A DNA stretch of 64,000 bases, taken from contig JAHBVV010000030.1 in the NCBI GenBank assembly GCA_019637335.1, positions 1-64,000 of the forward strand. The letters are read 5' to 3'. Under the pieces are notes generated by a model, which saw nothing but the letters and a program-made list of their open reading frames with translations, ran no database searches and was not told the DNA's origin. The stretch comes from Candidatus Hydrogenedentota bacterium. GTDB lineage: Bacteria; Hydrogenedentota; Hydrogenedentia; Hydrogenedentales; JAEUWI01. Position numbers and translations under genes: made by a program. Shown here piece after piece: positions 1-64,000 of the stretch. Positions within the stretch are counted from its first letter, which is position 1; each line of letters starts with the position of its first letter.

Positions 1-50
1 TCCCCGTCAATCACCTACTTATAGGGATGGGGCGTTGCAGTTTTTGGGGA

Positions 51-78
51 GGCTGGAGGCTTTAGGCTGGAGGCTTTA
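51..78. repeat. 14-bp perfect tandem duplication
   Basis: The unit GGCTGGAGGCTTTA occurs at 51-64 and again, without change, at 65-78. It looks like a recent slippage duplication. Confidence 0.9.
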
Positions 79-145
79 GGGCACGGTCAAGCTACCGCGC
101 GGCTGGGGCCGCGCCGCTTGGCCGTGGCACCCGGAGGGGGGGGTA

Positions 146-208
146 GTTGAGAGTTGAGAGTTGAGAGTTGACAGTTGACGGTTGACGGTTGACAGTTGAC
201 GGTTGACA
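146..208. repeat. Nine-unit heptamer tandem repeat
   Basis: Nine consecutive 7-bp units: three GTTGAGA, then six that alternate irregularly between GTTGACA and GTTGACG. Seven bases is not a codon multiple and no gene spans the array, so it behaves as a non-coding microsatellite-like repeat about 200 bp upstream of the DUF1080 gene. Confidence 0.9.
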
Positions 209-254
209 GGGGGCTGGGGGCTGGGGGCAGCTGGGAGGGCAGGGACGGCAGGGG
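209..254 (+). other. G-quadruplex-prone G-run cluster
   Basis: Three runs of five G separated by CT (209-213, 216-220, 223-227) are followed by G3 runs at 233-235, 237-239 and 242-244 and a G4 run at 251-254. More than four G-tracts with loops of 1-6 nt fit the usual G-quadruplex pattern on the plus strand. Folding is inferred only from the pattern. Confidence 0.5.
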
Positions 255-406
255 CTGCAAGCGTAGCGGGGGGATGTCGGGGAAAGCGATAGTGGCTTGC
301 TTGCCCAACCCTGCAATTCCCAGTCACGATATGCCATACTTCCACCGAACCCGCCCACATGGGTGTGGGACGCGTTTCTTGGACCGTTTTCATGGGAGAA
401 CCCGAA

Positions 407-1405
407 ATGAAGAAGACCGTTTTGTCATTGGCATTGGCCCTGGGCCTGGCGATGCCCGCCTTGGCCGCGAGCCAGGTGGAAATCGAACTTCAGGGCAACT
501 TTGAGGGATCGGCGAAGTCGCCCTCGGGCGAGGTGATGCCGCTGGCGGCGCAGATTGTGGCGCTGGGCAGTGGAAAACATGTCGCGAAGATTCTGGTGGG
601 CGACGCCAAGGTCGAAATCGAGGGCCGGAGCCGGGGCAAAATCGAAGACGGTATCATCGATTACAGCGGAACCATCGACCTGGGCAACGACCTCGGCGGC
701 GAATACGCGATCACGGCCACCGTTCAGAACAAGGTGTTCTCGGGCGAGGCGAAGTCCGCCGAAGGCGTGCACACCTTTTCCTTGAACCGGGTCCAGAAGC
801 CCTCCCCCACGCTCGGCCAGGCCCCTCCGGAGGGCGCGGTGGTGCTGATGGACGGCACGAGCATGGACGCGTGGGTGGTCAAGCCGCTGTGGCAGCTCAT
901 CGGCGACGGCGCGATGGGCATGCGGCGCGGTTCGATCACCACGAAGGAGGAATTCGGCAGCGCGCATTACCACGTGGAATTCAAGACCCCGTTGATGCCG
1001 CGCGAAGAGCCCGGCAGCCAGGGCCGCGGCAACAGCGGCGTCTACGTGATGGGCCGCTACGAGGTGCAGGTGCTCGACAGCTTCACGGACGAGGTGAAGG
1101 ACAACCGCTGCGGCGGCATCTACCAGAAGGCGGTGCCGCGGGTGAACGCGAGCCTGCCGCCGGAAGAGTGGCAGACCTACGACATTACGATGCGCGCGCC
1201 GGAGTTTGACGCGAGCGGCAATAAGACGAAGGACGCCGTCATTACGGTGGTGCACAATGGGATCACGATCCACGACAACGTGGTGCTGCCGAGCGCCACG
1301 CCGGGCGGCGTAAGCGGCGAGGAGACCGCGAAGGGCGTGCTGATGCTCCAGGATCACGGCGACGACGTGAATTACCGAAACGTCTGGGTCAATCCACTCG
1401 ACTAA
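407..1405 (+). CDS. Secreted DUF1080 (3-keto-disaccharide hydrolase-like) protein
   Basis: 332 residues. An upstream in-frame ATG at 359 exists, but the ATG at 407 gives a clean signal peptide (MKKTVLSLALALGLAMPALA) and has GGGAGA upstream. Residues about 20-115 are an unrecognised beta-rich domain. From about residue 130 to the end is a DUF1080 domain (MDGTSMDAW near its start, RGNSGVYVMGRYEVQVLDS in the middle, VLMLQDHGDDVNYRNVWV at the end), a concanavalin-like jelly-roll. Some family members act as 3-keto-glycoside hydrolases in sugar catabolism, and the family is expanded in Planctomycetes-like bacteria. Probably periplasmic or surface sugar-binding/hydrolytic; substrate unknown. It is followed by a strong terminator and so is probably a single-gene unit. 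Confidence 0.8.
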   Translation: MKKTVLSLALALGLAMPALAASQVEIELQGNFEGSAKSPSGEVMPLAAQIVALGSGKHVAKILVGDAKVEIEGRSRGKIEDGIIDYSGTIDLGNDLGGEYAITATVQNKVFSGEAKSAEGVHTFSLNRVQKPSPTLGQAPPEGAVVLMDGTSMDAWVVKPLWQLIGDGAMGMRRGSITTKEEFGSAHYHVEFKTPLMPREEPGSQGRGNSGVYVMGRYEVQVLDSFTDEVKDNRCGGIYQKAVPRVNASLPPEEWQTYDITMRAPEFDASGNKTKDAVITVVHNGITIHDNVVLPSATPGGVSGEETAKGVLMLQDHGDDVNYRNVWVNPLD

Positions 1406-1415
1406 CGCATTCGAA

Positions 1416-1455
1416 GCGGGCCGCGCCAGCGCTGGCGGCGCGGCCCGCCTTTTTT
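1416..1455 (+). terminator. Rho-independent terminator
   Basis: A perfect 12-bp GC stem (1416-1427 with 1437-1448) closes a 9-nt loop and is followed by C then six T (1450-1455). It sits 11 nt after the DUF1080 stop codon. Confidence 0.9.
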
Positions 1456-1492
1456 CCCTGTCCGCCCGGCCAGCGCCCGCCCGGAGTTTCGC

Positions 1493-2263
1493 ATGACGAC
1501 CCGCACCCCCGCGAATACGCCGCCCGACCCGCACCCGCGCCTTTCCGTGGTCATTCCGGCGTATAACGAGGCCATGCGCATTGAGGCGACGCTGGTTCAC
1601 CTCCAACGCTATCTGGATAAGCAGGATTATTCGTCTGAAATAATCGTGGTGGACGATGGCAGCACGGACGCCACCTTCGGCATCGTGCGGAACATGCGCA
1701 CGCCGAGCCGGATCCCCGTCCGGATCCATCAGCTGCCGGAGAACCGGGGCAAAGGCGCGGCGGTGAAGGCCGGGATGGCCGGCCTGGCGCGGGGCGCGGT
1801 CCGGCTGTTCTACGACGCCGACGCCTCGACGCCCATTGAAGAGCTGGAAAAGGTGTGGCCGGCGCTCGAAGCGGGCGCGGATGTCGTGATCGGCTCGCGC
1901 GCCCTGCCCGACTCCCGCGTGGAGCTTCACCAGGCGCCCTACCGCGAATTCCTGGGCCGCGTGTTTAACCGGCTCCTGAAGCTGCTCCGCCTGACCGCTT
2001 TTCTCGATACGCAATGCGGATTCAAGGCCTTCACGGCGGAGGCGGCGGAGCAGGTGTTCCCCCGCCAGACCCTCGAGGGTTTCAGTTTCGATGTGGAGCT
2101 GTTGTTTATCGCCGCCCGCGCCGGACTGGACATCCGCGAGGTTCCCGTGCGCTGGATCAACAGCCCGGCCTCCCGCGTCAACCCGGTGACCGACTCAGCC
2201 CGTATGTTTCGGGACGTTTTCCTGATACACTACCGGAACTGGCAGGGGCGCTACAGCCAATAG
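1493..2263 (+). CDS. GT2 glycosyltransferase, polyprenyl-phosphate glucosyltransferase type
   Basis: 256 residues with GGAG upstream of the ATG. It has the GT-A fold signatures of dolichyl-phosphate glucosyltransferase-like GT2 enzymes: SVVIPAYNEAMRIEATL near residue 20, VVDDGSTDATF near 55, the metal-binding FYDADASTP near 105, and QCGFKAF near 175. The C-terminal VRWINSPASRVNP...RMFRDV segment is also typical. There is no C-terminal membrane domain. It likely transfers a hexose from a nucleotide sugar to a polyprenyl phosphate at the inner face of the membrane, supplying a lipid-linked sugar donor. Sugar and acceptor cannot be read from the sequence. The thiF start follows by about 10 nt, so the two may be cotranscribed. 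Confidence 0.85.
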   Translation: MTTRTPANTPPDPHPRLSVVIPAYNEAMRIEATLVHLQRYLDKQDYSSEIIVVDDGSTDATFGIVRNMRTPSRIPVRIHQLPENRGKGAAVKAGMAGLARGAVRLFYDADASTPIEELEKVWPALEAGADVVIGSRALPDSRVELHQAPYREFLGRVFNRLLKLLRLTAFLDTQCGFKAFTAEAAEQVFPRQTLEGFSFDVELLFIAARAGLDIREVPVRWINSPASRVNPVTDSARMFRDVFLIHYRNWQGRYSQ

Positions 2264-2273
2264 AAGGATGCCA

Positions 2274-3095
2274 ATGCCCGACACGATTACCATCACGCTG
2301 TCCGAACAAACGGTCCACGTGCCCGCCGGGATGACCCTGCACGATCTGCGCGAGGAGCACAAGCCCGGCGCGGACGTAGTCATTCTCAACGGGGCGCCGG
2401 CCGCGGAGGATAGCGTCCTGCGGGAGGGCGACGCGGTCGTGTTCATCCGCCGCGGCGAGGTTCCCCGCAAGCAGGAGCTCGAAGCGCTGATGGCGGCGCG
2501 GCACACCCCCGGGGTCCACGCGAGATTGAAGGCGGCCTCGGTTGGCATTGCGGGTGTGGGCGGCCTCGGTTCTTCCGTGGCGATCGCGCTCGCGCGGATC
2601 GGTATCGGGCGCCTGATCCTGGTCGACTTCGACGTCGTGGAACCGAGTAACCTGAACCGGCAGCAGTTTTTCGTGGATCAGATTGGCCTTCCCAAAGTGG
2701 ATGCGATGTGCTTCAATCTCCAGCGCATCAATCCCTACGTCGACGTGCGGCCCCACCAGGTCCGGCTCGAGCCGGACAACATCGGCCAGTATTTCGCCGA
2801 TGTGGATGTGCTGGTGGAAGCTTTCGACCGTGCGGACCAGAAGGCCATGCTCGCCGAGAGCTATGGGCGGCAGTTTCCGGGCAAGCCGCTTGTGGCCGCG
2901 AGCGGACTGGCGGGGCATATGCCCGCGAACACCGTCCAGACGCGCCGCATCGGGCGCGCGCTCATCCTCGTGGGCGACGGCGTAACGGCGGCGCAGCCCG
3001 GCACCGGGCTCATGGCGCCGCGCGTGGGCATTGCCGCCCACCACCAGGCCAATGCCGTGCTCCGGATCCTCCTGGGGGAAGACCCGGCGGGCTGA
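2274..3095 (+). CDS. thiF: ThiS-ThiF fusion: sulfur-carrier adenylyltransferase
   Basis: 273 residues. An ATG at 2268 abuts AGAAGG with no spacing; the ATG at 2274 is correctly spaced and preferred. Residues 1-60 are a ThiS/MoaD-like beta-grasp domain (VILNGAPAAED, LREGDAVVFIRRGEV). From about residue 75 follows a ThiF/MoeB/E1-like domain with the nucleotide-binding GIAGVGGLGSSVAIALARIG, the DFDVVEPSNLNRQQ segment and the conserved Arg/Asn cluster. This matches the ThiF family 2 seen in clostridia and others, which activates the ThiS C-terminus for thiazole synthesis. The fused ThiS-like domain does not end in the Gly-Gly that a free sulfur carrier needs, and no thiG, thiH or separate thiS is nearby. 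Convergent with the anti-sigma gene, 10 bp apart. Confidence 0.85.
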   Translation: MPDTITITLSEQTVHVPAGMTLHDLREEHKPGADVVILNGAPAAEDSVLREGDAVVFIRRGEVPRKQELEALMAARHTPGVHARLKAASVGIAGVGGLGSSVAIALARIGIGRLILVDFDVVEPSNLNRQQFFVDQIGLPKVDAMCFNLQRINPYVDVRPHQVRLEPDNIGQYFADVDVLVEAFDRADQKAMLAESYGRQFPGKPLVAASGLAGHMPANTVQTRRIGRALILVGDGVTAAQPGTGLMAPRVGIAAHHQANAVLRILLGEDPAG

Positions 3096-3105
3096 GGGGC
3101 GCGCC

Positions 3106-4119
3106 CTACTCCGGCGCGACCGTCTGAATTCCGCTCAGCGCGTCCAGGATCGCCGGCAGCACGGGAAACGTCCCGTAGGGCACAAACGCCACGTGGCCGT
3201 CCATGTACGATACGCTGGCGCCGTCATAGGAGGCAACCGAGTGCTTGTGCTTCCAACTCGCAATCTCCACCAGAACCGGGATCGTGGACTGTGCGGTCGC
3301 GGAAGCGCCGGGGTTGTTGATATCGGTGATGAGGAAGCGCTCGACCCCTTCGCGGAGGGGCGCAATCGCTTTGGCCAGTCCGGGCACGGCCAGCGATTCC
3401 GACCCATCCCCGAGCAGGCCGCCGTCACGCGCTTTCCGAAGCGCATCGAATTCCGCTTCGTTGCTCACGGTATATCCGAGGTAGCCGTAGCTCTCCCCCA
3501 TCAGGCGCTCCACCTCGGAGAAATCGGATTCGGCATGGCGCCACGCCCGCTCGAGCTCTCTACGGAGCCTCGCCACGTCTGGATGTTGTTCCGACAGGAG
3601 CGGTTCCGGATTGACAAACCCAACCGCCCGCAAGGCGCCCAGATCCGGCGCCCACGCGTCCTCGTGCGGGGCCAGGCGCGGCCAACTCGACGACCCGCTC
3701 TGGTCCGCGTACATCTTGAACATCAGCGCGAGCTGCTTCATGTTGCCCTGGGTCGAAGCGCGCCGGGCGGATTCTTCGTAACGGCGCCAGATGGGCATAA
3801 GCACCGCAATCGCCACGACGGCAACCAGGAACGACGCAAACACAGGTCGAACCCACGGACGCCCGCTCCCGGCAAAAGGCGCGCGCGCGGCCTCGCGGAG
3901 CCGCGCCAGGGTACGATCGGCGAGGCCCGGCGGCGCGGCTTCCGGGGGAAGAACGTGGAGTTTGGCCATTCGAGCCCGGGTCTGCTCCAGGGCCTCGCGG
4001 CAGGCGGTGCACTCGCGCAAGTGCCTCTGGAGGCGCGCGCGGTGACGCTCGTCTATCGTGTCAAGGAGCAATTCCTCAAAGTGGCTCCGGGCCTGTTCGC
4101 AGTGGATTGGTCTGGCCAT
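3106..4119 (-). CDS. Zinc-finger anti-sigma factor with pseudopilin-like outer domain
   Basis: 337 residues from the ATG (a GTG one codon earlier is possible). Its start overlaps the sigma-factor stop as TGATG, so the two are translationally coupled. Residues 1-55 carry the HxxxCxxC zinc anti-sigma motif (HLRECTACREA). A basic linker leads to a transmembrane helix near 92-112 (FASFLVAVVAIAVLMPIW). Straight after it comes RRASTQGNMKQLALMFKMYA, which matches the NLKQ...MYA stretch of DUF1559/pseudopilin proteins, and near the C-terminus YMDGHVAFVPYG resembles the DGHV element of the same proteins. Inferred role: hold the upstream ECF sigma factor at the membrane and release it after an envelope signal sensed by the periplasmic part. 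The combination is unusual. Confidence 0.8.
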   Translation of the reverse strand: MARPIHCEQARSHFEELLLDTIDERHRARLQRHLRECTACREALEQTRARMAKLHVLPPEAAPPGLADRTLARLREAARAPFAGSGRPWVRPVFASFLVAVVAIAVLMPIWRRYEESARRASTQGNMKQLALMFKMYADQSGSSSWPRLAPHEDAWAPDLGALRAVGFVNPEPLLSEQHPDVARLRRELERAWRHAESDFSEVERLMGESYGYLGYTVSNEAEFDALRKARDGGLLGDGSESLAVPGLAKAIAPLREGVERFLITDINNPGASATAQSTIPVLVEIASWKHKHSVASYDGASVSYMDGHVAFVPYGTFPVLPAILDALSGIQTVAPE

Positions 4120-4718
4120 CACTCTATCGACTCCAGCGCGGCCATGAGCTGGCTCACGGCCTTGTTCATGCGCGATTTCACGGTACCCGCCGGAATACGC
4201 AACACCCGCGCTATCTCGGCATACGTAAGGCCCTCCTGATGGGCCATGAGAAAAACCGCGCGGTGTTTTAAACTGAGCGCCCCAAGCGCCTCCCGCATGC
4301 GCCGGCCGCGCTCCTCTCCCTCGGCGGCGGCGTCGGGCGCGATTCCCGCCGCCGGGGCCCGCGCGATCGGATCAAGCAACCCATCATCGGCCTCCGGCTG
4401 TATCTCGCGTCGCCGCGCACGGTAGCGCAACCGGTCTCTGCAGAGATTCGTCGCAATCCGGTAAAGCCACGGCCTGAACGGCGCGCCGCTCCAGAAGCGA
4501 TTCCGGTGCAGAAAAACGCGCAGGAAGGCCTCCTGGAACACATCCTCGGCGTCCGCCGCGTTGCCCAGCATGCGGCGGGCGTACTGGAACAGCGGCTGTT
4601 CGTACCGGCGCACCAATAGCTCCAGGGCCCCGTCGTCACCGGACTTCACCCGGGCCATGAGGTCCTCGTCCGCTGGGTCGCTCTTTCCTTCCGGCGTATA
4701 CGTCGAAGCGTCGTCCAT
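4119..4718 (-). CDS. ECF RNA polymerase sigma factor
   Basis: 199 residues with a strong GGAGG-type ribosome site before ATG 4718. Sigma region 2 lies at about residues 30-100 (YARRMLGNAADAEDVFQEAF, FRPWLYRIATNLCRDRLR) and region 4 at about 135-190 (LSLKHRAVFLMAHQEGLTYA followed by EIARVLRIPAGTVKSRMNKA). Regions 1 and 3 are absent, as expected for an ECF factor. An unusual acidic/proline linker of some 30 residues separates the two regions. It is coupled to the anti-sigma gene, so the pair should form one switch. The regulon is unknown. ECF factors usually drive their own operon, but I could not identify a convincing ECF promoter upstream. Confidence 0.93.
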   Translation of the reverse strand: MDDASTYTPEGKSDPADEDLMARVKSGDDGALELLVRRYEQPLFQYARRMLGNAADAEDVFQEAFLRVFLHRNRFWSGAPFRPWLYRIATNLCRDRLRYRARRREIQPEADDGLLDPIARAPAAGIAPDAAAEGEERGRRMREALGALSLKHRAVFLMAHQEGLTYAEIARVLRIPAGTVKSRMNKAVSQLMAALESIE

Positions 4719-5038
4719 GGTTCACCCCCTCCGCCACAACCATGGTAGCGAAAGGGAGCGCGCCGAATCCATGTGCGCGCTTCAAGTGCGGAAAGCCGGT
4801 CCACCGAACAGGTTCAACGTTCGTTAGAATACCGTCAGGGGATTGGAATCATTCCGGCGCCGGATGCTACGCTGTCGTTGCGCGCATTCCGCAGCAGGAA
4901 TGCGCGGACATCACCCGCAGCGCCACCGCCGGAGGGGAGCCGGGGTCGTGCTGTTGTACAATGGCGACGCTGGTCGCGGAAACGCGGGTACGGGCAACGG
5001 CCCGGATCGCGTAACACGGCATGCGCGGGGATCAGGGA
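4719..5038. promoter_or_regulatory. Divergent regulatory region between the sigma factor and fapA-like gene
   Basis: About 320 bp with no gene. It must hold the promoter of the leftward sigma/anti-sigma pair and of the rightward FapA operon. A possible -10 (TACAAT) lies at 4957-4962 on the plus strand without a clear -35. The main recognisable structure is the 10-bp inverted repeat listed separately at 4881-4906. Confidence 0.5.
4881..4906. repeat. Perfect 10-bp inverted repeat upstream of fapA-like gene
   Basis: CGCGCATTCC (4881-4890) and GGAATGCGCG (4897-4906) are exact reverse complements separated by GCAGCA. No T-tract follows, so it is not an intrinsic terminator. It may be a protein-binding operator or a leader-RNA hairpin, lying upstream of the candidate -10 at 4957. 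Confidence 0.6.
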
Positions 5039-6490
5039 ATGAGCCAGACAAACGAACCAGCCGCCGGCGCCCGGGCGCCCTCCGGACCGAAATTCGAACT
5101 CGGGCCGGCGGACGACTACATGGCGATTGTCCTCAGTTGCACGGTCCCCCCGCGCGACCCGGAATTGTTGACGCCGCGCATCCGGAACGAACTGGCGCGG
5201 ATGGGCGTGGAGCAAGACGAACGCCTGGATGAGGCCGTCCGGCGCTACCGCGAAGCCGTACAGACACTGGGCAATCATCTGGAGGGCGTGGTGTTGCTGG
5301 AAGGTACGCCGCCGCTCCCGCCCGTGGACGAGTCGATCCGCTGGAACGGCAATTTTCACGCGAAGGGCTTCCAGGTCGACCCGGAAACCGGGCGGGCGGA
5401 CTACCGGCGGCGTTTGGCGGACGTTTCGGTGGAGGAAAACCAGCTTCTGGCCGAAGTCCTGCCCGGACAGCTCGGGCAAAACGGCCAGGACGTGTTCGGG
5501 CGCGTGGTGCCGCCGCGCCCGCCGCGCCCCGCCCGGATCCGGGAGGGCCGCAACGTGCGGCACAATCCGGCGGAGCGCGCGTACTACGCCGAGACCAGCG
5601 GCCGTTTCCGCTTCGTGGCGGGTGTACTCGCCGTGGACGACGTGTTCCGGGTGGAGGGCGATGCCGGTCTCCGTACGGGCAATATCAACCACCCCGGCGC
5701 GCTGGTCGTCACGCGCGATATTCAGAGCGGCGCCGAGGTCATCGCCCAGGGGGATATCGACGTGGGCGAGAATATCGAAGACGCCACGGTGGAGTCGGGC
5801 GGCAGCGTGACGGTTCAGGGGGGCATTTCCTGCAAGGAACGCGGTTCGATCCGCGCGGCGGGGAACGTGCACGCGCGGTATCTTAGAAATGTGGATATTG
5901 AGGCCGGAGGCGATGTCTATGTCGACCGCGAGATCAACCAGTGCACGATTCGCACCCGGGGCGCGGTCATCGTCAAGCAGGGCCGGATCGTTGGCGGTTC
6001 GATAATCGCGCTGCGCGGCGTGGAAACGGGCGATCTGGGCAGCGACGCGTGCATTCCGTCCGAGATCGTGGCCGGCAAGGATTATACGAAGGAAAGCGTG
6101 CTGGCGGAGAAGCGGGCGGCGTTGGAGAATGCCCGCCAGCTCGTGATGCGGCTGCGCGAAAGCGTTGCGCCCTTGCGCGCGAAGCAGCACGCGCTGACCC
6201 CGGAGCTGAAGCTGCGCCTGGCGTCCTTGACCGGGGAATTGCAGAAGCGCGAGACCGTGTTCCAGGATGCCGAGCGCGATTTGAACGACCTGTTGCGGGC
6301 GGCGGCGGAAACGGCCAACTACCAGATCTATGTCCACGGCAAGATTTACCCGGACAATCTCGTCCAGGTGGGCGCGCAGATCAAGCGCATTCCGGAGCCG
6401 CTGGATGGCCCGTTGCGAATCGGGCTGAAAGATGGCAAACTGGCCTTTTTCCGGCTCAAGGGCAACGAAAGCCTGCAAGGTACGCTGTGA
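5039..6490 (+). CDS. FapA/DUF342 family polymer-forming protein
   Basis: 483 residues from the ATG at 5039, with a GGGG run 9 nt upstream; an ATG at 5021 is also in frame. The central part is the DUF342 beta-helix of FapA-type proteins: repeated short strands such as GNINHPGALVVTRDIQSGAE, GDIDVGENIEDATVESGGSV, and GSIRAAGNVHARYLRNVDIE. Residues about 350-430 form a coiled-coil (AEKRAALENARQLVMRLRES and following), and a final beta region ends the protein. In Vibrio, FapA links membrane-associated glucose PTS signalling to flagellar assembly, but most DUF342 proteins have no assigned function. First gene of an apparent operon with the symporter, SIS and queG genes. Confidence 0.85.
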   Translation: MSQTNEPAAGARAPSGPKFELGPADDYMAIVLSCTVPPRDPELLTPRIRNELARMGVEQDERLDEAVRRYREAVQTLGNHLEGVVLLEGTPPLPPVDESIRWNGNFHAKGFQVDPETGRADYRRRLADVSVEENQLLAEVLPGQLGQNGQDVFGRVVPPRPPRPARIREGRNVRHNPAERAYYAETSGRFRFVAGVLAVDDVFRVEGDAGLRTGNINHPGALVVTRDIQSGAEVIAQGDIDVGENIEDATVESGGSVTVQGGISCKERGSIRAAGNVHARYLRNVDIEAGGDVYVDREINQCTIRTRGAVIVKQGRIVGGSIIALRGVETGDLGSDACIPSEIVAGKDYTKESVLAEKRAALENARQLVMRLRESVAPLRAKQHALTPELKLRLASLTGELQKRETVFQDAERDLNDLLRAAAETANYQIYVHGKIYPDNLVQVGAQIKRIPEPLDGPLRIGLKDGKLAFFRLKGNESLQGTL

Positions 6491-6500
6491 CGGGGAGACC

Positions 6501-7931
6501 ATGAAGAAGATCAGCCTGCACAACCAGATTTTCATCGCCATGATCATTGGCCTGCTCGCCGGCTTCGCATTGAATCTCGGGGCATCTCCCAAATCCGCCC
6601 TTTTCACGCACAGCGTATGGTGGATGGACCTGATCGGACGGGATCTATTCATCGGCGCCCTTAAAATGATCATCGCGCCGCTCATCCTGGCATCGATTAT
6701 CACCGGCATCACCACGCTGCCCCGCGCGGAAGCTCTCGGCCAGATCGGCGGCAAGATCGCCCTCTACTACGCCGGCACGACCTGCGTGGCCGTCTTCATC
6801 GGCGTCACGCTCATTTCCCTTATCCAGCCGGGGCACACGGCGGCCTCCCGGGAAGTCCGCGCGGGCCGCGAGGCCGAACTCGCGCAATACAGAGCCGAGT
6901 TCGCACGAAATTCGGGCCGCGACCCGGTGTCGGAGGAACACCGCGGCGAGTACCTGGCCTTCCTGGCGGAGAAAGACGGGGCCGCGGCCGCCACGGGATC
7001 CTTCGGAGCAAGCTACCAGAACATGCGGGCGGCGGAAGACATTGGACCGCTGGACCTGATCCGGATGCAGCTCCTCTCCCCCATGCTGACCAATCCCTTC
7101 GAGTCGCTGGCGCGCGCAAACACGCTCGGAATCATCTTTTTCTCGGTACTGATCGGCCTGGCCTGCCTGGTGCTCGGGGAAACCGCCGCGCCGGTCGTGC
7201 GGCTCTTTTCGGCGATGAACGACATCATCATGAAAATCACCTTGTGGATCATGGAGTTTTCCCCCCTGGCGATCGGGTGCCTCATGGGATCCACCATGGC
7301 GACACTCGGATTCGACGCCCTCCAGAGCCTGGCCTGGTATTCCCTCACCATCGTCCTTGCGCTGGCCCTGCATTCCGTGTTCATTGTGGGTATCGTCTCG
7401 TACCTGGCCAGAATACGCCCGGCGTTCTTCCTCCGCGGCATCCGAGACGCGTGGATGGTGGCCTTTTCCACCGCGTCGTCCGCGGCCACGCTCCCCGTGA
7501 CCATCCAATGCGTGACGAAGGAACTCGAAGTCTCCGAGGAAGTCGCGGACTTCACGCTTCCCGTCGGCGCGACCCTCAACATGGACGGTTCCGCCCTGCA
7601 TGAGGCGGTGGCGATCATGTTCCTGCTGCAAGTCTACGGCGGCGTGGACGACGTGCCGGTGGTGTTGACGTGGGCCAACACGTTCGTCATCGCGATCACG
7701 GCGGTAATCGCCTCGGCGGGCGTGGCCGCGATCCCCAGCGCGGGACTCGTGGCCCTGGCCATCATCGCGCACGCGGTGGGCCTGCCCCTGCATTACATCT
7801 TCCTGGTGCTGGCCGTGGACCGGATCCTGGACATGTGCCGGACCGCCACCAACGTCATGGGCGACATGGCGGGCGCGACCGTCGTAAACTACTGGGAGAA
7901 GAAGCGGCGCGCCGCCGCCGCGGCGCCCTGA
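6501..7931 (+). CDS. Dicarboxylate/amino acid:cation symporter (SDF family)
   Basis: 476 residues; the ATG at 6501 has GGGGAGA 5 nt upstream and starts 10 nt after the fapA-like stop. It shows hallmarks of the GltP/DctA/EAAT fold: an N-terminal hydrophobic helix (IFIAMIIGLLAGFALNLG), the HP1 hairpin STASSAATLP near residue 325, the TM7 motif GATLNMDGSALHE near 355, and the HP2/TM8 region near 410-450 ending in DRILDMCRTATNVMGDMAGA. These bind substrate and sodium or protons, so it is an inner-membrane importer for dicarboxylates or acidic amino acids. A hydrophilic insert of about 75 residues (about 115-190) between early helices is larger than in E. coli homologues. Confidence 0.92.
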   Translation: MKKISLHNQIFIAMIIGLLAGFALNLGASPKSALFTHSVWWMDLIGRDLFIGALKMIIAPLILASIITGITTLPRAEALGQIGGKIALYYAGTTCVAVFIGVTLISLIQPGHTAASREVRAGREAELAQYRAEFARNSGRDPVSEEHRGEYLAFLAEKDGAAAATGSFGASYQNMRAAEDIGPLDLIRMQLLSPMLTNPFESLARANTLGIIFFSVLIGLACLVLGETAAPVVRLFSAMNDIIMKITLWIMEFSPLAIGCLMGSTMATLGFDALQSLAWYSLTIVLALALHSVFIVGIVSYLARIRPAFFLRGIRDAWMVAFSTASSAATLPVTIQCVTKELEVSEEVADFTLPVGATLNMDGSALHEAVAIMFLLQVYGGVDDVPVVLTWANTFVIAITAVIASAGVAAIPSAGLVALAIIAHAVGLPLHYIFLVLAVDRILDMCRTATNVMGDMAGATVVNYWEKKRRAAAAAP

Positions 7932-7944
7932 GGAGTAGTACGCC

Positions 7945-8673
7945 ATGACCAGTTTTTTCGAAGCAGCCCGGCGCGTTCTTGACGCGGTGGAAACCAGCCA
8001 GCAGGAAAGCATCGCCCTCGCCACGCGCCTCATTGCGGACAGCCTGCTTTCCGGGGGCGTGTGGCACCTGTGCGGCACGGGCCACTCGCACATCATCAGC
8101 GAGGAAGTCTACTACCGCGCGGGAGGCCTGGCCCCGGTCAACGCGATTCTCTTTCCCGCCCTGATGCAGCACGAGGGCCCCGCAAGCAGCACGAAGCTGG
8201 AGCGGCTCTGCGGCCTCGCCAGGATCATCCTCGAGAAGCAGGACATGCGCCCGGGCGAAGTGCTGACCATCATTTCCAACAGCGGCAAGAACGCGGTTCC
8301 CATTGAAATGGCGCACCTGGCCCATGGCCACGGATTGAAGACCGTCGCCCTGACTTCGCTGGCGCAATCGAAAGCCGCGGAATTTGGCAAGGGCCAGGAC
8401 CAAAAGCTCTTCGAGGTCTGCGATGTCGTCATCGACAACTGCGGAACGCCGGGAGACGCCGCGCTGCGCGTGCCCGGCGCCGACCTGTACACCGGCCCGA
8501 CCTCGACGCTGGCGAATGTGGCGATCATCCAACAGATTGTCTACGGCGTCGCCTGCGCGTTTCACGAGGCCGGGCAGGAGCCGCCGCTGTTCAAGTCCGC
8601 CAACCTGCCGGGCGGCGACGCGTGGAACCAGGCGCTGATTGAACGCTACGGGGCGCGGGTAAACTTGCGATGA
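7945..8673 (+). CDS. SIS-domain phosphosugar-binding protein (UPF0309 type)
   Basis: 242 residues with GAGGAG upstream. A single sugar-isomerase (SIS) domain fills the protein: VWHLCGTGHSHIISEEVYYR near residue 38, EVLTIISNSGKNAVPIEMA near 107 (the Ser-rich phosphosugar loop), and GLKTVALTSLAQSKA near 130. Closest in style to the UPF0309/sugar isomerase family often linked to amino-sugar use. It probably binds or isomerises a phosphosugar in the cytoplasm; the substrate is not evident. The stop overlaps the queG start by 4 nt. Confidence 0.85.
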   Translation: MTSFFEAARRVLDAVETSQQESIALATRLIADSLLSGGVWHLCGTGHSHIISEEVYYRAGGLAPVNAILFPALMQHEGPASSTKLERLCGLARIILEKQDMRPGEVLTIISNSGKNAVPIEMAHLAHGHGLKTVALTSLAQSKAAEFGKGQDQKLFEVCDVVIDNCGTPGDAALRVPGADLYTGPTSTLANVAIIQQIVYGVACAFHEAGQEPPLFKSANLPGGDAWNQALIERYGARVNLR

Positions 8674-9611
8674 CGGAGCTCCCGGGGGGCCGCGCGCGGG
8701 CCGTGAAAGCACGCGCCGCCGAGCTCGGTTTCGACGCGTGCGGGATTGCGGAGGCCGGGCCAGTGGACCCGGAGGACCGGCTGGGCCAGTGGCTTCGCGC
8801 GGGGTACCACGCCGACATGGACTGGATGGCCCGGACCCGCAACGTGCGGCAGGATCCCCGACACAAGATGCCCGGAGCGCGTTCGATCGTGGTTGTGGCG
8901 CGCAACTATTACCAGCCCGGGCCCGATCCCGCCCCCGGACGCGGCAAGGTCGCCCGATACGCCTGGGGCCGCGACTACCACAAGGTGCTGCGCAAGCCGC
9001 TTATCGCGCTGGCGCGTTTTCTCGACGCCTTTGGCGTCGAGACGCCCAGCTATGCCTCCGTGGACAGCGGGCCGGTGATGGAGCGCGCGTGGGCCGAGCG
9101 CGCGGGCGTCGGGTGGGTCGGGAAAAACAGCCTGGTCCTGCGGAGGGACATCGGATCGTGGTTTTTCCTGGGGACGGTCGTCACGGAAGTCTCCCTTGCG
9201 CCCGACGCGCCCGTGACGGAACACTGCGGGACCTGCCGCGCGTGCCTGGATGCGTGCCCGACGGGGGCGATTGTGGCCGACGGGGTGGTGGATTCGAACC
9301 GATGCATCTCCTACCAAACCATCGAAAACCGGGAAGAGATCCCATCGCAACTCCACAGCCAGCTGGCCGGCTGGGTGTTCGGTTGCGACATCTGCCAGGA
9401 CGTATGCCCCTGGAACCGATTCGCCCGCCCCACCACGGAGCCCGGTTTTGCGGCCCGGTCAGGCCAGACCAGCCCGGATCTGGATGAACTCCTCAAGCTG
9501 GATGAGCGGCGGTTCGACGCGCGTTTCGCGGGGACGGCGATCCGGCGCGCAAAATGGCGCGGGATGGTACGAAATGCGCGCATAGCTCTGCGAAACGCCG
9601 GAAAGACCTGA
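8670..9611 (+). CDS. queG: Epoxyqueuosine reductase
   Basis: 313 residues; the ATG overlaps the SIS stop (ATGA). It catalyses the last step of queuosine synthesis, reducing epoxyqueuosine in tRNA with a cobalamin and two 4Fe-4S clusters. The N-terminal half carries the cobalamin-binding domain (ARNYYQPG; YASVDSGPVMERAWAERAGV; WVGKNSLVL). The ferredoxin-like half has both cluster motifs, CGTCRACLDACPTGA near residue 190 and GCDICQDVCPWN near 238, plus the family signature CISYQTIENREEIP. The length is that of short QueG proteins without the HEAT repeats. It ends 22 bp from the convergent ribbon-helix-helix gene. Confidence 0.95.
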   Translation: MTELPGGRARAVKARAAELGFDACGIAEAGPVDPEDRLGQWLRAGYHADMDWMARTRNVRQDPRHKMPGARSIVVVARNYYQPGPDPAPGRGKVARYAWGRDYHKVLRKPLIALARFLDAFGVETPSYASVDSGPVMERAWAERAGVGWVGKNSLVLRRDIGSWFFLGTVVTEVSLAPDAPVTEHCGTCRACLDACPTGAIVADGVVDSNRCISYQTIENREEIPSQLHSQLAGWVFGCDICQDVCPWNRFARPTTEPGFAARSGQTSPDLDELLKLDERRFDARFAGTAIRRAKWRGMVRNARIALRNAGKT

Positions 9612-9633
9612 ACCTGCCGCCGTACGACCGGCC

Positions 9634-10167
9634 TTATTCGTCCGCGCCGTCCACCTCAGGCAGGCGCGGCATCTGCGACATGGCGCTCGTCAGGATGTCG
9701 ATGATCAGCTGGGTCTGGGTCGTCTTTTCAGCGCGGGCCGCGAATTTCAACGCTTCGAGCAAATCATTTGGCAGCTTTAACGTAATTTTCGTGCTTTCGA
9801 AGAGGTCTTGGTGGTGCAGAAGGCTCTCCGGCACGCGCGGGGCCGACGGGTTCTCGTAAAAAAGATCGCACTGGCTCGGGGGCAGGACCGCGATATGTTC
9901 CAGTTCCTCGTCTGGATAGGCGCTCTGGAGAATGGTCCAGTTGTCGTTCCCGGCCTTGATCAGTTCCACGATTTGCCCTTTGCCTCCAAGTTTGCGCAGC
10001 AACCGGGCTACCCCGGCCACGGTGACGGCGAATCCGCTCTGGCGAACGAAGTCGACGGCGTCCTCGCCTTCGAGGCCCTGCCGTACGGCCTCGACGATGC
10101 GTTCCTGTTTCTGTTGAGCCTGGGTCGCCACGGAATTGGCATCCTCTCCTTCGGGGTAACAACCCAC
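9634..10167 (-). CDS. Uncharacterised protein with C-terminal ribbon-helix-helix motif
   Basis: 177 residues from a GTG; a later GTG at the SVATQAQQ segment is an alternative, since no clear ribosome site supports the first. I do not recognise the first 125 residues; about 15-75 are helical (QKQERIVEAVRQGL, VARLLRKLGGKGQIVELIKA). The C-terminus, about 128-168, reads as a ribbon-helix-helix: the strand STKITLKLPNDL, then helices LLEALKFAARAEK and TQTQLIIDILTSAMSQ. Such motifs dimerise and bind DNA, often as autorepressors of toxin-antitoxin or plasmid genes. No toxin gene is adjacent. Its own promoter carries a perfect palindrome, consistent with autoregulation. Confidence 0.65.
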   Translation of the reverse strand: MGCYPEGEDANSVATQAQQKQERIVEAVRQGLEGEDAVDFVRQSGFAVTVAGVARLLRKLGGKGQIVELIKAGNDNWTILQSAYPDEELEHIAVLPPSQCDLFYENPSAPRVPESLLHHQDLFESTKITLKLPNDLLEALKFAARAEKTTQTQLIIDILTSAMSQMPRLPEVDGADE

Positions 10168-10185
10168 GCTGGGGCGCGTGCCTGC

Positions 10186-10214
10186 AGTATAGTAAATTCT
10201 TGACTAAATCACAA
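10186..10214 (-). promoter_or_regulatory. Sigma-70-like promoter of the ribbon-helix-helix gene
   Basis: Reading leftward: -35 TTGTGA (10214-10209), a 17-nt spacer, and -10 TATACT (10191-10186), about 20 nt before the GTG start codon. The AT-rich composition stands out locally. Confidence 0.7.
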
Positions 10215-10219
10215 GAATT
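10195..10219. promoter_or_regulatory. Candidate operator palindrome
   Basis: AATTCTTG (10195-10202) and CAAGAATT (10212-10219) are exact inverted repeats around a 9-bp centre. The site covers the -35 and spacer of the leftward promoter, a position from which a bound dimer would block RNA polymerase. Confidence 0.6.
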
Positions 10220-10321
10220 ATCTTTTATCGCCCGGCACGGACCGTGCCCAATTCGCGCTCCGGGGCGGCGTATCACCCTGAAATACAGTATCTTGGAACG
10301 AATGCCCGCCCCACTTCTGTT

Positions 10322-10351
10322 TTGACAGGCTTTCGGCGGCAGTGCTATGAT
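10322..10351 (+). promoter_or_regulatory. Sigma-70-like promoter of hpf
   Basis: -35 TTGACA (10322-10327), an 18-nt spacer and -10 TATGAT (10346-10351), 42 nt upstream of the hpf start. It is close to consensus and diverges from the ribbon-helix-helix promoter about 110 bp away. Confidence 0.8.
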
Positions 10352-10393
10352 CAACCCATGCTTGGTAGTAGAGCGATGGAGGAAAACTACACA

Positions 10394-10966
10394 ATGAACG
10401 TAACGGTGACCGGACGGCATATGGAAATGACCGATGCCTTGAAGGCCTATATTCAGAACGGGCTGGAAAAGGTGGCGTCACACTTCGACAAGACGTTCGA
10501 TGCCGATGTGGTGCTGGATGTCGAGAAGCACCGACATATCGCCGAAGTCAATGTTCACGCGAACGGCGTGCGAATCCACAGCAAGGAAGCTTCGAATGAC
10601 ATGTACGCGTCGGTGGATGCGGCCATGGCGAAGCTTGAGAAGCAAATCCGGAAATTCAAGGACCGGATCAACCGGCACCAGCCGCGCACCGCGCGGGAGG
10701 CCCGGGATTATCACCACGCCATCCTCTCGGCGGCTCCGGACGGCCACGAGACCGAGCCCCAGCCGGAGGAAACCCACGATACCCACCGTGTTGTGCTTCG
10801 GGAGAAGCTCTCGATGAAGCCGATGAGCATCGACGAGGCGATGATGCAGCTCGAGCTGGTGGAAGACCAGCCCTTCCTCGTCTTTTCGAATGCGGACACG
10901 TCGGAAGTCAATGTACTTTATTCGCGCAATGACGGAACGTACGGATTGATTGAGCCGAAGTTCTAG
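10394..10966 (+). CDS. hpf: Ribosome hibernation-promoting factor, long form
   Basis: 190 residues. The ATG at 10394 has GGAGG 11 nt upstream and begins the conserved MNVTVTGRHMEMTDALKAYI. The N-terminal S30AE/RaiA domain spans about 1-100 and the C-terminal dimerisation domain about 130-190 (VVLREKLSMKPMSIDEAMMQ; FLVFSNADTSEVNVLYSRND). Having both domains makes it a long HPF, which by itself pairs 70S ribosomes into inactive 100S dimers in stationary phase. A good promoter precedes it and a terminator follows. The hpf-hprK-HPr neighbourhood is a conserved arrangement around nitrogen/sugar PTS genes in many Gram-negatives. Confidence 0.95.
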   Translation: MNVTVTGRHMEMTDALKAYIQNGLEKVASHFDKTFDADVVLDVEKHRHIAEVNVHANGVRIHSKEASNDMYASVDAAMAKLEKQIRKFKDRINRHQPRTAREARDYHHAILSAAPDGHETEPQPEETHDTHRVVLREKLSMKPMSIDEAMMQLELVEDQPFLVFSNADTSEVNVLYSRNDGTYGLIEPKF

Positions 10967-10977
10967 CGGCCAGGTCG

Positions 10978-11010
10978 CGGGCCAGTGCCGTTGCATTGGC
11001 CCGTTTTTTT
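10978..11010 (+). terminator. Rho-independent terminator after hpf
   Basis: Stem CGGGCCA (10978-10984) with TGGCCCG (10997-11003), a 12-nt loop, then seven T (11004-11010). It lies between hpf and hprK and would let hpf be expressed more strongly than the genes behind it. Confidence 0.85.
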
Positions 11011-11044
11011 GTTTCAGCGCGCCCTGATACCCGGAAGGTTCTCC

Positions 11045-12013
11045 ATGGACACACAGGATCTGCCACTCAACCGGAAGCGCAGCATCCCGGTGGCGCGTAT
11101 CCTGGACCGGATGACCGACGACCTGGACATTGAGGTCATCGCGGGATACCAGGGAATCGGGCGTCCAGTATTCACCTCGGACATCAACCGGCCCGGCCTG
11201 GCGCTGAGCGGTTACCTGGAGTATTTCGCGAACGACCGCGTCCAGCTCCTGGGCAACACCGAGATCCATTTTATGGAAAAGCTGCCGCCGGCGCTGCTTC
11301 AACGGCGCCTGGCGGCAATGTTTTCTTTTGAAATCCCCATTTTCGTGCTTTCACGAAACCTTACGCCGCAGAATGTGTTCCTCGATCTCTGCAACCAGCG
11401 GGGGGTCCCGGTCCTCCGGACCTCCCGGTCGACGGACGAAGTCATCAGCCGCATCATCCTCTTCCTGGCGGAGGAATTCTCCCCGGAGACGGTGGTGCAC
11501 GGGACCGCGGTGGACTGTTACGGGGTGGGCTGCCTCATCGTGGGGTCGCCCGGGGTGGGCAAGAGTGAAACCGCGCTGGAACTGGTCGAGCGCGGCCACC
11601 GCCTGATCGCGGACGATGTAGTCGCCCTCAAGCGGCTCCGCGAGGACAATTTGTACGCCGAGACCAATCCGGTCATCGAGCATCACATGGAAATCCGCGG
11701 GGTCGGCATCATCGATGTGAAAGCGGTGTTCGGCGTGGGTTGCGTGCGCAATATCAAGCGCATCGGCCTGATCGTGGAGTTGGAGGAATGGGATCAGTCC
11801 GCGGCCTATGACCGGACAGGCCTGGTGGAGGAGCATGTGGACATCCTGGGCGTGCGCATCCCGCATTTGCGCATCCCGGTGCGGCCGGGCCGGAACATGG
11901 CCATCATCATCGAGGTGGCGGCGCTGAACCACCGCCTCAAGGAGCTGGGCATGAACCCGGCCGAGCAGTTCAACAACCGCATTCTGGGTATCATCAACGA
12001 TCGCAGCAGCTGA
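11045..12013 (+). CDS. hprK: HPr kinase/phosphorylase
   Basis: 322 residues from ATG 11045 (GGAAGG upstream); the longer frame from 10985 runs through the terminator and is rejected. The N-terminal MurF-like half is followed by the catalytic half with Walker A GSPGVGKSETALELVERGH and the adjacent ADDVVALKR. The K3 loop ADDVV...EIRGVGIIDVKAVFGVG is characteristic of HprK. The enzyme phosphorylates HPr on its regulatory serine and reverses it by phosphorolysis. The HPr encoded at 14303 keeps that serine, so substrate and enzyme are encoded together. Confidence 0.95.
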   Translation: MDTQDLPLNRKRSIPVARILDRMTDDLDIEVIAGYQGIGRPVFTSDINRPGLALSGYLEYFANDRVQLLGNTEIHFMEKLPPALLQRRLAAMFSFEIPIFVLSRNLTPQNVFLDLCNQRGVPVLRTSRSTDEVISRIILFLAEEFSPETVVHGTAVDCYGVGCLIVGSPGVGKSETALELVERGHRLIADDVVALKRLREDNLYAETNPVIEHHMEIRGVGIIDVKAVFGVGCVRNIKRIGLIVELEEWDQSAAYDRTGLVEEHVDILGVRIPHLRIPVRPGRNMAIIIEVAALNHRLKELGMNPAEQFNNRILGIINDRSS

Positions 12014-12102
12014 GGGGGCGCCGTGCGTTACGGCGGAACGAAGCAGTGCGGCCGGCGCGGGGACAAGCACCCGAGCAACCCTGTAACCGAAACGGGAACG
12101 TC

Positions 12103-14241
12103 ATGAAGCGCATCAACCTGATTCTGGGCTGCCATTCACACCAGCCCGTGGGCAACTTCGATTTTGTGTTCCAGGACGCCTACGACATGGCCTATCTGCC
12201 CTTCGTAAATGTCCTGGAGCATTTTCCGGATGTGCGCGTCACGCTGCACTACACCGGCCCCCTCTGGGACTGGTTCCTGGCGCACCAGCCGGAGTATGTG
12301 ACGCGCCTGCGGGGACTGGTGGAGCGCGGCCAGGTAGAGATCATGGGCGGGGCCTACTACGAGCCCATGCTTTGCGCGATTCCCGAGCGGGACGCGCTCG
12401 CCCAGATCGGGCGGATGCAGGCCTTCTGCCGCGAGCATTTCGGGACGGAACCCGAGGGTATGTGGCTGGCGGAACGGGTCTGGGAGCCGCATATGGCGCG
12501 TGTGCTGGCAGAGGCCGGGGTCAAGTATGCGGCATTGGACGACTCCCATTTTCTGTGTTCGGGGCTGGAGCCCGAGGACATGTACGGCTGCTACATGACC
12601 GAGGAGGAAGGCGCGGCCATCCGGGTCTTTCCCATTCTGGAACGCCTGCGATATCTGGTCCCCTTCCACCCGGTGGAGGAAACGATTGAATACCTCCGCG
12701 AGCGGGCGACGGAGGACGGATCGCGCTGCGCGGTGCTGCACGACGACGGGGAAAAATTCGGGACATGGCCGGGGACGCACCACAGCGTGTACGAGGAGGG
12801 CTGGCTGGAAGAGTTTTTCACGGCGCTGACGGAAAACAAGGAGTGGATCCAGAGCGTCACGTACTCGGAGTACATCAAGAAACACCGTCCGCTCGGACGC
12901 ACCTACCTCACGTGCGCCTCCTACCAGGAAATGATGACGTGGGCCCTGCCCGCCTACCGGCAGCGCGGCCTGAAGACGGCGCGCGAATCCCTCGCCCGGA
13001 TGCCCGAGCTGGACGCGCAGTGCGGCCCTTTCCTCCGGGGCGGTTTCTGGCGGAATTTCCTGACGAAGTACCCCGAGGCCAATACGATGCAGAAGCGCAT
13101 GCTTCGGGTGAGCCGCCGCCTTTACGCGCTCCAGGGCAGCCATGCGGGCAGCCCGCACCTCGACGAAGCGGAGCGGCTGCTGCACCAGGGCCAGTGCAAC
13201 TGCGCCTACTGGCACGGCCAATTCGGCGGCCTGTACCTGAACCACCTTCGTTCCGCGGTGTACGAAAAGCTCATCGCCGCGGATCGGGCGCTGGACGCGC
13301 TGGGCGGCCCGGCGGGTTCGGTGGTGGTGTCAACGCTGGATTTCGATGGGGACGGGCGCCCGGAACACGTGCTGGAGACGGACACCCTGGCGGCCTTTGT
13401 GAGCCCGCACGATGGCGGGACCTTGTTCGAACTCGATTTCAAGCCCGGCGCCTTCAACATTCTCAACACGCTGACGCGCCGGGAAGAACCGTACCACGAC
13501 GAACTGCGGCTGGAGCGCGAGGAGGAGGGGGACGGGCGCGTCCGGAGTATCCACGACCACTTTCAATCGAAGGAACGCGGCCTGGATCAGATTCTCTTTT
13601 ACGACGCGTACCGCCGCGCCAGCCTTCGGGATCACTTTTACGGGCGGGATCTGGACGTGGAAGCCCTGTACCGGAACGAAACCGCCGATCTGGGCAATTT
13701 TGCACAGGCGGACTACGCGTCCTCGTTTCGAGGCACCGAGCTTTCGTTGTGGGCCGACGGGGCCGTCGAATGCGACGGGCCTCAGCCGCTCCGCCTCCGG
13801 AAGACGGTGGCGCTTTCGCCCCGTGAATCCCGCGCCGAAATAGCGTATGATATATCGTATGATGGCGCGAGCGCCTTTTGCGGAATCTTCGGGGTTGAGT
13901 TTTCCGCAAACCTGTTGGCGGGCGGCGCGCCCGACCGATATTACTATACGCCGGAACGTGATCTGGGACGCCCGATGCTGGGCGCCCGCCTTCGGGAGGG
14001 CGATCTCCGGCAGTTTTCGCTCCGGGATGAGTGGCTTCGGCTGGAAGTGGGATGGAGACTATCCGAGCCCGGAAGTTTTCTCGCCTTCCCCCTGGAGACG
14101 GTGAGCCAGTCCGAGTGCGGGCAGGAGCGCGTGTATCAGGGCAGCGTGGTGACGGTGGCCTGGCCGGTGACGTTGAAGCCGGGCGCGCGCCTGTCGCGGG
14201 CGCTGGCATTTGAAGTGAATTGGCTCGCGCCCGCTGGCTGA
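12103..14241 (+). CDS. GH57 4-alpha-glucanotransferase / alpha-amylase family enzyme
   Basis: 712 residues from ATG 12103. GH57 motifs are all present: LILGCHSHQPVGNFDF at the start (motif 1), GMWLAERVWEP near residue 120 (region with the Glu nucleophile), and VLHDDGEKFGTWPGT near 210 (region with the catalytic Asp). After the barrel come DUF1925-like helices (about 290-390) and a DUF1926-like C-terminal beta-sandwich (about 400-710), the layout of Thermococcus-type 4-alpha-glucanotransferases. It probably remodels alpha-1,4-glucans in the cytoplasm, since there is no signal peptide. Its place between hprK and the HPr gene hints at PTS-type control of glycogen turnover, which is inference. 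Confidence 0.9.
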   Translation: MKRINLILGCHSHQPVGNFDFVFQDAYDMAYLPFVNVLEHFPDVRVTLHYTGPLWDWFLAHQPEYVTRLRGLVERGQVEIMGGAYYEPMLCAIPERDALAQIGRMQAFCREHFGTEPEGMWLAERVWEPHMARVLAEAGVKYAALDDSHFLCSGLEPEDMYGCYMTEEEGAAIRVFPILERLRYLVPFHPVEETIEYLRERATEDGSRCAVLHDDGEKFGTWPGTHHSVYEEGWLEEFFTALTENKEWIQSVTYSEYIKKHRPLGRTYLTCASYQEMMTWALPAYRQRGLKTARESLARMPELDAQCGPFLRGGFWRNFLTKYPEANTMQKRMLRVSRRLYALQGSHAGSPHLDEAERLLHQGQCNCAYWHGQFGGLYLNHLRSAVYEKLIAADRALDALGGPAGSVVVSTLDFDGDGRPEHVLETDTLAAFVSPHDGGTLFELDFKPGAFNILNTLTRREEPYHDELRLEREEEGDGRVRSIHDHFQSKERGLDQILFYDAYRRASLRDHFYGRDLDVEALYRNETADLGNFAQADYASSFRGTELSLWADGAVECDGPQPLRLRKTVALSPRESRAEIAYDISYDGASAFCGIFGVEFSANLLAGGAPDRYYYTPERDLGRPMLGARLREGDLRQFSLRDEWLRLEVGWRLSEPGSFLAFPLETVSQSECGQERVYQGSVVTVAWPVTLKPGARLSRALAFEVNWLAPAG

Positions 14242-14302
14242 GGCCGGACGCCCGGCGGCGAATTCAGGCGGAAATTGACAGCAATAGGATGGCTAGACGA
14301 CG

Positions 14303-14575
14303 ATGCAGGAATTTTCGGAAGAACTCCTGGTGATTAATAAACTCGGCATTCACGCGCGGCCGGCGGCCTCGCTGGTTCAATGCGTTCTTGCGTTTGAGAG
14401 CGACGTGTTCGTTCTATTCAATGGCAGCCGCGTGAACGCGAAGAGCATCATGGGGCTCCTGACCCTGGCCGCGACGCAGGGCAGCCGCCTCACCGTAACG
14501 TGCAAGGGCCCGGACGCCGAAGCGGCAATGAACGCGGTAAGATCGCTGTTTGCGGCGGGGTTCGGAGAAAACTAG
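14303..14575 (+). CDS. ptsH: HPr phosphocarrier protein
   Basis: 90 residues, the usual HPr length. The active histidine lies in NKLGIHARPAASLVQ (about residue 17) and the HprK target serine in NAKSIMGLL (about residue 48). It receives phosphate from enzyme I, encoded 2 nt downstream. With both sites intact it can take part in phosphotransfer and in regulation by HprK. No EIIA, EIIB or EIIC gene is in the window, which suggests a regulatory rather than a sugar-transporting PTS, at least locally. Confidence 0.95.
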   Translation: MQEFSEELLVINKLGIHARPAASLVQCVLAFESDVFVLFNGSRVNAKSIMGLLTLAATQGSRLTVTCKGPDAEAAMNAVRSLFAAGFGEN

Positions 14576-14577
14576 GC

Positions 14578-16368
14578 GTGGAGACGGTGCTCCGAGGGAT
14601 AGGCGTGTCGCCCGGCATCGCGATCGGGCCGGCGGCGGTATTCGGCGCGCAGCGTTTCGATATCCCGAAATACGAGATATCGGACGTGGCCGAGGAGCTG
14701 GCGCGGCTGGAGGATGCCATCGGGAAGACCCGATCCTATCTCAAGGGCCTGCACGCGAAGACGGCCGACGAACTCGGGGAGGGGCACGCCGACATATTCA
14801 AGGCGCACCTGCTGCTTCTCGAAGATGTCACGTTGCTGGAGGAGGTGAAGAGCCGCATCAGCAGCGAACAGTTGAACGTGGAGTACGTGCTCGATGATCT
14901 CCGGCGCCACTACACGGATGTGATGAACTCCGTGGAAGACGCCCGTTTCCGGGAGCGCGCGACCGATCTCCAGGATGTGGTCGATCGCCTCCAGCGCAAC
15001 CTGCTCGACGACGAGCGCGGAACCCTGCGCGATCTCTTTGCGCCGGCGGTTGTTGTCTGCCACGAAATTTCGCCGTCGGATATCGTGACGATGGACAAGG
15101 AGCACGTGCTGGGCCTGGCGCTGGATTCGGGCAGCACCACCTCCCACACGGCCATCCTGGCGCGCGCGCTGGAGATTCCGGCCGTGATGGGGCTGCGCTA
15201 CGCCACGGCGCACATCGACCAAAACGCCCAGGTCATCGTGGATGGCGGCGCGGGCATGTTCATCGCCAATCCGGGCCCGGACACCCTGGCGCACTATGAG
15301 TCCGAGCGCGAGCGCCAGATTGCCGCGCGGGACGCGCTGCGCGGGGCCCTCGATCTGGGCGAATCCCGGACGCGGGACGGGGTCGCGATCCCGGCGCTGG
15401 CCAACGTTGAATTGCCGGTCGAGCTGGACCAGGAACTGCGCCTGGCGGCGGAGGGCGTGGGGCTCTATCGCACGGAGTATCTCTTCCTGAACCGGAATAC
15501 CCTGCCGACGGAAGAGGAGCAATACGCCTCTTACCGGCAGGCGGCGGAGTCCATGCACCCGGCCCCCGTGGTGCTCCGCACGATGGATATCGGCGGGGAC
15601 AAGTTTGTGTCGCACCTGCAAATATCGAAGGAGGAGAACCCGCAGCTGGGGTGGCGCGCGGTCCGCTTTTGCCTGGAGCGCCAGGACATTTTCAAGGCGC
15701 AGTTGCGCGCGATGTTGCGCGCGTCGACGCTGGGCAACATTCAAATCATGTTCCCCATGATCAGCGGCGTGGAGGAATTGCGCAAGGTGAAGCAGGTGCT
15801 GCGCGAGGTGCAGGACGATCTGAAAGCCGAAGGGCTGGAGTATGATCCAGGCATAAAAATCGGCTCGATGATCGAGGTGCCCTCGGCGGTGGCGCTGACG
15901 GACCTCCTCTCACGCGAATGCGATTTCTTCAGCATCGGGACCAACGACTTGATCCAGTACTCGCTGGCGGTTGACCGGGTCAACGAAAAAATCGCGCATC
16001 TCTATGAACCAGCCCATCCGGCGGTGCTTCGAATGATTAAGTGGACGTGCAACGCCGCCTCAAAGGCGGGTATCCCGTGCAGCCTGTGCGGCGAAATGGC
16101 CGGGGATCCGCTGTATACGGAGGTCCTGATCGGCCTGGGCGTCACCGCGTTAAGCATGTCTTCCGTGTCGCTGCCGCTGGTGCGCGCAGAGATCGCGGAA
16201 ATCGACTACCAGGAAGCGCGCGCGCTGGGCGAGAAGGTGTTGGAATTGGGCACCGCGGACGAAATCAAGGCCCTGTTGAAATCGCGCTACAGCGAGCGGC
16301 GCGCGGCGGAGCACTATATCTCGCGCGCGGCCCGGGCCGCCTCCGGCTCGGCTTCCGCGCAGGAATAA
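14578..16368 (+). CDS. ptsI: PTS enzyme I (phosphoenolpyruvate-protein phosphotransferase)
   Basis: 596 residues from GTG 14578, 2 nt after the HPr stop, with GGAG upstream; the longer frame from 14500 only overlaps ptsH. The N-terminal HPr-binding and phosphohistidine domains contain DSGSTTSHTAILARALEIPA (active His about residue 190). The C-terminal PEP-binding barrel has MDIGGDKF, NPQLGWRAVRF, SIGTNDLIQYSLAVDR and the Cys-containing CSLCGEMAGDP. It transfers phosphate from PEP to HPr. It lacks the N-terminal GAF domain of PtsP/EI-Ntr. The dxr start is 2 nt downstream. Confidence 0.95.
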   Translation: METVLRGIGVSPGIAIGPAAVFGAQRFDIPKYEISDVAEELARLEDAIGKTRSYLKGLHAKTADELGEGHADIFKAHLLLLEDVTLLEEVKSRISSEQLNVEYVLDDLRRHYTDVMNSVEDARFRERATDLQDVVDRLQRNLLDDERGTLRDLFAPAVVVCHEISPSDIVTMDKEHVLGLALDSGSTTSHTAILARALEIPAVMGLRYATAHIDQNAQVIVDGGAGMFIANPGPDTLAHYESERERQIAARDALRGALDLGESRTRDGVAIPALANVELPVELDQELRLAAEGVGLYRTEYLFLNRNTLPTEEEQYASYRQAAESMHPAPVVLRTMDIGGDKFVSHLQISKEENPQLGWRAVRFCLERQDIFKAQLRAMLRASTLGNIQIMFPMISGVEELRKVKQVLREVQDDLKAEGLEYDPGIKIGSMIEVPSAVALTDLLSRECDFFSIGTNDLIQYSLAVDRVNEKIAHLYEPAHPAVLRMIKWTCNAASKAGIPCSLCGEMAGDPLYTEVLIGLGVTALSMSSVSLPLVRAEIAEIDYQEARALGEKVLELGTADEIKALLKSRYSERRAAEHYISRAARAASGSASAQE

Positions 16369-16370
16369 CC

Positions 16371-17534
16371 GTGCCGGGACCGCCGAAAAACATAACCATT
16401 CTCGGGTCCACCGGTTCGATCGGCCGCAGCGCGCTCGATGTGGTGCGCCATTATCCCGGCCAGTTTAACGTGGTCGGCCTGGCCGCCGGCCGAAACACCG
16501 AACTGCTCGCGGAGCAAATTCGGGAGTTCAGGCCGCGCTACGCCGCGATGAGCGATCCGGACGCGGCGCGCGCCCTGGCCGCGATGGACCTGGGCGTCAC
16601 GATAATCGATGCCCCTTCCCCGCTGGATGAGCTCGCCCGCATCCCGGCGGATACCGTGCTGTGCGCAATGGTCGGCGCGGTGGGGCTCCCCCCGCTGCTG
16701 GCGGCCATAGACGCCGGGAACCGGGTGGCTGTGGCGAACAAAGAGCCGTTTGTGATGGCGGGGAAGCTGGTGATGGAGCGCGCGGCGGCCCGGGGGGTGG
16801 CGGTGCTGCCGGTCGACAGCGAGCACAACGCGATTTTCCAGTGCACGATGGGGCACGCGCACGGGGACATCCGCTGCATACATTTAACGGCCTCCGGCGG
16901 GCCCTTCTACCGGCGCGATCGGGCCAGCCTGGCGGACGTAAAGCCGGCGGAGGCGACCCGGCATCCGACGTGGGACATGGGCGCCAAGATCAGCGTCGAT
17001 TCCGCAACCTTGATGAACAAAGGGCTGGAAATTGTGGAGGCGATGTGGCTTTTTGACCTGGCGCCGGACCAGATCGACGTGGTGATCCACCCGCAGAGCA
17101 TTATTCACAGCCTCGTGGAGTTCAAGGACGGTAATATTCTGGCCCATCTGGGCGTTACCGACATGCGCTTTCCCATTTTGTTCGCACTAACGCACCCTGA
17201 ACGGGTAGAATTACCCATGGAACGGCTGAAACTGACCGCCTTGAAGGCGCTCACATTTGACGCGCCCGATTTCAGCGCGTTTCCGTGCCTGGCCTACGCG
17301 CGCAACGCAGCGGCCGCGGGCGGGACGGCGCCGGCCATACTGAACGCGGCCAATGAGGTGGCCGTGGAAGCCTTTTGCGGCCACCGCCTGGGCTTCCTCG
17401 ACATCAGCGAAGTGGTGGGCCGGGTCTATACGGGCAGCACCATACACCAGGATTACAGCCTGGATGCGGTTCTTGCGGCCGATGCGGAGGCGCGGGCGCG
17501 CGCTTGCGAGGCCGTGAAACAATTAGGACATTAA
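16371..17534 (+). CDS. dxr: 1-deoxy-D-xylulose 5-phosphate reductoisomerase
   Basis: 387 residues from GTG 16371, immediately after ptsI; the upstream extension to 16041 is antisense-like noise inside ptsI. NADPH site NITILGSTGSIGRSALDVV at the N-terminus; VANKEPFVMAGKLVMERA, LPVDSEHNAIFQC, and the substrate/metal region LTASGGPF and MGAKISVDSATLMNKGLEIV are all intact. It makes 2-C-methyl-D-erythritol 4-phosphate, the committed step of the MEP isoprenoid pathway, so the organism makes isoprenoids by that route. Linkage to the rseP gene is common in bacteria. Confidence 0.97.
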   Translation: MPGPPKNITILGSTGSIGRSALDVVRHYPGQFNVVGLAAGRNTELLAEQIREFRPRYAAMSDPDAARALAAMDLGVTIIDAPSPLDELARIPADTVLCAMVGAVGLPPLLAAIDAGNRVAVANKEPFVMAGKLVMERAAARGVAVLPVDSEHNAIFQCTMGHAHGDIRCIHLTASGGPFYRRDRASLADVKPAEATRHPTWDMGAKISVDSATLMNKGLEIVEAMWLFDLAPDQIDVVIHPQSIIHSLVEFKDGNILAHLGVTDMRFPILFALTHPERVELPMERLKLTALKALTFDAPDFSAFPCLAYARNAAAAGGTAPAILNAANEVAVEAFCGHRLGFLDISEVVGRVYTGSTIHQDYSLDAVLAADAEARARACEAVKQLGH

Positions 17535-17538
17535 ATTC

Positions 17539-19236
17539 ATGTCGAGTATCGTGATCTTTCTGCTCGTGCTGAGCTTTCTGGTGTTCGTCCACGAGTTGGG
17601 CCACTTTCTGGCGGCCAAAGCGTGCAACATCTACGTGGACCGCTTCAGTATCGGCATGCCGCCGCGGATCGCCGGCTTCAAGTGGGGCGAGACGGACTAC
17701 TGCATCGGCGCACTTCCAATTGGCGGCTACGTGAAGATGGCGGGCCAGGAAGACGCGCCGCTAACCGAAGAAGAACGCGAAAAGGATTACGGGACGGTGC
17801 CGCCGGAGCGGTGGTTCAGCAATAAGCCGGTTTGGCAGCGCCTTGTGGTGCTGGTGGCGGGTCCGCTGGCGAATCTCGTGCTTGCGGTCGTGCTGTATGG
17901 GCTGCTTGCCGCGATCGGCGAGGAAGTGCCGAAATCGATGCTTGAGCCGCGGATCGGCAAGGTGGATTCCGCCTATCCCGCGGCATCCGCTGCGCTGTAC
18001 GAAGTTCCGGAGGGCCAGGACACGGTGGCGCGGGAAGGCGAGCCGGACGCAGTAGGCTGGAAGACAGGCGATGTGATCCTGCGGATGAACGGGGCGCCGA
18101 TCGAAAACATCATCCCGGATCTCGCCATGAACGCAACGCTTCACGGCGACGGGCGGGCGCACGAATTCCTGATCGAGCGGGCGCACGCGGACGGCACGTC
18201 GACGCGCTACTCCTGCGCGGTGACGCCAGCCCGGAATGAAGGCGACAAGTACCCCCGGTTTGGGGTGGAGCCGTTCTCCTCGGTACTTGTGGCGAATATC
18301 CTGGAGGACACGCCGGCGGCGGAGGCGGGGCTGCAGCCTGACGACATCGTGACGCGGGCCAATGGCGAGATCGTGGACCGGACGACGTTTATCGAATTGA
18401 CCCAGGACTTTCCGGAGGGTGAATCGCTGGATCTGATGGTGGCGCGCGGCGGCGAAACCCTGCACCTTACGCTGACCCCGCGTACGGTGGGCAAGTTCAA
18501 GTCGATGGCGCTGAGTGCGCCCACACAGGACCCGGAACCCGAATCCTCGGCCCCGATGGTCGCCCTAATTGAGAAGTCGTTCAGCGAGAAAACCGGGTTG
18601 CAGCGCAAGGACCGGATCGTGTCGGTGAACGGGCGCCCGATGGGCTACGAAGCCCTGTCCGAACTCGTGATGGAGAGTCCGGGCGAAACGCTTCAGGTGG
18701 AAGTGGAGCGCCCGTCGATCCTGTTTGGCCTGCTCCAGCGGAGGGCGCAACTCACGCTCGATCTTCCGGTTGACGACGCGCGCGCGATAGGCATCGCGAT
18801 CGCGCCGGAGTTTGTATTCCACCGCGTGCCCCCGTCCCAGGTGGTCCCCGAGGCGTTCCGGAAGAGCTACCAGGCCGTCCACACGACGCTGCTGACGATC
18901 AAGGGCCTGATAGTGCGCGACGTGAGCCCGAAGGACCTGGGCGGCCCGGTGATGATCTTTCAGGTGACGCGGGACGCCGCGCAGATGGGCTTCGGGCGCC
19001 TGGTTTTCTTCACGGCGCTCATCAGCATCAACCTGTTCGTGTTTAATCTGCTGCCGCTGCCGGTGCTCGATGGCGGACAGATTCTCATCAACGGACTGGA
19101 GGCCATCCGCCGCAAGCCGATCAGCATGGTGGTGCTGGAGCGCTACCAGACCGCCGGCCTGTTCCTGATCATCGGCCTCATGCTGTACGTCACGTGGAAC
19201 GACGTTGGCCGGCTGATTTCCGACCTGTTGCCTTGA
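17539..19236 (+). CDS. rseP: RIP metalloprotease RseP (site-2 protease)
   Basis: 565 residues, beginning 4 nt after dxr. The first membrane segment contains the zinc motif HELGH (VFVHELGHFLAAKA, residues about 14-28). The last-but-one membrane segment has LLPLPVLDGGQILINGLEAI, which supplies the third ligand. Two PDZ-like domains lie between them (about 215-300 and 315-395; SSVLVANILEDTPAAEAGLQ and SEKTGLQRKDRIVSVNG). It cuts anti-sigma factors within the membrane after a first periplasmic cut. It is longer than E. coli RseP (450) because of extended periplasmic loops. The membrane-spanning anti-sigma at 3106 could be a target, though nothing here proves it. Confidence 0.95.
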   Translation: MSSIVIFLLVLSFLVFVHELGHFLAAKACNIYVDRFSIGMPPRIAGFKWGETDYCIGALPIGGYVKMAGQEDAPLTEEEREKDYGTVPPERWFSNKPVWQRLVVLVAGPLANLVLAVVLYGLLAAIGEEVPKSMLEPRIGKVDSAYPAASAALYEVPEGQDTVAREGEPDAVGWKTGDVILRMNGAPIENIIPDLAMNATLHGDGRAHEFLIERAHADGTSTRYSCAVTPARNEGDKYPRFGVEPFSSVLVANILEDTPAAEAGLQPDDIVTRANGEIVDRTTFIELTQDFPEGESLDLMVARGGETLHLTLTPRTVGKFKSMALSAPTQDPEPESSAPMVALIEKSFSEKTGLQRKDRIVSVNGRPMGYEALSELVMESPGETLQVEVERPSILFGLLQRRAQLTLDLPVDDARAIGIAIAPEFVFHRVPPSQVVPEAFRKSYQAVHTTLLTIKGLIVRDVSPKDLGGPVMIFQVTRDAAQMGFGRLVFFTALISINLFVFNLLPLPVLDGGQILINGLEAIRRKPISMVVLERYQTAGLFLIIGLMLYVTWNDVGRLISDLLP

Positions 19237-19333
19237 TTCCCGCAGTACCCGAGTTCGTTTTCCGTTCCGAGCGGGCGTAACGCCGCACCGCGGACCTGCG
19301 CGCGCGCCCGCAGCCTCCTGGAGTACCCGACCC

Positions 19334-20644
19334 GTGAGAAAAGTAACATGCAAGTTCGGCGGCACCTCGCTGGCCGACGCCCAGAACATTCGCATTATGG
19401 CCTCCATCGTGCAGGAGGATCCCGCGCGCCGCTTTGTCGTGCCGTCGGCGCCGGGAAAGCGCTTTGATGGCGATAAGAAGGTGACGGACCTGTTGTACGC
19501 GTGGCACAGCATCGCCTCCCAGGGCCTGGACGCGTCGGAGCCCCGGCGCATCATTCAGGAGCGCTTCGAGACGCTGGCGAGCGAGCTGGGTGTGGAGTTT
19601 GACGTCGCCGCGCAGCTTGACGAGATAGCAGGCCACGCTGACAATGAAAATGGCGCGGATTATATGGCGTCTCGGGGTGAATACCTGAACGGGCGCCTGA
19701 TCGCGCTGCTGCTGGACGCGGTGTTTATTGACCCGGCGGACTATATCCGCTTCACGAATAGCGGAGACTTCGACCCGGCGACCTACACGTTACTCGGGGA
19801 GCGCCTTTCCGGCGACGGCCTTTTCGTAATCCCCGGATTCTACGGCGCGCGCCCGGATGGCAAAATCAAGACCTTCTCCCGGGGCGGGAGCGACGTGACC
19901 GGATCGATCGTCGCGCGGGCGACCGGATCGGAACTTTACGAGAACTGGACGGATGTGCCGGGCTTCCTGATGGCGGACCCCCGCATCGTGGAGAAGCCCC
20001 GGCGGATTGACGAAGTAACCTACCAGGAGCTCCGCGAACTTTCGTACATGGGCGCGTCGGTGCTCCACGACGAAGCGATCTACCCCGTCCGCGAGCCGGG
20101 GATCCCTATCCAGATCCGGAGCACGCGGGAGCGCGAGAACCCGGGCACGCGGATTGTAGCGAAGCGCGTCAGCACGCACCCGCTCTGCGGTATTGCGGGG
20201 AAATCCGGCTTCAGCATGATCAGCATCGAGAAGGCGCTGATGAACCGGGAGCGCGGCTTCGGGCGGCGCGTCCTCACCGTGCTGGAAGAGTATGGGATCG
20301 GCTGGGAACACATGCCCACGGGCATTGACACGATGTCGCTGATCATCCGCGACGAAGAACTTGGCGAGGCCGGGGAGAAGCTGGTGGAGGATATCGAGCG
20401 CCGTTGCGTGCCGGACAGCATCTGCCTGACGAACGGGCTCGCGATTATCGCGACGGTGGGCCAGGGGATGAATCACCACGTGGGCGTGGCCGCCCGCCTT
20501 TTCACGGCGCTTGCGGAAGCGAATGTGAACGTCCGGGTAATTGATCAGGGGTCCTCGGAAATGAATATTATAGTGGGCGTGGAAGAAGAGGCCCTGGCGC
20601 CGGCCGTCCGGGCGATATACGACGCGTTTATAACCTGGGATTAG
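19334..20644 (+). CDS. lysC: Aspartate kinase
   Basis: 436 residues from a GTG with GGAG about 11 nt upstream. The amino-acid kinase domain starts with TCKFGGTSLADAQNI and includes FSRGGSDVTGSIVARATGSE, the aspartate/ATP site, and YMGASVLHDEAIYPV. Two ACT domains at about 300-436 (SMISIEKALMNRERGFGRRV; LAEANVNVRVIDQGSSEMNI) point to allosteric control by an amino-acid end product. It phosphorylates aspartate in lysine/threonine/methionine synthesis. Monofunctional, without a fused homoserine dehydrogenase. About 100 bp separate it from rseP, and pyk follows after 3 nt. Confidence 0.94.
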   Translation: MRKVTCKFGGTSLADAQNIRIMASIVQEDPARRFVVPSAPGKRFDGDKKVTDLLYAWHSIASQGLDASEPRRIIQERFETLASELGVEFDVAAQLDEIAGHADNENGADYMASRGEYLNGRLIALLLDAVFIDPADYIRFTNSGDFDPATYTLLGERLSGDGLFVIPGFYGARPDGKIKTFSRGGSDVTGSIVARATGSELYENWTDVPGFLMADPRIVEKPRRIDEVTYQELRELSYMGASVLHDEAIYPVREPGIPIQIRSTRERENPGTRIVAKRVSTHPLCGIAGKSGFSMISIEKALMNRERGFGRRVLTVLEEYGIGWEHMPTGIDTMSLIIRDEELGEAGEKLVEDIERRCVPDSICLTNGLAIIATVGQGMNHHVGVAARLFTALAEANVNVRVIDQGSSEMNIIVGVEEEALAPAVRAIYDAFITWD

Positions 20645-20647
20645 TGT

Positions 20648-22159
20648 ATGTCAATGCACCGCCGCACCAAGATCGTGTGCACTATCGGGCCCGCCACGCG
20701 AACCCCCGAGATGATCGAGAAGCTGATTGACGCCGGCATGAACGTGGCGCGCCTGAACTTCTCCCACGGGTCGCACGAAATCCACCGGAAGCAGATTCAC
20801 GTAATCCGCGAGGTGGCGGAGCGGAAGAACGCGAACATCGCGATTCTGATGGATTTGCAAGGCCCGAAGATCCGCACCGGGAAACTCGAGCCGCCGCACC
20901 GGATCACGCTGGAGCCGGGCGCGCCGTTTACGATCACCTCCACGGAGATCATTGGGAGCCGCGAACGGGTTTCCACGACCTACGAGAATCTCCCCAACGA
21001 TGTGAAGGCCGGCGATCGGATCCTGCTTTCGGACGGGACGATGGAGCTCGCGGTGGAGTCCGTTGCGGGGAGCGATGTCCACTGCCGCGTGGTGCGCGGC
21101 GGCGAGCTTGGCGAAAGCAAGGGGATCAACCTGCCCGGCGTTCAAATCGCGGAGCCCTCGCTCACCGAGAAGGACCGGCTGGACGTGGCGTTGAGCATCG
21201 AGGAAGAGGCCGACTTCATCGCCCTTTCCTTCGTGCGTTCCGCGGACGACATTCGCGGGCTTCGCGCGCTGCTGGCGGAGTCCAACAGCCCGATCGGCAT
21301 CGTGGCGAAAATCGAACGCCCGGAGGCATTGGAAGAGTTCGAAGAAATTGCCACACTGAGCGATGGTGTGATGGTCGCGCGCGGCGATCTCGGGGTCGAG
21401 GTGGATTTTGAAGAGGTCCCGTCGATACAGAAACGCCTGATTCAGACGTGTAATGAGCTTGGCGTGCCGGTGATTACGGCCACCCAGATGCTGGAATCGA
21501 TGGTCGAGTGCGGCCGCCCGACCCGCGCGGAAGTCACCGATGTGGCCAACGCCATCTACGACGGCACGGACGCGGTGATGCTGTCGGCGGAAACGGCGTC
21601 GGGCCGCTATCCGATCGAGGCCTGCTCGGTGATGGCGCGGGTGGCGCGCAAGACCGATGACGAGATGCGGGATCGCGTGCAGGACCGGAGAATGCGCGAT
21701 CTCCGCCGGGATGTCCTCGCGAAGCGCCGGAGAGGTCTTGCGGGCGTCCATCACAACTCATACGCGGACGCGATCGGCCAGGCGGTATACCGGATGTCCG
21801 AAAGCCTGGATATCAACCGGATCGTCTGCTTCACTTCGACGGGTTACACGGCCAGCGCGATTGCGCGCTTTCGCCCGGGAGTGCGCATAACCGCGATTAC
21901 GAACAACCCGGTCACCTGCAGGAAGTGCGCCCTTTTCTGGGGCGTCTCCGGCGTGCTGACGAAGGATTTCGACCTGATCGAGGTGATGGTGCACGAGGTG
22001 GAGGAGCAGTTGCTCCGCCACGAGGCCGCGGAATGCGGGGACACCATTCTAATTGTCGCCGGCACGCCCCTGGCCGTCGGCGGCCGGACCAACATGTTGA
22101 AACTGCACACAATCGGCGACGAAACGGAAAACCCGGGAAACCGATGCGGCGGGGAATGA
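20648..22159 (+). CDS. pyk: Pyruvate kinase
   Basis: 503 residues. Barrel motifs KIVCTIGPATRTPEMIEKLI, MNVARLNFSHGSHEIHRKQI, ILMDLQGPKIRTGKLE, the catalytic IGIVAKIERPEALEEF, ARGDLGVEVDFEEVP, TATQMLESMVECGRPTRAE and AIYDGTDAVMLSAETASGRY are intact; the lid domain is present and the C-terminal allosteric-type domain follows from about 380. It converts PEP and ADP to pyruvate and ATP. A basic insert near residues 345-370 (RDRVQDRRMRDLRRDVLAKR) between barrel and C-terminal domain is longer than usual. Sitting near ptsI, it competes for the same PEP pool. Start: the ATG at 20648 (MSMHRRTK); a second ATG lies two codons on. Confidence 0.96.
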   Translation: MSMHRRTKIVCTIGPATRTPEMIEKLIDAGMNVARLNFSHGSHEIHRKQIHVIREVAERKNANIAILMDLQGPKIRTGKLEPPHRITLEPGAPFTITSTEIIGSRERVSTTYENLPNDVKAGDRILLSDGTMELAVESVAGSDVHCRVVRGGELGESKGINLPGVQIAEPSLTEKDRLDVALSIEEEADFIALSFVRSADDIRGLRALLAESNSPIGIVAKIERPEALEEFEEIATLSDGVMVARGDLGVEVDFEEVPSIQKRLIQTCNELGVPVITATQMLESMVECGRPTRAEVTDVANAIYDGTDAVMLSAETASGRYPIEACSVMARVARKTDDEMRDRVQDRRMRDLRRDVLAKRRRGLAGVHHNSYADAIGQAVYRMSESLDINRIVCFTSTGYTASAIARFRPGVRITAITNNPVTCRKCALFWGVSGVLTKDFDLIEVMVHEVEEQLLRHEAAECGDTILIVAGTPLAVGGRTNMLKLHTIGDETENPGNRCGGE

Positions 22160-22250
22160 ACTGGAAAAACGGTTTTCGCGAATGCACTCCGGAAGGGCGG
22201 GCGGCCCATTGAGTAACCCGAGTCCGCCGGAGGAGTATCTGAACCCAGCC

Positions 22251-23000
22251 ATGCCACACACCACGGTCGACGAAGACTGGTATGCCTCCGCGTTTGACGC
22301 GCTGTACCCCGTCGTCTACGCGCACCGCACGGTGGAAGCCGCGACCGACGAGTCCGCATTCGCCATCGACCAGTTGCGGCTGTGCACGACTTGTTCGGTG
22401 CTGGACCTGTGCTGCGGCAACGGGCGGCACATGGTGCACCTGCTGAAGCATACCCCCCACGTGACCGGGCTCGACTACTCTCCCAGCCTGCTCCATCTTG
22501 CGCGCGGGCTTCTGGCCGGGGAGGGTTTTCTGGTGCGGGCGGATATGCGCGCCATCCCGTTTGCGGGCGCGTTCGACGCGGTAGCCAATTTCTTTACAAG
22601 CTTTGGTTATTTCACCCGCGACGAGGAGAACCAGGCGGTGGCGCGCGGGATCGCGTCGGCGCTGAAGCCCGGCGGGCGCTTTTTCATGGACTACCTGAAT
22701 CCGGCGCACGTCACGGCGAACCTGGAGCCGGAAAGCCGGCGGCGCGCGGAGGACCTCGAGATTATCGAGCGTCGCTGGATCGATCCGGCAACCCGGCGCG
22801 TGAACAAGGCGATGCGGGTGCTGCGCGACGGCCACACCCTGAGCGAAACGTCCGAGTCGGTACGCCTGTACAGTCCCGACGAGCTGGTGCGCCTTCTGGG
22901 GCAGGCCGGGTTGCATGTCGAGGCCCTCTACGGCGACTACGGGGGGCATCCCGCCGGCGATGACCGGCCGCGCCTGATCGCGGTCGGGACGCGGTCCTGA
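22251..23000 (+). CDS. SAM-dependent methyltransferase in the bacillithiol operon
   Basis: 249 residues from ATG 22251; an in-frame TTG at 22209 and ATG at 22182 are possible, and a strong GGAGGAG (22229-22235) lies 15 nt before 22251. Class I Rossmann fold: SVLDLCCGNGRHMVHL (motif I), VTGLDYSPSLLHLARGL, VRADMRAIPF, and FDAVANFFTSFGYFTRDEEN (motif IV region), then GGRFFMDYLNP. It ends 2 nt before bshC. A methyltransferase (NmbA) that makes N-methyl-bacillithiol is known from green sulfur bacteria; this gene is a candidate for that role by position and fold. That assignment is inference. Confidence 0.8.
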   Translation: MPHTTVDEDWYASAFDALYPVVYAHRTVEAATDESAFAIDQLRLCTTCSVLDLCCGNGRHMVHLLKHTPHVTGLDYSPSLLHLARGLLAGEGFLVRADMRAIPFAGAFDAVANFFTSFGYFTRDEENQAVARGIASALKPGGRFFMDYLNPAHVTANLEPESRRRAEDLEIIERRWIDPATRRVNKAMRVLRDGHTLSETSESVRLYSPDELVRLLGQAGLHVEALYGDYGGHPAGDDRPRLIAVGTRS

Positions 23001-23002
23001 TC

Positions 23003-24562
23003 ATGGCGGGGCTGCTCGATTCCTATCTTGCCGGAGCCCCCGAACTGCGCGCCGCGTATGCGGCGGGGCCGGAGTCAGTCGCGAGCCATCCGATTCCAGC
23101 GCGCCCGTGGGATGCGGCGCTTGTCGGGGAGATGCGGGCATACCAGGCGCGCATCGGCGGAACCGCGCAGGTCGAGGGCGGCGAGGGCGTGATTATCACC
23201 GGCCAGCAGCCGGGCATCTTCACGGGCCCACTTTACACGATCTACAAGGCAATCACCGCGATCCGCCTGGCGGAATCCCTACAGCGGGAGACGGGGACGC
23301 CATTCGTGCCCGTGTATTGGGTAGGCGGCGACGATCACGATTTTGACGAGATTCGCCGCGTGCATCTGCTGAGCAAGACACACACGGCGGTCCCGCTGGC
23401 GCTGGCCCCCCTGGCTAGCGCGGGTGCGCGCTCAATATTTCAGATCCCGGTCGATCCCGCGTTGCACGGGCTGGTGGACGAGGCCGCGCGCGTGGCTACC
23501 GGCTCGGAATTCACGGAGGAGGTACGCGCGTTTCTGCACAAGAGCCTGGAGGCCTCCGCGAATCTCTCGGAGTGGCACGCGCGGCTGATGGCGCGCCTGT
23601 TTCGCGACACGCCGCTGGTATTTTTCACGCCCGAACTCCCCGCCGCGCGCGCCGCCGCGCGCCCTGTTTTCCAGCGCGAGATCGAATCGCCGCTGGAGAG
23701 CACCGCCCGCGTCAACGAGGGCGGCGCGTTGCTGGACGCGGCCGGATATGGCGCGCAGGTGGTGAAAGCGGAGGACGCCTGCAATTTCTTCCTGGAGCAC
23801 GGCGGACAGCGATGTCGGGTGCGGTATGTGGAAGGCCGTTTTCTGCTGCCGGACACGGGCGACGCGTTTACACCGGACACAATGCTGTCGCTTTTGGACG
23901 CAGCGCCAGATCGCTTCACGGCCAATGTGGCGCTGCGCTGTATCGTGCAGCAGCACCTCTTCCCGGCGCGCGCCTACGTGGCGGGCCCCGGGGAACTGGC
24001 CTACTGGGGGCAATTAAAGGGGCTCTTCGCGCACTTCGACGTGCCGATGCCCGTGGTGTACCCGCGTTCGCGGGCCGTGCTGACCACCCTGAAGACCAAC
24101 AAGCTGCTGAAGAAGTACGGGTTCCGCCCGGACGATTTCCTGGAATCGCCCGGAGGGCGTGAAGAGCGCGCCCTCCGCGCCTCGGGCTCGGATCCCGCGC
24201 TTGAGGTGCTTACGCGCCACCGGGCGGCCCTGGAGGCGGAGTTGGATGCGATGGCGCGGGACTTCGGGGCGCTGGGGCGCGCGGGCAAAGCCGCGGGCGA
24301 CCTGGCGGGGTCCTTTGGCGGCCAGGTGCGGCGGGGGCTGGATCACCTGGAGCGCACGCTGCTACGCGCGGACGAAAACCGTACGGCCTCGGTGCGCGCG
24401 CAGCTGGATCGCCTGTCGGCGGAACTGGCTCCGGAGCGGAAGCCGCAGGAACGCTGCTATACGATTTTCTCCTGGGTCTTCCAGCACGGCTGGGGCCTGG
24501 TTCCGCGCCTGATCCGGGAGCTCGATCCCGCGAATCACGGCGTGCAGGAGGTGGAATTATGA
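23003..24562 (+). CDS. bshC: Bacillithiol synthase BshC (putative cysteine ligase)
   Basis: 519 residues. Family signatures include VIITGQQPGIFTGPLYTIYK near residue 66, VPVYWVGGDDHDFDEIRRVH near 102, and ARAYVAGPGELAYWGQLKGL near 325 with PMPVVYPRSRAVL following. A coiled-coil arm lies near 400-480. BshC performs the last step, joining cysteine to glucosaminyl-malate to give bacillithiol. It is followed by bshB1 with a 4-nt overlap and then bshA, so all three enzymes of the pathway are encoded together, a compact arrangement. Confidence 0.93.
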   Translation: MAGLLDSYLAGAPELRAAYAAGPESVASHPIPARPWDAALVGEMRAYQARIGGTAQVEGGEGVIITGQQPGIFTGPLYTIYKAITAIRLAESLQRETGTPFVPVYWVGGDDHDFDEIRRVHLLSKTHTAVPLALAPLASAGARSIFQIPVDPALHGLVDEAARVATGSEFTEEVRAFLHKSLEASANLSEWHARLMARLFRDTPLVFFTPELPAARAAARPVFQREIESPLESTARVNEGGALLDAAGYGAQVVKAEDACNFFLEHGGQRCRVRYVEGRFLLPDTGDAFTPDTMLSLLDAAPDRFTANVALRCIVQQHLFPARAYVAGPGELAYWGQLKGLFAHFDVPMPVVYPRSRAVLTTLKTNKLLKKYGFRPDDFLESPGGREERALRASGSDPALEVLTRHRAALEAELDAMARDFGALGRAGKAAGDLAGSFGGQVRRGLDHLERTLLRADENRTASVRAQLDRLSAELAPERKPQERCYTIFSWVFQHGWGLVPRLIRELDPANHGVQEVEL

Positions 24563-25275
24563 CCGTGGACGTGCTCGCGATCGGGGCGCACCCGGACGAC
24601 GCGGATCTGGGCGTCGGCGGGCTCCTGTGCAAGGTGGCGGCGACTGGTCGCCGCGCGGCGATTCTCGATCTCACGGCGGGCGAGTTGGGATCGCGCGGGA
24701 CGGTGGAAGAGCGGGCCGCGGAGGCGGCGGAAGCCGCGCGATTACTGGGGGTCTGCGAGCGCCGGAACGCCGGCCTGCCGGATGGGGGCGTGGCCAACAC
24801 GCCCGAGCAGCGGCTGGCCGTGATCCGGACAATCCGGGCGCTGCGCCCGAAGGTGTTGCTGGCGCCCATGACGCCGGACCGGCACCCGGACCACACGGCG
24901 GCGCACGACCTGGTGCGCGACGCGAACTTTTTTGCGGGGGTGCACGGCATCGAGACCGGGCAACCGGCGTACCGGGCCGGAACGATCTACTACTACCACG
25001 CCTACGAGGATTTCGGCCCCGAGCCCACCCGCGTGGTGGATATATCGCGGGTGTTCGCGCAAAAGCTGGAGGCGGTGCGGGCGTTTCGGTCGCAATTCTA
25101 CAATCCGGACTATCCCGGCCCGGAGACCCTGGTCGCCTCGAAGGCCTTCTGGGAGCGTATCGCGGTGCGCGCAGCGTACTGGGGCGGCCGCATCGGGGTT
25201 TCGCATGGCGAGCCGCTTCATGGCACAATCCCTGTAGCGATGGACTTGCCGCCCGAACTGGAGAATATTCCATGA
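24559..25275 (+). CDS. bshB1: Bacillithiol biosynthesis deacetylase BshB1
   Basis: 238 residues; start overlaps the bshC stop (ATGA). A LmbE/PIG-L zinc deacetylase with the AHPDD metal motif at the start (VLAIGAHPDDADLGVGGLL), LDLTAGELGSRGTVEERAAE near residue 36, and PMTPDRHPDHTAAHDLVRDA near 110. It removes the acetyl group from GlcNAc-malate, the second step of bacillithiol synthesis. The HPDHxxAH histidines and the C-terminal region (KLEAVRAFRSQF) match the BshB1 subtype rather than BshB2 or mycothiol MshB. Confidence 0.93.
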   Translation: MTVDVLAIGAHPDDADLGVGGLLCKVAATGRRAAILDLTAGELGSRGTVEERAAEAAEAARLLGVCERRNAGLPDGGVANTPEQRLAVIRTIRALRPKVLLAPMTPDRHPDHTAAHDLVRDANFFAGVHGIETGQPAYRAGTIYYYHAYEDFGPEPTRVVDISRVFAQKLEAVRAFRSQFYNPDYPGPETLVASKAFWERIAVRAAYWGGRIGVSHGEPLHGTIPVAMDLPPELENIP

Positions 25276-26423
25276 AGATAGGAATCACCTGCCATCCGAG
25301 CGCCGGCGGTAGCGGCATCATGGCGACCGAACTGGGCTTTGCCCTGGCCGAACGCGGCCACACGGTTCATTTTGTCACGTCGGAGCCGCCCTTCCGCATG
25401 AAGGAGTACCGGCAGAATCTCTTTTTCCACTATGTGGACTCCGTGAGCTACCCGCTGTTCCGCACGCCACCGTATTCCCTTGCGCTGGCGACCAAAATCA
25501 GCGACGTGGCCGAAGAATACGGCATTGACGTGTGGCACGCGCACTACGCCATCCCCAATGCGGCGGCGGCGATTTTCGCGAATGAAATGCTGCCTCCGGA
25601 CAAGCAATTCGGCATTGTCACGACGCTCCACGGCACGGACATCACGCTGGTGGGTAGCGATCCGTCCTTCTTCCGCGTTACGAAGTTCGCTATGGAGCGG
25701 AGCTGCGCGGTTACGGCGGTGTCGCAATGGCTGAACGACGAAACGATGCGCGAATTCAAGCTGGATCGCCCGATCAAGACGATCTACAACTTTCTGGACC
25801 ACAGCAAGTTTTCGACGACGCCGGTGAAGCGGTGCCAGCTCGGGTGTGGCGACGAGAAGATCATTATGCATATCTCGAACTTCCGCCCGGTGAAGCGCGT
25901 GACGGATGTGGTGCGCGTGTTCAAGCGCGTCCTGGACCGGATCGACGCGCGGCTGGTTATGGTGGGCGAAGGCCCGGAGCGCATGGCGGCGGTGGGCGTG
26001 GCGAAGCAGCTGGGCATATCCGATAAGATCAAGTACCTGGGCAACTACGAAAACATCGAATCGATCATTCCCTGCGCGGATCTCGTCATCCAGCCAAGCG
26101 AACACGAGAGCTTCGGGCTGGTGCCACTGGAGGCCATGGCCTGCGAGGTGCCGGTGATTGCGACCGCCAGCGGCGGCATTGTTGAAGTCATCGAGCACGG
26201 GGTGTCAGGCTATCTTTGTGAAGTGGGCGACATCGAGCAAATGACCCAGTGCGCGCTCGAGATCCTGACGGACGAGGCGAAGGCGAAGGAAATGGGCCGC
26301 CGGGGGCGGGAGCGGGCGCTGTCCGGGTTCCGCCGGGACGACATGGTGGCGCAGTACGAGGCGGTGTACGAGGAAGTGCTTGCGATGCGGCGGGGGAGTG
26401 CGCTGGCGGCGCGCACAGCCTGA
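25272..26423 (+). CDS. bshA: N-acetyl-alpha-D-glucosaminyl L-malate synthase BshA
   Basis: 383 residues from ATG 25272, which overlaps the bshB1 stop (ATGA). A GT-B fold GT4 enzyme: [20 protein letters not shown] (BshA-type start), [37 protein letters not shown], the phosphate/nucleotide-sugar loop [17 protein letters not shown], and the EX7E region [20 protein letters not shown]. It transfers GlcNAc from UDP-GlcNAc to L-malate, the first bacillithiol step. This is the last gene of the methyltransferase-bshC-bshB1-bshA set; the pathway order is reversed relative to gene order. Confidence 0.94.
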
Positions 26424-26469
26424 CGCCGCGACAAACGGGAACGGGGCTGGTCTGGAGGAAGGGCGCGGA

Positions 26470-28143
26470 ATGGAGCGGGACCCCGGTCAATCGCATGCCT
26501 CTCCCCCACTTCGCGAGGCGGTCCGGCTCGCGTTGCTGTTCGGCGGGCTGAGCGCGGCCCTGTATTATCCGGCGCTTCTTTCCTGGTTTTCGAGCGACGA
26601 CTTCCTGCATCTGGAGCGGGTCATTCGCGGCGGGATTCCGTTTACGCCGGATGGCGGCGCCGGCGGTTTTCTGCGGCCCGTGACCGGGGCGAGCCTGTGG
26701 CTGGAATACCAGCTCTGGGTTCTGTGGCCGCCGGGCTTTCATGCGGTGAATGTGCTGCTGCATACGGCCAATGCATTGCTGGTCTCGCTTCTGGCGTGGC
26801 TCCTGCTACCCGACCTTCGGGCGGAGCGGGGCTTCGTGGCGGTGATGTCGGGGCTGCTGTTTCTGACGCTGGGCTGCCATGCGGAGCCGGTGGCATGGAT
26901 ATCGGGACGGACCGACCTGCTGGGGACCTTCTTTACGCTGCTGGCGCTGGTGTGCTTTGAGCGCGGTTGCGCGGGGCGTTGCGGAATCACAGGCGGGACG
27001 CTTGAGCGGCCGGTCCCCGGTTGGATGGCGACCAGCCTCTTGTGCGCGATATTGGCCTACTTCAGCAAGGAATCGGCGATCGTACTGCCGCTGCTGGCGC
27101 TACTGGTGGCCTTGCGGCATGGGGAGAGCACCGGCGGCGTCCGGGGATTCCGGTCGGTGACCCATGGACCGTGGATCTGGATGGGGCTGCACGTTGCGCT
27201 TCTCGCCGCATACTTCATCGCGCGGCGCATCTGGATCGGGGAGTTTGTGGGCGGCTATGGATTGCACGGGCACCTTCGCGCCGCGCCGGACCTGATTGCG
27301 CAGGCCACGGCAGGGCACGTCTGGCGCACCTTTCTGCCGCCGGTGGGTGGCGCCGCCGCGCCCATTCCGCTGAGCGGCATGCCGGCGCGGGTCTGGCTTT
27401 TGTTGCTCGCGGCGGGCGCAGGGATGCTAGCCTGGTCCGCGCGGCGGCCGGGCTATGGACGCCTCGCCCTGTTTCTCTGCCTGGGCTACGCGATTGCGCT
27501 GCTGCCGGTGTTCAATATCCGGGTGTCGTGGACCACACCCGAGGGCGAGCGTTTTCTCTATCTGGCGTCAGTTTTCGCGGCCATGGGTCTCGCGTGCGCG
27601 CTGGCCGCGCTTTCCGGACGGAATTTGCGCCATACGCTCCTCGCACTGGTCCTTCTCAGCCAGGCGCTCCCGCTGCACCTGGCGGTTCGCCAGTGGCGCG
27701 AGGCGTCGCTGCTTGCGCGCACCGTGGTGCGCGATATCCAGGCCCAGCACACCGGTGGAGCGGTGATCCTCGTAAACAAACCGGACTCGATTCGCGGGGC
27801 ACTCGTGTTTCGAACGGGATTGCCGGATGCGCTGCGACATTTTGGACCGCAACCCGCTCCGGAGGTGGAAACGCGCGCGCTGTACGCGACGGACCTGCTC
27901 GCCGCGGCGCACCCGTTTGACTTCCGCAGCGCGGGCGCGACCTTCATGATCGAAGCGGGTGACGGCGCCGCGCTACTGGCGGAGGAAGACCGGGCGGACG
28001 AAATTGAGACCCTGGACGCGGCGCCCGGGCGGGCCACGTTCCGCTTTCGCGATCCGGTGGCCTTCAACCGCGTGTTCGTTTATGATGCGGGGCGTGTGCG
28101 CGCGGTTGCGATTGAGGGCGCGCCGCCACCCGACCACGAATAG
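26470..28143 (+). CDS. Polytopic GT-C membrane protein, TMTC-like
   Basis: 557 residues from ATG 26470 with GGAGG about 11 nt upstream. At least ten hydrophobic segments. The N-terminal region has the DD-type motif in a lumen/periplasm loop (LSWFSSDDFLHLERVI), GFHAVNVLLHTANALLVSLL, and then HAEPVAWISGRTDLLGTFF and YFSKESAIVLPLLALL, the order found in TMTC/DUF1736-type O-mannosyltransferases and related glycosyltransferase 39-like proteins. It likely transfers a sugar from a lipid-linked donor on the outer face of the inner membrane, perhaps from the type of donor made by the GT2 at 1493; acceptor unknown. It lacks the TPR tail of many TMTC proteins. The sulfatase-like gene begins 6 nt later. 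Confidence 0.75.
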   Translation: MERDPGQSHASPPLREAVRLALLFGGLSAALYYPALLSWFSSDDFLHLERVIRGGIPFTPDGGAGGFLRPVTGASLWLEYQLWVLWPPGFHAVNVLLHTANALLVSLLAWLLLPDLRAERGFVAVMSGLLFLTLGCHAEPVAWISGRTDLLGTFFTLLALVCFERGCAGRCGITGGTLERPVPGWMATSLLCAILAYFSKESAIVLPLLALLVALRHGESTGGVRGFRSVTHGPWIWMGLHVALLAAYFIARRIWIGEFVGGYGLHGHLRAAPDLIAQATAGHVWRTFLPPVGGAAAPIPLSGMPARVWLLLLAAGAGMLAWSARRPGYGRLALFLCLGYAIALLPVFNIRVSWTTPEGERFLYLASVFAAMGLACALAALSGRNLRHTLLALVLLSQALPLHLAVRQWREASLLARTVVRDIQAQHTGGAVILVNKPDSIRGALVFRTGLPDALRHFGPQPAPEVETRALYATDLLAAAHPFDFRSAGATFMIEAGDGAALLAEEDRADEIETLDAAPGRATFRFRDPVAFNRVFVYDAGRVRAVAIEGAPPPDHE

Positions 28144-28149
28144 GACATC

Positions 28150-29742
28150 ATGACGCAGCGTATTTTCCGGCCCATATTTTCGACCATCGCCATCCTGGTG
28201 CTCCTGAGCGGATGCCAGCCCGCGAGAAACACCCTCGCCTTTGAAACCGACCTGCCGGGCCGGGGGTTTAATGTGGCCATTTTGCTCGTGGACACACTGC
28301 GCCCCGACCACCTGGGCTGCTACGGCTACGAGAAGGCTTTCACGCCGCACATCGACGCCCTGGCCCAGGAAGGGGTCCTGTTTGAGAACGCCCGGAGCGC
28401 CTCCACCTACACGGGGGAGGCGGTGGCGTCGCTATTCACGGGACGGCCGCCGGCGATGGCACGGGATGGCCTCGGCTGGGGCGCGCGCCCGACCCCGACC
28501 GAGGAAAACCTGCCGCGCGTGCTGGAATCGGCCGGGTATCAGACGGCGATATTCTCGACGTCTTTCGTCATGCGTTTCCGGGGCTTCTACGACAGCTTCC
28601 AGAGCGCCACCCTGTTCCAGGATCTTCCGATTACGTCCGAGCTGGATCTGGAGCTCACGCAAGAAGCGCTGGACCACGCGCGGTCGCGCCCGGGCGATCG
28701 GCTCTTTCAATACCTGCACTACTACGCGCCGCACGCGCCGTATAACCCGCCGCAGGCGTGGCTGGATCGGGTCGGCGCGGGCCGCGCGACGGTAGATCCG
28801 TCGGACGAATTGCACCCGGCGGACCTGGCGAGCGCGGGAATGACACGAGACGAGCCCCGGCTGGCGGCGCTGCGCGCGCACTACGACGGCGAAATCGCGC
28901 TGATCGACGACGCGATCGGGGCGTTCTTGGCCGGTCTGCGCGAGCTGGGGCGCGACCGAAATACGGTTGTGGTGTTTATTTCGGATCACGGCGAGGAATT
29001 CCTGGAACACGGCTTCGCGGATCATGCGTGGAACCTCTTTGACGAGACGCTGCGCGTGCCGCTGATCGTGTGGGCGCCGGAGCTTTTCGCGCCCGGGCGG
29101 GTTTCGGATCCGGTGTCAAGCGTGGACGTCATGCCGACGCTTCTGGCGAGCCTCCAAATCCCCCACGCCCGCTTTGAACACGCCGCCAGTGGCCAGTACC
29201 TGTTCCGCCCAGGCCCGGCACGCTGGGAGTACGCGCCGCGCACGGGCCCCATTTACGCGAGCCTGTTCCCGGAGCCCCGGGCGCAATTACACGCGGTTCT
29301 GTTCGAAGGGCACAAGTACATAGCCGGACCGCGCTGGCTTGATGGGGCGGGGGCGGGCCGCTTCTGGCGTATTCAAGGCGCACTCACGCAATTGACGCGG
29401 CGCGCGGGCTACCTGCCGCTGGATCCGTGGGCGCCGGTCGCGCGCGAGGCGGTCTTCGACTTGAAGGCGGATCCGGGCGAAACGCGGGACATCGCGGCGG
29501 AGAATTCGGCCCTCCGGGATCGCGGCCGCGCGCTGCTGGAGGCCTACCGCGAAGCGGGCGCGCCCTACCGCCGGGATGCGGCGCCCACCACGATGGACGA
29601 TCCGTTTCACGACGCGCTGGTTGAGGAACTGCTTCGCGGAGAAGCTTCACCGGAGGCCGGCGATCCGATGGAACCGGACGAGGGCGGCGGGCATTTGAGT
29701 CCCGAAATGATCGAGAGCCTGGAGACCATGGGCTATTTGTAG
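28150..29742 (+). CDS. Sulfatase-superfamily lipoprotein without the usual active-site motif
   Basis: 530 residues. Lipoprotein signal with lipobox LSGC (about residue 22). Alkaline-phosphatase/sulfatase fold: AILLVDTLRPDHLGCYGYEK near residue 42, and the metal site VVFISDHGEEFLEHGFADH near 275. The place where sulfatases carry C/S-x-P-x-R reads SASTYTGEAVASLFTGRPP, so formylglycine formation is not expected and a Thr or Ser may serve as nucleophile, as in phosphodiesterase or phosphotransferase relatives. The substrate might be a phosphorylated or sulfated glycan; unresolved. Coupled to the GT-C gene upstream. Confidence 0.85.
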   Translation: MTQRIFRPIFSTIAILVLLSGCQPARNTLAFETDLPGRGFNVAILLVDTLRPDHLGCYGYEKAFTPHIDALAQEGVLFENARSASTYTGEAVASLFTGRPPAMARDGLGWGARPTPTEENLPRVLESAGYQTAIFSTSFVMRFRGFYDSFQSATLFQDLPITSELDLELTQEALDHARSRPGDRLFQYLHYYAPHAPYNPPQAWLDRVGAGRATVDPSDELHPADLASAGMTRDEPRLAALRAHYDGEIALIDDAIGAFLAGLRELGRDRNTVVVFISDHGEEFLEHGFADHAWNLFDETLRVPLIVWAPELFAPGRVSDPVSSVDVMPTLLASLQIPHARFEHAASGQYLFRPGPARWEYAPRTGPIYASLFPEPRAQLHAVLFEGHKYIAGPRWLDGAGAGRFWRIQGALTQLTRRAGYLPLDPWAPVAREAVFDLKADPGETRDIAAENSALRDRGRALLEAYREAGAPYRRDAAPTTMDDPFHDALVEELLRGEASPEAGDPMEPDEGGGHLSPEMIESLETMGYL

Positions 29743-30203
29743 TGGGCCTTCGGCGGGTTGGGAGAGCGCATTCCAACGCGCGCCTTGAATCCCTTTCCGG
29801 AGCGGGGCTATGATCCACGCGGGCCGATTGACCCAGAATGAGCACCCGAGGGGTCTACTTGCTTGACACGAAGGCGCCGTCTTGCGGTTCGCCGGAAATC
29901 CACCATGATACGGGCCTTCAGCCCTGGCCGTAATCGTCGCATTTCTTCCTGGGCCTGCGGCCCAGGCTGGTATGATCGGCGCCTTCGGCGCGGTGCGGGC
30001 GGGCCGTCCACCACGGCGCATCTTCGACCCGCGCTCCCATTGGTCCGCACGTCCGTTGCGGCGCAGGTTTGTGTAGTAGAGGGTTCACGCCAACGTCAAT
30101 CCGCCAAATTCTTACTTGGTCCCCCCTGTTTCCATAGACAGGGATGTCTGGGTCCCGCGCTTAAAGGCATTCAGCTTCAGTCCTCACTTTGGAATTGTTA
30201 TCC
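29743..30203. other. Non-coding interval with tandem hairpins
   Basis: 460 bp without a supportable gene. It holds two adjacent perfect hairpins, CCTGGGCC-TGC-GGCCCAGG (29948-29966) and GCGCC-TTC-GGCGC (29979-29991), and a CCCTGT/ACAGGG stem (30124-30143) in the leader of the HAD gene. A T-tract is missing, so these are not classic terminators. The ORF at 29863-30207 overlaps the HAD start and looks like chance. Confidence 0.5.
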
Positions 30204-31565
30204 ATGACCGCTTCCCGCCCCAAGTTTGCCCCGCCGGAAACCGCCACGCGCCTGCTCGCCGCGCTGGGCGACGAGTTTGCCGTGGTCGAGAACCCCTCGC
30301 ATGTGTTTCCGCCGTATGAATTGTATCCGCTGGCCCCGGCGCGCCGGACCGTCCGGGATACGCTTGCGGCGGCCGTGATGGACATGGACGGGACGACGAC
30401 GACGACAGAGCCGTTGTGCATCAATGCGTTGCAAACGATGGTGGGGCGGATCAGCGGCCGGGACACGGACCCGGGGTGGCCGGGGCTCGATCCGGAACGG
30501 GATTATCCCCACATTATCGGCAACAGCACAACGCGCCATGTGGAGTACCTGCTCCGCGCGTATGCTTCGACCATCGACCCGGCGTGTTTCATGCGCGCGC
30601 TGGTGCACGCGGCGGCGTGGACGGTTGGGTTCTCGCGCGACGCCTCGCGGCGCCACGATCTGGACACGATGCTGACCGTGCTCGGCATAGCATCGTTGAA
30701 ATCCGATCCCCGCTTTGTGGCGTTGTCGGAAGTAGAGCGGCACAACGGGCCGGACGCCCGGGCGGCGCTGTCGGCGCTGGCCGGCGAGCTTGCCGGGTAT
30801 TATCCGGCGTCGGACTTCGCGCGGCTGACACGCGCGAGCGTGGAGATCTACTACCAGCGCTACCACGAATTGCTCGGCGCCGTGGCCGCGGCGGACGGCA
30901 AGCCCCTGCCCGCCTGGCTGAACCCGCCGGAAGGCGGCGTGCTGATCCAGCCCATGCCGGGCATTGGGGAATTCCTCGCGCTGATTACAGGCCTGCTCGG
31001 CGCGGAGGCGTCGCGCCTGGCGCCGCAGTTGCATGAAGCGCTGGGCGCCGGCGGGCTCACCGCCGACGCGCCCGACAAAACGTTGCGCCAACTTGGGGAG
31101 CATTTCGCGAAGCGCCCCGCGAAGGTGGCGCTCGTGACGTCGTCCATCGCGTACGAGGCCGGCATTGTGCTGCATGAAGTCTTTCGACAGCTCCATGCCG
31201 AATGCGCGTCCTGGGGTCTGAGCGACAACGTGACCGAACGGGTGCGCGCGCGGTTGGAAACCCCGGAGGTTTTCTACGACGCCATTGTCACGGCGTCGGA
31301 TTCGTGCGAGATCCGCCTGAAGCCGCACCGCGATCTGTATTCGATCGCGCTCGGCCGTATTGGCCTGAATCCGGAGGAGTTTGGGAACGTGGCGGGATTC
31401 GAGGACAGCGAATCCGGCACGATCGCCATTCGCGCGGCGGGAATATCGGTGTGCTGTGCGCTGCCGTTTCACCTGACATCGGGGCATGGCTTTCAGGCCG
31501 CGAGCCATACGTGTCCCGGGGGTTTGCCGGAGGTTATGCTCCGGGAGCGCTGCTTCCTGCCGTAG
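30204..31565 (+). CDS. Large HAD-superfamily phosphatase-like protein
   Basis: 453 residues from ATG 30204. HAD core motifs are visible although far apart: motif I AAVMDMDGTTTTTEPL near residue 60 (DxDGT), motif II ALVTSSIAYEAG near 320, the lysine in CEIRLKPHRDLY near 380 and the acidic motif IV in GFEDSESGTIAIRAAGI near 405. The roughly 250-residue cap between motifs I and II is much larger than in common phosphatases and carries no domain I recognise. The core predicts a phosphatase or phosphomutase of a sugar phosphate in the cytoplasm. It is convergent with the beta-helix gene, 27 bp away. Confidence 0.75.
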   Translation: MTASRPKFAPPETATRLLAALGDEFAVVENPSHVFPPYELYPLAPARRTVRDTLAAAVMDMDGTTTTTEPLCINALQTMVGRISGRDTDPGWPGLDPERDYPHIIGNSTTRHVEYLLRAYASTIDPACFMRALVHAAAWTVGFSRDASRRHDLDTMLTVLGIASLKSDPRFVALSEVERHNGPDARAALSALAGELAGYYPASDFARLTRASVEIYYQRYHELLGAVAAADGKPLPAWLNPPEGGVLIQPMPGIGEFLALITGLLGAEASRLAPQLHEALGAGGLTADAPDKTLRQLGEHFAKRPAKVALVTSSIAYEAGIVLHEVFRQLHAECASWGLSDNVTERVRARLETPEVFYDAIVTASDSCEIRLKPHRDLYSIALGRIGLNPEEFGNVAGFEDSESGTIAIRAAGISVCCALPFHLTSGHGFQAASHTCPGGLPEVMLRERCFLP

Positions 31566-31592
31566 CGGGCCGAAGTCCCCGCAATACCTGGA

Positions 31593-33320
31593 TTATTCGG
31601 CGCCGATTCCGAATTGATTGGCTTCCCAGGTCATGTTCTCCTTGTTGGTCTGATTGAAGCGAATGGCGTCGCCGCTGGTGTCGTAGATCGTGTTCCGCTC
31701 GACGTGAAAGCCCTTGCTGCCCTGATCGAAGAAGATGCCGTTGTTCGGTGCGCCGCCGTGGGCGAAAGCGCTGCGGTGCACGCCGTGGAAGACGTTGCCG
31801 ATGATGCGCGCGCCCGGCTGGAAGCCGAGGGTGTAGAGCGCGCCGCCGTCGGCGAGCATTTTCATGACGTCGTGCACGTGGTTGTGGGCTATCAGGGTCT
31901 CGCGCTGGCTGGTTTCCGTTTCGTTCCAGCGGAAACCGGAGGAGATGCCGGTGTAGGGCATGTCGCGAACCAGATTCTGGGTGATTTCGGTACGCTTGGC
32001 GAAGGCGTCGAAGATGCCAACGCAACCGTGATTCACGGCGCCGCACCGTTCGATCAGGTTCCCGGTGATGACGTTGTCCAGCGGCACGTCCTCGGGGCGG
32101 CTCCAGTCCGCCGAAAGATGGCGGTCTTCGTCCGGGGACTGCGGCGTCATGCTCCCGACGCCGCGCCATCCCACCATAATCCCGTTGCCACCGATGTCGG
32201 CCAGGGTGCATCGCTCCACGCGATTGCCGCGCGCGCCCGCGCCGAATGCGATCCCACCCGAGCCGGTATGGCGCACCGCGCAACGGTTTACCGTGCAGTC
32301 CTCCGCGTAGAGGAAAAGGATGGCCGCGGGCAGCACGAAGGTGGGCTCCTCAATGCGGGTGCCGTAGTGCCCCGCCTGGATGCCGAGGTATCCGAACTCC
32401 GGCAAGTCCCAGCGGCTGTGCTCAAACGTGATCCCCTCGAAGTGGAGGTTTCGCACCGGATTCTCCGGAGCCCCTTCGACGGCAATCAACTGATCCGAAT
32501 ACGGGGCGATGAATTCGCGGGTGTTGGGGTCTTCGCCCTCGGCGGCCTGGTAGGTTAAGAGACCCGAGGCGTAGTCGAGATACCACTCGCCGGGCGCGTC
32601 GACAAACGCGAGGGCATTTTCGAGGTATGCCGGCTTGTTGGTGCTGGCGCTGGTGTAATCCCCGTGCCCCACCCAGCCCATGGGGTTCGCCATTTTGAGG
32701 GTGCGGTCATTTGAGGACGCTACGATGACCCGGGAGATGGACCAATTCTGGTACATGACGAGCTCGGCGCTGGCGCCGGCCAGATTCTCGACGCCGGGCG
32801 ACGTGTTCAGCACGATGCCGGTCAGATCCTCAGAAACGCCGGCCACGCGCATCAATTCAGGGTAGTTGGGAAAGCGCCCCCGGGAAAGGCGCTCGCCATC
32901 GGCGTACAAGTCGCGAAAACGCCATTCGCCCGCGACCGCCTCGGGCAGCGTCACGCTCCAACGGTTCCCCGCCTGTTTCTCCCAACCGGTGATGGCGCGC
33001 CCGCCCGAAAAAACGACCGACTCCCCCGGATACGCGCGGTAGGTGACGCGCCGCTTGTCCGTGCCACCATCTTCGGGACCGAAGCGCAGCGGTTCCGCGA
33101 GCGTGTAGGTTCCTTCGCGCAGGACAACCGTAACATTCTGGCGCGGGGCGTCCGCAATCCGCGCGCGCACGGCCTTTTGCACGGCTTCGAGCGTGGCGAA
33201 GGGCGCTTCGAGCGTGCCCGCATTGGCGTCGTCCCCTCCGGGCGAAACGGCGAAGTCGGCGTTCACTTCGGGATTCCCGCCAAGAAGCCCGACCGATACC
33301 AGGAGCAGAGAAAAAAACAT
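31593..33320 (-). CDS. Secreted right-handed parallel beta-helix protein
   Basis: 575 residues. Signal peptide MFFSLLLVSVGLLGGNPEVN(A). A DUF1565-like start (GGDDANAGTLEAPFATLEAV) leads into pectate-lyase-type beta-helix turns, seen clearly at about 380-560 (NVITGNLIERCGAVNHGCVG, EITQNLVRDMPYTGISSGF, TLIAHNHVHDVMKMLADGGA, RIIGNVFHGVHRSAFAHGG). The fold suits a polysaccharide lyase or glycoside hydrolase such as families acting on pectin, alginate or glycosaminoglycan. No lyase active site can be assigned with confidence. Divergent from the GH88 gene, so a shared regulatory interval (33321-33489) may control both. Confidence 0.85.
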   Translation of the reverse strand: MFFSLLLVSVGLLGGNPEVNADFAVSPGGDDANAGTLEAPFATLEAVQKAVRARIADAPRQNVTVVLREGTYTLAEPLRFGPEDGGTDKRRVTYRAYPGESVVFSGGRAITGWEKQAGNRWSVTLPEAVAGEWRFRDLYADGERLSRGRFPNYPELMRVAGVSEDLTGIVLNTSPGVENLAGASAELVMYQNWSISRVIVASSNDRTLKMANPMGWVGHGDYTSASTNKPAYLENALAFVDAPGEWYLDYASGLLTYQAAEGEDPNTREFIAPYSDQLIAVEGAPENPVRNLHFEGITFEHSRWDLPEFGYLGIQAGHYGTRIEEPTFVLPAAILFLYAEDCTVNRCAVRHTGSGGIAFGAGARGNRVERCTLADIGGNGIMVGWRGVGSMTPQSPDEDRHLSADWSRPEDVPLDNVITGNLIERCGAVNHGCVGIFDAFAKRTEITQNLVRDMPYTGISSGFRWNETETSQRETLIAHNHVHDVMKMLADGGALYTLGFQPGARIIGNVFHGVHRSAFAHGGAPNNGIFFDQGSKGFHVERNTIYDTSGDAIRFNQTNKENMTWEANQFGIGAE

Positions 33321-33489
33321 ACCGCAAACTCCGCAGCTGCCCCGCGCCGCTCCACCATGGCGGCGCCGGGGCGCTGCGGCTATGATAGCGGATCCGGCGG
33401 GCCGTTCGGAATTCGTGCGCGGGTGGATGCCGGAGGCGGCGGGACGCTACAATAGCGGTTTCTCCCGAACAATAACCTTGAGAGAATCC

Positions 33490-34866
33490 ATGCAAATTGA
33501 CAACAGCCTCTCTGCGGGCGATCTTTCCACGAAACTGAGCCAGTTTTTTGCCCTGGCCGGCCCGAAACTTATCGAACTGGACCAGAGCTGGGATCCGGCG
33601 GCGGGTTCTCCAGTGTTTACCGAAGCGGGCCGCTACACGAGCCGCGGCTGGACCGAGTGGACGCAGGGTTTCCAGTACGGCTGCCTGGTGCTGCAGTACG
33701 ACGCGACGAATGACTCGCGCTATCTGGACCTCGCAATAAAACGCATTCACGACCACATGGCGCCGCACGTGAGCCACACGGGCGTGCACGATCACGGCTT
33801 CAACAACCTTTCGACCTACGGCAATGTGCTCCGCCTCGCGGACGAGGGGCGGATACCCCTGGACAGCGACGCGCGGGCGTTCTACGCGCTGGCGATCAAG
33901 GTCTCCGGGGCGGTGCAGGCGGCGCGCTGGTCGCGCATCGCGGACGGCACGGGATATATCCACAGCTTCAACGGCCCGCACTCCCTGTTCAGCGACACGA
34001 TCCGTTCCTGCCGTATTCTCATGCGCGCGCACCAGCTCGGGCATGTGCTGATGGGCGAGGGCGACACGAAGATTTCGTTGTGCCGGCGCGCGCTGGAACA
34101 CATCCAGAGCACACACCGCTACAACGTCTACTACGGGCAGGGGCGGGACCACTATGATGTCCGGGGGCGCGTCGTGCACGAGAGCATATTCAACATGAGC
34201 GACGGCCAGTACCGCTGCCCGAGCACGCAGCAGGGGTATTCGCCGTTCAGCACGTGGACGCGCGGCCTGGCGTGGGTGCTGCTGGGCGCGGCGGAGGAAC
34301 TGGAGCTTCTCCCCCACCTCGACGACGCGGATCTCGACGGGCTCGGCGGCCGCGCGGCGGTGGAGGCGATGTTGCGGGAGATGGCGGCGGCGACGGTGGA
34401 ATTCTACATTGCAAATACGACGCTCGACGGCATTCCGTTCTGGGACACGGGCGCGCCGGGGCTGGCGGAGATCCCGTCGTACCGGGACCAAGTCTCCAAT
34501 CCGCACAACTCCCACGAGCCCGTGGACAGTTCAGCGGCGGCCATCTCGGCGCAGGGCCTGCTCCGGCTCGGGCGCGCGCTGGGCTTGGACTCCGAGCCGG
34601 GCCGGGCCTTCTGGCAGGCGGGGCTGACGGTGGCGCAAACGCTGCTGAGCGCGCCGTACCTCTCCGAAGACCCGGCGCACCAGGGGCTACTGCTGCATTC
34701 GGTGTATCACCGCCCGAACGGCTGGGACTATATTCCCCAGGGCCAGGTCGTTCCGTGCGGCGAGTCGTCCATGTGGGGCGATTACCACGCGATGGAGCTG
34801 GCGGTTTATCTCCAGCGCATCGTTGATGACGCGCCTTACCTGACCTTCTTCGGGCCGGTCGCATAG
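33490..34866 (+). CDS. GH88-like unsaturated glucuronyl hydrolase
   Basis: 458 residues from ATG 33490; upstream in-frame sequence is inside the divergent promoter. An alpha/alpha-six-barrel GH88/GH105 family protein: GVHDHGFNNLSTYG near residue 95 (the Asp of the HDxGF motif), FSTWTRGLAWVLLGAAEEL near 253, PVDSSAAAISAQGLLRLG near 340, and SSMWGDYHAMELAVYL near 420. These enzymes remove 4,5-unsaturated uronic acid left at the end of chains by polysaccharide lyases. It fits a locus with the beta-helix protein next to it as the candidate lyase. No signal peptide is evident, suggesting intracellular use of imported oligosaccharides. Confidence 0.85.
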   Translation: MQIDNSLSAGDLSTKLSQFFALAGPKLIELDQSWDPAAGSPVFTEAGRYTSRGWTEWTQGFQYGCLVLQYDATNDSRYLDLAIKRIHDHMAPHVSHTGVHDHGFNNLSTYGNVLRLADEGRIPLDSDARAFYALAIKVSGAVQAARWSRIADGTGYIHSFNGPHSLFSDTIRSCRILMRAHQLGHVLMGEGDTKISLCRRALEHIQSTHRYNVYYGQGRDHYDVRGRVVHESIFNMSDGQYRCPSTQQGYSPFSTWTRGLAWVLLGAAEELELLPHLDDADLDGLGGRAAVEAMLREMAAATVEFYIANTTLDGIPFWDTGAPGLAEIPSYRDQVSNPHNSHEPVDSSAAAISAQGLLRLGRALGLDSEPGRAFWQAGLTVAQTLLSAPYLSEDPAHQGLLLHSVYHRPNGWDYIPQGQVVPCGESSMWGDYHAMELAVYLQRIVDDAPYLTFFGPVA

Positions 34867-34903
34867 CCGGGCCGATCTCGGCTTTCAACGAACAGGATTT
34901 ATC

Positions 34904-36049
34904 ATGAATACGCACACCATCGGCATTATCATGAACGGCGTCACGGGACGCATGGGCACGAATCAGCACCTGGTGCGTTCCATACTCGCGATCCGCGAAG
35001 AGGGCGGGCTCAAGGTGGGCGACGACACCGTTATCCTGCCCGATCCCGTTCTCGTGGGGCGCAACGCGAACAAGCTCGCTGCACTGGCCGAGTCCTGCGG
35101 CGGGCTCCGCTGGTCGACCGATCTGGCGAGCCTGCTAACGGACGTGAATTATCCCCTCTATTTCGACGCGCAGGTCACCCAGCGGCGTTTTCCCGACGTG
35201 AAGGCGGCGATTGCGGCCGGCAAGCACGTCTATTGCGAGAAGCCGTGTGCGGAAAGCACGGCGCAGGCGCTCGAGCTTTTCCGGCTCGCGGAGGCGGCGG
35301 GCGTGAAGCACGGGGTCGTGCAGGACAAGCTGTGGCTGCCGGGCTTTCTGAAGTTGAAGCACCTGATCGACACGGGGTTCTTCGGGGAGATCCTCTCGGT
35401 GCGCGGCGAGTTCGGCTATTGGGTCTTCACCGGCGAAGACCAGCCCGCGCAGCGCCCCTCGTGGAACTACCGCAAGGAAGATGGCGGCGGAATTATCGTG
35501 GACATGCTCTGCCACTGGCGCTATCTGATCGACAACCTCTTCGGGAACGTAACGAGCGTATCGTGCCTGGGCGCGACACACATCCCCACGCGCTATGACG
35601 AGCAGGGCAAGCCCTACAACTGCACGTCGGACGACGCGGCCTACGCGACGTTTGTGACGGACCGCAACATCGTGTGCCACTTCAACTCCTCGTGGTGCGT
35701 TCGCGTCCGGCGCGACGACCTCGTGACGCTTCAGGTCGATGGCACGAAGGGCTCCGCCGTGGCGGGGCTGCGCGAGTGCGTCACGCAGCACGCGGCGAAT
35801 ACGCCCAAGCCCGTGTGGAACCCGGATATCGCCAACCCGATCGACTTCAACGCGGGGTGGACCCCGGTCCCGACGAACCGCATCTACGACAACGCGTTCA
35901 AGGCGCAGTGGGCGCTGTTCCTGCGGCACCTGGTGCTCGACGAGCCGTTCCCGTGGGGCCTGAAGGAAGGCGCGAAAGGCGTGCAGCTTGCGGAGCTGGG
36001 GCTGAAGAGTTGGGCGGAGCGGCGCTGGCTGGATGTGGAAGCGCTGTAG
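34904..36049 (+). CDS. Gfo/Idh/MocA-family oxidoreductase
   Basis: 381 residues with AGGA before the ATG. The Rossmann domain starts IGIIMNGVTGRMGTNQHLVR, a looser glycine pattern than the usual GxGxxG. The family's EKP motif is at HVYCEKPCAESTAQAL near residue 110, and a C-terminal beta-sheet domain follows (GEFGYWVFTGEDQPAQRPSW, GGGIIVDMLCHWRYLIDNL near 200, with the catalytic-type His). It likely reduces or oxidises a sugar or its keto derivative with NAD(P)H. Lying 37 bp after the GH88 gene and upstream of an SDR, it is probably a step in uronic-acid or related sugar breakdown. Confidence 0.88.
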   Translation: MNTHTIGIIMNGVTGRMGTNQHLVRSILAIREEGGLKVGDDTVILPDPVLVGRNANKLAALAESCGGLRWSTDLASLLTDVNYPLYFDAQVTQRRFPDVKAAIAAGKHVYCEKPCAESTAQALELFRLAEAAGVKHGVVQDKLWLPGFLKLKHLIDTGFFGEILSVRGEFGYWVFTGEDQPAQRPSWNYRKEDGGGIIVDMLCHWRYLIDNLFGNVTSVSCLGATHIPTRYDEQGKPYNCTSDDAAYATFVTDRNIVCHFNSSWCVRVRRDDLVTLQVDGTKGSAVAGLRECVTQHAANTPKPVWNPDIANPIDFNAGWTPVPTNRIYDNAFKAQWALFLRHLVLDEPFPWGLKEGAKGVQLAELGLKSWAERRWLDVEAL

Positions 36050-36079
36050 CGGAAGGGATGGCGGCGGCGCTGGCGCGCT

Positions 36080-36099
36080 CTCAGACAGAAATGTCTGAG
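36080..36099 (+). repeat. Perfect hairpin with GAAA tetraloop
   Basis: CTCAGACA (36080-36087) and TGTCTGAG (36092-36099) enclose GAAA (36088-36091), the stable GNRA loop type. It lies between the oxidoreductase stop (36049) and the SDR start (36143) and has no T-run after it, so it may be a transcript-stability or processing element. Confidence 0.65.
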
Positions 36100-36142
36100 T
36101 CCCTATTCAAGAGTAAGCAGTCTTTCTTAATCGGGTAGGCTC

Positions 36143-36928
36143 ATGAAAAAAGTTGCTCTTATTACCGGCGCAAGCCGCGGGATTGGCCGGGGCATCGCGC
36201 TGACGCTTGCCCGGCACGGATACGACATTGCGGGCGTGGCCACGAACCCGGATCCGGCGGACACGACTTCGGGCCTCTACGAGGTGAAGGCGCGCGTCGA
36301 GGATCTGGGCCAGTCCCTCTGCCCGATCCGCGGGGACGTGGCGAATCTGGACGATCATCCCCGCATCCTGCGGGAGGCGCTGGACGCATTCGGGCAGTTG
36401 GACGTGCTGGTGAACAATGCGGGGGTCTCGTTGGCGAAACGATTCGACATCTTGGAGACGACGCCCGAGAGTTATGATCGCGTGATGGGCATCAACCTGC
36501 GGGGCGCCTTTTTCCTGACGCAGACGGTGGCCAACCACCTGGTGGCGCACCCGAATAAGGGCGCCGCGATCACGCCGGCGATTATTTTCATCACAAGCAT
36601 CTCGGCGACGGCGGCGAGCGTGAACCGGGCCGAGTATTGCATCAGCAAGATGGGCGGGACGATGGCGGCGCAGCTGTATGCGGTCCGGCTCGCGGATCAC
36701 GGGATCAACGTGTTTGAAATTCAGCCGGGCGTCATCCGATCGGACATGACGGCGGGGGTCACGGAGAAGTACGACAGCCTCATTGAAGGAGGTTTACTCC
36801 TTCAGAAGCGCTGGGGCACGCCGGAGGATGTGGGCAAAGCGGTGGCGGCGCTTGCCGAGGGGTATTTTGATTACGCGACGGGGTCGGTGATCGAGGTGGG
36901 CGGCGGCTTTGGCGTGCGGCGGCTGTAG
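36143..36928 (+). CDS. Short-chain dehydrogenase/reductase
   Basis: 261 residues. Classical SDR with cofactor site ALITGASRGIGRGIALTL, DVLVNNAGVSLA near residue 88, catalytic Ser in FITSISATAAS and YCISK near 168 (Tyr and Lys), and IQPGVIRSDMTAG near 195. The glycan context suggests reduction of a keto-sugar or 2-keto-3-deoxy sugar acid intermediate; an annotation as 3-oxoacyl-ACP reductase is possible by similarity but not supported by neighbours. It ends 54 bp from the convergent membrane protein gene. Confidence 0.9.
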   Translation: MKKVALITGASRGIGRGIALTLARHGYDIAGVATNPDPADTTSGLYEVKARVEDLGQSLCPIRGDVANLDDHPRILREALDAFGQLDVLVNNAGVSLAKRFDILETTPESYDRVMGINLRGAFFLTQTVANHLVAHPNKGAAITPAIIFITSISATAASVNRAEYCISKMGGTMAAQLYAVRLADHGINVFEIQPGVIRSDMTAGVTEKYDSLIEGGLLLQKRWGTPEDVGKAVAALAEGYFDYATGSVIEVGGGFGVRRL

Positions 36929-36982
36929 GGCGCGGCGAGCGAGCGGGTGAGGCGGCCTGGTGGGGTGCGGGCCTGCGCCGGA

Positions 36983-39226
36983 TCAGGCAGGACGCCCAGC
37001 CTCCCGGGGTATTGGGGGCAGGAGCGCGAGGGCGATGAGGAAGGCGGCGGCCAAAGTGAGGGGAAAGTGGTAGCGGGAGGCCTGGGAGATGGCGGCGAGG
37101 GCAATGGTGGCGGTGTTCACGAGAAAGGGTATATAGACGATGAGCCAGGCGGAGTTTCGGGTGCGAAGGGCGAGAACTGCGCACGCGATCAGGATGAGAT
37201 AGAGGGGCAGGGCGGGCCGCCAGAAGAGCCATTGCCTGCCGGGGGCGGCGGTCCAGGCGAGGGCGGCTTCGAGTTGGTCCGGGATGTCGAGGAAAACCTG
37301 GAAGTTGGAGAGCCCGAGACCGTTGCGCGTTATGCCGAGGAAGTAGGTCTCCATGGGCACACTGGTGGTCCACGGAATACTGAGGTAGGCGCTTCGGTCC
37401 CAGAAGTACCGGGCCGCGGTGAGGGGGTTGCGTGCGACCAGCGACAGGTAATACCGGTCGAGTTGGCCGCGTAGCGATTTTGCCTCGGCGCGGTGGTAAA
37501 CGCCATTTAGGAAGGGCATCGTGGTGGCGGCGACGCGGCGCTTGTCGTAGGCCCAGCGGTCTTCAAGGTCGCGGACACGGGCCAGGAACTCGTACTCCGC
37601 ATTGGACATGGGGACGTCGCGATCGAGCAGGATGGCGGTGTGCGCGGCGAGGAGGTCGTGAAGGCCGCCGTCGGTTTCGGCGATGGGGATGCGGTTGAGG
37701 ACGGCGACGCGCGCGAGCATGACGGTGGAGAGCATGACCGCAATGCAGATCAGGAGGCGGCGCCACTGCCGGTGCAGGAAAAGGGCGAGGAAAGGGAGCG
37801 TGCCGGCGGCCATGAGGGGGCCATTGTGGCGGAAGAGTGTGGCGGCGCCGAAGGCGAAGCCGAGCAGGGCCCAGGGCATCCATCGCGCGCGCCCGCCGCG
37901 GAGCGCGATCCAGGCGATACAGAGGCATCCGGCGAACATGCAGAGGGCGTAGGGCGTGTCCTTGATGAGCGCGATTATGCTGGTGAGGTTTTTCGGGGAG
38001 CAGGTCATGAGGGCCCAGGCGGCGAGCACGGCGGCGCGCGGGACCCCGGCCTGCCAGAGGAGGTTGGCGGCGAACGCGACGAGGCCGGCGCCGATGAACA
38101 CCTGCGGCAACGCGACGGCGTCGGGGGAATCCCAGAGGTGGCGCGCGAGCCACATGAGCCAGGCGTAGAAGGGCGGGTGCTGCGGCTCAAACTGGAAGGT
38201 GGCGGACTGTTCCCACTGCTGGAGCGAATCGACGTTCAGCGTGCCGGGGTAGAAGGCCACGAGAAAGATAAACCAGACCAGGAAGGTCCCGCCCCAGAGC
38301 GCGGCGAGTCGGCGCCACGGGTAGGGGCCGGCCAGGTAATCGTGCTCCGTGCCCCGCGCGAGGGCGGCGAGCAGCTGGGGTCCGGATCGGTACAGCGCGC
38401 GGCCGGCGAATCCAAGCGCGACAAGCAGCGCAAAGATCACGGGAAACCAGTGCGCGGCGCGCGTCCCGGGGTAAGACGCGTCCGGCAGGGCGAGGCCGCC
38501 GGGCACGATATCCGGCTCCCAGGAACGCGTCACCAGTCCCACGGGCGCGCGGGGCGGTCCATCCGGGGTGAGGAAGGTATGGGGTGCGGGGCCGTTCACC
38601 ACGAGGCGGCGGACATCCAGGGGCCCGCCATCGGGCGCCACGAATTGCAGGCTTGCGAGTGCGCGCGCGGGGATGCGTCCGCCGTAGCGTTGGAGGCGTT
38701 CCAGGGGCGCGAGCGGCGCGACCACCCTTCCGCGCCCCTCGGATTTGAGATCCAGGGTGCGGGACTCCCCGGATCCGTCGCGCACGAGCGCCGAGCCGGA
38801 CATCAGGTCGGTTTCGAAGGAGAGGTAGGCGCGCGGCCCGATGCCCCAGCCGGAGAGGGCCAGGGTGGCGGGGCGCGCGGCGCCGGTGAGATAGAAGAAG
38901 GTGTGCACGGCGGCCCAGGCCTCGGGCGGGTCCAGCGCGACGGAATCGGGCGAGGCCATGGCGATTACCTGAAAGCCGCCGTCGAGTTCGCCGCCCGGTG
39001 GGGCGGTGACATCGGCGGCAAAACGGTGCGGCGCGTAGGCGGCATCAATGGCCTCCAGTGCGACCTCCCCCCCCTCCCACCGCGCGACGAGCCCCCCGCC
39101 ATCGCGGGGGGCGATGTCGATACTGAGCTCAACCTGTACGGCGCGGGAAATCACCATGCTTGCAAAGGCCGCAAGTATGCCTGAAATAGCGACGATTCGC
39201 CCCGTTTTGCGACCGTTCTTATTCAC
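36983..39226 (-). CDS. GT-C-like membrane glycosyltransferase with N-terminal beta domain
   Basis: 747 residues from GTG 39226. After one N-terminal membrane helix come about 210 soluble residues rich in beta strands, then about ten transmembrane segments from near residue 265. The motif FYPGTLNVDSLQQWEQ near 330 (acidic residue at the membrane face), HPPFYAWLMWLARHLWD and ALIKDTPYALCMFAGCLCIAW resemble the DUF6020 and GT39-like GT-C families. It probably transfers a sugar from a polyprenyl donor in the periplasm. It is the last gene of the minus-strand glycan block. The function is inferred from fold and location only. Confidence 0.7.
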   Translation of the reverse strand: MNKNGRKTGRIVAISGILAAFASMVISRAVQVELSIDIAPRDGGGLVARWEGGEVALEAIDAAYAPHRFAADVTAPPGGELDGGFQVIAMASPDSVALDPPEAWAAVHTFFYLTGAARPATLALSGWGIGPRAYLSFETDLMSGSALVRDGSGESRTLDLKSEGRGRVVAPLAPLERLQRYGGRIPARALASLQFVAPDGGPLDVRRLVVNGPAPHTFLTPDGPPRAPVGLVTRSWEPDIVPGGLALPDASYPGTRAAHWFPVIFALLVALGFAGRALYRSGPQLLAALARGTEHDYLAGPYPWRRLAALWGGTFLVWFIFLVAFYPGTLNVDSLQQWEQSATFQFEPQHPPFYAWLMWLARHLWDSPDAVALPQVFIGAGLVAFAANLLWQAGVPRAAVLAAWALMTCSPKNLTSIIALIKDTPYALCMFAGCLCIAWIALRGGRARWMPWALLGFAFGAATLFRHNGPLMAAGTLPFLALFLHRQWRRLLICIAVMLSTVMLARVAVLNRIPIAETDGGLHDLLAAHTAILLDRDVPMSNAEYEFLARVRDLEDRWAYDKRRVAATTMPFLNGVYHRAEAKSLRGQLDRYYLSLVARNPLTAARYFWDRSAYLSIPWTTSVPMETYFLGITRNGLGLSNFQVFLDIPDQLEAALAWTAAPGRQWLFWRPALPLYLILIACAVLALRTRNSAWLIVYIPFLVNTATIALAAISQASRYHFPLTLAAAFLIALALLPPIPREAGRPA

Positions 39227-39276
39227 AAGTGGTCCCTGCTGCGCGCTCCCGCTGCCGAAGCATTATCGAGACTTCA

Positions 39277-40278
39277 CTACGAGTCACTTCGACGTCTAAT
39301 CCAGGCGCAAAGGCCTCGGTAAATCGGTACGGCCAGGGCATTGGTCAAGTTTAAGGCCACAAGCGCCGCAACGACGATAAGGCGGCTGGCGATCGCGTAC
39401 TGAAACGCGGCCGGAGCATCCGCGCCAAAGGCGGATAGTGTAGCTACCCACCCCCACTCTATCACGCCCAATGCTCCGGGTACGAATCCCAGGACTAGGG
39501 CGCAGGTGACCAGGGCGTAGCAGTACAGCATGACGTCCAGCCCGATATCGAGACCCACCGACCACGCGACGAGCCAGGCGCGCAGCACGAGGTTGAGGAA
39601 TCGGGCGGCGGACAGGGCGTAGATCGCCGCGAGCGCGCGGGGTTCGTAGAGGCGGGCGAAACTGCCGCCGCCTCCGCCCGCCGGGGGGAGCAGGCGCGCC
39701 AGAACGGAAAGCGCCCGCGCGGCGCGTGGCAACATGGCTCCGCCCAATGCGGCGAACGCGATGCCCCCGGCAATGAGCAGGGCGAGCGAGGTTAGCGCGG
39801 CCCCGGCGCCGCCAATCTTTCCGAGGAAGTAGAGGAGCGCGGGTGGCAGTACAACCAGGGGAACGAGAATATCGAATGCCTGGTCGTGGAGGGCGCCGGC
39901 GGCGGCACGGCGGACCGGCACCCGGTGGTGAATGCGTAATGCGATACTTCGGCCGGCCATTACGGCGATCTGCACGGGCAGCACTTGCGCGAACAACGCG
40001 ATAAGGGCCGTGTAGTGGTAGTAACCCAGGCCGAGATCCGCGCCGACAGCAGTGAGGCGCGTGACAAAACGCCACTTCCATGCGGTCAGCAGACAGTGGA
40101 GCGCGGTGGTGGCGAAAACGAGTACGAGCCCCCAGGGCTTAAGGGGGCGGAGGGTCTCCAACATTTCGGACCAGGGCACGGGCGAATGGTGGAAGAAGAA
40201 CGCAAGCAAGACGGCGCCCAGCACGATCCCCGCCAGCGTGAATGCCGCCGAAGCCCGGCCGGGCGCGGGCCTACGCAT
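39277..40278 (-). CDS. LPG synthase TM-like (UPF0104/AglD family) membrane protein
   Basis: 333 residues from ATG 40278; the longer frame to 40356 overlaps the sulfotransferase gene. About eight hydrophobic helices with the family signature: a Lys/Trp pair WKWRFVTRL near residue 60, YYHYTALIALFAQVLPVQIA near 75 and a glycine-rich VLGFVPGALGVIEWGWVA near 270. The lysyl-transfer domain of MprF is missing, so it is the membrane half only, a flippase-like protein frequent in glycan clusters. It overlaps the upstream sulfotransferase gene by 8 nt, which supports cotranscription. Confidence 0.8.
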   Translation of the reverse strand: MRRPAPGRASAAFTLAGIVLGAVLLAFFFHHSPVPWSEMLETLRPLKPWGLVLVFATTALHCLLTAWKWRFVTRLTAVGADLGLGYYHYTALIALFAQVLPVQIAVMAGRSIALRIHHRVPVRRAAAGALHDQAFDILVPLVVLPPALLYFLGKIGGAGAALTSLALLIAGGIAFAALGGAMLPRAARALSVLARLLPPAGGGGGSFARLYEPRALAAIYALSAARFLNLVLRAWLVAWSVGLDIGLDVMLYCYALVTCALVLGFVPGALGVIEWGWVATLSAFGADAPAAFQYAIASRLIVVAALVALNLTNALAVPIYRGLCAWIRRRSDS

Positions 40279-41110
40279 ACCACGCCTCCGGCAAAGTGCG
40301 ATCCAGCAATTGCTCCAGATCGGCAAGTCCCGCCCGCAACTCCCGTACGAGATCATCGGGCAGGCGCGCTGGCGGCATCGCCACCGAATGCGCCCCCGGC
40401 GCGTACAGCACGCGGTTTATCAGGCGGTTGTGCTTGAGCCACCCAACCGCGTTCGCCAGGCCGGCCCGCCGCGCCGCCTGGGCCGCCCGGTAGACCAGCT
40501 GGGCCAGCGGTTCATGGCGGGCGGTGCGTGTCGGGTTCACGCGTTGAAATGTGCTCGGAGCGACAAACTCGGGGTCGACTTCAAGAAAAGTATACACCGA
40601 TTTCGCAAAGGCGAGCGGGTCCGCGCGCAAGTCGTCGTAGAACAGCACCCGAATCTGCTCCCGTGGGAATCGGTCAAAAAACGCTTTCAGATTTCCGTAG
40701 TAATCCACCCGATGTATGGTGTCGGGTCGGGCGCAAAATTCCGCCAACGACACATCGGGTCCGATATGGGTCGTCCGGGAATACTGATAGTTCGACAACA
40801 CGTACTCCCGGGGATCCCGCAAGCAGCAGATCAACTTCACCGCCGGGATCGCACCCGCGATCCGCCCGGCCACGAGAGGCGATTCGTAGTAATCGTGCGA
40901 GAGCTCCCCCACCGCCCGCGCGCCCGCCGCGCCGTCGAAAAATCCCCGGTACCAGTCGAGGCCCTTGTCGTAATGGCGGTCGAAGAAATAGATGTCTTTT
41001 GCCGCGGGCACGAAGATCTGCGGGTGTTCCCGCAGTATTTGGTAGAGCCAGGTCGAACCCGCCCGGGCGACCCCGATATACAGGAAGTTCGGAAGCCTTC
41101 CATGGCCCAT
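40271..41110 (-). CDS. Sulfotransferase
   Basis: 279 residues from ATG 41110; the track-like extension to 41317 is not needed, as the PAPS-binding loop begins at once: PNFLYIGVARAGSTWLYQIL (5'-phosphosulfate loop), then AKDIYFFDRHYDKG, and VKLICCLRDPREYVLSNYQY (3'-phosphate site, with Arg and the Ser). It would move sulfate from PAPS to a carbohydrate or lipid. Located with glycosyltransferases, so the product is probably a sulfated glycan or glycolipid. The MTase gene ends 5 nt upstream. The sulfatase-like gene at 28150 could act on such groups, though it lacks the standard motif. Confidence 0.88.
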   Translation of the reverse strand: MGHGRLPNFLYIGVARAGSTWLYQILREHPQIFVPAAKDIYFFDRHYDKGLDWYRGFFDGAAGARAVGELSHDYYESPLVAGRIAGAIPAVKLICCLRDPREYVLSNYQYSRTTHIGPDVSLAEFCARPDTIHRVDYYGNLKAFFDRFPREQIRVLFYDDLRADPLAFAKSVYTFLEVDPEFVAPSTFQRVNPTRTARHEPLAQLVYRAAQAARRAGLANAVGWLKHNRLINRVLYAPGAHSVAMPPARLPDDLVRELRAGLADLEQLLDRTLPEAWYA

Positions 41111-41115
41111 GATCG

Positions 41116-42036
41116 TCACGCCTCCCGCTTCCGCGCCACGCAAACCAGCTGATCGCCGAGGCCAGTAATCCCGAGGAACACATTGGCCGCGCGTATTCCC
41201 GCCAGGGCGAGCGGCCCGGTCAGGCGCCGGTACCAGTGGAGATATCCTTCGCGATGCGCCACGCGGGCATCCGCGGGAACTTCGCCACGCGCGCTTCGCG
41301 GCAGGTAGCGGAGCCAATCTTTCAGATAGAGGTCACAGGTGGAGACCCATACCAACTCGAATCCCAATTGCGCCAGCATGCGCGCCAGTGAACGCCGGCT
41401 AAAATACGACAGGTGCTCGGGGGGAATCACGACGCCCGCGGACGCCCCAAAACAGCGTAGCGAAAGGCCCGCCACGTTGGGAACCGTGATAAGGAGACAT
41501 CCACCCGGACGCAGGGCATTCCGGATGTAGGCCAGCAACGCGGCCGGGTCGCGGTCGTGCTCCAGCACATCCAGGAGCGCGGCCGCCGCGTAGGTATTGG
41601 CAGGCAGCGAAACATCGGACCAGGCGCCGCGGTGAATCGTCGCGCTCGACGCCTTCTCCGCCAGTGCGGCCGCCGTATCCGAGATCTCGATTCCCGTTAC
41701 CGGGCCCCAGCCGGCGCGCTCCGCGACCTGAATAAACTGGCCAGCGCCACAGCCCACGTCCAGCAGCGGGCCGGGGCCGATCCGTTTCTCCGCCCGCCCC
41801 AGCATCGATTCCCAGAGCCCGATTTTGTGAACGGGCTCCACCTCCCAGGAACAGCAGGAGCTGAGCCCGGACGCCAGCGCACCGTAGTACTTCGACAATG
41901 CGCCGCCGGTTGGCGCGGGATACACGAAGCCGAATTGACAGGGGCCGCACCAGTAGAGCGTGTACCCCACTTTCTCCAGCCACATTTTGCAGTTTCCACC
42001 GTGGCAGACCGGGCATGAGGGTCCGGGGCCGCTCAT
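41116..42036 (-). CDS. Class I SAM methyltransferase with N-terminal zinc ribbon
   Basis: 306 residues. The first 35 residues hold a CxxC...CxxC ribbon (CPVCHGGNCKMW; LYWCGPCQFGF). The methyltransferase fold follows: LLDVGCGAGQFIQVAERAG near residue 93, VTGIEISDTAAALAEK, LLDVLEHDRDPAALL near 155 and GGCLLITVPNVAGL near 178. Such zinc-ribbon methyltransferases are common in polysaccharide and lipid-glycan clusters; the acceptor here is probably a sugar. Its start overlaps the GT4 stop by 4 nt. Confidence 0.88.
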   Translation of the reverse strand: MSGPGPSCPVCHGGNCKMWLEKVGYTLYWCGPCQFGFVYPAPTGGALSKYYGALASGLSSCCSWEVEPVHKIGLWESMLGRAEKRIGPGPLLDVGCGAGQFIQVAERAGWGPVTGIEISDTAAALAEKASSATIHRGAWSDVSLPANTYAAAALLDVLEHDRDPAALLAYIRNALRPGGCLLITVPNVAGLSLRCFGASAGVVIPPEHLSYFSRRSLARMLAQLGFELVWVSTCDLYLKDWLRYLPRSARGEVPADARVAHREGYLHWYRRLTGPLALAGIRAANVFLGITGLGDQLVCVARKREA

Positions 42037-43208
42037 CCGCGCGCCTCCCCCGCCACCCGCGTGTAAACGGCTTCATAGGCTTCCGCCGCCCGTGGAAAGT
42101 CGTACTGGCGCGCCCAGGCACGCCCCCGATCCTGTTCCGCGGCGTAGCGGCCCTCCGGAAGATCGAGAAAATGCTGAATCGCCTCGGCCAGTTCTTCTGG
42201 ACTGTCCGCGCAAACCGCGCCGCAGCCCGATTCCCGAACGAGGTTGCGCGCGGCATTGTTGGGGGTGTCGATGGTAATTGGAACGGCGCCCGCCGCCGCC
42301 GCTTCAATGACGACAATACCGAATCCCTCGCGACGCGAAGGCAGCACCAGCAGGCGGGCGGCCTTCATGACGGCGATGACGTCATCATGGCAATCCAGGA
42401 ACCCCGAAAATGTTACCGTCTCGCTCAGCCCAAGTTGCACCACGAGTGCTTCCAGGCGCGGGCGCTCCGGCCCGTCGCCCACGATGCGGCAGCGCAATCC
42501 GGGCCGATGCGCCGCCGCGAACGCAACAGCCTCGATCAGCAAATCCGCGCCCTTTGACTTGATTAGACGCCCGACAAACAAGACGTCGTACGATTCCCGG
42601 CCCGGTTGCGCGGACTGAATGGCGGGCCAGTCTAGCCACGGCGTGATGGTCGTCAGCCGCGCGGCGTCCACCCCCGCACGGGAAAGGGCCTCCGAGGTCT
42701 GTGGCGAAATGGAGACGATGTGCCGGGGCAGGCGCATGGCGTAGCGCTCCACGGCGCTGGCAACGCGCGCTTTGATCTCGGATCCCAGGTATTCCCGCCA
42801 GTGATCCCGCCCCCAGCACTCCAGCCATGTGGATACCAGCGCGGCCCCCGAAGCGCGGCATTGAAGGTGGGCCGCATAAAGGGGAAAGTAGGGAATGGAC
42901 ATACAGTCCACCACGTCAAACGGGCCCAGTTGCCGGAGGGCGCTGCAGGCCGAGCGCGCGAAGCGGAGCGCCTGGCGCACGCCGCGCGCGTCCCCGGCCT
43001 GGAGCGTGCCGGCCGCATCGGGCACGCAAATACCGTGAATCCGGACGCGGGGCGCGACCTCAATGACTTCCGGCCCGTCCCACATTTTCAAGCCGAGCAC
43101 ACTTACATCGTGGCGCTGCCCCAGATACCGCGCCAAGTCGTGAAAGAGCTTTTCGCCGCCCCCCACGGAGTACGGGTAGACGCCATCGTAGACCAACGCA
43201 ATACGCAC
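42033..43208 (-). CDS. GT4 family glycosyltransferase
   Basis: 391 residues from GTG 43208, 1 nt after the GT2 stop; an ATG at 43232 would overlap that gene. GT-B fold with the N-terminal RIALVYDGVYPYSVGGGEKL (glycine-rich loop), FVGRLIKSKGADLLIEAVAF near residue 215 and the retaining EX7E-like region VLPSRREGFGIVVIEAAAAG near 300. It adds a sugar from a nucleotide-sugar donor during assembly of the surface glycan of this block. Specificity cannot be read. Confidence 0.88.
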   Translation of the reverse strand: MRIALVYDGVYPYSVGGGEKLFHDLARYLGQRHDVSVLGLKMWDGPEVIEVAPRVRIHGICVPDAAGTLQAGDARGVRQALRFARSACSALRQLGPFDVVDCMSIPYFPLYAAHLQCRASGAALVSTWLECWGRDHWREYLGSEIKARVASAVERYAMRLPRHIVSISPQTSEALSRAGVDAARLTTITPWLDWPAIQSAQPGRESYDVLFVGRLIKSKGADLLIEAVAFAAAHRPGLRCRIVGDGPERPRLEALVVQLGLSETVTFSGFLDCHDDVIAVMKAARLLVLPSRREGFGIVVIEAAAAGAVPITIDTPNNAARNLVRESGCGAVCADSPEELAEAIQHFLDLPEGRYAAEQDRGRAWARQYDFPRAAEAYEAVYTRVAGEARG

Positions 43209-43209
43209 C

Positions 43210-44463
43210 CTAATTCGCCTCCGGATGGCCATGATCCGCGACCGGGGCCGCCCGACCAATGTGCTCCAGGGCGATAATACTCAGCACGAAGGAATTCAAC
43301 ACCACCTGCACCCCCAGTATGAGCGCGAAGGCGGAGGGAATCACCAGGGCGCGGGTGAGTTCGCGCGGAAACGTCTCAAATCCGGTTACCCCCCACCAGA
43401 CGGTGGCGGCGGCGATGCCGATTGTTCCGAGGAGAAAGACGGCAATGCCCGCGGCGACTCCGCGCTCGAGCGTGAGCGCGCGCCGCAACCGGCCGAGATG
43501 CGCCTCTCGCGGCAGCAACCCTTCGCGCTCGGCGAAGGTCCGCACGAGCACCGAGAAAAAGATGGATTGCATCCCGATCATGGCGAGCGCGAGCGCGACA
43601 ACGAACGTGTTCGTGCGGGGCGAGGACAGCAGCAGCATGAGCACCGCCACAATGCCGCCGCCCGCGACCATAACAAGACCCGGATAGAGAAAGAGCCAGC
43701 GCGGGCTGAAAATGAGCAGAAAGCGCAGGTGGCGCCAGCCGTCCCGCCATGATCGAAGGTGGGGCGGGCGGTCGCGTCCGTCGGGGCTGAGGGTTGTGGG
43801 GACTTCGGTGATGCGCATGGCGCCCAGGGCCGCCTTCACCACGATTTCGCTGGCGAACTCCATGCCGGTCGTGCGCAGATCCATGCGATCGAAGGCCGCC
43901 TTGCTGAAGCCGCGCAGGCCGCAGTGAAAATCGCGAATCGGGGTGCGAAACAGGAGCCGGCCGAGGTAGCTGAGGACCGGATTGCCGAGGTAGCGATGCA
44001 GCGGGGGCATGGCGCCCGGCGCGATGCCGCCGGCGAAGCGGTTTCCCATGACCAGGTCATGGCCTTCGCGCAGTTTGGCGATGAAGGGCTCCAGGTGGGC
44101 GAAATCGTAGCTGTCGTCGGAATCCCCCATGATGATGTAGGTTCCCCGGGCGGCCTCGATGCCCCCGCGCAGCGCGGCGCCATAGCCCTTCGCCTTCACG
44201 TCCACGACCCGGGCTCCGCACTCCCGCGCAATCTCGCGGGATCGGTCCGTGCTGCCGTTGTCGGCGATGATCACTTCGCCCGCGGCTCCGGCGGCCTCGA
44301 GCGAAGCCAGGGCCTTGCGCACACAGATCCCCACGGTCTTTTCCTCGTTGAGGCAGGGCATGACCACAGAGACTTCGACTGAATTCACGGCGCTGGGTTC
44401 CCGGACGTTGCTGGAAGATCCTGGGGCGGCATCCGGGGCCGCCCCAGACCTCTCCCGCGCCAT
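43210..44463 (-). CDS. GT2 glycosyltransferase with C-terminal membrane helices
   Basis: 417 residues from ATG 44463, or 392 from GTG 44388, where the conserved fold begins. Motifs: VVMPCLNEEKTVGICVRKAL, EVIIADNGSTDRSREIA, YIIMGDSDDSYDF (metal site), GNRFAGGI and HCGLRGFSKAAFDRMDL, the pattern of DPM1/polyprenyl-phosphate glycosyltransferases. Four hydrophobic helices occupy about residues 265-405, similar to GtrB-like proteins. It probably charges polyprenyl phosphate with a sugar for the GT-C enzymes of the region. It starts 24 nt after the ankyrin gene. Confidence 0.88.
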   Translation of the reverse strand: MARERSGAAPDAAPGSSSNVREPSAVNSVEVSVVMPCLNEEKTVGICVRKALASLEAAGAAGEVIIADNGSTDRSREIARECGARVVDVKAKGYGAALRGGIEAARGTYIIMGDSDDSYDFAHLEPFIAKLREGHDLVMGNRFAGGIAPGAMPPLHRYLGNPVLSYLGRLLFRTPIRDFHCGLRGFSKAAFDRMDLRTTGMEFASEIVVKAALGAMRITEVPTTLSPDGRDRPPHLRSWRDGWRHLRFLLIFSPRWLFLYPGLVMVAGGGIVAVLMLLLSSPRTNTFVVALALAMIGMQSIFFSVLVRTFAEREGLLPREAHLGRLRRALTLERGVAAGIAVFLLGTIGIAAATVWWGVTGFETFPRELTRALVIPSAFALILGVQVVLNSFVLSIIALEHIGRAAPVADHGHPEAN

Positions 44464-44487
44464 GGTACGGGCGCGCGGGAACCGCGA

Positions 44488-47307
44488 TCAACCCCCGGCT
44501 TCCGGCGCCGGCGTGAGCAGCTTTGCAATCTCTTCCAGGCCCAATTCCCGCGCGATATCCAGGGCAGTCTGACCACTGGCGCTCGCCGCGGCGGGTGAAA
44601 CGCCCGCCTCCAGCAGCCAGCGCACAGTTTCGGCCTGCCCGCCGGCGGTCGCGAGGTGGAGCGGCGTGTAGCCGCCGCCGAATCCACCCGGCGCCTCCAA
44701 CGAAACGCCAAACTCTTTGAGTTGCCGGAGCGCCCCGGTCTGGCCGTACTGCGCGGCCCAGTGCGCGGGCGCGCGACCCAGCGTCTCGGCCGCCACCAGA
44801 TCGGGGTACATGGAAAACAGTTCCCGCAGCCCCGCCACGTCGCCGCGGGTAGCGGCGGCGAGGTATTCCTCGCAAACCACGGCGTCGAGCACGGCACGAA
44901 CGCGCGCGGCGGCGGTTTCGCCATCCAGGTTTTCGCCGGCTTCATCCGCCGGGCTCATGGCGAGCATCGCGCGTGGGGTGAAGCCCTGGCTGTTGCGAAT
45001 GCGGACGCTCGCGCCGCAGGCAATCAACTGGCGCACGGCGTCCACCGACCGGGCCGCGGCGGCGGCGTGCATGGGCGTGCTGCCGACGGCGTCCAGCAGA
45101 TCCGGGCCTCCCCCCGCCGCACAGAGGAATTGGATGGCCGGGGCATTACCCGCGCGCGCGGCTTCGTGCAACGGCGTCTGCCCCGCCGAGTCCCGAACAT
45201 CGGGCGCCGCGCCGGCTTCCACGAGCGCTTGCATGATCCTGGTGTTACCGCGCCGGGCCGCGTGGTGCAGTGGCGCGCAGCCCGCGGAATCGGACGCGTG
45301 GACGCTGGCGCCCGCCGTAATCAGGGCGCGCAGCGGCTCCAGGCCTCCCTGCGCCGCCGCGACGTGTAGCGGGGTAAGGCCCGAGTTATCTTTCGCGGTC
45401 GCATCGAGACCCAGCTCTATGAGCCAGGCGGCGGCTTCGCCTTCGGAGCGCGCGGCGGCCGCGAACAAGGGAGATCGCCCCTGTTCATCCGGCGCGCCGG
45501 CCGGCACGCCGCGGGCGTGCAGTTCCCGGGCGAGGGCCACGTGGCCGGCTTCCACGGCACGGTACAAAGCATTTTTCATCGCGGAATCCGCGGCATCAGG
45601 GGCCGCGCCCCGGTCAAGGAGGAGCAACGCTACCGCGTCCGCTCCCGCGCTTGCCGCAACAAGCAGCGGGGTCTGGCTGGCGGCATCCTTCGCGTCGGGG
45701 GGACACCCGGCATCCAGCAGCGCCGCCGCAATGTCCGCCGCGCCGGCCGCCGCTGCGCCGTGCAATGGCGTCCGGCCTTCGGCGTCGAGGCCATCGGCAG
45801 GCAGGCCCCGTTCCAGCAACCAGGAGACGGTCTCCGCACGCGCATTCGCGGCGGCGAGGTGGATAGGGGCTCGCCCCTCCGGGCCCGGCTGTTCGAGCAC
45901 GCCCTCGCGCACTGCCATCACGTCCAGCAGCGGCGTAAGCCCGCGCCGGGCCGCCAGGAGTATGGGCGACCAGCCCTCGCTATTGGGCGCGGCGGGGTCG
46001 GCCCCGGCCTCGATCAAGATCGTCGCCTTTTCAGCGCTGTTGATGTCGACGGCCACGTGCAGGGGCGTCCTGCCGCCGGGATCGGCGAAGGCCGGATCCG
46101 CGCCGCGCTCGACCATGTGGGCCACGACCTCGGGCGAATTGGCGAGGACCGCCTCATTGAGCAGGGTGCGCTCGTGTCCCGCGTTGCGCGTGGCGTTCAA
46201 GTCGGCCCCGGCCTCAATAAGCCGGTCCGCGCAATCCAGGTGCGCCTGCCTCAGCGCCATGGCAAGGGGCGAATCTCCCTCCATATTGGTCAACTGGACC
46301 TGCGCGCCCTTTTCGAGCAAGAATTCAACCACCGCGACCTGGCCTGCGCGCACCGCGGCCATCAGGGGCGTGTTTTGCAGCGCATCCGGCAGATCAACCG
46401 CATCGGGCCTATCGTCAAGCGCCTCGCGCACGCCGGGGAGATCGCCGTAACCCGCCATGAGATGCAAGGGGAGCATCTGGCCGGCGCGCCGGAAGAATCG
46501 CGTCACCTCCCAATGCCCCTGCTGTGCGGCCAGGACCGCCGGTATCGAGAGTCTGTCGGGGTCGGCCAGGCTGTTCATGTCCGCGCCCAGGCGCACGAGG
46601 TGTTGCACGGCGAACAGTTCCCCGGCCTCGGCGGCTTCGTGCAGCGGGGTATAATTCCGGGCGTTGCGCGCTTCGAGCGAGCCGCCGCGGCTGGCCAGGT
46701 GTTCGAGTGTGTACACGTGGGTCGCTTTCGCGGCCAGGTGCAGCACCGAATTGCCCAGCGCGTCCTGTAGCGCGATATCCGCGCCCCGCCCAATCAGCGC
46801 TTCGGCGATGTGGGGCCGATTCTCCGCCGCAGCCACGTGGAGCGGGGTCTGGCCATCCGCGTTACGAACGTTTACATCGGCCCCGCCCGCGACGCGATCG
46901 ATTACGGCATACAAGTCGGCGGCCGCGACGGCGTCGTGAAGTGAGGCATGGGGCGCCAGGCCCGCCACACGCCAGGCCCGGGGGGCCAGCGGGTGCGCCA
47001 CGCCGCGCCTGAACAGGTCGAGCAGTGCGTCCAGCGTGGGTTTCGGTTCGAGATCCTCGGCGCGCACGGGCGGGCGGTAGGGTTTCGGATCGATCACCAG
47101 CGGCTTGCGTCCGGGAATGGGCTGGCCCGTAAATGGATCGAGGACGGCGTCGGGCGGCAGTTCAACCGGGGGCGGCGCCGGCGGGTTGGGGAGCGCCGCG
47201 CGCGTTGGCACGCCCTCGGAAGTCGGGGGCGCATCCTGCTTGCACGACAGGCCGGCCAGCGCGCCCAACAGAACGATGGGGGCCACGCGAATCCAATTGA
47301 GGTCCAT
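44488..47307 (-). CDS. Ankyrin-repeat lipoprotein, about 23 repeats
   Basis: 939 residues with GGAGG before the ATG. Signal with lipobox-like LAGLSC (Cys about 22), then a proline-rich spacer (PNPPAPPPVELPPDA) and, from about residue 140 to the end, about 23 ankyrin repeats of 33 residues with the TPLHxAAxxG pattern; the segment near 840-870 is degenerate (TPRAMLAMSPADEAG). The array would be a long curved solenoid attached to the membrane facing the periplasm or outside, probably binding protein partners. It lies upstream of the glycan genes and downstream of tlpA-like. Bacterial ankyrins occur in host interaction but also in free-living bacteria. Role unknown. Confidence 0.9.
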   Translation of the reverse strand: MDLNWIRVAPIVLLGALAGLSCKQDAPPTSEGVPTRAALPNPPAPPPVELPPDAVLDPFTGQPIPGRKPLVIDPKPYRPPVRAEDLEPKPTLDALLDLFRRGVAHPLAPRAWRVAGLAPHASLHDAVAAADLYAVIDRVAGGADVNVRNADGQTPLHVAAAENRPHIAEALIGRGADIALQDALGNSVLHLAAKATHVYTLEHLASRGGSLEARNARNYTPLHEAAEAGELFAVQHLVRLGADMNSLADPDRLSIPAVLAAQQGHWEVTRFFRRAGQMLPLHLMAGYGDLPGVREALDDRPDAVDLPDALQNTPLMAAVRAGQVAVVEFLLEKGAQVQLTNMEGDSPLAMALRQAHLDCADRLIEAGADLNATRNAGHERTLLNEAVLANSPEVVAHMVERGADPAFADPGGRTPLHVAVDINSAEKATILIEAGADPAAPNSEGWSPILLAARRGLTPLLDVMAVREGVLEQPGPEGRAPIHLAAANARAETVSWLLERGLPADGLDAEGRTPLHGAAAAGAADIAAALLDAGCPPDAKDAASQTPLLVAASAGADAVALLLLDRGAAPDAADSAMKNALYRAVEAGHVALARELHARGVPAGAPDEQGRSPLFAAAARSEGEAAAWLIELGLDATAKDNSGLTPLHVAAAQGGLEPLRALITAGASVHASDSAGCAPLHHAARRGNTRIMQALVEAGAAPDVRDSAGQTPLHEAARAGNAPAIQFLCAAGGGPDLLDAVGSTPMHAAAAARSVDAVRQLIACGASVRIRNSQGFTPRAMLAMSPADEAGENLDGETAAARVRAVLDAVVCEEYLAAATRGDVAGLRELFSMYPDLVAAETLGRAPAHWAAQYGQTGALRQLKEFGVSLEAPGGFGGGYTPLHLATAGGQAETVRWLLEAGVSPAAASASGQTALDIARELGLEEIAKLLTPAPEAGG

Positions 47308-47414
47308 GGCGCCGTTCCTCCTCTACCCTTGCGACTCCACGCGCGATCCGTATTTGGGACAGCGTACGGCCCTGTCCCCTCCTGCCGCAGTGTAGTGAAG
47401 GGGCTGGCAGCAGG

Positions 47415-47975
47415 TCAACCGGCGGGGTCTGCGGCCGTTTCCGTCGCGGCTCCGGCGGCGAGTGCGGCGTCGATGTCCGCGCGCATGGCGCTCTCGAATC
47501 CAAAGGGAGACACGCCGACGTGGATGGCGGAAATGGTTCCCGAGCGATCGATAATCACGGTCTGCGGGATGCCCGTTACGCCATAGCCGTCGGCGACGAG
47601 CCCTTTTTCGTCCAAGAGCACGGGGACGGATAGTTTGTTCTGCTCGAAGAAGTCCTTCACGAGCCGTGCGTCTTCGCGGATGTTCACGGCGTACACGGCG
47701 ACGTTGCGATCCGCATACTCCCGGGCCAGGGCGTCGAGCACCGGCAGCCCCTTCCGGCACGGCGGGCACCACGAGGCCCAGAAATCCAGCACGACGACGT
47801 CCTTGCCGAGGTGGTCCGCCAACGCGACGGAATTGCCCTCCAGCCCGTTCAGGGTGAAGGGCGGCGCGGGCTGTCCGTTCAGGGGATGGGCGGGGGCCCA
47901 GGCGACCAGGTAGACGAGGAAGACGCCGGCCAGAACGATTGCGGCGGTTGTGCCATATTCCCGGATGTAACGCAT
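47415..47975 (-). CDS. Membrane-anchored TlpA-like thioredoxin
   Basis: 186 residues from ATG 47975 (GGAG 9 nt upstream); a GTG at 47981 is too close to the ribosome site. An N-terminal membrane anchor (TTAAIVLAGVFLVYLVAW) precedes a TlpA/ResA-type domain with the redox motif WASWCPPCRKG near residue 73 and the cis-Pro loop YGVTGIPQTVIIDR near 135. It reduces disulfides in the periplasm, for example in cytochrome c maturation or for other exported proteins. The 107-bp gap to the ankyrin gene allows cotranscription, but I cannot prove it. Confidence 0.92.
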   Translation of the reverse strand: MRYIREYGTTAAIVLAGVFLVYLVAWAPAHPLNGQPAPPFTLNGLEGNSVALADHLGKDVVVLDFWASWCPPCRKGLPVLDALAREYADRNVAVYAVNIREDARLVKDFFEQNKLSVPVLLDEKGLVADGYGVTGIPQTVIIDRSGTISAIHVGVSPFGFESAMRADIDAALAAGAATETAADPAG

Positions 47976-48280
47976 ATACACTTTCTCCAGCGGTGGGATC
48001 CCCGTGTAGCGAAGTCTATTCGCGGGAGGGCGAAAATCAAGCCAGCGAAGCCGCGATATGACATGCCGGGCGCTCCGGGATTAGAATACCACGAAGTAAC
48101 GCACGGCAGCCTTGGCCGCAACCAGAGAAATGATCACCACGAAGGGCGCGGTGACGGCGGGTGGGGGATTAGATTTGGAGCCACAAAGAGCGCAAAGAAT
48201 ACGGGAGAGCCTCTGGCCGCAACAAAGGAATTTATCACCACGAGGGGCACAGGTCGGCCGTTGGCCGAAACCAAACAAAG

Positions 48281-48313
48281 TTGAACCGCGAATTAACGCA
48301 AATGGACACGAAT
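48281..48313. repeat. Copy 1 of a 33-nt degenerate repeat
   Basis: Begins TTGAACCGCGAATTAACG and ends GGACACGAAT. It aligns without gaps to 48609-48641 (27 of 33 bases equal). Confidence 0.75.
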
Positions 48314-48608
48314 AATGAAAAAAGGACCGTCTCGCTTTGGGAATCGGAGGCTGAGTTCACGGCGTCCATGGGCCGTTCGAACCCGGCGCTCACGCTGCCT
48401 CAGTCTGGAAGGCTAAGCCACGTTGGCGGGCGTTGAACGTGTGGGTCGATGACGGCTCTGCCGAAGTTAATTTGAAAAGTCTTGTCAGCAAAACTCGTTT
48501 AAGACGGATAGAATTACAAAGGCCACGACGGAAAGAAGCTGGAGTGGGATTGATATTCACGCGAAGGCGCTAAGAAGCTGGTGTAGGCTTCATGCGTTCC
48601 TGATGCGA

Positions 48609-48641
48609 TTGAACCACGAATGCACACGAATTGACACGAAT
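48609..48641. repeat. Copy 2 of a 33-nt degenerate repeat
   Basis: Begins TTGAACCACGAATGCACACG and ends TTGACACGAAT. It has three CACGAAT units spaced 10 nt apart, more regular than copy 1. Confidence 0.75.
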
Positions 48642-48780
48642 CGCTCGAAACTTTCTTTCGGGCCTGAGGGTTTTTCGTAATGCTTTTATTTCAATTATTT
48701 ATGGATGATGTCTTTTCGTTTTCTTGCAAAAAGAACAAGAAAGTGACGGATAGTAGAGTACGCATTACCGGAGCCCCCCC

Positions 48781-49983
48781 ATGAAACTCACCCACCTTTC
48801 AATTACACGACGGGCGTTCCTGGCAATTCTGCTCATCGGTCTCGCGGGCTGCGCCACCAATCCGAATCACGTCTATCTGACGTGGCAGGGCGACCCGAGC
48901 ACGACGATGACAGTCAATTTCCACAGCACGGAAGCGGCGTCCGACCTCACCCTTCATTATGACACCGAGTCTCGCGGCGGTGAGCCCGGCGCGTATCGCT
49001 ATGCGGCATCCGGGGCGTCCCGCCAGATACCGGGGCTGAAGGACGAGCGCCACATTCATCACGTAGAAGCTACGGAACTCGAACCCGGCGCCACCTATCA
49101 CTTCGTGCTGGCGGACGGCTCGGACGTCTTGACGGAGGAATTGCGCTTTCGCCCGCTTCCCGGCGGAAACGCGCCGCTCCGCTTCATCTCGGGCGGAGAT
49201 ATGGCGATACTTCCGCGCTCCTATCAGATTGCGCGCCTGGCGGGCAGCTACGACCCGATGTTCGCCCTCATCGGCGGCGATATGGCCTACGCCGACGGGA
49301 AGCTTAAGAACGCCTGGATGTGGGACCGCTGGCTTGACATGTGGGAGGAGCACATGGTCACGGCGGATGGCGTGATGATCCCGATGGTGCTGGCGATCGG
49401 CAACCACGAGGTCAACAAATTGGAAGGCCCGCCGGAAGTGCGCGCCCCCTTTTACTACGGCTACTTCCCGCAGGGCGGGCGCTCGTATTTCACACTGCCG
49501 CTCCGGGACGACACGATCCTGATCGTGCTCGACTCCGGCCACGCGGTACCCCACGGTGGCGCCCAGGCCGAATGGCTGGACGAGGTGCTTGGCGCCAGCG
49601 CCGGCCTCCGCAACACCATCGCGGTCTACCACGCGCCGCTGTATCCCAGCCACCGGGATTACGAGGACGGGCGCGCGGTTGAGGGCCGGACCCACTGGCT
49701 GCCCATCTTCGACAAGCACGGGCTCCGGGTGGCTTTCGAGAACCACGACCATACCTTCAAGCGCACGAAGGTGTTGCGCGGGGGCGCGGTAGCGGAGTCC
49801 GGCACCGTTTACCTCGGCGATGGCAGCATGGGCGTCAACCCGCGGCCGGTCCAGGAGCGCTGGTACCTGGAAAAGGCCTCGGGAACGCCCCATTTCTGGC
49901 TGTGCGAGATCGACGACACGGGGATGCGCTTCCGCGCGATCAGCGCCGCGGAAGATCTGCTCGACGACCTGACGCTGAACTAG
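48781..49983 (+). CDS. Metallophosphoesterase (purple acid phosphatase-like), Tat/lipoprotein signal
   Basis: 400 residues. The N-terminus SITRRAFLAILLIGLAGC joins a twin-arginine-like motif to a lipobox, so it is probably exported folded and lipid-anchored. A fibronectin-type domain (about 30-125; VYLTWQGDPSTTMTVNFHS) precedes the metallophosphoesterase domain: ISGGDMAI, ALIGGDMAYADG near residue 162, IGNHEVNK near 207, AVYHAPLYP near 282 and FENHDHTFKRT near 319, the five metal-ligand blocks. It hydrolyses phosphate esters in the periplasm or at the surface. Substrate unknown. yaaA follows after 6 nt. Confidence 0.88.
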   Translation: MKLTHLSITRRAFLAILLIGLAGCATNPNHVYLTWQGDPSTTMTVNFHSTEAASDLTLHYDTESRGGEPGAYRYAASGASRQIPGLKDERHIHHVEATELEPGATYHFVLADGSDVLTEELRFRPLPGGNAPLRFISGGDMAILPRSYQIARLAGSYDPMFALIGGDMAYADGKLKNAWMWDRWLDMWEEHMVTADGVMIPMVLAIGNHEVNKLEGPPEVRAPFYYGYFPQGGRSYFTLPLRDDTILIVLDSGHAVPHGGAQAEWLDEVLGASAGLRNTIAVYHAPLYPSHRDYEDGRAVEGRTHWLPIFDKHGLRVAFENHDHTFKRTKVLRGGAVAESGTVYLGDGSMGVNPRPVQERWYLEKASGTPHFWLCEIDDTGMRFRAISAAEDLLDDLTLN

Positions 49984-49989
49984 CCCGCC

Positions 49990-50670
49990 ATGTATATCCT
50001 GCTTCCCCCGAGCGAGGGGAAATCCTCCCGCGCCGGTCGCGGTGTGTTGGGCGCGGACCCTGGCGTGAATCCGGACGATACGCGCGCGGTGCTGGACCAT
50101 GTCAACCGGCTGCGGCCCGCCGAGCGCGCCCGGTTTTACGGCCTGAAAGATGCCGGCAAGTGCGCGGCGGCTCATGCCCTGAACACCGTCTGCTTCGAGG
50201 CATCCGCCCTGCCCGCGATCGAGCGCTATACCGGCGTGGTCTATGACCACATCGGCTACCCCACGCTGCGAAAGAAGGCTTCGGCGCGCAAACGGGTTCT
50301 GATCGTGTCCGCGCTGTTCGGACTGATTCCCGCGGGCGCGCCAATTCCGGACTACAAACTCTCGATGAACCCGTGGTTGGCCCGCTACTGGAAACCCATC
50401 AATTCGGCGCGCCTGGCGAACCTGGCTAGCGGCGAGCCGGTGCTGGATCTCTTGTCACAGAGCTACCGGAAGGCCGTGGAGCACCCCAACCTGATCACGG
50501 TGGATTTTCGCGTGGAGGGCGGCAAGAAGGCGGCCGGTCATTTCGGGAAGGCGATTAAGGGGCGTTTCGTGCGGTGGATTCTGGAAAACAACGTACAAAG
50601 CGCGGCGGATTTCGTGGATTTCACGGAAGAGGGCTACCGCTTCGACGGGTCGAATTTCGTGCAGTCCTGA
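49990..50670 (+). CDS. yaaA: YaaA family protein (peroxide stress, DUF328)
   Basis: 226 residues starting MYILLPPSEGKSS, the family's PPSEGK signature, with YTGVVYDHIGYPTL near residue 77, LFGLIPAGAPIPDYKLSM near 105, and NLITVDFRVEGGKKAAGHFG near 160. In E. coli YaaA limits free iron and protects DNA against peroxide stress; the biochemical function is still loosely defined. It probably shares a transcript with the metallophosphoesterase gene, as only 6 nt separate them, although no clear ribosome site is seen. Confidence 0.88.
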   Translation: MYILLPPSEGKSSRAGRGVLGADPGVNPDDTRAVLDHVNRLRPAERARFYGLKDAGKCAAAHALNTVCFEASALPAIERYTGVVYDHIGYPTLRKKASARKRVLIVSALFGLIPAGAPIPDYKLSMNPWLARYWKPINSARLANLASGEPVLDLLSQSYRKAVEHPNLITVDFRVEGGKKAAGHFGKAIKGRFVRWILENNVQSAADFVDFTEEGYRFDGSNFVQS

Positions 50671-50716
50671 TTCGCCGTAAGCTTCCGCCAGCCGGGATTT
50701 TAGCGCGGCGCGCGGT

Positions 50717-50746
50717 TTGACACGCCATGCGGCATTTTGCTAGACT
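50717..50746 (+). promoter_or_regulatory. Sigma-70-like promoter of rplM-rpsI
   Basis: -35 TTGACA (50717-50722), an 18-nt spacer and -10 TAGACT (50741-50746), about 75 nt before the L13 start codon. Strong consensus -35 as expected for a ribosomal-protein operon. Confidence 0.75.
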
Positions 50747-50822
50747 TTCGCTCCCGTTACATTTACGCGCGATCCCCCCCACAACGCGTGTAGCCATACG
50801 CTTATGTAAAAGGAGCGAGTCT

Positions 50823-51254
50823 GTGAAGACCTATGTCCCCAAAGAAGGGGAAGTGCAAAAGGATTGGCACATCATCGATGCCGAAGGCAAGGTGCTGGGC
50901 CGCGTTGCCGCCGAGGCCGCCAAGCTGATCCGCGGCAAGCACAAGCCCCAGTATACGCCGTACCTGGACTGCGGCGATCACGTCATCGTGATCAACGCGG
51001 CCAAGGCCAAGGTGACTGGTAACAAGATGGTGCAGAAGATGTACTACCGTCACTCGGGCTATCCGGGCGGCCTCTCGGAGATGAATTACGGCGAGATGCT
51101 CTCCCGTTTTCCCGAGCGCGCGATGGCGCTGGCCATCAAGGGCATGCTGCCGCACAACCGCCTGGGCCGGAAGTTGAGCACCAATTTCCGGGTCTATGCG
51201 GGCGCGGAGCACCCCCACGTGGCCCAGAACCCCAAGCCCTACGAAGTCAAGTAA
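50823..51254 (+). CDS. rplM: 50S ribosomal protein L13
   Basis: 143 residues from GTG 50823, with AAAAGGAG upstream; the longer frame from 50727 starts inside the promoter. It contains WHIIDAEGKVLGRVAAEAAK, GDHVIVINAAKAKVTGNKM, YYRHSGYPGGLSEMNYGEML and the conserved VKGMLPHNRLGR-type segment (IKGMLPHNRLGRKLSTNF). An early large-subunit assembly protein. Followed by rpsI after 18 nt, the universal bacterial pairing. Confidence 0.97.
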   Translation: MKTYVPKEGEVQKDWHIIDAEGKVLGRVAAEAAKLIRGKHKPQYTPYLDCGDHVIVINAAKAKVTGNKMVQKMYYRHSGYPGGLSEMNYGEMLSRFPERAMALAIKGMLPHNRLGRKLSTNFRVYAGAEHPHVAQNPKPYEVK

Positions 51255-51272
51255 CGCTGGAGACTGCGAACC

Positions 51273-51674
51273 GTGATTGATAAGAAAACCAACGAGATTG
51301 TTGCTGTCGGTCGCCGCAAGCGGGCCAGCGCGCGGGTCCGGATTAAGCCGGGCACCGGCAAGTTCATCGTGAACGGCAAGGAAGTGAAGGACTACCTCGA
51401 GCGCGATGTGCTCGTGTCCCTCGCCAAGCAGCCGTTCGCGGCCACCGGCACCGTGGACCAGTTCGATGTGCGCGCCATCTGCGACGGCGGCGGCATTTCC
51501 GGGCAGGCGGGCGCGCTGCGCCTGGGTGTGGCCCGCGCCTTGATGGAAAACGACGCGAACCTGCGCACGACGCTGCGTACGGCCGGCCTGCTGACCCGCG
51601 ACGCGCGCGAAGTCGAGCGCAAGAAGTACGGCCAGCCCGGCGCGCGCAAGCGCTTCCAGTTCTCGAAGCGCTGA
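51273..51674 (+). CDS. rpsI: 30S ribosomal protein S9
   Basis: 133 residues from GTG 51273 with GGAG upstream. Shows VAVGRRKRASARVRIKPGTG at the N-terminus, GGGISGQAGALRLGVARALM in the middle and the basic C-terminal tail ending RKRFQFSKR that reaches the tRNA anticodon loop in the P site. Cotranscribed with rplM and ended by a strong terminator. Confidence 0.97.
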   Translation: MIDKKTNEIVAVGRRKRASARVRIKPGTGKFIVNGKEVKDYLERDVLVSLAKQPFAATGTVDQFDVRAICDGGGISGQAGALRLGVARALMENDANLRTTLRTAGLLTRDAREVERKKYGQPGARKRFQFSKR

Positions 51675-51706
51675 TTCCAGCCGCTCCGCATCCTACAGAT
51701 TCCGCA

Positions 51707-51740
51707 TCCCCCGAAGGTTTCCTCGGGGGATTTTTCTTTG
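51707..51740 (+). terminator. Rho-independent terminator after rpsI
   Basis: Perfect 9-bp stem ATCCCCCGA (51707-51715) with TCGGGGGAT (51724-51732), loop AGGTTTCC, then TTTTCTTT (51733-51740). Confidence 0.9.
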
Positions 51741-51906
51741 CCATCTTGCACATGTTCCGGTGAAGCGACCTGCCCTGTGCTCTTGACGGCGCACGCATAC
51801 TGGCAAGATTCGGTTCTATCCGGTATTCTGTAGGCGCTCACGCGAGGGGCGCCTCCCGCCGCGGGCGGCGTGGCGCCCCGGCGCCGTGACAAAGGGAGCG
51901 CGCGGC

Positions 51907-53823
51907 ATGACGAAATCAAACCGGAGACTTGCTCAGGCACTGGGACCCGTATTGGCGCTGGGAATGCTCCTGTTTCTACGGCAGTTCTTCTTGCCGCCCG
52001 ATCCGCCCTCGAAGGCGCCCGCGGATCCTGGCCCTGCCGCCGCCATCCCGAAAACGTCTCCGGGTAGCGCGGAGCGGTCGCCTGCCCCAGCGCCGCGGGG
52101 CTCTGGCGCGCCCGGCGCCGGCGAAGCGCTTTCGCTCGAAGCCGTCCTGGACGCGCTCCCGGCGAAACGCGCGGGCGGCGCGAGCATCACGGGTGTCGTG
52201 GTCGATAAGCGGGGAAAACCCTTGCCTGGTATGAAGGTTGTCGGCGCCGGGGATATGTTCGGTACCGACATCCCGCCCACGACGACCGAAGCGAATGGCG
52301 CATTCCACATCGCGGGGCTGGCACCGGGAGCATTCAAAATTATGGCGCTTCCCGCGGTGTCCGGTGGCCTGGGAATCGATTCGGGACTGCGCGAAGTCAC
52401 CTTGGCGGAGGGGCAGCGGGTGACGGGCGTGCGGCTGGTGTATGAGGGGGCCAGCGAGCGCGCGGTTTCGGGGAGGGTGACGGATCGCCGCGGGCTTCCC
52501 ATTTCCGGCGCCCGCGTGGAGGCCAACGATCCGACGTCGTCGATCATGTTTTCATCCCACACCGAGTCCGATGGCGACGGCTATTTCGTTCTTGAATCGC
52601 GCGAGGGCAAGCGCTTCTCGGCGTCGGTTTTCCACCCCGCGTATTCCACCGTTCATTTGCCACGCATCGAAGCAGGAACCAAAAATCTCAACGTTGTCAT
52701 GGAAGGCCGGGGCGCTATCGTGGGACGTGTCGTGGAGGATCATACGGGCAACCCCGTCACCCGCTTCGAGGCAGGGGCCGGCGTGCGATTCTGGGACGCC
52801 ACCCGTGGCGCCGAGAATCTTTTCGAAGATTCGGAGGGGCGCTTTGAACTGCCCTCCGTCGAAGCCGGCCTGGCGTATGTATACGTTCGCGCGGATGGAT
52901 TCGCCCCGCTCCAAGTTCGGATTCCCCCGCTCCACAGCGACGAAACGAGGGATGTCGGCCTACTGCGGATGGCGCGCGGGGCGGCGCTTGATGGCGTCGT
53001 GGTGGACTGGACTGGAGTTCCGGTTTCCGGGGCCCTGGTAAGCGTCGGCGGCCCACAGTCCCACTCCCTGCAACCGGCAATGGTGCGCTCCAGTGAGGTC
53101 AATGGCAAGGCGTGCCACGCGATAACCGATGCCGAAGGGCGTTTTTCGTTGGAGTCACTTTCTCCGGTGCTCTCCGAGATTGTGGTGGAGCGCGCCGGCT
53201 ACGCGCAAACGGTAAGCCCGCTGGCCCTGGCAACCGATCAGCGGACGGCGGTCCGGCTCGTCTTGACGGGATTCGCGGCGGTAGAAGGCGTGATACGGGC
53301 CAATGGGACGCCCGTTGCGCGCCAACACGTGAATATTGAATACGATCCGGCGAAGCCGCAGTTGTCCGGAAGAACCGACGAAAGTGGATATTATCATATT
53401 GAAGAGATTCCGGCGGGCGAGATCACGGTGCGCGCCGCAATCAATGCGGGTGGCGGCCGCCATTACGTGGAGGCCCGCGCGGAAACCGTGCCGGCGCACA
53501 CCACGGTTGTGGACCTGGAGGCGCTGCATGGCGCGTCCGCGTTTACGGGAACCGTTTTTCGCGCGGGGGAAGGCGTCGCAAATCTCTCTGTCGCCGCCCG
53601 ATCGCTCGCCGGTGATGAACAGGTGAGCGGGATGACGGCGGCCGGGGGAAAATTCCAAATCGGCGGGCTGCACGGTGGCGAGTACACGATCGTGGTGCTG
53701 GATCTCGCCTCGGGCGAACCCGAAGTCCTCGCTACACTTCAGGCGGCCGTTGACGAGGCGGAAACCGCGGTGCTGGATATCGATATCGACGTTCACGCCC
53801 CCGGCGCCGAGCCGGGATGGTAG
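51907..53823 (+). CDS. Membrane-anchored protein with repeated carboxypeptidase-regulatory domains
   Basis: 638 residues from ATG 51907. A signal anchor (LGPVLALGMLLFLRQFFLPP) is followed by an Ala/Pro-rich spacer to about residue 75, then about six beta-sandwich repeats of the CarboxypepD_reg/CNA-B style, with the signatures SITGVVVDKRGKPLPGMKVV, VSGRVTDRRGLPISGARVEA, AIVGRVVEDHTGNPVTRFEA and ALDGVVVDWTGVPVSGALVS. There is no protease domain. Such proteins are thought to be envelope adhesins or scaffolds. A partner of similar build begins at 61678, on the far side of the sialidase/ParA segment, so the two are likely old duplicates. Confidence 0.8.
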   Translation: MTKSNRRLAQALGPVLALGMLLFLRQFFLPPDPPSKAPADPGPAAAIPKTSPGSAERSPAPAPRGSGAPGAGEALSLEAVLDALPAKRAGGASITGVVVDKRGKPLPGMKVVGAGDMFGTDIPPTTTEANGAFHIAGLAPGAFKIMALPAVSGGLGIDSGLREVTLAEGQRVTGVRLVYEGASERAVSGRVTDRRGLPISGARVEANDPTSSIMFSSHTESDGDGYFVLESREGKRFSASVFHPAYSTVHLPRIEAGTKNLNVVMEGRGAIVGRVVEDHTGNPVTRFEAGAGVRFWDATRGAENLFEDSEGRFELPSVEAGLAYVYVRADGFAPLQVRIPPLHSDETRDVGLLRMARGAALDGVVVDWTGVPVSGALVSVGGPQSHSLQPAMVRSSEVNGKACHAITDAEGRFSLESLSPVLSEIVVERAGYAQTVSPLALATDQRTAVRLVLTGFAAVEGVIRANGTPVARQHVNIEYDPAKPQLSGRTDESGYYHIEEIPAGEITVRAAINAGGGRHYVEARAETVPAHTTVVDLEALHGASAFTGTVFRAGEGVANLSVAARSLAGDEQVSGMTAAGGKFQIGGLHGGEYTIVVLDLASGEPEVLATLQAAVDEAETAVLDIDIDVHAPGAEPGW

Positions 53824-54153
53824 GCGTCCCCAAAGCCGGAATGCAATGGGAACCGGGGTCTTTTCACAAGCGCAATGATCGCATGAAGTCTTGCGCTCCT
53901 CCCGCCACGGAATGTTCGCGATCCTTTGCGCCTGGCGGCGCGGTGGACAGCCGGGACGGCTATCCTACACTTGCGCCTTTCGGCGCTGAACACAGGCGGG
54001 ACGCCCACCTCCGGCGCGTCATCGACCTGTGCCACTTTCCTTTCGGGGTGGTTTTGGCCGGGGGGCAGGGGAACGCCTGCCTCTTCCAATCCGGTTTTTC
54101 TTGTTTTTCCATCGCCGCCCTCTGCTACACTGCGCGCAGGAGGAGCAGAGCCC
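53824..54153. other. Non-coding interval
   Basis: 330 bp with no gene I can support. A weak GGCAGG/CCTGCC hairpin at 54064-54081 precedes a T-rich stretch starting about 54094; the gap between them makes it a doubtful terminator. An AGGAGGAG ribosome site closes the interval before the next gene. Confidence 0.5.
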
Positions 54154-55590
54154 ATGAAGCCGTCCACGCCTACCAACCCCGCTGTTTCCTGGTGGCAACC
54201 TGTACTCTTCGCCGCGATGGCGGGCGGCCTCGGCTGGGGGATACGTGGCCAATACGGCCACGAAACGGGCGCCATGATCGCCGGTGTCCTCGTGTCTCTT
54301 ACTCTGGTGTTCCTTCTCTGTCCGGGGGTATCCACAATTCAGGCGATTCGGGCTGCGGCCCTGGGCACAATCGCCATGGGCGTCGGCGGCACGGAAACCT
54401 ACGGCGTAACGCTGGGCCTGACGCACAATCCGGAGCTCGTGGGGAACTGGAGCGCGCTCCGCTGGGGGTTGCTGGGTTGCCTGGTCAAGGGCGCGCTTTG
54501 GATTGGTTTCGCGGGGCTCTTTTTCGGCATCGGCCTGGGCGGCAAACGATACCGCCCGCTCGAAATCCTGGGGCTGACGCTGGCCATGCTGGCGGTGTCC
54601 TTTGTGGGGTCGTGGCTCCTGAATTCGCCGTTCGACGTCGAAGAGCGCCGCCTGCCCGCCATACACTTCTCCAATCTCTGGCACTGGCTGCCGGAGTCCG
54701 ATACGCGTCCCCGGCCGGAAGCCTGGGGCGGCCTGCTCTTCGCGCTGAGTCTCGCGCTGGCGTATGTCGCCCTCTGGAAAAAGGACACGCTCGCCCGCAA
54801 TCTCGGCCTCTGGGGGCTTCTGGGCGGCGCGCTCGGATTCCCTATCGGACAGAGCCTCCAGGCCTATCACGCCTGGAATCCGGAGGTGTTTCAGCGCGGG
54901 ATCTGGGTGCATCTCGATCCGCACATGAACTGGTGGAACACGATGGAGACCACCTTCGGCTGCATCATGGGCGCGGCCCTGGGGCTGGGCCTTTGGCTGA
55001 ACCGGCGGCGGATTGACCTTGCGCCGGATCCCGAGGAACGCACGCTCCCGGCCGCTTTGGAGTGGGCGCTGCTCGGGGTGCACGCCGCCCTGCTCATTTA
55101 TGTCCAGGCCGCTGGTGGTCGCTTCGCCGCCTTCTTCGACTCCGGCCTCGTCCTGATCGTCATTCCGCTATTTGTCGCGGTGCGCGGGCGGATTTGGCCG
55201 GTCTTCCAGATTCTGACCATCACCTTGCTGCCTATCACGATCAAGACGGTGCGCAACCTGGTGTACGAGGAAGCGGCCATCGGCCCCATCGCCGGCTGGA
55301 TCCTCTACCTCGTGCTGCCGCTGGCCGCCGCCACCGCGCTCGCCGCGTGGTATCTGGCGCAGCCCCGCCGCACGGAGTCCAGCGGCGATTTCGTCGCCTG
55401 GGCGCTGCTGTTGAACCTGTGGCTCTACTTTGGCCTGAACTTCGCCTTCTTCCGCTATCCCTGGCCCTGGAGCGACTGGACCGGCCGCACGCCCAGCGGC
55501 ATCGCGTTTACCGTGTTTGCCCTGAGCCTGACCGCGATGGTTTTGCTCCATCGCGATCGTGCGCAGTTGCTTCCCGCCTCCCGAAAATGA
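54154..55590 (+). CDS. Polytopic membrane protein of unknown function
   Basis: 478 residues from ATG 54154 with AGGAGGAG upstream. About twelve hydrophobic segments: PVLFAAMAGGLGWGIRGQYG near the start (with conserved-looking Gly and Arg), SLTLVFLLCPGVSTIQAIR, ALRWGLLGCLVKGALWIGFA, and a run of helices to AFTVFALSLTAMVLLH. A soluble loop holds SNLWHWLPESDTRPRPEAWG. I do not recognise the family. It lies 31 nt upstream of the sialidase-like pair, so it may be transporter or enzyme for the same substrate, an inference from position only. Confidence 0.7.
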   Translation: MKPSTPTNPAVSWWQPVLFAAMAGGLGWGIRGQYGHETGAMIAGVLVSLTLVFLLCPGVSTIQAIRAAALGTIAMGVGGTETYGVTLGLTHNPELVGNWSALRWGLLGCLVKGALWIGFAGLFFGIGLGGKRYRPLEILGLTLAMLAVSFVGSWLLNSPFDVEERRLPAIHFSNLWHWLPESDTRPRPEAWGGLLFALSLALAYVALWKKDTLARNLGLWGLLGGALGFPIGQSLQAYHAWNPEVFQRGIWVHLDPHMNWWNTMETTFGCIMGAALGLGLWLNRRRIDLAPDPEERTLPAALEWALLGVHAALLIYVQAAGGRFAAFFDSGLVLIVIPLFVAVRGRIWPVFQILTITLLPITIKTVRNLVYEEAAIGPIAGWILYLVLPLAAATALAAWYLAQPRRTESSGDFVAWALLLNLWLYFGLNFAFFRYPWPWSDWTGRTPSGIAFTVFALSLTAMVLLHRDRAQLLPASRK

Positions 55591-55621
55591 CCCGTAACCG
55601 GTGCAAAAGGAGAATCCGCTC

Positions 55622-56710
55622 ATGAAGAATCTGGTGTTGATTCTGTCGATCGTACTGGCGGCATTCGCACCCGCCCAGGATGCACTGCCCGATCTCGTGC
55701 ACGGCGAAGTGCAGTTCGAAACCGGGCGCTACGGCGGCTGGCCGGCCAACGGCGGGATCTGGAATTGGGGCGACGAGATCGTAACCGTCTTCACCCTGGG
55801 GTACTACCGCGCGGACACCCGCGGCATGCATCCCATCGACCGGGAACGTCCCCGGGGCAAAATGCAGGCGCGCAGCACGGACGGCGGCGTGACCTGGTCC
55901 CTCGAAACGCCCACGTTCGTAACCAGCGATGGCGGCGACAAGCCGGTCTCCACGCTGGAAGCCGCGATGGATTTCAGCCACCCCGATTTCGCGCTGATGT
56001 TTATCACCGACAAGTTCGTCTATTCCACGGATCGTTGCAAGACGTGGCAGGGGCCCTTCGAACTCCCGAAATTCGGCCGCCCGGGCCTGCTCGCCCGCAC
56101 GGACTACATCGTCAACGGACCGAAGGATCTCCTGGCCTTCATGGCCACGCAGAAGGACGATCAGGACGAGGGCTGGGTGGCGGCCATCCGCACGCGCGAC
56201 GGTGGGCTCACCTGGACGCTCGAAGGCCTGGTGGGGGATCAGCCGAAGAAGGATGAATACTCGATCATGCCGTCGACGGTGCGCCTGAAGGACAACGCCC
56301 TGTTCTCCTGGATCCGGCATTGCCGCGTGCTGGGCGACGGCAGCGAGGTGCGCTTTGTGGACGCCTGGCGCTCGCCGGACGACGGCCAAACCTGGGAGCA
56401 TCTGGCCCACCACCGGATCGACAATGCCGGCAACCCGCCGCATATGATCCGCCTGGCGGATGGCCGCCTGGCCGTGACCTACGGTGTGCGCAGCGAGCCG
56501 CTGGGCATTCGCGGCCGCATCAGCAGCGACGAAGGCGTCACCTGGGGCGACGAATTCATCATCCGCGGCGATGGCGGCGGTCGTGATCTGGGCTATCCCC
56601 GCACTGTACAGCGCGCGGACGGCAAGTGCGTGACGGTCTATTACTTCAACGACGGGAAACGCCCGGAACGCTTCATCGCCTATACGATCTGGACGCCGCC
56701 CGCGCCCTGA
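55622..56710 (+). CDS. Secreted sialidase-like beta-propeller protein, copy 1
   Basis: 362 residues. Signal peptide MKNLVLILSIVLAAFAPAQ. Four Asp-boxes mark propeller blades: STDGGVTWSL near residue 90, TRDGGLTWTL near 195, SPDDGQTWEH near 250 and SSDEGVTWGD near 302. The FRIP-type Arg motif of classical sialidases was not seen. Likely a glycoside hydrolase of the exo-alpha-sialidase superfamily in the periplasm or outside the cell; the substrate need not be sialic acid. The next gene is a clear tandem duplicate. Confidence 0.85.
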   Translation: MKNLVLILSIVLAAFAPAQDALPDLVHGEVQFETGRYGGWPANGGIWNWGDEIVTVFTLGYYRADTRGMHPIDRERPRGKMQARSTDGGVTWSLETPTFVTSDGGDKPVSTLEAAMDFSHPDFALMFITDKFVYSTDRCKTWQGPFELPKFGRPGLLARTDYIVNGPKDLLAFMATQKDDQDEGWVAAIRTRDGGLTWTLEGLVGDQPKKDEYSIMPSTVRLKDNALFSWIRHCRVLGDGSEVRFVDAWRSPDDGQTWEHLAHHRIDNAGNPPHMIRLADGRLAVTYGVRSEPLGIRGRISSDEGVTWGDEFIIRGDGGGRDLGYPRTVQRADGKCVTVYYFNDGKRPERFIAYTIWTPPAP

Positions 56711-56756
56711 AAACACCGTTTTCACTAAACCACCAGCGAGGAAAGGAGTGAGAGTC

Positions 56757-57842
56757 ATGCGATTGTTGCTTGTATCGGCCATCATCATGCTTGCCGGGGC
56801 CGCCGCGGCCCAGGAGCAGCTGCCCGGCGTGCAAAACGGGGAAGTGCAGTTCGGCGAGGGCCGCTTCGGCGGCTGGCCCGCCAATGGCGGCATCTGGAAT
56901 TGGGGCGACGAGATTGTCACGGTCTTCACGCTCGGTTACTTCGACCCCGAAAGCCGATCGGGCCACCCCATCAAGCGCGACATGCCCTCGGGCAAGATGC
57001 AGGCGCGCAGCCTGGACGGCGGCGTCACCTGGACGCTTGAAACGCCGAGCTTCATCGTCAACGAAACCGAGGAGCGCCCACTGAGCAAGCTGGCCGAGCC
57101 CATGGACTTCAGCAATCCCGATTTCGCGCTGATGTTTCTCTATACCCGCTTCCTCTACTCCAACGATCGCTGCAAGACCTGGCACGGCCCCTTCGAACTG
57201 CCCACCTTCGGCCGTCCGGGGCTCCTCGCGCGCACGGACTACATCATAAACGGTCCCAGCGACGTGCTGGCGTTCATGGCCACGGAAAAGGACGACGGCA
57301 AGGAAGGCTGGCCCGCCGCCATCCGCACGCGCGACGGCGGCCTCACGTGGACCCTGGAAGGTATGGTCGGACATCAGCCCGCCGAGAATGAATACTCCAT
57401 CATGCCGTCCACCCTGCGCCTGAAAAACGGCGCGCTGTACTCCTGGATACGCCACCGCCGTATCGTGGACGGCGACCGCATCTGGTTCATCGACGCCTGG
57501 CTCTCGCCCGACGACGGCAAGGCCTGGTACAAGCTGGACAATACTTTCACCAACAACGCCGGCAACCCGCCCCACATGCTCCGGCTCGCCGACGGGCGCC
57601 TGGCCGTGACCTACGGCCACCGCCTGCCCCCCTACGGCATCCGCGGGAAGATCAGCGGTGACGAAGGCCAGACCTGGGGCGAGGAGTTCATCATCCGAGC
57701 GGATGGCGGCGGCTGGGACATCGGCTACCCCCGCACCGTCCAGCGCCCCGACGGCAAATGCGTCACAGTCTACTACTTCCACGACGGCGAACGCCCCGAG
57801 CGCTTCATCGCCTACAGCATCTGGGCCCCGCCGGCGGAGTGA
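56757..57842 (+). CDS. Secreted sialidase-like beta-propeller protein, copy 2
   Basis: 361 residues from ATG 56757, with AAAGGAG 7 nt upstream; a GTG at 56748 overlaps that site. Signal peptide MRLLLVSAIIMLAGAAAAQ. It aligns along its whole length with copy 1 (RFGGWPANGGIWNWGDEIVT against RYGGWPANGGIWNWGDEIVT). Three Asp-boxes are intact, while the third blade reads SPDDGKAWYK with Thr changed to Ala. The divergence between the copies is spread evenly, so this looks like an older tandem duplication with possible change in specificity. Confidence 0.85.
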   Translation: MRLLLVSAIIMLAGAAAAQEQLPGVQNGEVQFGEGRFGGWPANGGIWNWGDEIVTVFTLGYFDPESRSGHPIKRDMPSGKMQARSLDGGVTWTLETPSFIVNETEERPLSKLAEPMDFSNPDFALMFLYTRFLYSNDRCKTWHGPFELPTFGRPGLLARTDYIINGPSDVLAFMATEKDDGKEGWPAAIRTRDGGLTWTLEGMVGHQPAENEYSIMPSTLRLKNGALYSWIRHRRIVDGDRIWFIDAWLSPDDGKAWYKLDNTFTNNAGNPPHMLRLADGRLAVTYGHRLPPYGIRGKISGDEGQTWGEEFIIRADGGGWDIGYPRTVQRPDGKCVTVYYFHDGERPERFIAYSIWAPPAE

Positions 57843-57954
57843 AAAGCGAGGCGTGCGACAATTTGGACGCCGCTATACGCGCCGGCGTCATGGCTCGCAC
57901 TGTCACTTCGTCCCACGGATTCGTTGCGCGATTTCGAGCGGCTGGCGAAGTGTG

Positions 57955-57963
57955 TGCTAAGAT
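57955..57963 (+). promoter_or_regulatory. Candidate extended -10 of the AlbA_2-ParA pair
   Basis: TGC followed by TAAGAT (57958-57963) matches an extended -10 element; no -35 is needed or seen. It is 67 nt upstream of the AlbA_2 gene start. Weak evidence on its own. Confidence 0.3.
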
Positions 57964-58029
57964 CGGAATGCATCGCGGTGTCGCTCGCCGCGTGGCGATT
58001 ATGCTGGCTCGGAAACGCGGGAAAAAACA

Positions 58030-59223
58030 GTGATCAATGAAACGGCGCTCAGAAAGCTGCTCGCGGAACTGGAGTCTGATCGCGTAGAGCGGACGATGTC
58101 AACGCGGGACACAGACAAATTCTGTGAGGCGATTTGCGCCTTCGCCAATGACATGGCGGGAACGCGATCGCCCGGCTACCTGATTCTTGGCGCAAGAGAC
58201 AGCGATGGAGGCATCGTTGGCGTTGATGTATCGGACGACCTGCTAAAGCAACTCTCCAACTACGCCGATTCGGGGCAAATCGTGCCCTTCCCGGCCGTAT
58301 CGGTCTGCAAAATGGCGCTGCCGGAAGGCGCGATCGCCATCGTGGAAGTCCTGCCATCCGACATGCCTCCTGTTCGCTATCGGGGCCGCGTTTGGATTCG
58401 GCGTGGCCCGCGGAAGGCCATTGCGAATGAACAGGAGGAGCGGATTCTCTCCGAACGTCGCGTGCACCACGCGAGAACCTTTGATCTGAGGCCCTGCGCC
58501 GGATGCGGCCCTGAAGATCTCGCGCTTGATCTCTTTCAACTCACCTACCGGAATATGGCTATCGCGCCCGATCTGATCGCCGAGAACAATCGCGACATGT
58601 TTCTTCAGATGGCCTCGCTTGGCTTCTGGAACTCGGATCAGGCGTGTGCGACCAATGCCGGCGCGCTCCTGTTCGCATTGGATCCGCTCAATTGGTTTCC
58701 CGGCGCCATAGTTCAATTCGTCCGTTTCGGCGGGCCGGATCCCAATTCCAATGTTTTGGACGAACGCCGCTTTGATGGCGATCTGATCAGTGTTCTTCGC
58801 GAGTTGGACAGCTTCCTCAAAGTGCTGTTTCCCTCGCGCCCCGAGTTTGAATCGCCGTTGAGGGAACGTAGCCGAACCCCGTACCCCGTGCTGGCGATCC
58901 GGGAGTTATTGCTCAACGCCATAATGCACCGCGACTACGCTTCAAACGCCCGGATCCGCTTCTACTGGTTCAGCGATCACATTGAGATACAGAATCCAGG
59001 CGGGCTCTATGGAAGCGTGACGCCGGAGACGTTTCCGCTTCAAAGCGACTACCGCAATCCGAAGATTGCTGAGGCGCTTAAGACACTGGGCTATGTCAAC
59101 ACCTTTGGAATGGGAATCGCCCGCGCCCAAAGGGCCTTGAACGAGAACGGCAATCCGCCCGCGGAGTTCGATATCAGCCAGAGCACCTTCTTTCTTGTAA
59201 CCATCAAGGAGCGGGAGGGATGA
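58030..59223 (+). CDS. AlbA_2/Schlafen-type DNA-binding protein with GHKL ATPase-like domain
   Basis: 397 residues from GTG 58030. The N-terminal 130 residues form a Schlafen AlbA_2 domain: ESDRVERTMSTRDTDKFCEA, ICAFANDMAGTRSPGYLILG (family-typical) and VRYRGRVWIRRGPRKAIANE. From about residue 275 the RecG-associated GHKL-type ATPase C-domain follows: LAIRELLLNAIMHRDYASNA (the N-box with Glu and Asn), HIEIQNPGGLYG (G1-type) and MGIARAQRAL (G2-type). It may bind nucleic acid and ATP. The stop overlaps the parA start by 4 nt, so the two are translationally coupled. Base composition is less GC-rich than neighbouring genes, hinting at transfer. Confidence 0.85.
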   Translation: MINETALRKLLAELESDRVERTMSTRDTDKFCEAICAFANDMAGTRSPGYLILGARDSDGGIVGVDVSDDLLKQLSNYADSGQIVPFPAVSVCKMALPEGAIAIVEVLPSDMPPVRYRGRVWIRRGPRKAIANEQEERILSERRVHHARTFDLRPCAGCGPEDLALDLFQLTYRNMAIAPDLIAENNRDMFLQMASLGFWNSDQACATNAGALLFALDPLNWFPGAIVQFVRFGGPDPNSNVLDERRFDGDLISVLRELDSFLKVLFPSRPEFESPLRERSRTPYPVLAIRELLLNAIMHRDYASNARIRFYWFSDHIEIQNPGGLYGSVTPETFPLQSDYRNPKIAEALKTLGYVNTFGMGIARAQRALNENGNPPAEFDISQSTFFLVTIKEREG

Positions 59224-60233
59224 GGACGATCGCGTTTTTCAACAATAAGGGCGGTGTGGGAAAAACGTCGCTCGTTTATCATGTCTCCAACATGTGTGCC
59301 GAACTAGGCGCGTGCGTGCTTGTTGCGGATCTCGATCCTCAGTCCAACCTTACGGCGATGTTTCTGGATGAACTGGAACTGGAAGAAATCTGGCCGGATG
59401 AAGGGGGGGGCGCGAGTGTTCTTGCCTGTATCAGGCCAATTATTGAGGGGCTGGGTGATATCGGTGACGCGCCGCTACGAAAAGTCGCTCCCGGGTTACA
59501 TCTCCTGCCTGGTGATCTTGGTCTCTCCAGATTTGAGGATCGGCTTTCCGAAAGCTGGCCGAAATGCCTGGATGGCGACATCGCCGCATTTCGCGTTACC
59601 ACGGCGTTTTACCGAATACTCCACGCCGCCGCGCGCGAGTCAGAGGCGGATATTGTGTTAATCGATATCGGCCCCAATCTCGGGGCGATCAATCGCTCCG
59701 CGTTGATTGCCGCGGACCACGTAGTAATGCCGCTTACTCCGGGGCTTTTCTCGCTGCAGGGACTGCGGAATCTCGGGCCTACCCTGCATGACTGGCGGGT
59801 AGGCTGGAAGAAGCGCCTGGAAGCCGTGCCCGACGCCTTGTCGATACCCATGCCTTCCGGAGCAATGCGGCCCGCCGGCTACGTTATCATGCAGCACGTG
59901 GAGCGCCGAAATCGCCCCGTGAAGGCGTATCAGCGGTGGATTTCACAGATACCGGGCGTTTACAGGTCCGAAGTTCTTCGTGACAAAACCTCGGTCGCGA
60001 TCAGCGATCCCGACCCCAATTGTGTCGGGTATATCAAGAATTACCAGAGCCTGATGCCGCTCGCCGAGGACGCCCGCAAACCGATATTCCGCCTGACGCC
60101 CGCGGACGGCGCCATTGGAGCCCATGCGGCCGCGGTATCGAAGTGCTATCTCGATTTTGGGCGGCTGGCCCGCGATATCCTGGGCAAGTGTAGCGAGCAT
60201 GCGCCCGACGAGAACCCGGCGGGGGCCGTATAG
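59220..60233 (+). CDS. ParA-family ATPase
   Basis: 337 residues; ATG overlaps the preceding stop (ATGA). Deviant Walker A FFNNKGGVGKTSLVYHVSN (signature Lys plus GKT), Walker A' DLDPQSNLTAMFLD and Walker B VLIDIGPNLGAINRSALIAA, then MPLTPGLFSLQGLRNLGPTL. The C-terminal half is longer than chromosomal ParA or Soj and ends with RKPIFRLTPADGAIGAHAAA, as in a conserved subfamily that I recall being paired with AlbA_2 proteins. There is no parB or parS-like repeat nearby, so it is unlikely to be a standard partition system. Defence or regulation of mobile DNA is a hypothesis. Confidence 0.88.
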   Translation: MRTIAFFNNKGGVGKTSLVYHVSNMCAELGACVLVADLDPQSNLTAMFLDELELEEIWPDEGGGASVLACIRPIIEGLGDIGDAPLRKVAPGLHLLPGDLGLSRFEDRLSESWPKCLDGDIAAFRVTTAFYRILHAAARESEADIVLIDIGPNLGAINRSALIAADHVVMPLTPGLFSLQGLRNLGPTLHDWRVGWKKRLEAVPDALSIPMPSGAMRPAGYVIMQHVERRNRPVKAYQRWISQIPGVYRSEVLRDKTSVAISDPDPNCVGYIKNYQSLMPLAEDARKPIFRLTPADGAIGAHAAAVSKCYLDFGRLARDILGKCSEHAPDENPAGAV

Positions 60234-60378
60234 GCGCCCGAGTTGCTCGTTGTTTCCCCGACGCCTCTTACACCTGCGCTCCCAGCCATGCGTACTATGC
60301 TCGTAGAATCACGACATGACAAGAAAGGACTGGCGCAGACCCGTCAGGGCATACGCGCATAGGTGTTTTTTTTCAGTA

Positions 60379-60407
60379 TTGCAGAATCAATAGATCCGTG
60401 CTACTGT
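60379..60407 (+). promoter_or_regulatory. Weak candidate promoter of the secreted unknown gene
   Basis: TTGCAG (60379-60384), a 17-nt spacer and TACTGT (60402-60407), 52 nt before the start codon. A run of eight T (60366-60373) just upstream may belong to the end of the parA transcript, but its hairpin is poor. Uncertain. Confidence 0.3.
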
Positions 60408-60458
60408 CAAGGCTCTGAGGAAGCAACGCGGCGGGGCGCCGCGAAAAGGAGTGGCAGC

Positions 60459-61526
60459 ATGGACCGGCGGCTTCTTACGGCGTGTGTGGCATCAACGCTT
60501 TTTCCTATGCTTTTCAATTCACCCGGGAGGGCGCAACCCCTGTCCGCTGACGAGGCCGCCCTCCTGGAAAACCTTATCGTGCAAAACGAGGCGACCGTCC
60601 AAAAGATTGAGTCGAGCCCGATCTTTGCGGAGTACACCTGGCGAACGACAATGACCCTGGGGCCTGCGCCCGGGCCGGACGGGGCGGATTTAAGCGGCCG
60701 GATGATTGCGGAAGGGCGCGCCCGATATTGGCGTCACGGCGCCTCGTTCTGTGAAGACAGGAATTTGAAGAATACGTGGCCCGACAAAGGCGAAGTTCAG
60801 GACGGCAGCAACATATTCCTGATCAATGACCGCTACGCTGTGGATTTTCGCAAGCAACTCAATGTGTTGCATCTCTACCACTTCGATGATCGAAACAATC
60901 TCTATCCAGCAGTAAGGACTCAGGTCGAGCTTTACCCAAATCCGAAGATTCTTGAATTCGGCGCCCTCTACAGTACGGGACGAACGCTCAAGGAAGCCTA
61001 TGAGCAGCAGGTTGGCGGTGGGCAGTCTGGTTACCGCTGGACCCCCATCGAGTCCAACGTGGGCGGCAACCTACACTACAGAATAGTCAGCGAACGAACC
61101 GCCGGGGAGCACAATCGACTTCACCAGGAAACCTCGATAGATCCGCATAGTGGATTTCTCCTTTCCGAAACCCGTACGTATAACAAGAATGGCGAACCGT
61201 TCCACATTGTTCAGGCGCGATTTCAGCAGGTAGGGAACGCCATGTGGTTTCCCAGATCGGTCTCCCGAAATATAAGTCAGGGCCAGCATATAATGGACAT
61301 TGAGGTCGAGAAGGTAACGTTGGGCGATCCCGAGATTCAGAAAATGATCACACTCGAAGCGTTGGATATCGACCGGGAATCCGTACTCATGGTCGAATAT
61401 TCAAGCCGAGGAATGCAGCGAACCAAGAAAGGCTATCTGGACGGAAACTGGGTGCATTTTGACTTGCTGCCGCCGGAGCGAAGAGACGCGATCAACACCG
61501 CGCGACGCAACGCAGGCGGTGGGTAG
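60459..61526 (+). CDS. Secreted protein of unknown function
   Basis: 355 residues from ATG 60459, with AAAGGAG upstream. Signal peptide about 1-26 (ending SPGRAQ). The mature part is beta-rich, with aromatic strands such as FAEYTWRTTMTLGP, ARYWRHGASFCEDRN, YAVDFRKQLNVLHLYHFDD and DPHSGFLLSETRTYNKNGEP. The style suggests a lipoprotein-carrier (LolA/LolB-like) half-barrel, but no family motif is clear. It lies between the ParA module and the second carboxypeptidase-regulatory protein; the long upstream space argues for its own promoter. Confidence 0.6.
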   Translation: MDRRLLTACVASTLFPMLFNSPGRAQPLSADEAALLENLIVQNEATVQKIESSPIFAEYTWRTTMTLGPAPGPDGADLSGRMIAEGRARYWRHGASFCEDRNLKNTWPDKGEVQDGSNIFLINDRYAVDFRKQLNVLHLYHFDDRNNLYPAVRTQVELYPNPKILEFGALYSTGRTLKEAYEQQVGGGQSGYRWTPIESNVGGNLHYRIVSERTAGEHNRLHQETSIDPHSGFLLSETRTYNKNGEPFHIVQARFQQVGNAMWFPRSVSRNISQGQHIMDIEVEKVTLGDPEIQKMITLEALDIDRESVLMVEYSSRGMQRTKKGYLDGNWVHFDLLPPERRDAINTARRNAGGG

Positions 61527-61647
61527 CAAGGATTGAAGCTTCCAAGCGGAAGACGGTACGACCGACGAACCTCGCGACTCGGACAGTTGTTGGCAACGTG
61601 TTGAGAGTCACTACCGACGCAATCGGGTTCCTTGTCGCCACAAAGGG

Positions 61648-61664
61648 CCAGGGCGGAACCCTGG
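61648..61664 (+). repeat. Perfect hairpin ahead of the start codon
   Basis: CCAGGG (61648-61653) and CCCTGG (61659-61664) around CGGAA, ending 13 nt before ATG 61678. GGAAGAG, the likely ribosome site, follows directly. Could modulate translation of the large anchored protein. Confidence 0.5.
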
Positions 61665-61677
61665 CTGGAAGAGCACC

Positions 61678-64000
61678 ATGAGACGAGCAAGCGGAGTTCT
61701 GACGATATCCGTGCTGGTCATAGCGCTTATCGTCCTCATCGTTATCGTAACCCGTGAAAAACCCGCCACTCCGGCGGGCATAGCCGAGAGTGGGCCGCCA
61801 ATATCGGGGGTTCCGCCAGTCCCCGCCGAGCAAACCGCCGAGGCGGTGGCAGATAGGACGCCAGCGGCGCCTGCCGTGCCGGAAGCGCACCCCGGCGCAA
61901 TCGGTGGTCGCCTTTTTGACAAGGATGGTTCCCCCGGCGTCGGAATTGAGATTTCGGCGCAACTGTTGCCGCCGGACGGTTCCGCTTTCGCGAACGACGA
62001 CCTGTCCCCGCCCGTGGTCGCCGAGCCCGATGAACGCGGCGCGTTCTATTTCGACAAGCTCCCTTTCGGCTCCTATGTCGTGCAGGCCCAGGCGGATGCT
62101 CAAATCGCCCGGGCTTCCTGCCGTCTCAGCCGCGAGGCCCCGGTGGCGGATGTCCTGCTCATCCTGCAAGGCGCGGAGGGAATCTCCGGGCGCGTTGTGG
62201 ATAGCGCCGGTGCGGGTGTACCCGGCGCGGCGGTCTTTCCCTTGCTCCTGGACGGCCACGAGCGACAGTCGTCCGCGGTGCTGGCGGACGCAACCGTCGC
62301 GGACGGCCAGGGCAGCTTTGCCCTGCCCTGGCTCGAGTCCGGAACCTGGACTTTTCAGGCGCGGGCGCCAGGATTCGCCCCGACCATGTCCACGCCGATT
62401 GCCACGGGCACGCACGATGCGCTAATCCAGCTGGAGCCGGGCGTGCACGTAGCTGGCCGGACCGTTGACGGGGGCGAACGGGCCGCCGACGTGAAGGTGA
62501 CCCTCGCCGCCGTGGGCATAAAGGCGCCTGCATTGGCGGTGACGTCGGATGCGGATGGCGCGTTCGCCTTTGAGGCCGTACCTCCCGGCGACTACATGCT
62601 CCGTGGAGAGAAGGCGGGGCGCGTAGTGAAGGACGCGCCAATCCAGATTGCTGTGGCGAATACGCCGCATGATGGCCTTATACTCGAACTGGTTGATGGC
62701 GGCGTGCTGCGCGGCCGCGTAAGCGACCGGGACAGCGGCGAGGGCATCTCGGGCGTTGTCGTAAGGGCCCTGCAGGAAGGGGGATCGCGCTTGAGACTCG
62801 TTTCCGCGCCTTCAGATGCCCAGGGGCGCTTCGAGGTTGCCGGCCTTGATCCCGGCGCCTACGAACTCGTGGTTGACGAGGCTCCCGGTTACTCCCGTTA
62901 TGGAAGAAGTCAGAGTGCCGTCTATGTGACCATCGCCTCGGGAGAGACGCTGGAAGGGATCTTCATCGAGTTGTCACGGGGCGTTGTGATCTCGGGCCAT
63001 GTTGTGGACGCCCAGGGCGAGCCCGTCGGGGGAGCGGATGTGCATGGGCGCGTAAGGGGTTGGCAGGACCGGCAGTCCACCGGGAAGGATGGGGCGTTTA
63101 CGCTCAGCCGACTGAACGGCGGAGAGACCATTCGGGTGATGGCGAACACCACCAGTGCGAAGTCGAAGGAATACACTTTTGACATTCCCCAGGCGGGACT
63201 TTCCGGCGTGAAGTTGGTCCTCGAGCACGCCGCCGACGGCCTGATCGCCGGCGTGGTGGTCGACCGGCGCAGCCAACCCTTTCATGGCCGTGTTTCTCTC
63301 GCGTTGGCGGATGAAGGGAGCCACCGGACCACGAACCGCACCAACACGGACGCCGAAGGGCGCTTTCTCTTTGCCAGCGTGGCGGCGGGCGCCTACAAAA
63401 TCGGGGCCCGCACGGAGAGCGGTATCGGGCGCGAACTGCTCCGCCTGACGATGAAGCCCGGCCATCAGGTTCGCGGTTTGCGCCTTGTCTTCGATGAAGA
63501 GGCGTCGCTCGAAATCTCCGGCAAGGTAACGAATGAATCTGGCGCGCCCGTTGCCGCCCTTCTCACATTGGACAGGCTGCACTATCCGGGGAGTTCCGCT
63601 CAGGCCACGGGAAGCACCGCGGTGGATGGAACGTTCCGTTTTCGAGGGCTGGACGAGGGCTTTTTCAGAATCACCGCATCCGCCCCGGGCTACGCCGGGG
63701 TCAAAGTCGACGATATACCATCGGGGACGCAGGACCTTTCCATCGTCCTGCCCGGCGGTTTACGCATCAGCGGGACCGTGGTATCCAGCGAGAATATTCC
63801 AATTACGGAATTTGAAGCGGCGGTCATTCACACGGGGGTCTCCGTCTACGCCACGGCATTCATCCAGTCGCCCTTCAAGCAATTCTCCAATCCCGAAGGG
63901 GCCTTCAGCCTGGAGGTGGATGAGGGACGTTACGATGTGATTGCGCGGGCTCCCGGATTCGCCATGGGTCGCGCCCGCGTCGGCGCGGTCGGCCCCGACG
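61678..64000 (+). CDS. Membrane-anchored protein with many carboxypeptidase-regulatory domains (3'-partial)
   Basis: Open from ATG 61678 to the window edge without a stop: at least 774 residues. A signal anchor (VLTISVLVIALIVLIVIVTR) and a Pro/Ala-rich spacer are followed by at least nine CarboxypepD_reg/CNA-B-style beta-sandwich repeats, each opening with a motif like GRVVDSAGAGVPGAAV, GRVSDRDSGEGISGVVV, GHVVDAQGEPVGGADV or GVVVDRRSQPFHGRV and closing with a DGxFxFxxLxxGxY pattern. No catalytic domain is seen. The build is that of the protein at 51907 but longer. Reads as a long rod projecting from the membrane, perhaps adhesive. Confidence 0.85.
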   Translation, partial: MRRASGVLTISVLVIALIVLIVIVTREKPATPAGIAESGPPISGVPPVPAEQTAEAVADRTPAAPAVPEAHPGAIGGRLFDKDGSPGVGIEISAQLLPPDGSAFANDDLSPPVVAEPDERGAFYFDKLPFGSYVVQAQADAQIARASCRLSREAPVADVLLILQGAEGISGRVVDSAGAGVPGAAVFPLLLDGHERQSSAVLADATVADGQGSFALPWLESGTWTFQARAPGFAPTMSTPIATGTHDALIQLEPGVHVAGRTVDGGERAADVKVTLAAVGIKAPALAVTSDADGAFAFEAVPPGDYMLRGEKAGRVVKDAPIQIAVANTPHDGLILELVDGGVLRGRVSDRDSGEGISGVVVRALQEGGSRLRLVSAPSDAQGRFEVAGLDPGAYELVVDEAPGYSRYGRSQSAVYVTIASGETLEGIFIELSRGVVISGHVVDAQGEPVGGADVHGRVRGWQDRQSTGKDGAFTLSRLNGGETIRVMANTTSAKSKEYTFDIPQAGLSGVKLVLEHAADGLIAGVVVDRRSQPFHGRVSLALADEGSHRTTNRTNTDAEGRFLFASVAAGAYKIGARTESGIGRELLRLTMKPGHQVRGLRLVFDEEASLEISGKVTNESGAPVAALLTLDRLHYPGSSAQATGSTAVDGTFRFRGLDEGFFRITASAPGYAGVKVDDIPSGTQDLSIVLPGGLRISGTVVSSENIPITEFEAAVIHTGVSVYATAFIQSPFKQFSNPEGAFSLEVDEGRYDVIARAPGFAMGRARVGAVGPD

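Follow-up and report, generated by a model that had tools for sequence, protein, structure and literature searches.

The locus at positions 58030 to 60233 of the window, the whole 64,000-nt stretch of DNA that was analysed, raises the question of what a Schlafen-type protein and a long ParA ATPase do together when they are encoded by overlapping genes. Gene A (58030 to 59223, forward strand, GTG start) encodes a 397-aa protein with a Schlafen AlbA_2 domain and a GHKL-type ATPase domain (HATPase_c_4). Gene B (59220 to 60233, forward strand, ATG start) encodes a 337-aa ParA-family ATPase, and its start overlaps the stop of A by 4 nt (ATGA, 59220 to 59223, forward strand). The open reading frames and the Pfam matches agree with the first-pass annotation, which had described this arrangement and proposed a mobile, undescribed system with a possible role in defence. 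Because the pairing is fixed over at least 19 phyla and the genes sometimes sit inside known antiviral operons, the pair is a good candidate for a two-part antiviral defence, and it is probably a defence or conflict module.

The AlbA_2 domain of A (SLFN_AlbA_2, PF04326; residues 15-130, positions 58072 to 58419, forward strand) has an E-value of 2.7e-13 and a score of 50.9 bits against a curated cut-off of 25.3. The HATPase_c_4 match (residues 307-391, positions 58948 to 59202, forward strand) has an E-value of 3.7e-17, and the N-box with E292 and N296 lies just upstream in codons 292-303. Residues E15, E20, N40, D41, N296, H300, R301, G360 and G362 are invariant across 74 homologues of A, with N40-D41 replacing N-T-x-G-G, which is presumably the usual motif of the family. 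The Schlafen carboxylates are E15, E20 and D57. D57 is kept in 64 of the 74 homologues and lost in 10, and the AlbA_2 domain is also found in non-nuclease regulators; both points count against reading A as an RNase effector. The triad has the spacing of E205/E210/D248 in SLFN13, a mapping that rests on spacing and not on superposition, and mutation of those SLFN13 residues abolishes or diminishes tRNA cleavage (PMC5862951).

Three linked sites divide the A homologues into the subtypes T22/E292/N357 (54 rows, including that of the window) and K22/Q292/Q357 (20 rows), with one row mixed. Since the second subtype is without the general-base (catalytic) glutamate of GHKL ATPases, ATP binding rather than hydrolysis may matter in it. 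The predicted model of A is confident (mean pLDDT 92) and its Foldseek matches are 3LMM (DIP2311, full-length, E 2.3e-20) and Schlafen RNases. No C-terminal wHTH is found in A; the protein ends at residue 397, just past HATPase_c_4, and the model has no further domain. Gene A is the sole AlbA_2 protein found in the source genome.

Gene B matches AAA_31 with an E-value of 2.6e-27 and is ParA-like along its whole length. Its ATPase motifs are intact, including Walker A (K10, K15), Walker A' (D37) and Walker B (D149), and in the alignment of homologues K10 is kept in 76 of 77 sequences, K15 in 73 and D37, D39 and D149 in all 77. The deviant Walker A that had been singled out earlier is therefore present, but it is no oddity, since KGGVGKT is the ordinary motif in all ParA/MinD proteins. 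The predicted model is confident (mean pLDDT 91) and its Foldseek matches are ParA proteins, with 3PG5 (DIP2308) the best and Soj also among them. ParA ATPases are classically known as machines for DNA segregation and for positioning. The 7.16-Mb source genome has two ordinary ParA-ParB pairs elsewhere, so gene B is not its segregation ParA. A search of this genome for ParB_N gave two occurrences, both on other contigs and each adjoining its own ParA, and none near the pair, which bears out the earlier remark that B is without a ParB partner. No centromere-type repeat array was found near the pair.

In the window, the upstream neighbours of the pair are two BNR-repeat proteins (Pfam) and the downstream neighbour is a protein without a Pfam family; no Hma operon was found at this locus. 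The BNR-repeat proteins (55601-57842) are adjacent, sialidase-like and clearly related, which is a tandem duplication. The GC contents of A and B are 57.7% and 59.0%, compared with 64.6% for the window, and GC3 is 67-69% in the pair versus 84-87% in the two genes upstream. The claim that the pair is less GC-rich than its neighbours thus holds against the window and the upstream genes but not against the next gene downstream (GC 55%). Since that gene is lower still, the low GC of the pair says little and is weak evidence for recent transfer. Downstream, 4 kb from the pair and just outside the window (G000:C30:64404-64529; L005:4404-4526), intergenic DNA holds a 118-nt remnant of B with 88% nucleotide identity, which is read as the trace of a lost second copy.

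The coupling of A with B is strict. With B alone as the query, genomes sampled at one per species gave 227 relatives, and in all of the best 80, which were fetched, an A sequence lies directly upstream of B; most of these A sequences are complete, and a few are truncated or damaged. Among the 70 pairs with both genes complete, the overlap is exactly 4 nt in 67, 1 nt in two and 29 nt in one. The earlier statement that distant bacteria carry relatives of both proteins as neighbours is fully supported by these counts. The distance matrix of A is correlated with that of B (rho 0.48, with 0.18 the highest value in 1000 permutations), and median identity among homologues is 49% for A and 59% for B. 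Within the order of the window, all full-length A homologues above 40% identity adjoin B, and A relatives at about 30% identity have longer reading frames of 503-544 aa and no B beside them. No conserved promoter or operator element was seen upstream of A among the nearest relatives. Partial second copies of A directly follow B in three loci (L011:7138-7389, L056:2902-3384 and L069:7392-7589), and these A-B-A' remnants suggest past tandem duplication or replacement via recombination.

The pair is not bound to phylum. The 77-row tree of B carries the labels of at least 19 phyla, some of which come from MAGs and may be wrong, the single archaeal row being a 5.7-kb contig. The tree needs 33 changes of phylum label, where the minimum is 18 and shuffled labels give 41.5, and the nearest rows to the window's B are a deltaproteobacterium, a Sumerlaeota and Planctomycetes. 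Within the same order B is patchy and not core, being present in 6 of 60 genomes, and a genome of another family has 72% B identity, above two genomes of the same genus (68% and 64%). Neither of the genomic patterns named beforehand as refuting the proposal, a lack of joint conservation or a core distribution, is thus seen. The proposal of a mobile functional unit therefore stands for a conserved unit that is patchy and crosses phyla, but not for mobility by way of integrases or plasmids. No close pair is present in 72,556 plasmids or in 50,697 records of named phages, so the pair was rejected as mobile plasmid or phage cargo. One intact pair (L096), adjoining a DNA methylase, occurs among 2.9 million viral contigs, and most copies are in ordinary chromosomal operons.

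The link to known immunity is with Hma, a type-1 BREX-related defence operon made up of the helicase HmaA, the methylase HmaB and the ATPase HmaC. In five of the best 80 of 227 relatives (L023, L039, L058, L064 and L074) the pair lies -4 to 22 nt after HmaA and before HmaB. Three further loci are in or beside Hma remnants or BR-type relatives; pieces of HmaA lie upstream of the pair in L056 and L069, and the pair in L072 is flanked by a DUF1156 methylase and an HKD helicase. HmaB occurs in 20 places in 50 pair-carrying genomes, most of which have no match to it, and 5 of these places are within 5 kb of the pair, compared with about 0.04 expected (20 x 10 kb / 4.7 Mb). Since the eight Hma-linked rows are scattered on the B tree and need 7 changes, the association has been gained or retained more than once. 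HsdR (type I restriction) is not enriched: of about 78, one lies within 10 kb of the pair, where 0.3 would be expected. The one close case lies 37 nt downstream of the pair in L034. The expected enrichment near defence genes is thus seen for Hma but not for type I restriction genes, and a role as a general defence-island gene was rejected. Because the tally of immediate neighbours (PADLOC and Pfam) lacks a matched control and PADLOC models match too freely, only the Hma result, verified for each gene in turn, is relied on here. Large neighbours suspected as defence genes in L061 and L025 were identified as metH and DUF4175.

About 70 of these 80 pairs adjoin no recognised defence gene. Neighbours are mostly co-directional (55 of 67 upstream, 51 of 64 downstream) and about half of the pairs are no more than 60 nt from an upstream gene on the same strand. 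The pair follows gyrA in ten loci of Gallionella/Nitrosomonadales, and others adjoin uvrA, uvrB, alaS or cytidylate kinase (cmk). The post-gyrA pairs (L031, L033, L051, L054, L059, L062, L068, L073, L078 and probably L067) are a few nt from gyrA, mostly before serC, and are apparently co-transcribed with gyrase. The many pairs in such housekeeping operons are among the strongest doubts about a defence role, and the high conservation of A and B is unusual for an arms-race gene. The same placement and conservation would suit a chromosomal regulatory or stress module with no defence role, in which A is an ATP-dependent nucleic-acid-binding regulator positioned on the nucleoid by the ParA, and adjusts expression of its host operon or acts in DNA topology or repair. 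This reading seems rather unlikely, however, as the host operons vary by lineage, the pair is patchy in one order, the embedding in Hma is repeated and the RNase-type acids of A are kept.

A selfish module of the toxin-antitoxin type, with A as a toxic RNase that B restrains and with no specific phage trigger, would account for the strict coupling and stoichiometry, the small stand-alone unit, the patchy spread and the decayed partial copies nearby. Addiction modules are common on plasmids, but no close pairs are found there; in addition, the effector gene precedes the regulator gene, and the regulator B is a large ATPase, which makes this explanation quite improbable. Instead of being an independent system, the pair could assist or regulate Hma/BREX-related systems. 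The eight Hma-linked loci among the best 80 favour this, as do the 1017 or more taxa in which Schlafen-minimal kinase-wHTH proteins are linked to BREX/BR (PMC12839542), but no Hma is near about 90% of the pairs and a HmaB match is absent from most of the sampled pair genomes, so a dependent role is held to be slightly more improbable still. A role in DNA partition, in which A would be an atypical centromere-binding protein, would fit the fold and the ATPase motifs of B. This was rejected as very improbable, since neither a ParB nor a centromere accompanies the pair and separate ParAB pairs are present in the genome; the pair is also chromosomal and patchy, with no close pair on plasmids and no conserved upstream element among the nearest relatives.

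The best reading as a whole, to which about an even chance is given, is that a Schlafen RNase effector is restrained or set off by a ParA ATP switch in a response against viruses or foreign DNA. A and B would form one two-component system at fixed stoichiometry. A would be the effector, with a predicted three-carboxylate RNase site in its AlbA_2 domain and a GHKL domain that binds ATP. B would be a ParA-type ATP-dependent dimer switch, probably nucleic-acid-binding, that holds or triggers A and fills the role of the C-terminal wHTH found in solo relatives of A. Invasion by phage or other foreign DNA would release or assemble the complex, and active A may then cut tRNA or other RNA, so that translation stops. 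The coupled gene pairing, the preserved catalytic motifs, the patchy distribution and the recurrent presence in Hma operons are observed; the complex, the RNase activity, the trigger and the antiviral outcome are deduced from them. On the wider view, the pair may belong to a new two-component immunity class in which a former partition ParA ATPase is the sensor switch and the effectors are a Schlafen RNase here and a SIR2 NADase in a prophage family; this is a tentative proposal and less likely to hold than the switch-and-effector reading of the pair itself.

No model in PADLOC 2.0.0 or NCBIfam describes the pair, and no Schlafen-ParA defence pair was found in the literature search, in agreement with the initial suggestion of an undescribed system. 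In PADLOC, A matches argonaute-labelled models via shared domains and B matches PDC-M28B at residues 2-43 only. The Hma-embedded candidates (HECs; cited in PMC12111858 and PMC12988326) resemble the pair in lying between Hma genes, as it does in five loci; in the comparison made through PADLOC 2.0.0, the pair has no full-length match to the embedded-candidate models. The Schlafen-GHKL-wHTH proteins (HATPase_c_4/COG2865 type; 3LMM, which is DIP2311; BREX/BR-linked, PMC12839542) share with A the order AlbA_2 then HATPase_c_4, but solo relatives of this type are at least 500 aa, whereas A is about 395 aa, has no wHTH and always has B alongside. A solo relative of A (48%) on a viral contig, beside a tyrosine recombinase (L111), carries a wHTH at its C-terminus and is without a ParA, like the BREX/BR-linked Schlafens (PMC12839542), and B therefore seems to replace the wHTH in the A-B pair. 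The long ParA DIP2308 (3PG5) matches B in sequence over its full length (E 7e-45) and is its best structural match, but has about 25% identity and is uncharacterised. DIP2308 and DIP2311, the best structural matches of B and A, come from one bacterium with locus numbers three apart, and these entry names hint that a similar A-B-like pairing may exist there.

Long ParA proteins like B (about 31% identity) also occur with a SIR2 gene in prophage loci (L097:4787-6645, L098:6001-7859, L099:1-1856 and L100:1-1852) and in a plasmid locus (L088:4001-5889). The prophage copies of these ParA-SIR2_2 pairs are beside integrases. They share with A-B a long ParA gene that in most has a 4-nt overlap with an effector gene of defence type, but there the ParA gene is first and the effector is SIR2 (ThsA-like), whereas here the Schlafen effector gene is first; they are possibly a second undescribed ParA-effector pair. 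GiPD474, a ParA-like Gifsy prophage protein, alone protects against phage (PMC12724215) and is likened to B, by description, as a ParA-type ATPase in phage resistance, although it is a single gene with an extra unknown domain. Taken together, the solo relative in L111, the ParA-SIR2 pairs and GiPD474 suggest by analogy that ParA could be a switch with exchangeable effectors. If so, ParA-Schlafen in at least 19 phyla and ParA-SIR2 in prophages would be cases of ParA recruited anew for immune switching. The vertebrate Schlafen RNases, SLFN13 among them, have the three acids at the same spacing as A, but are without a GHKL domain or a ParA, and A has a single AlbA_2 domain. If the proposed reading is true, the animal Schlafen antiviral RNases would be linked to a widespread bacterial module.
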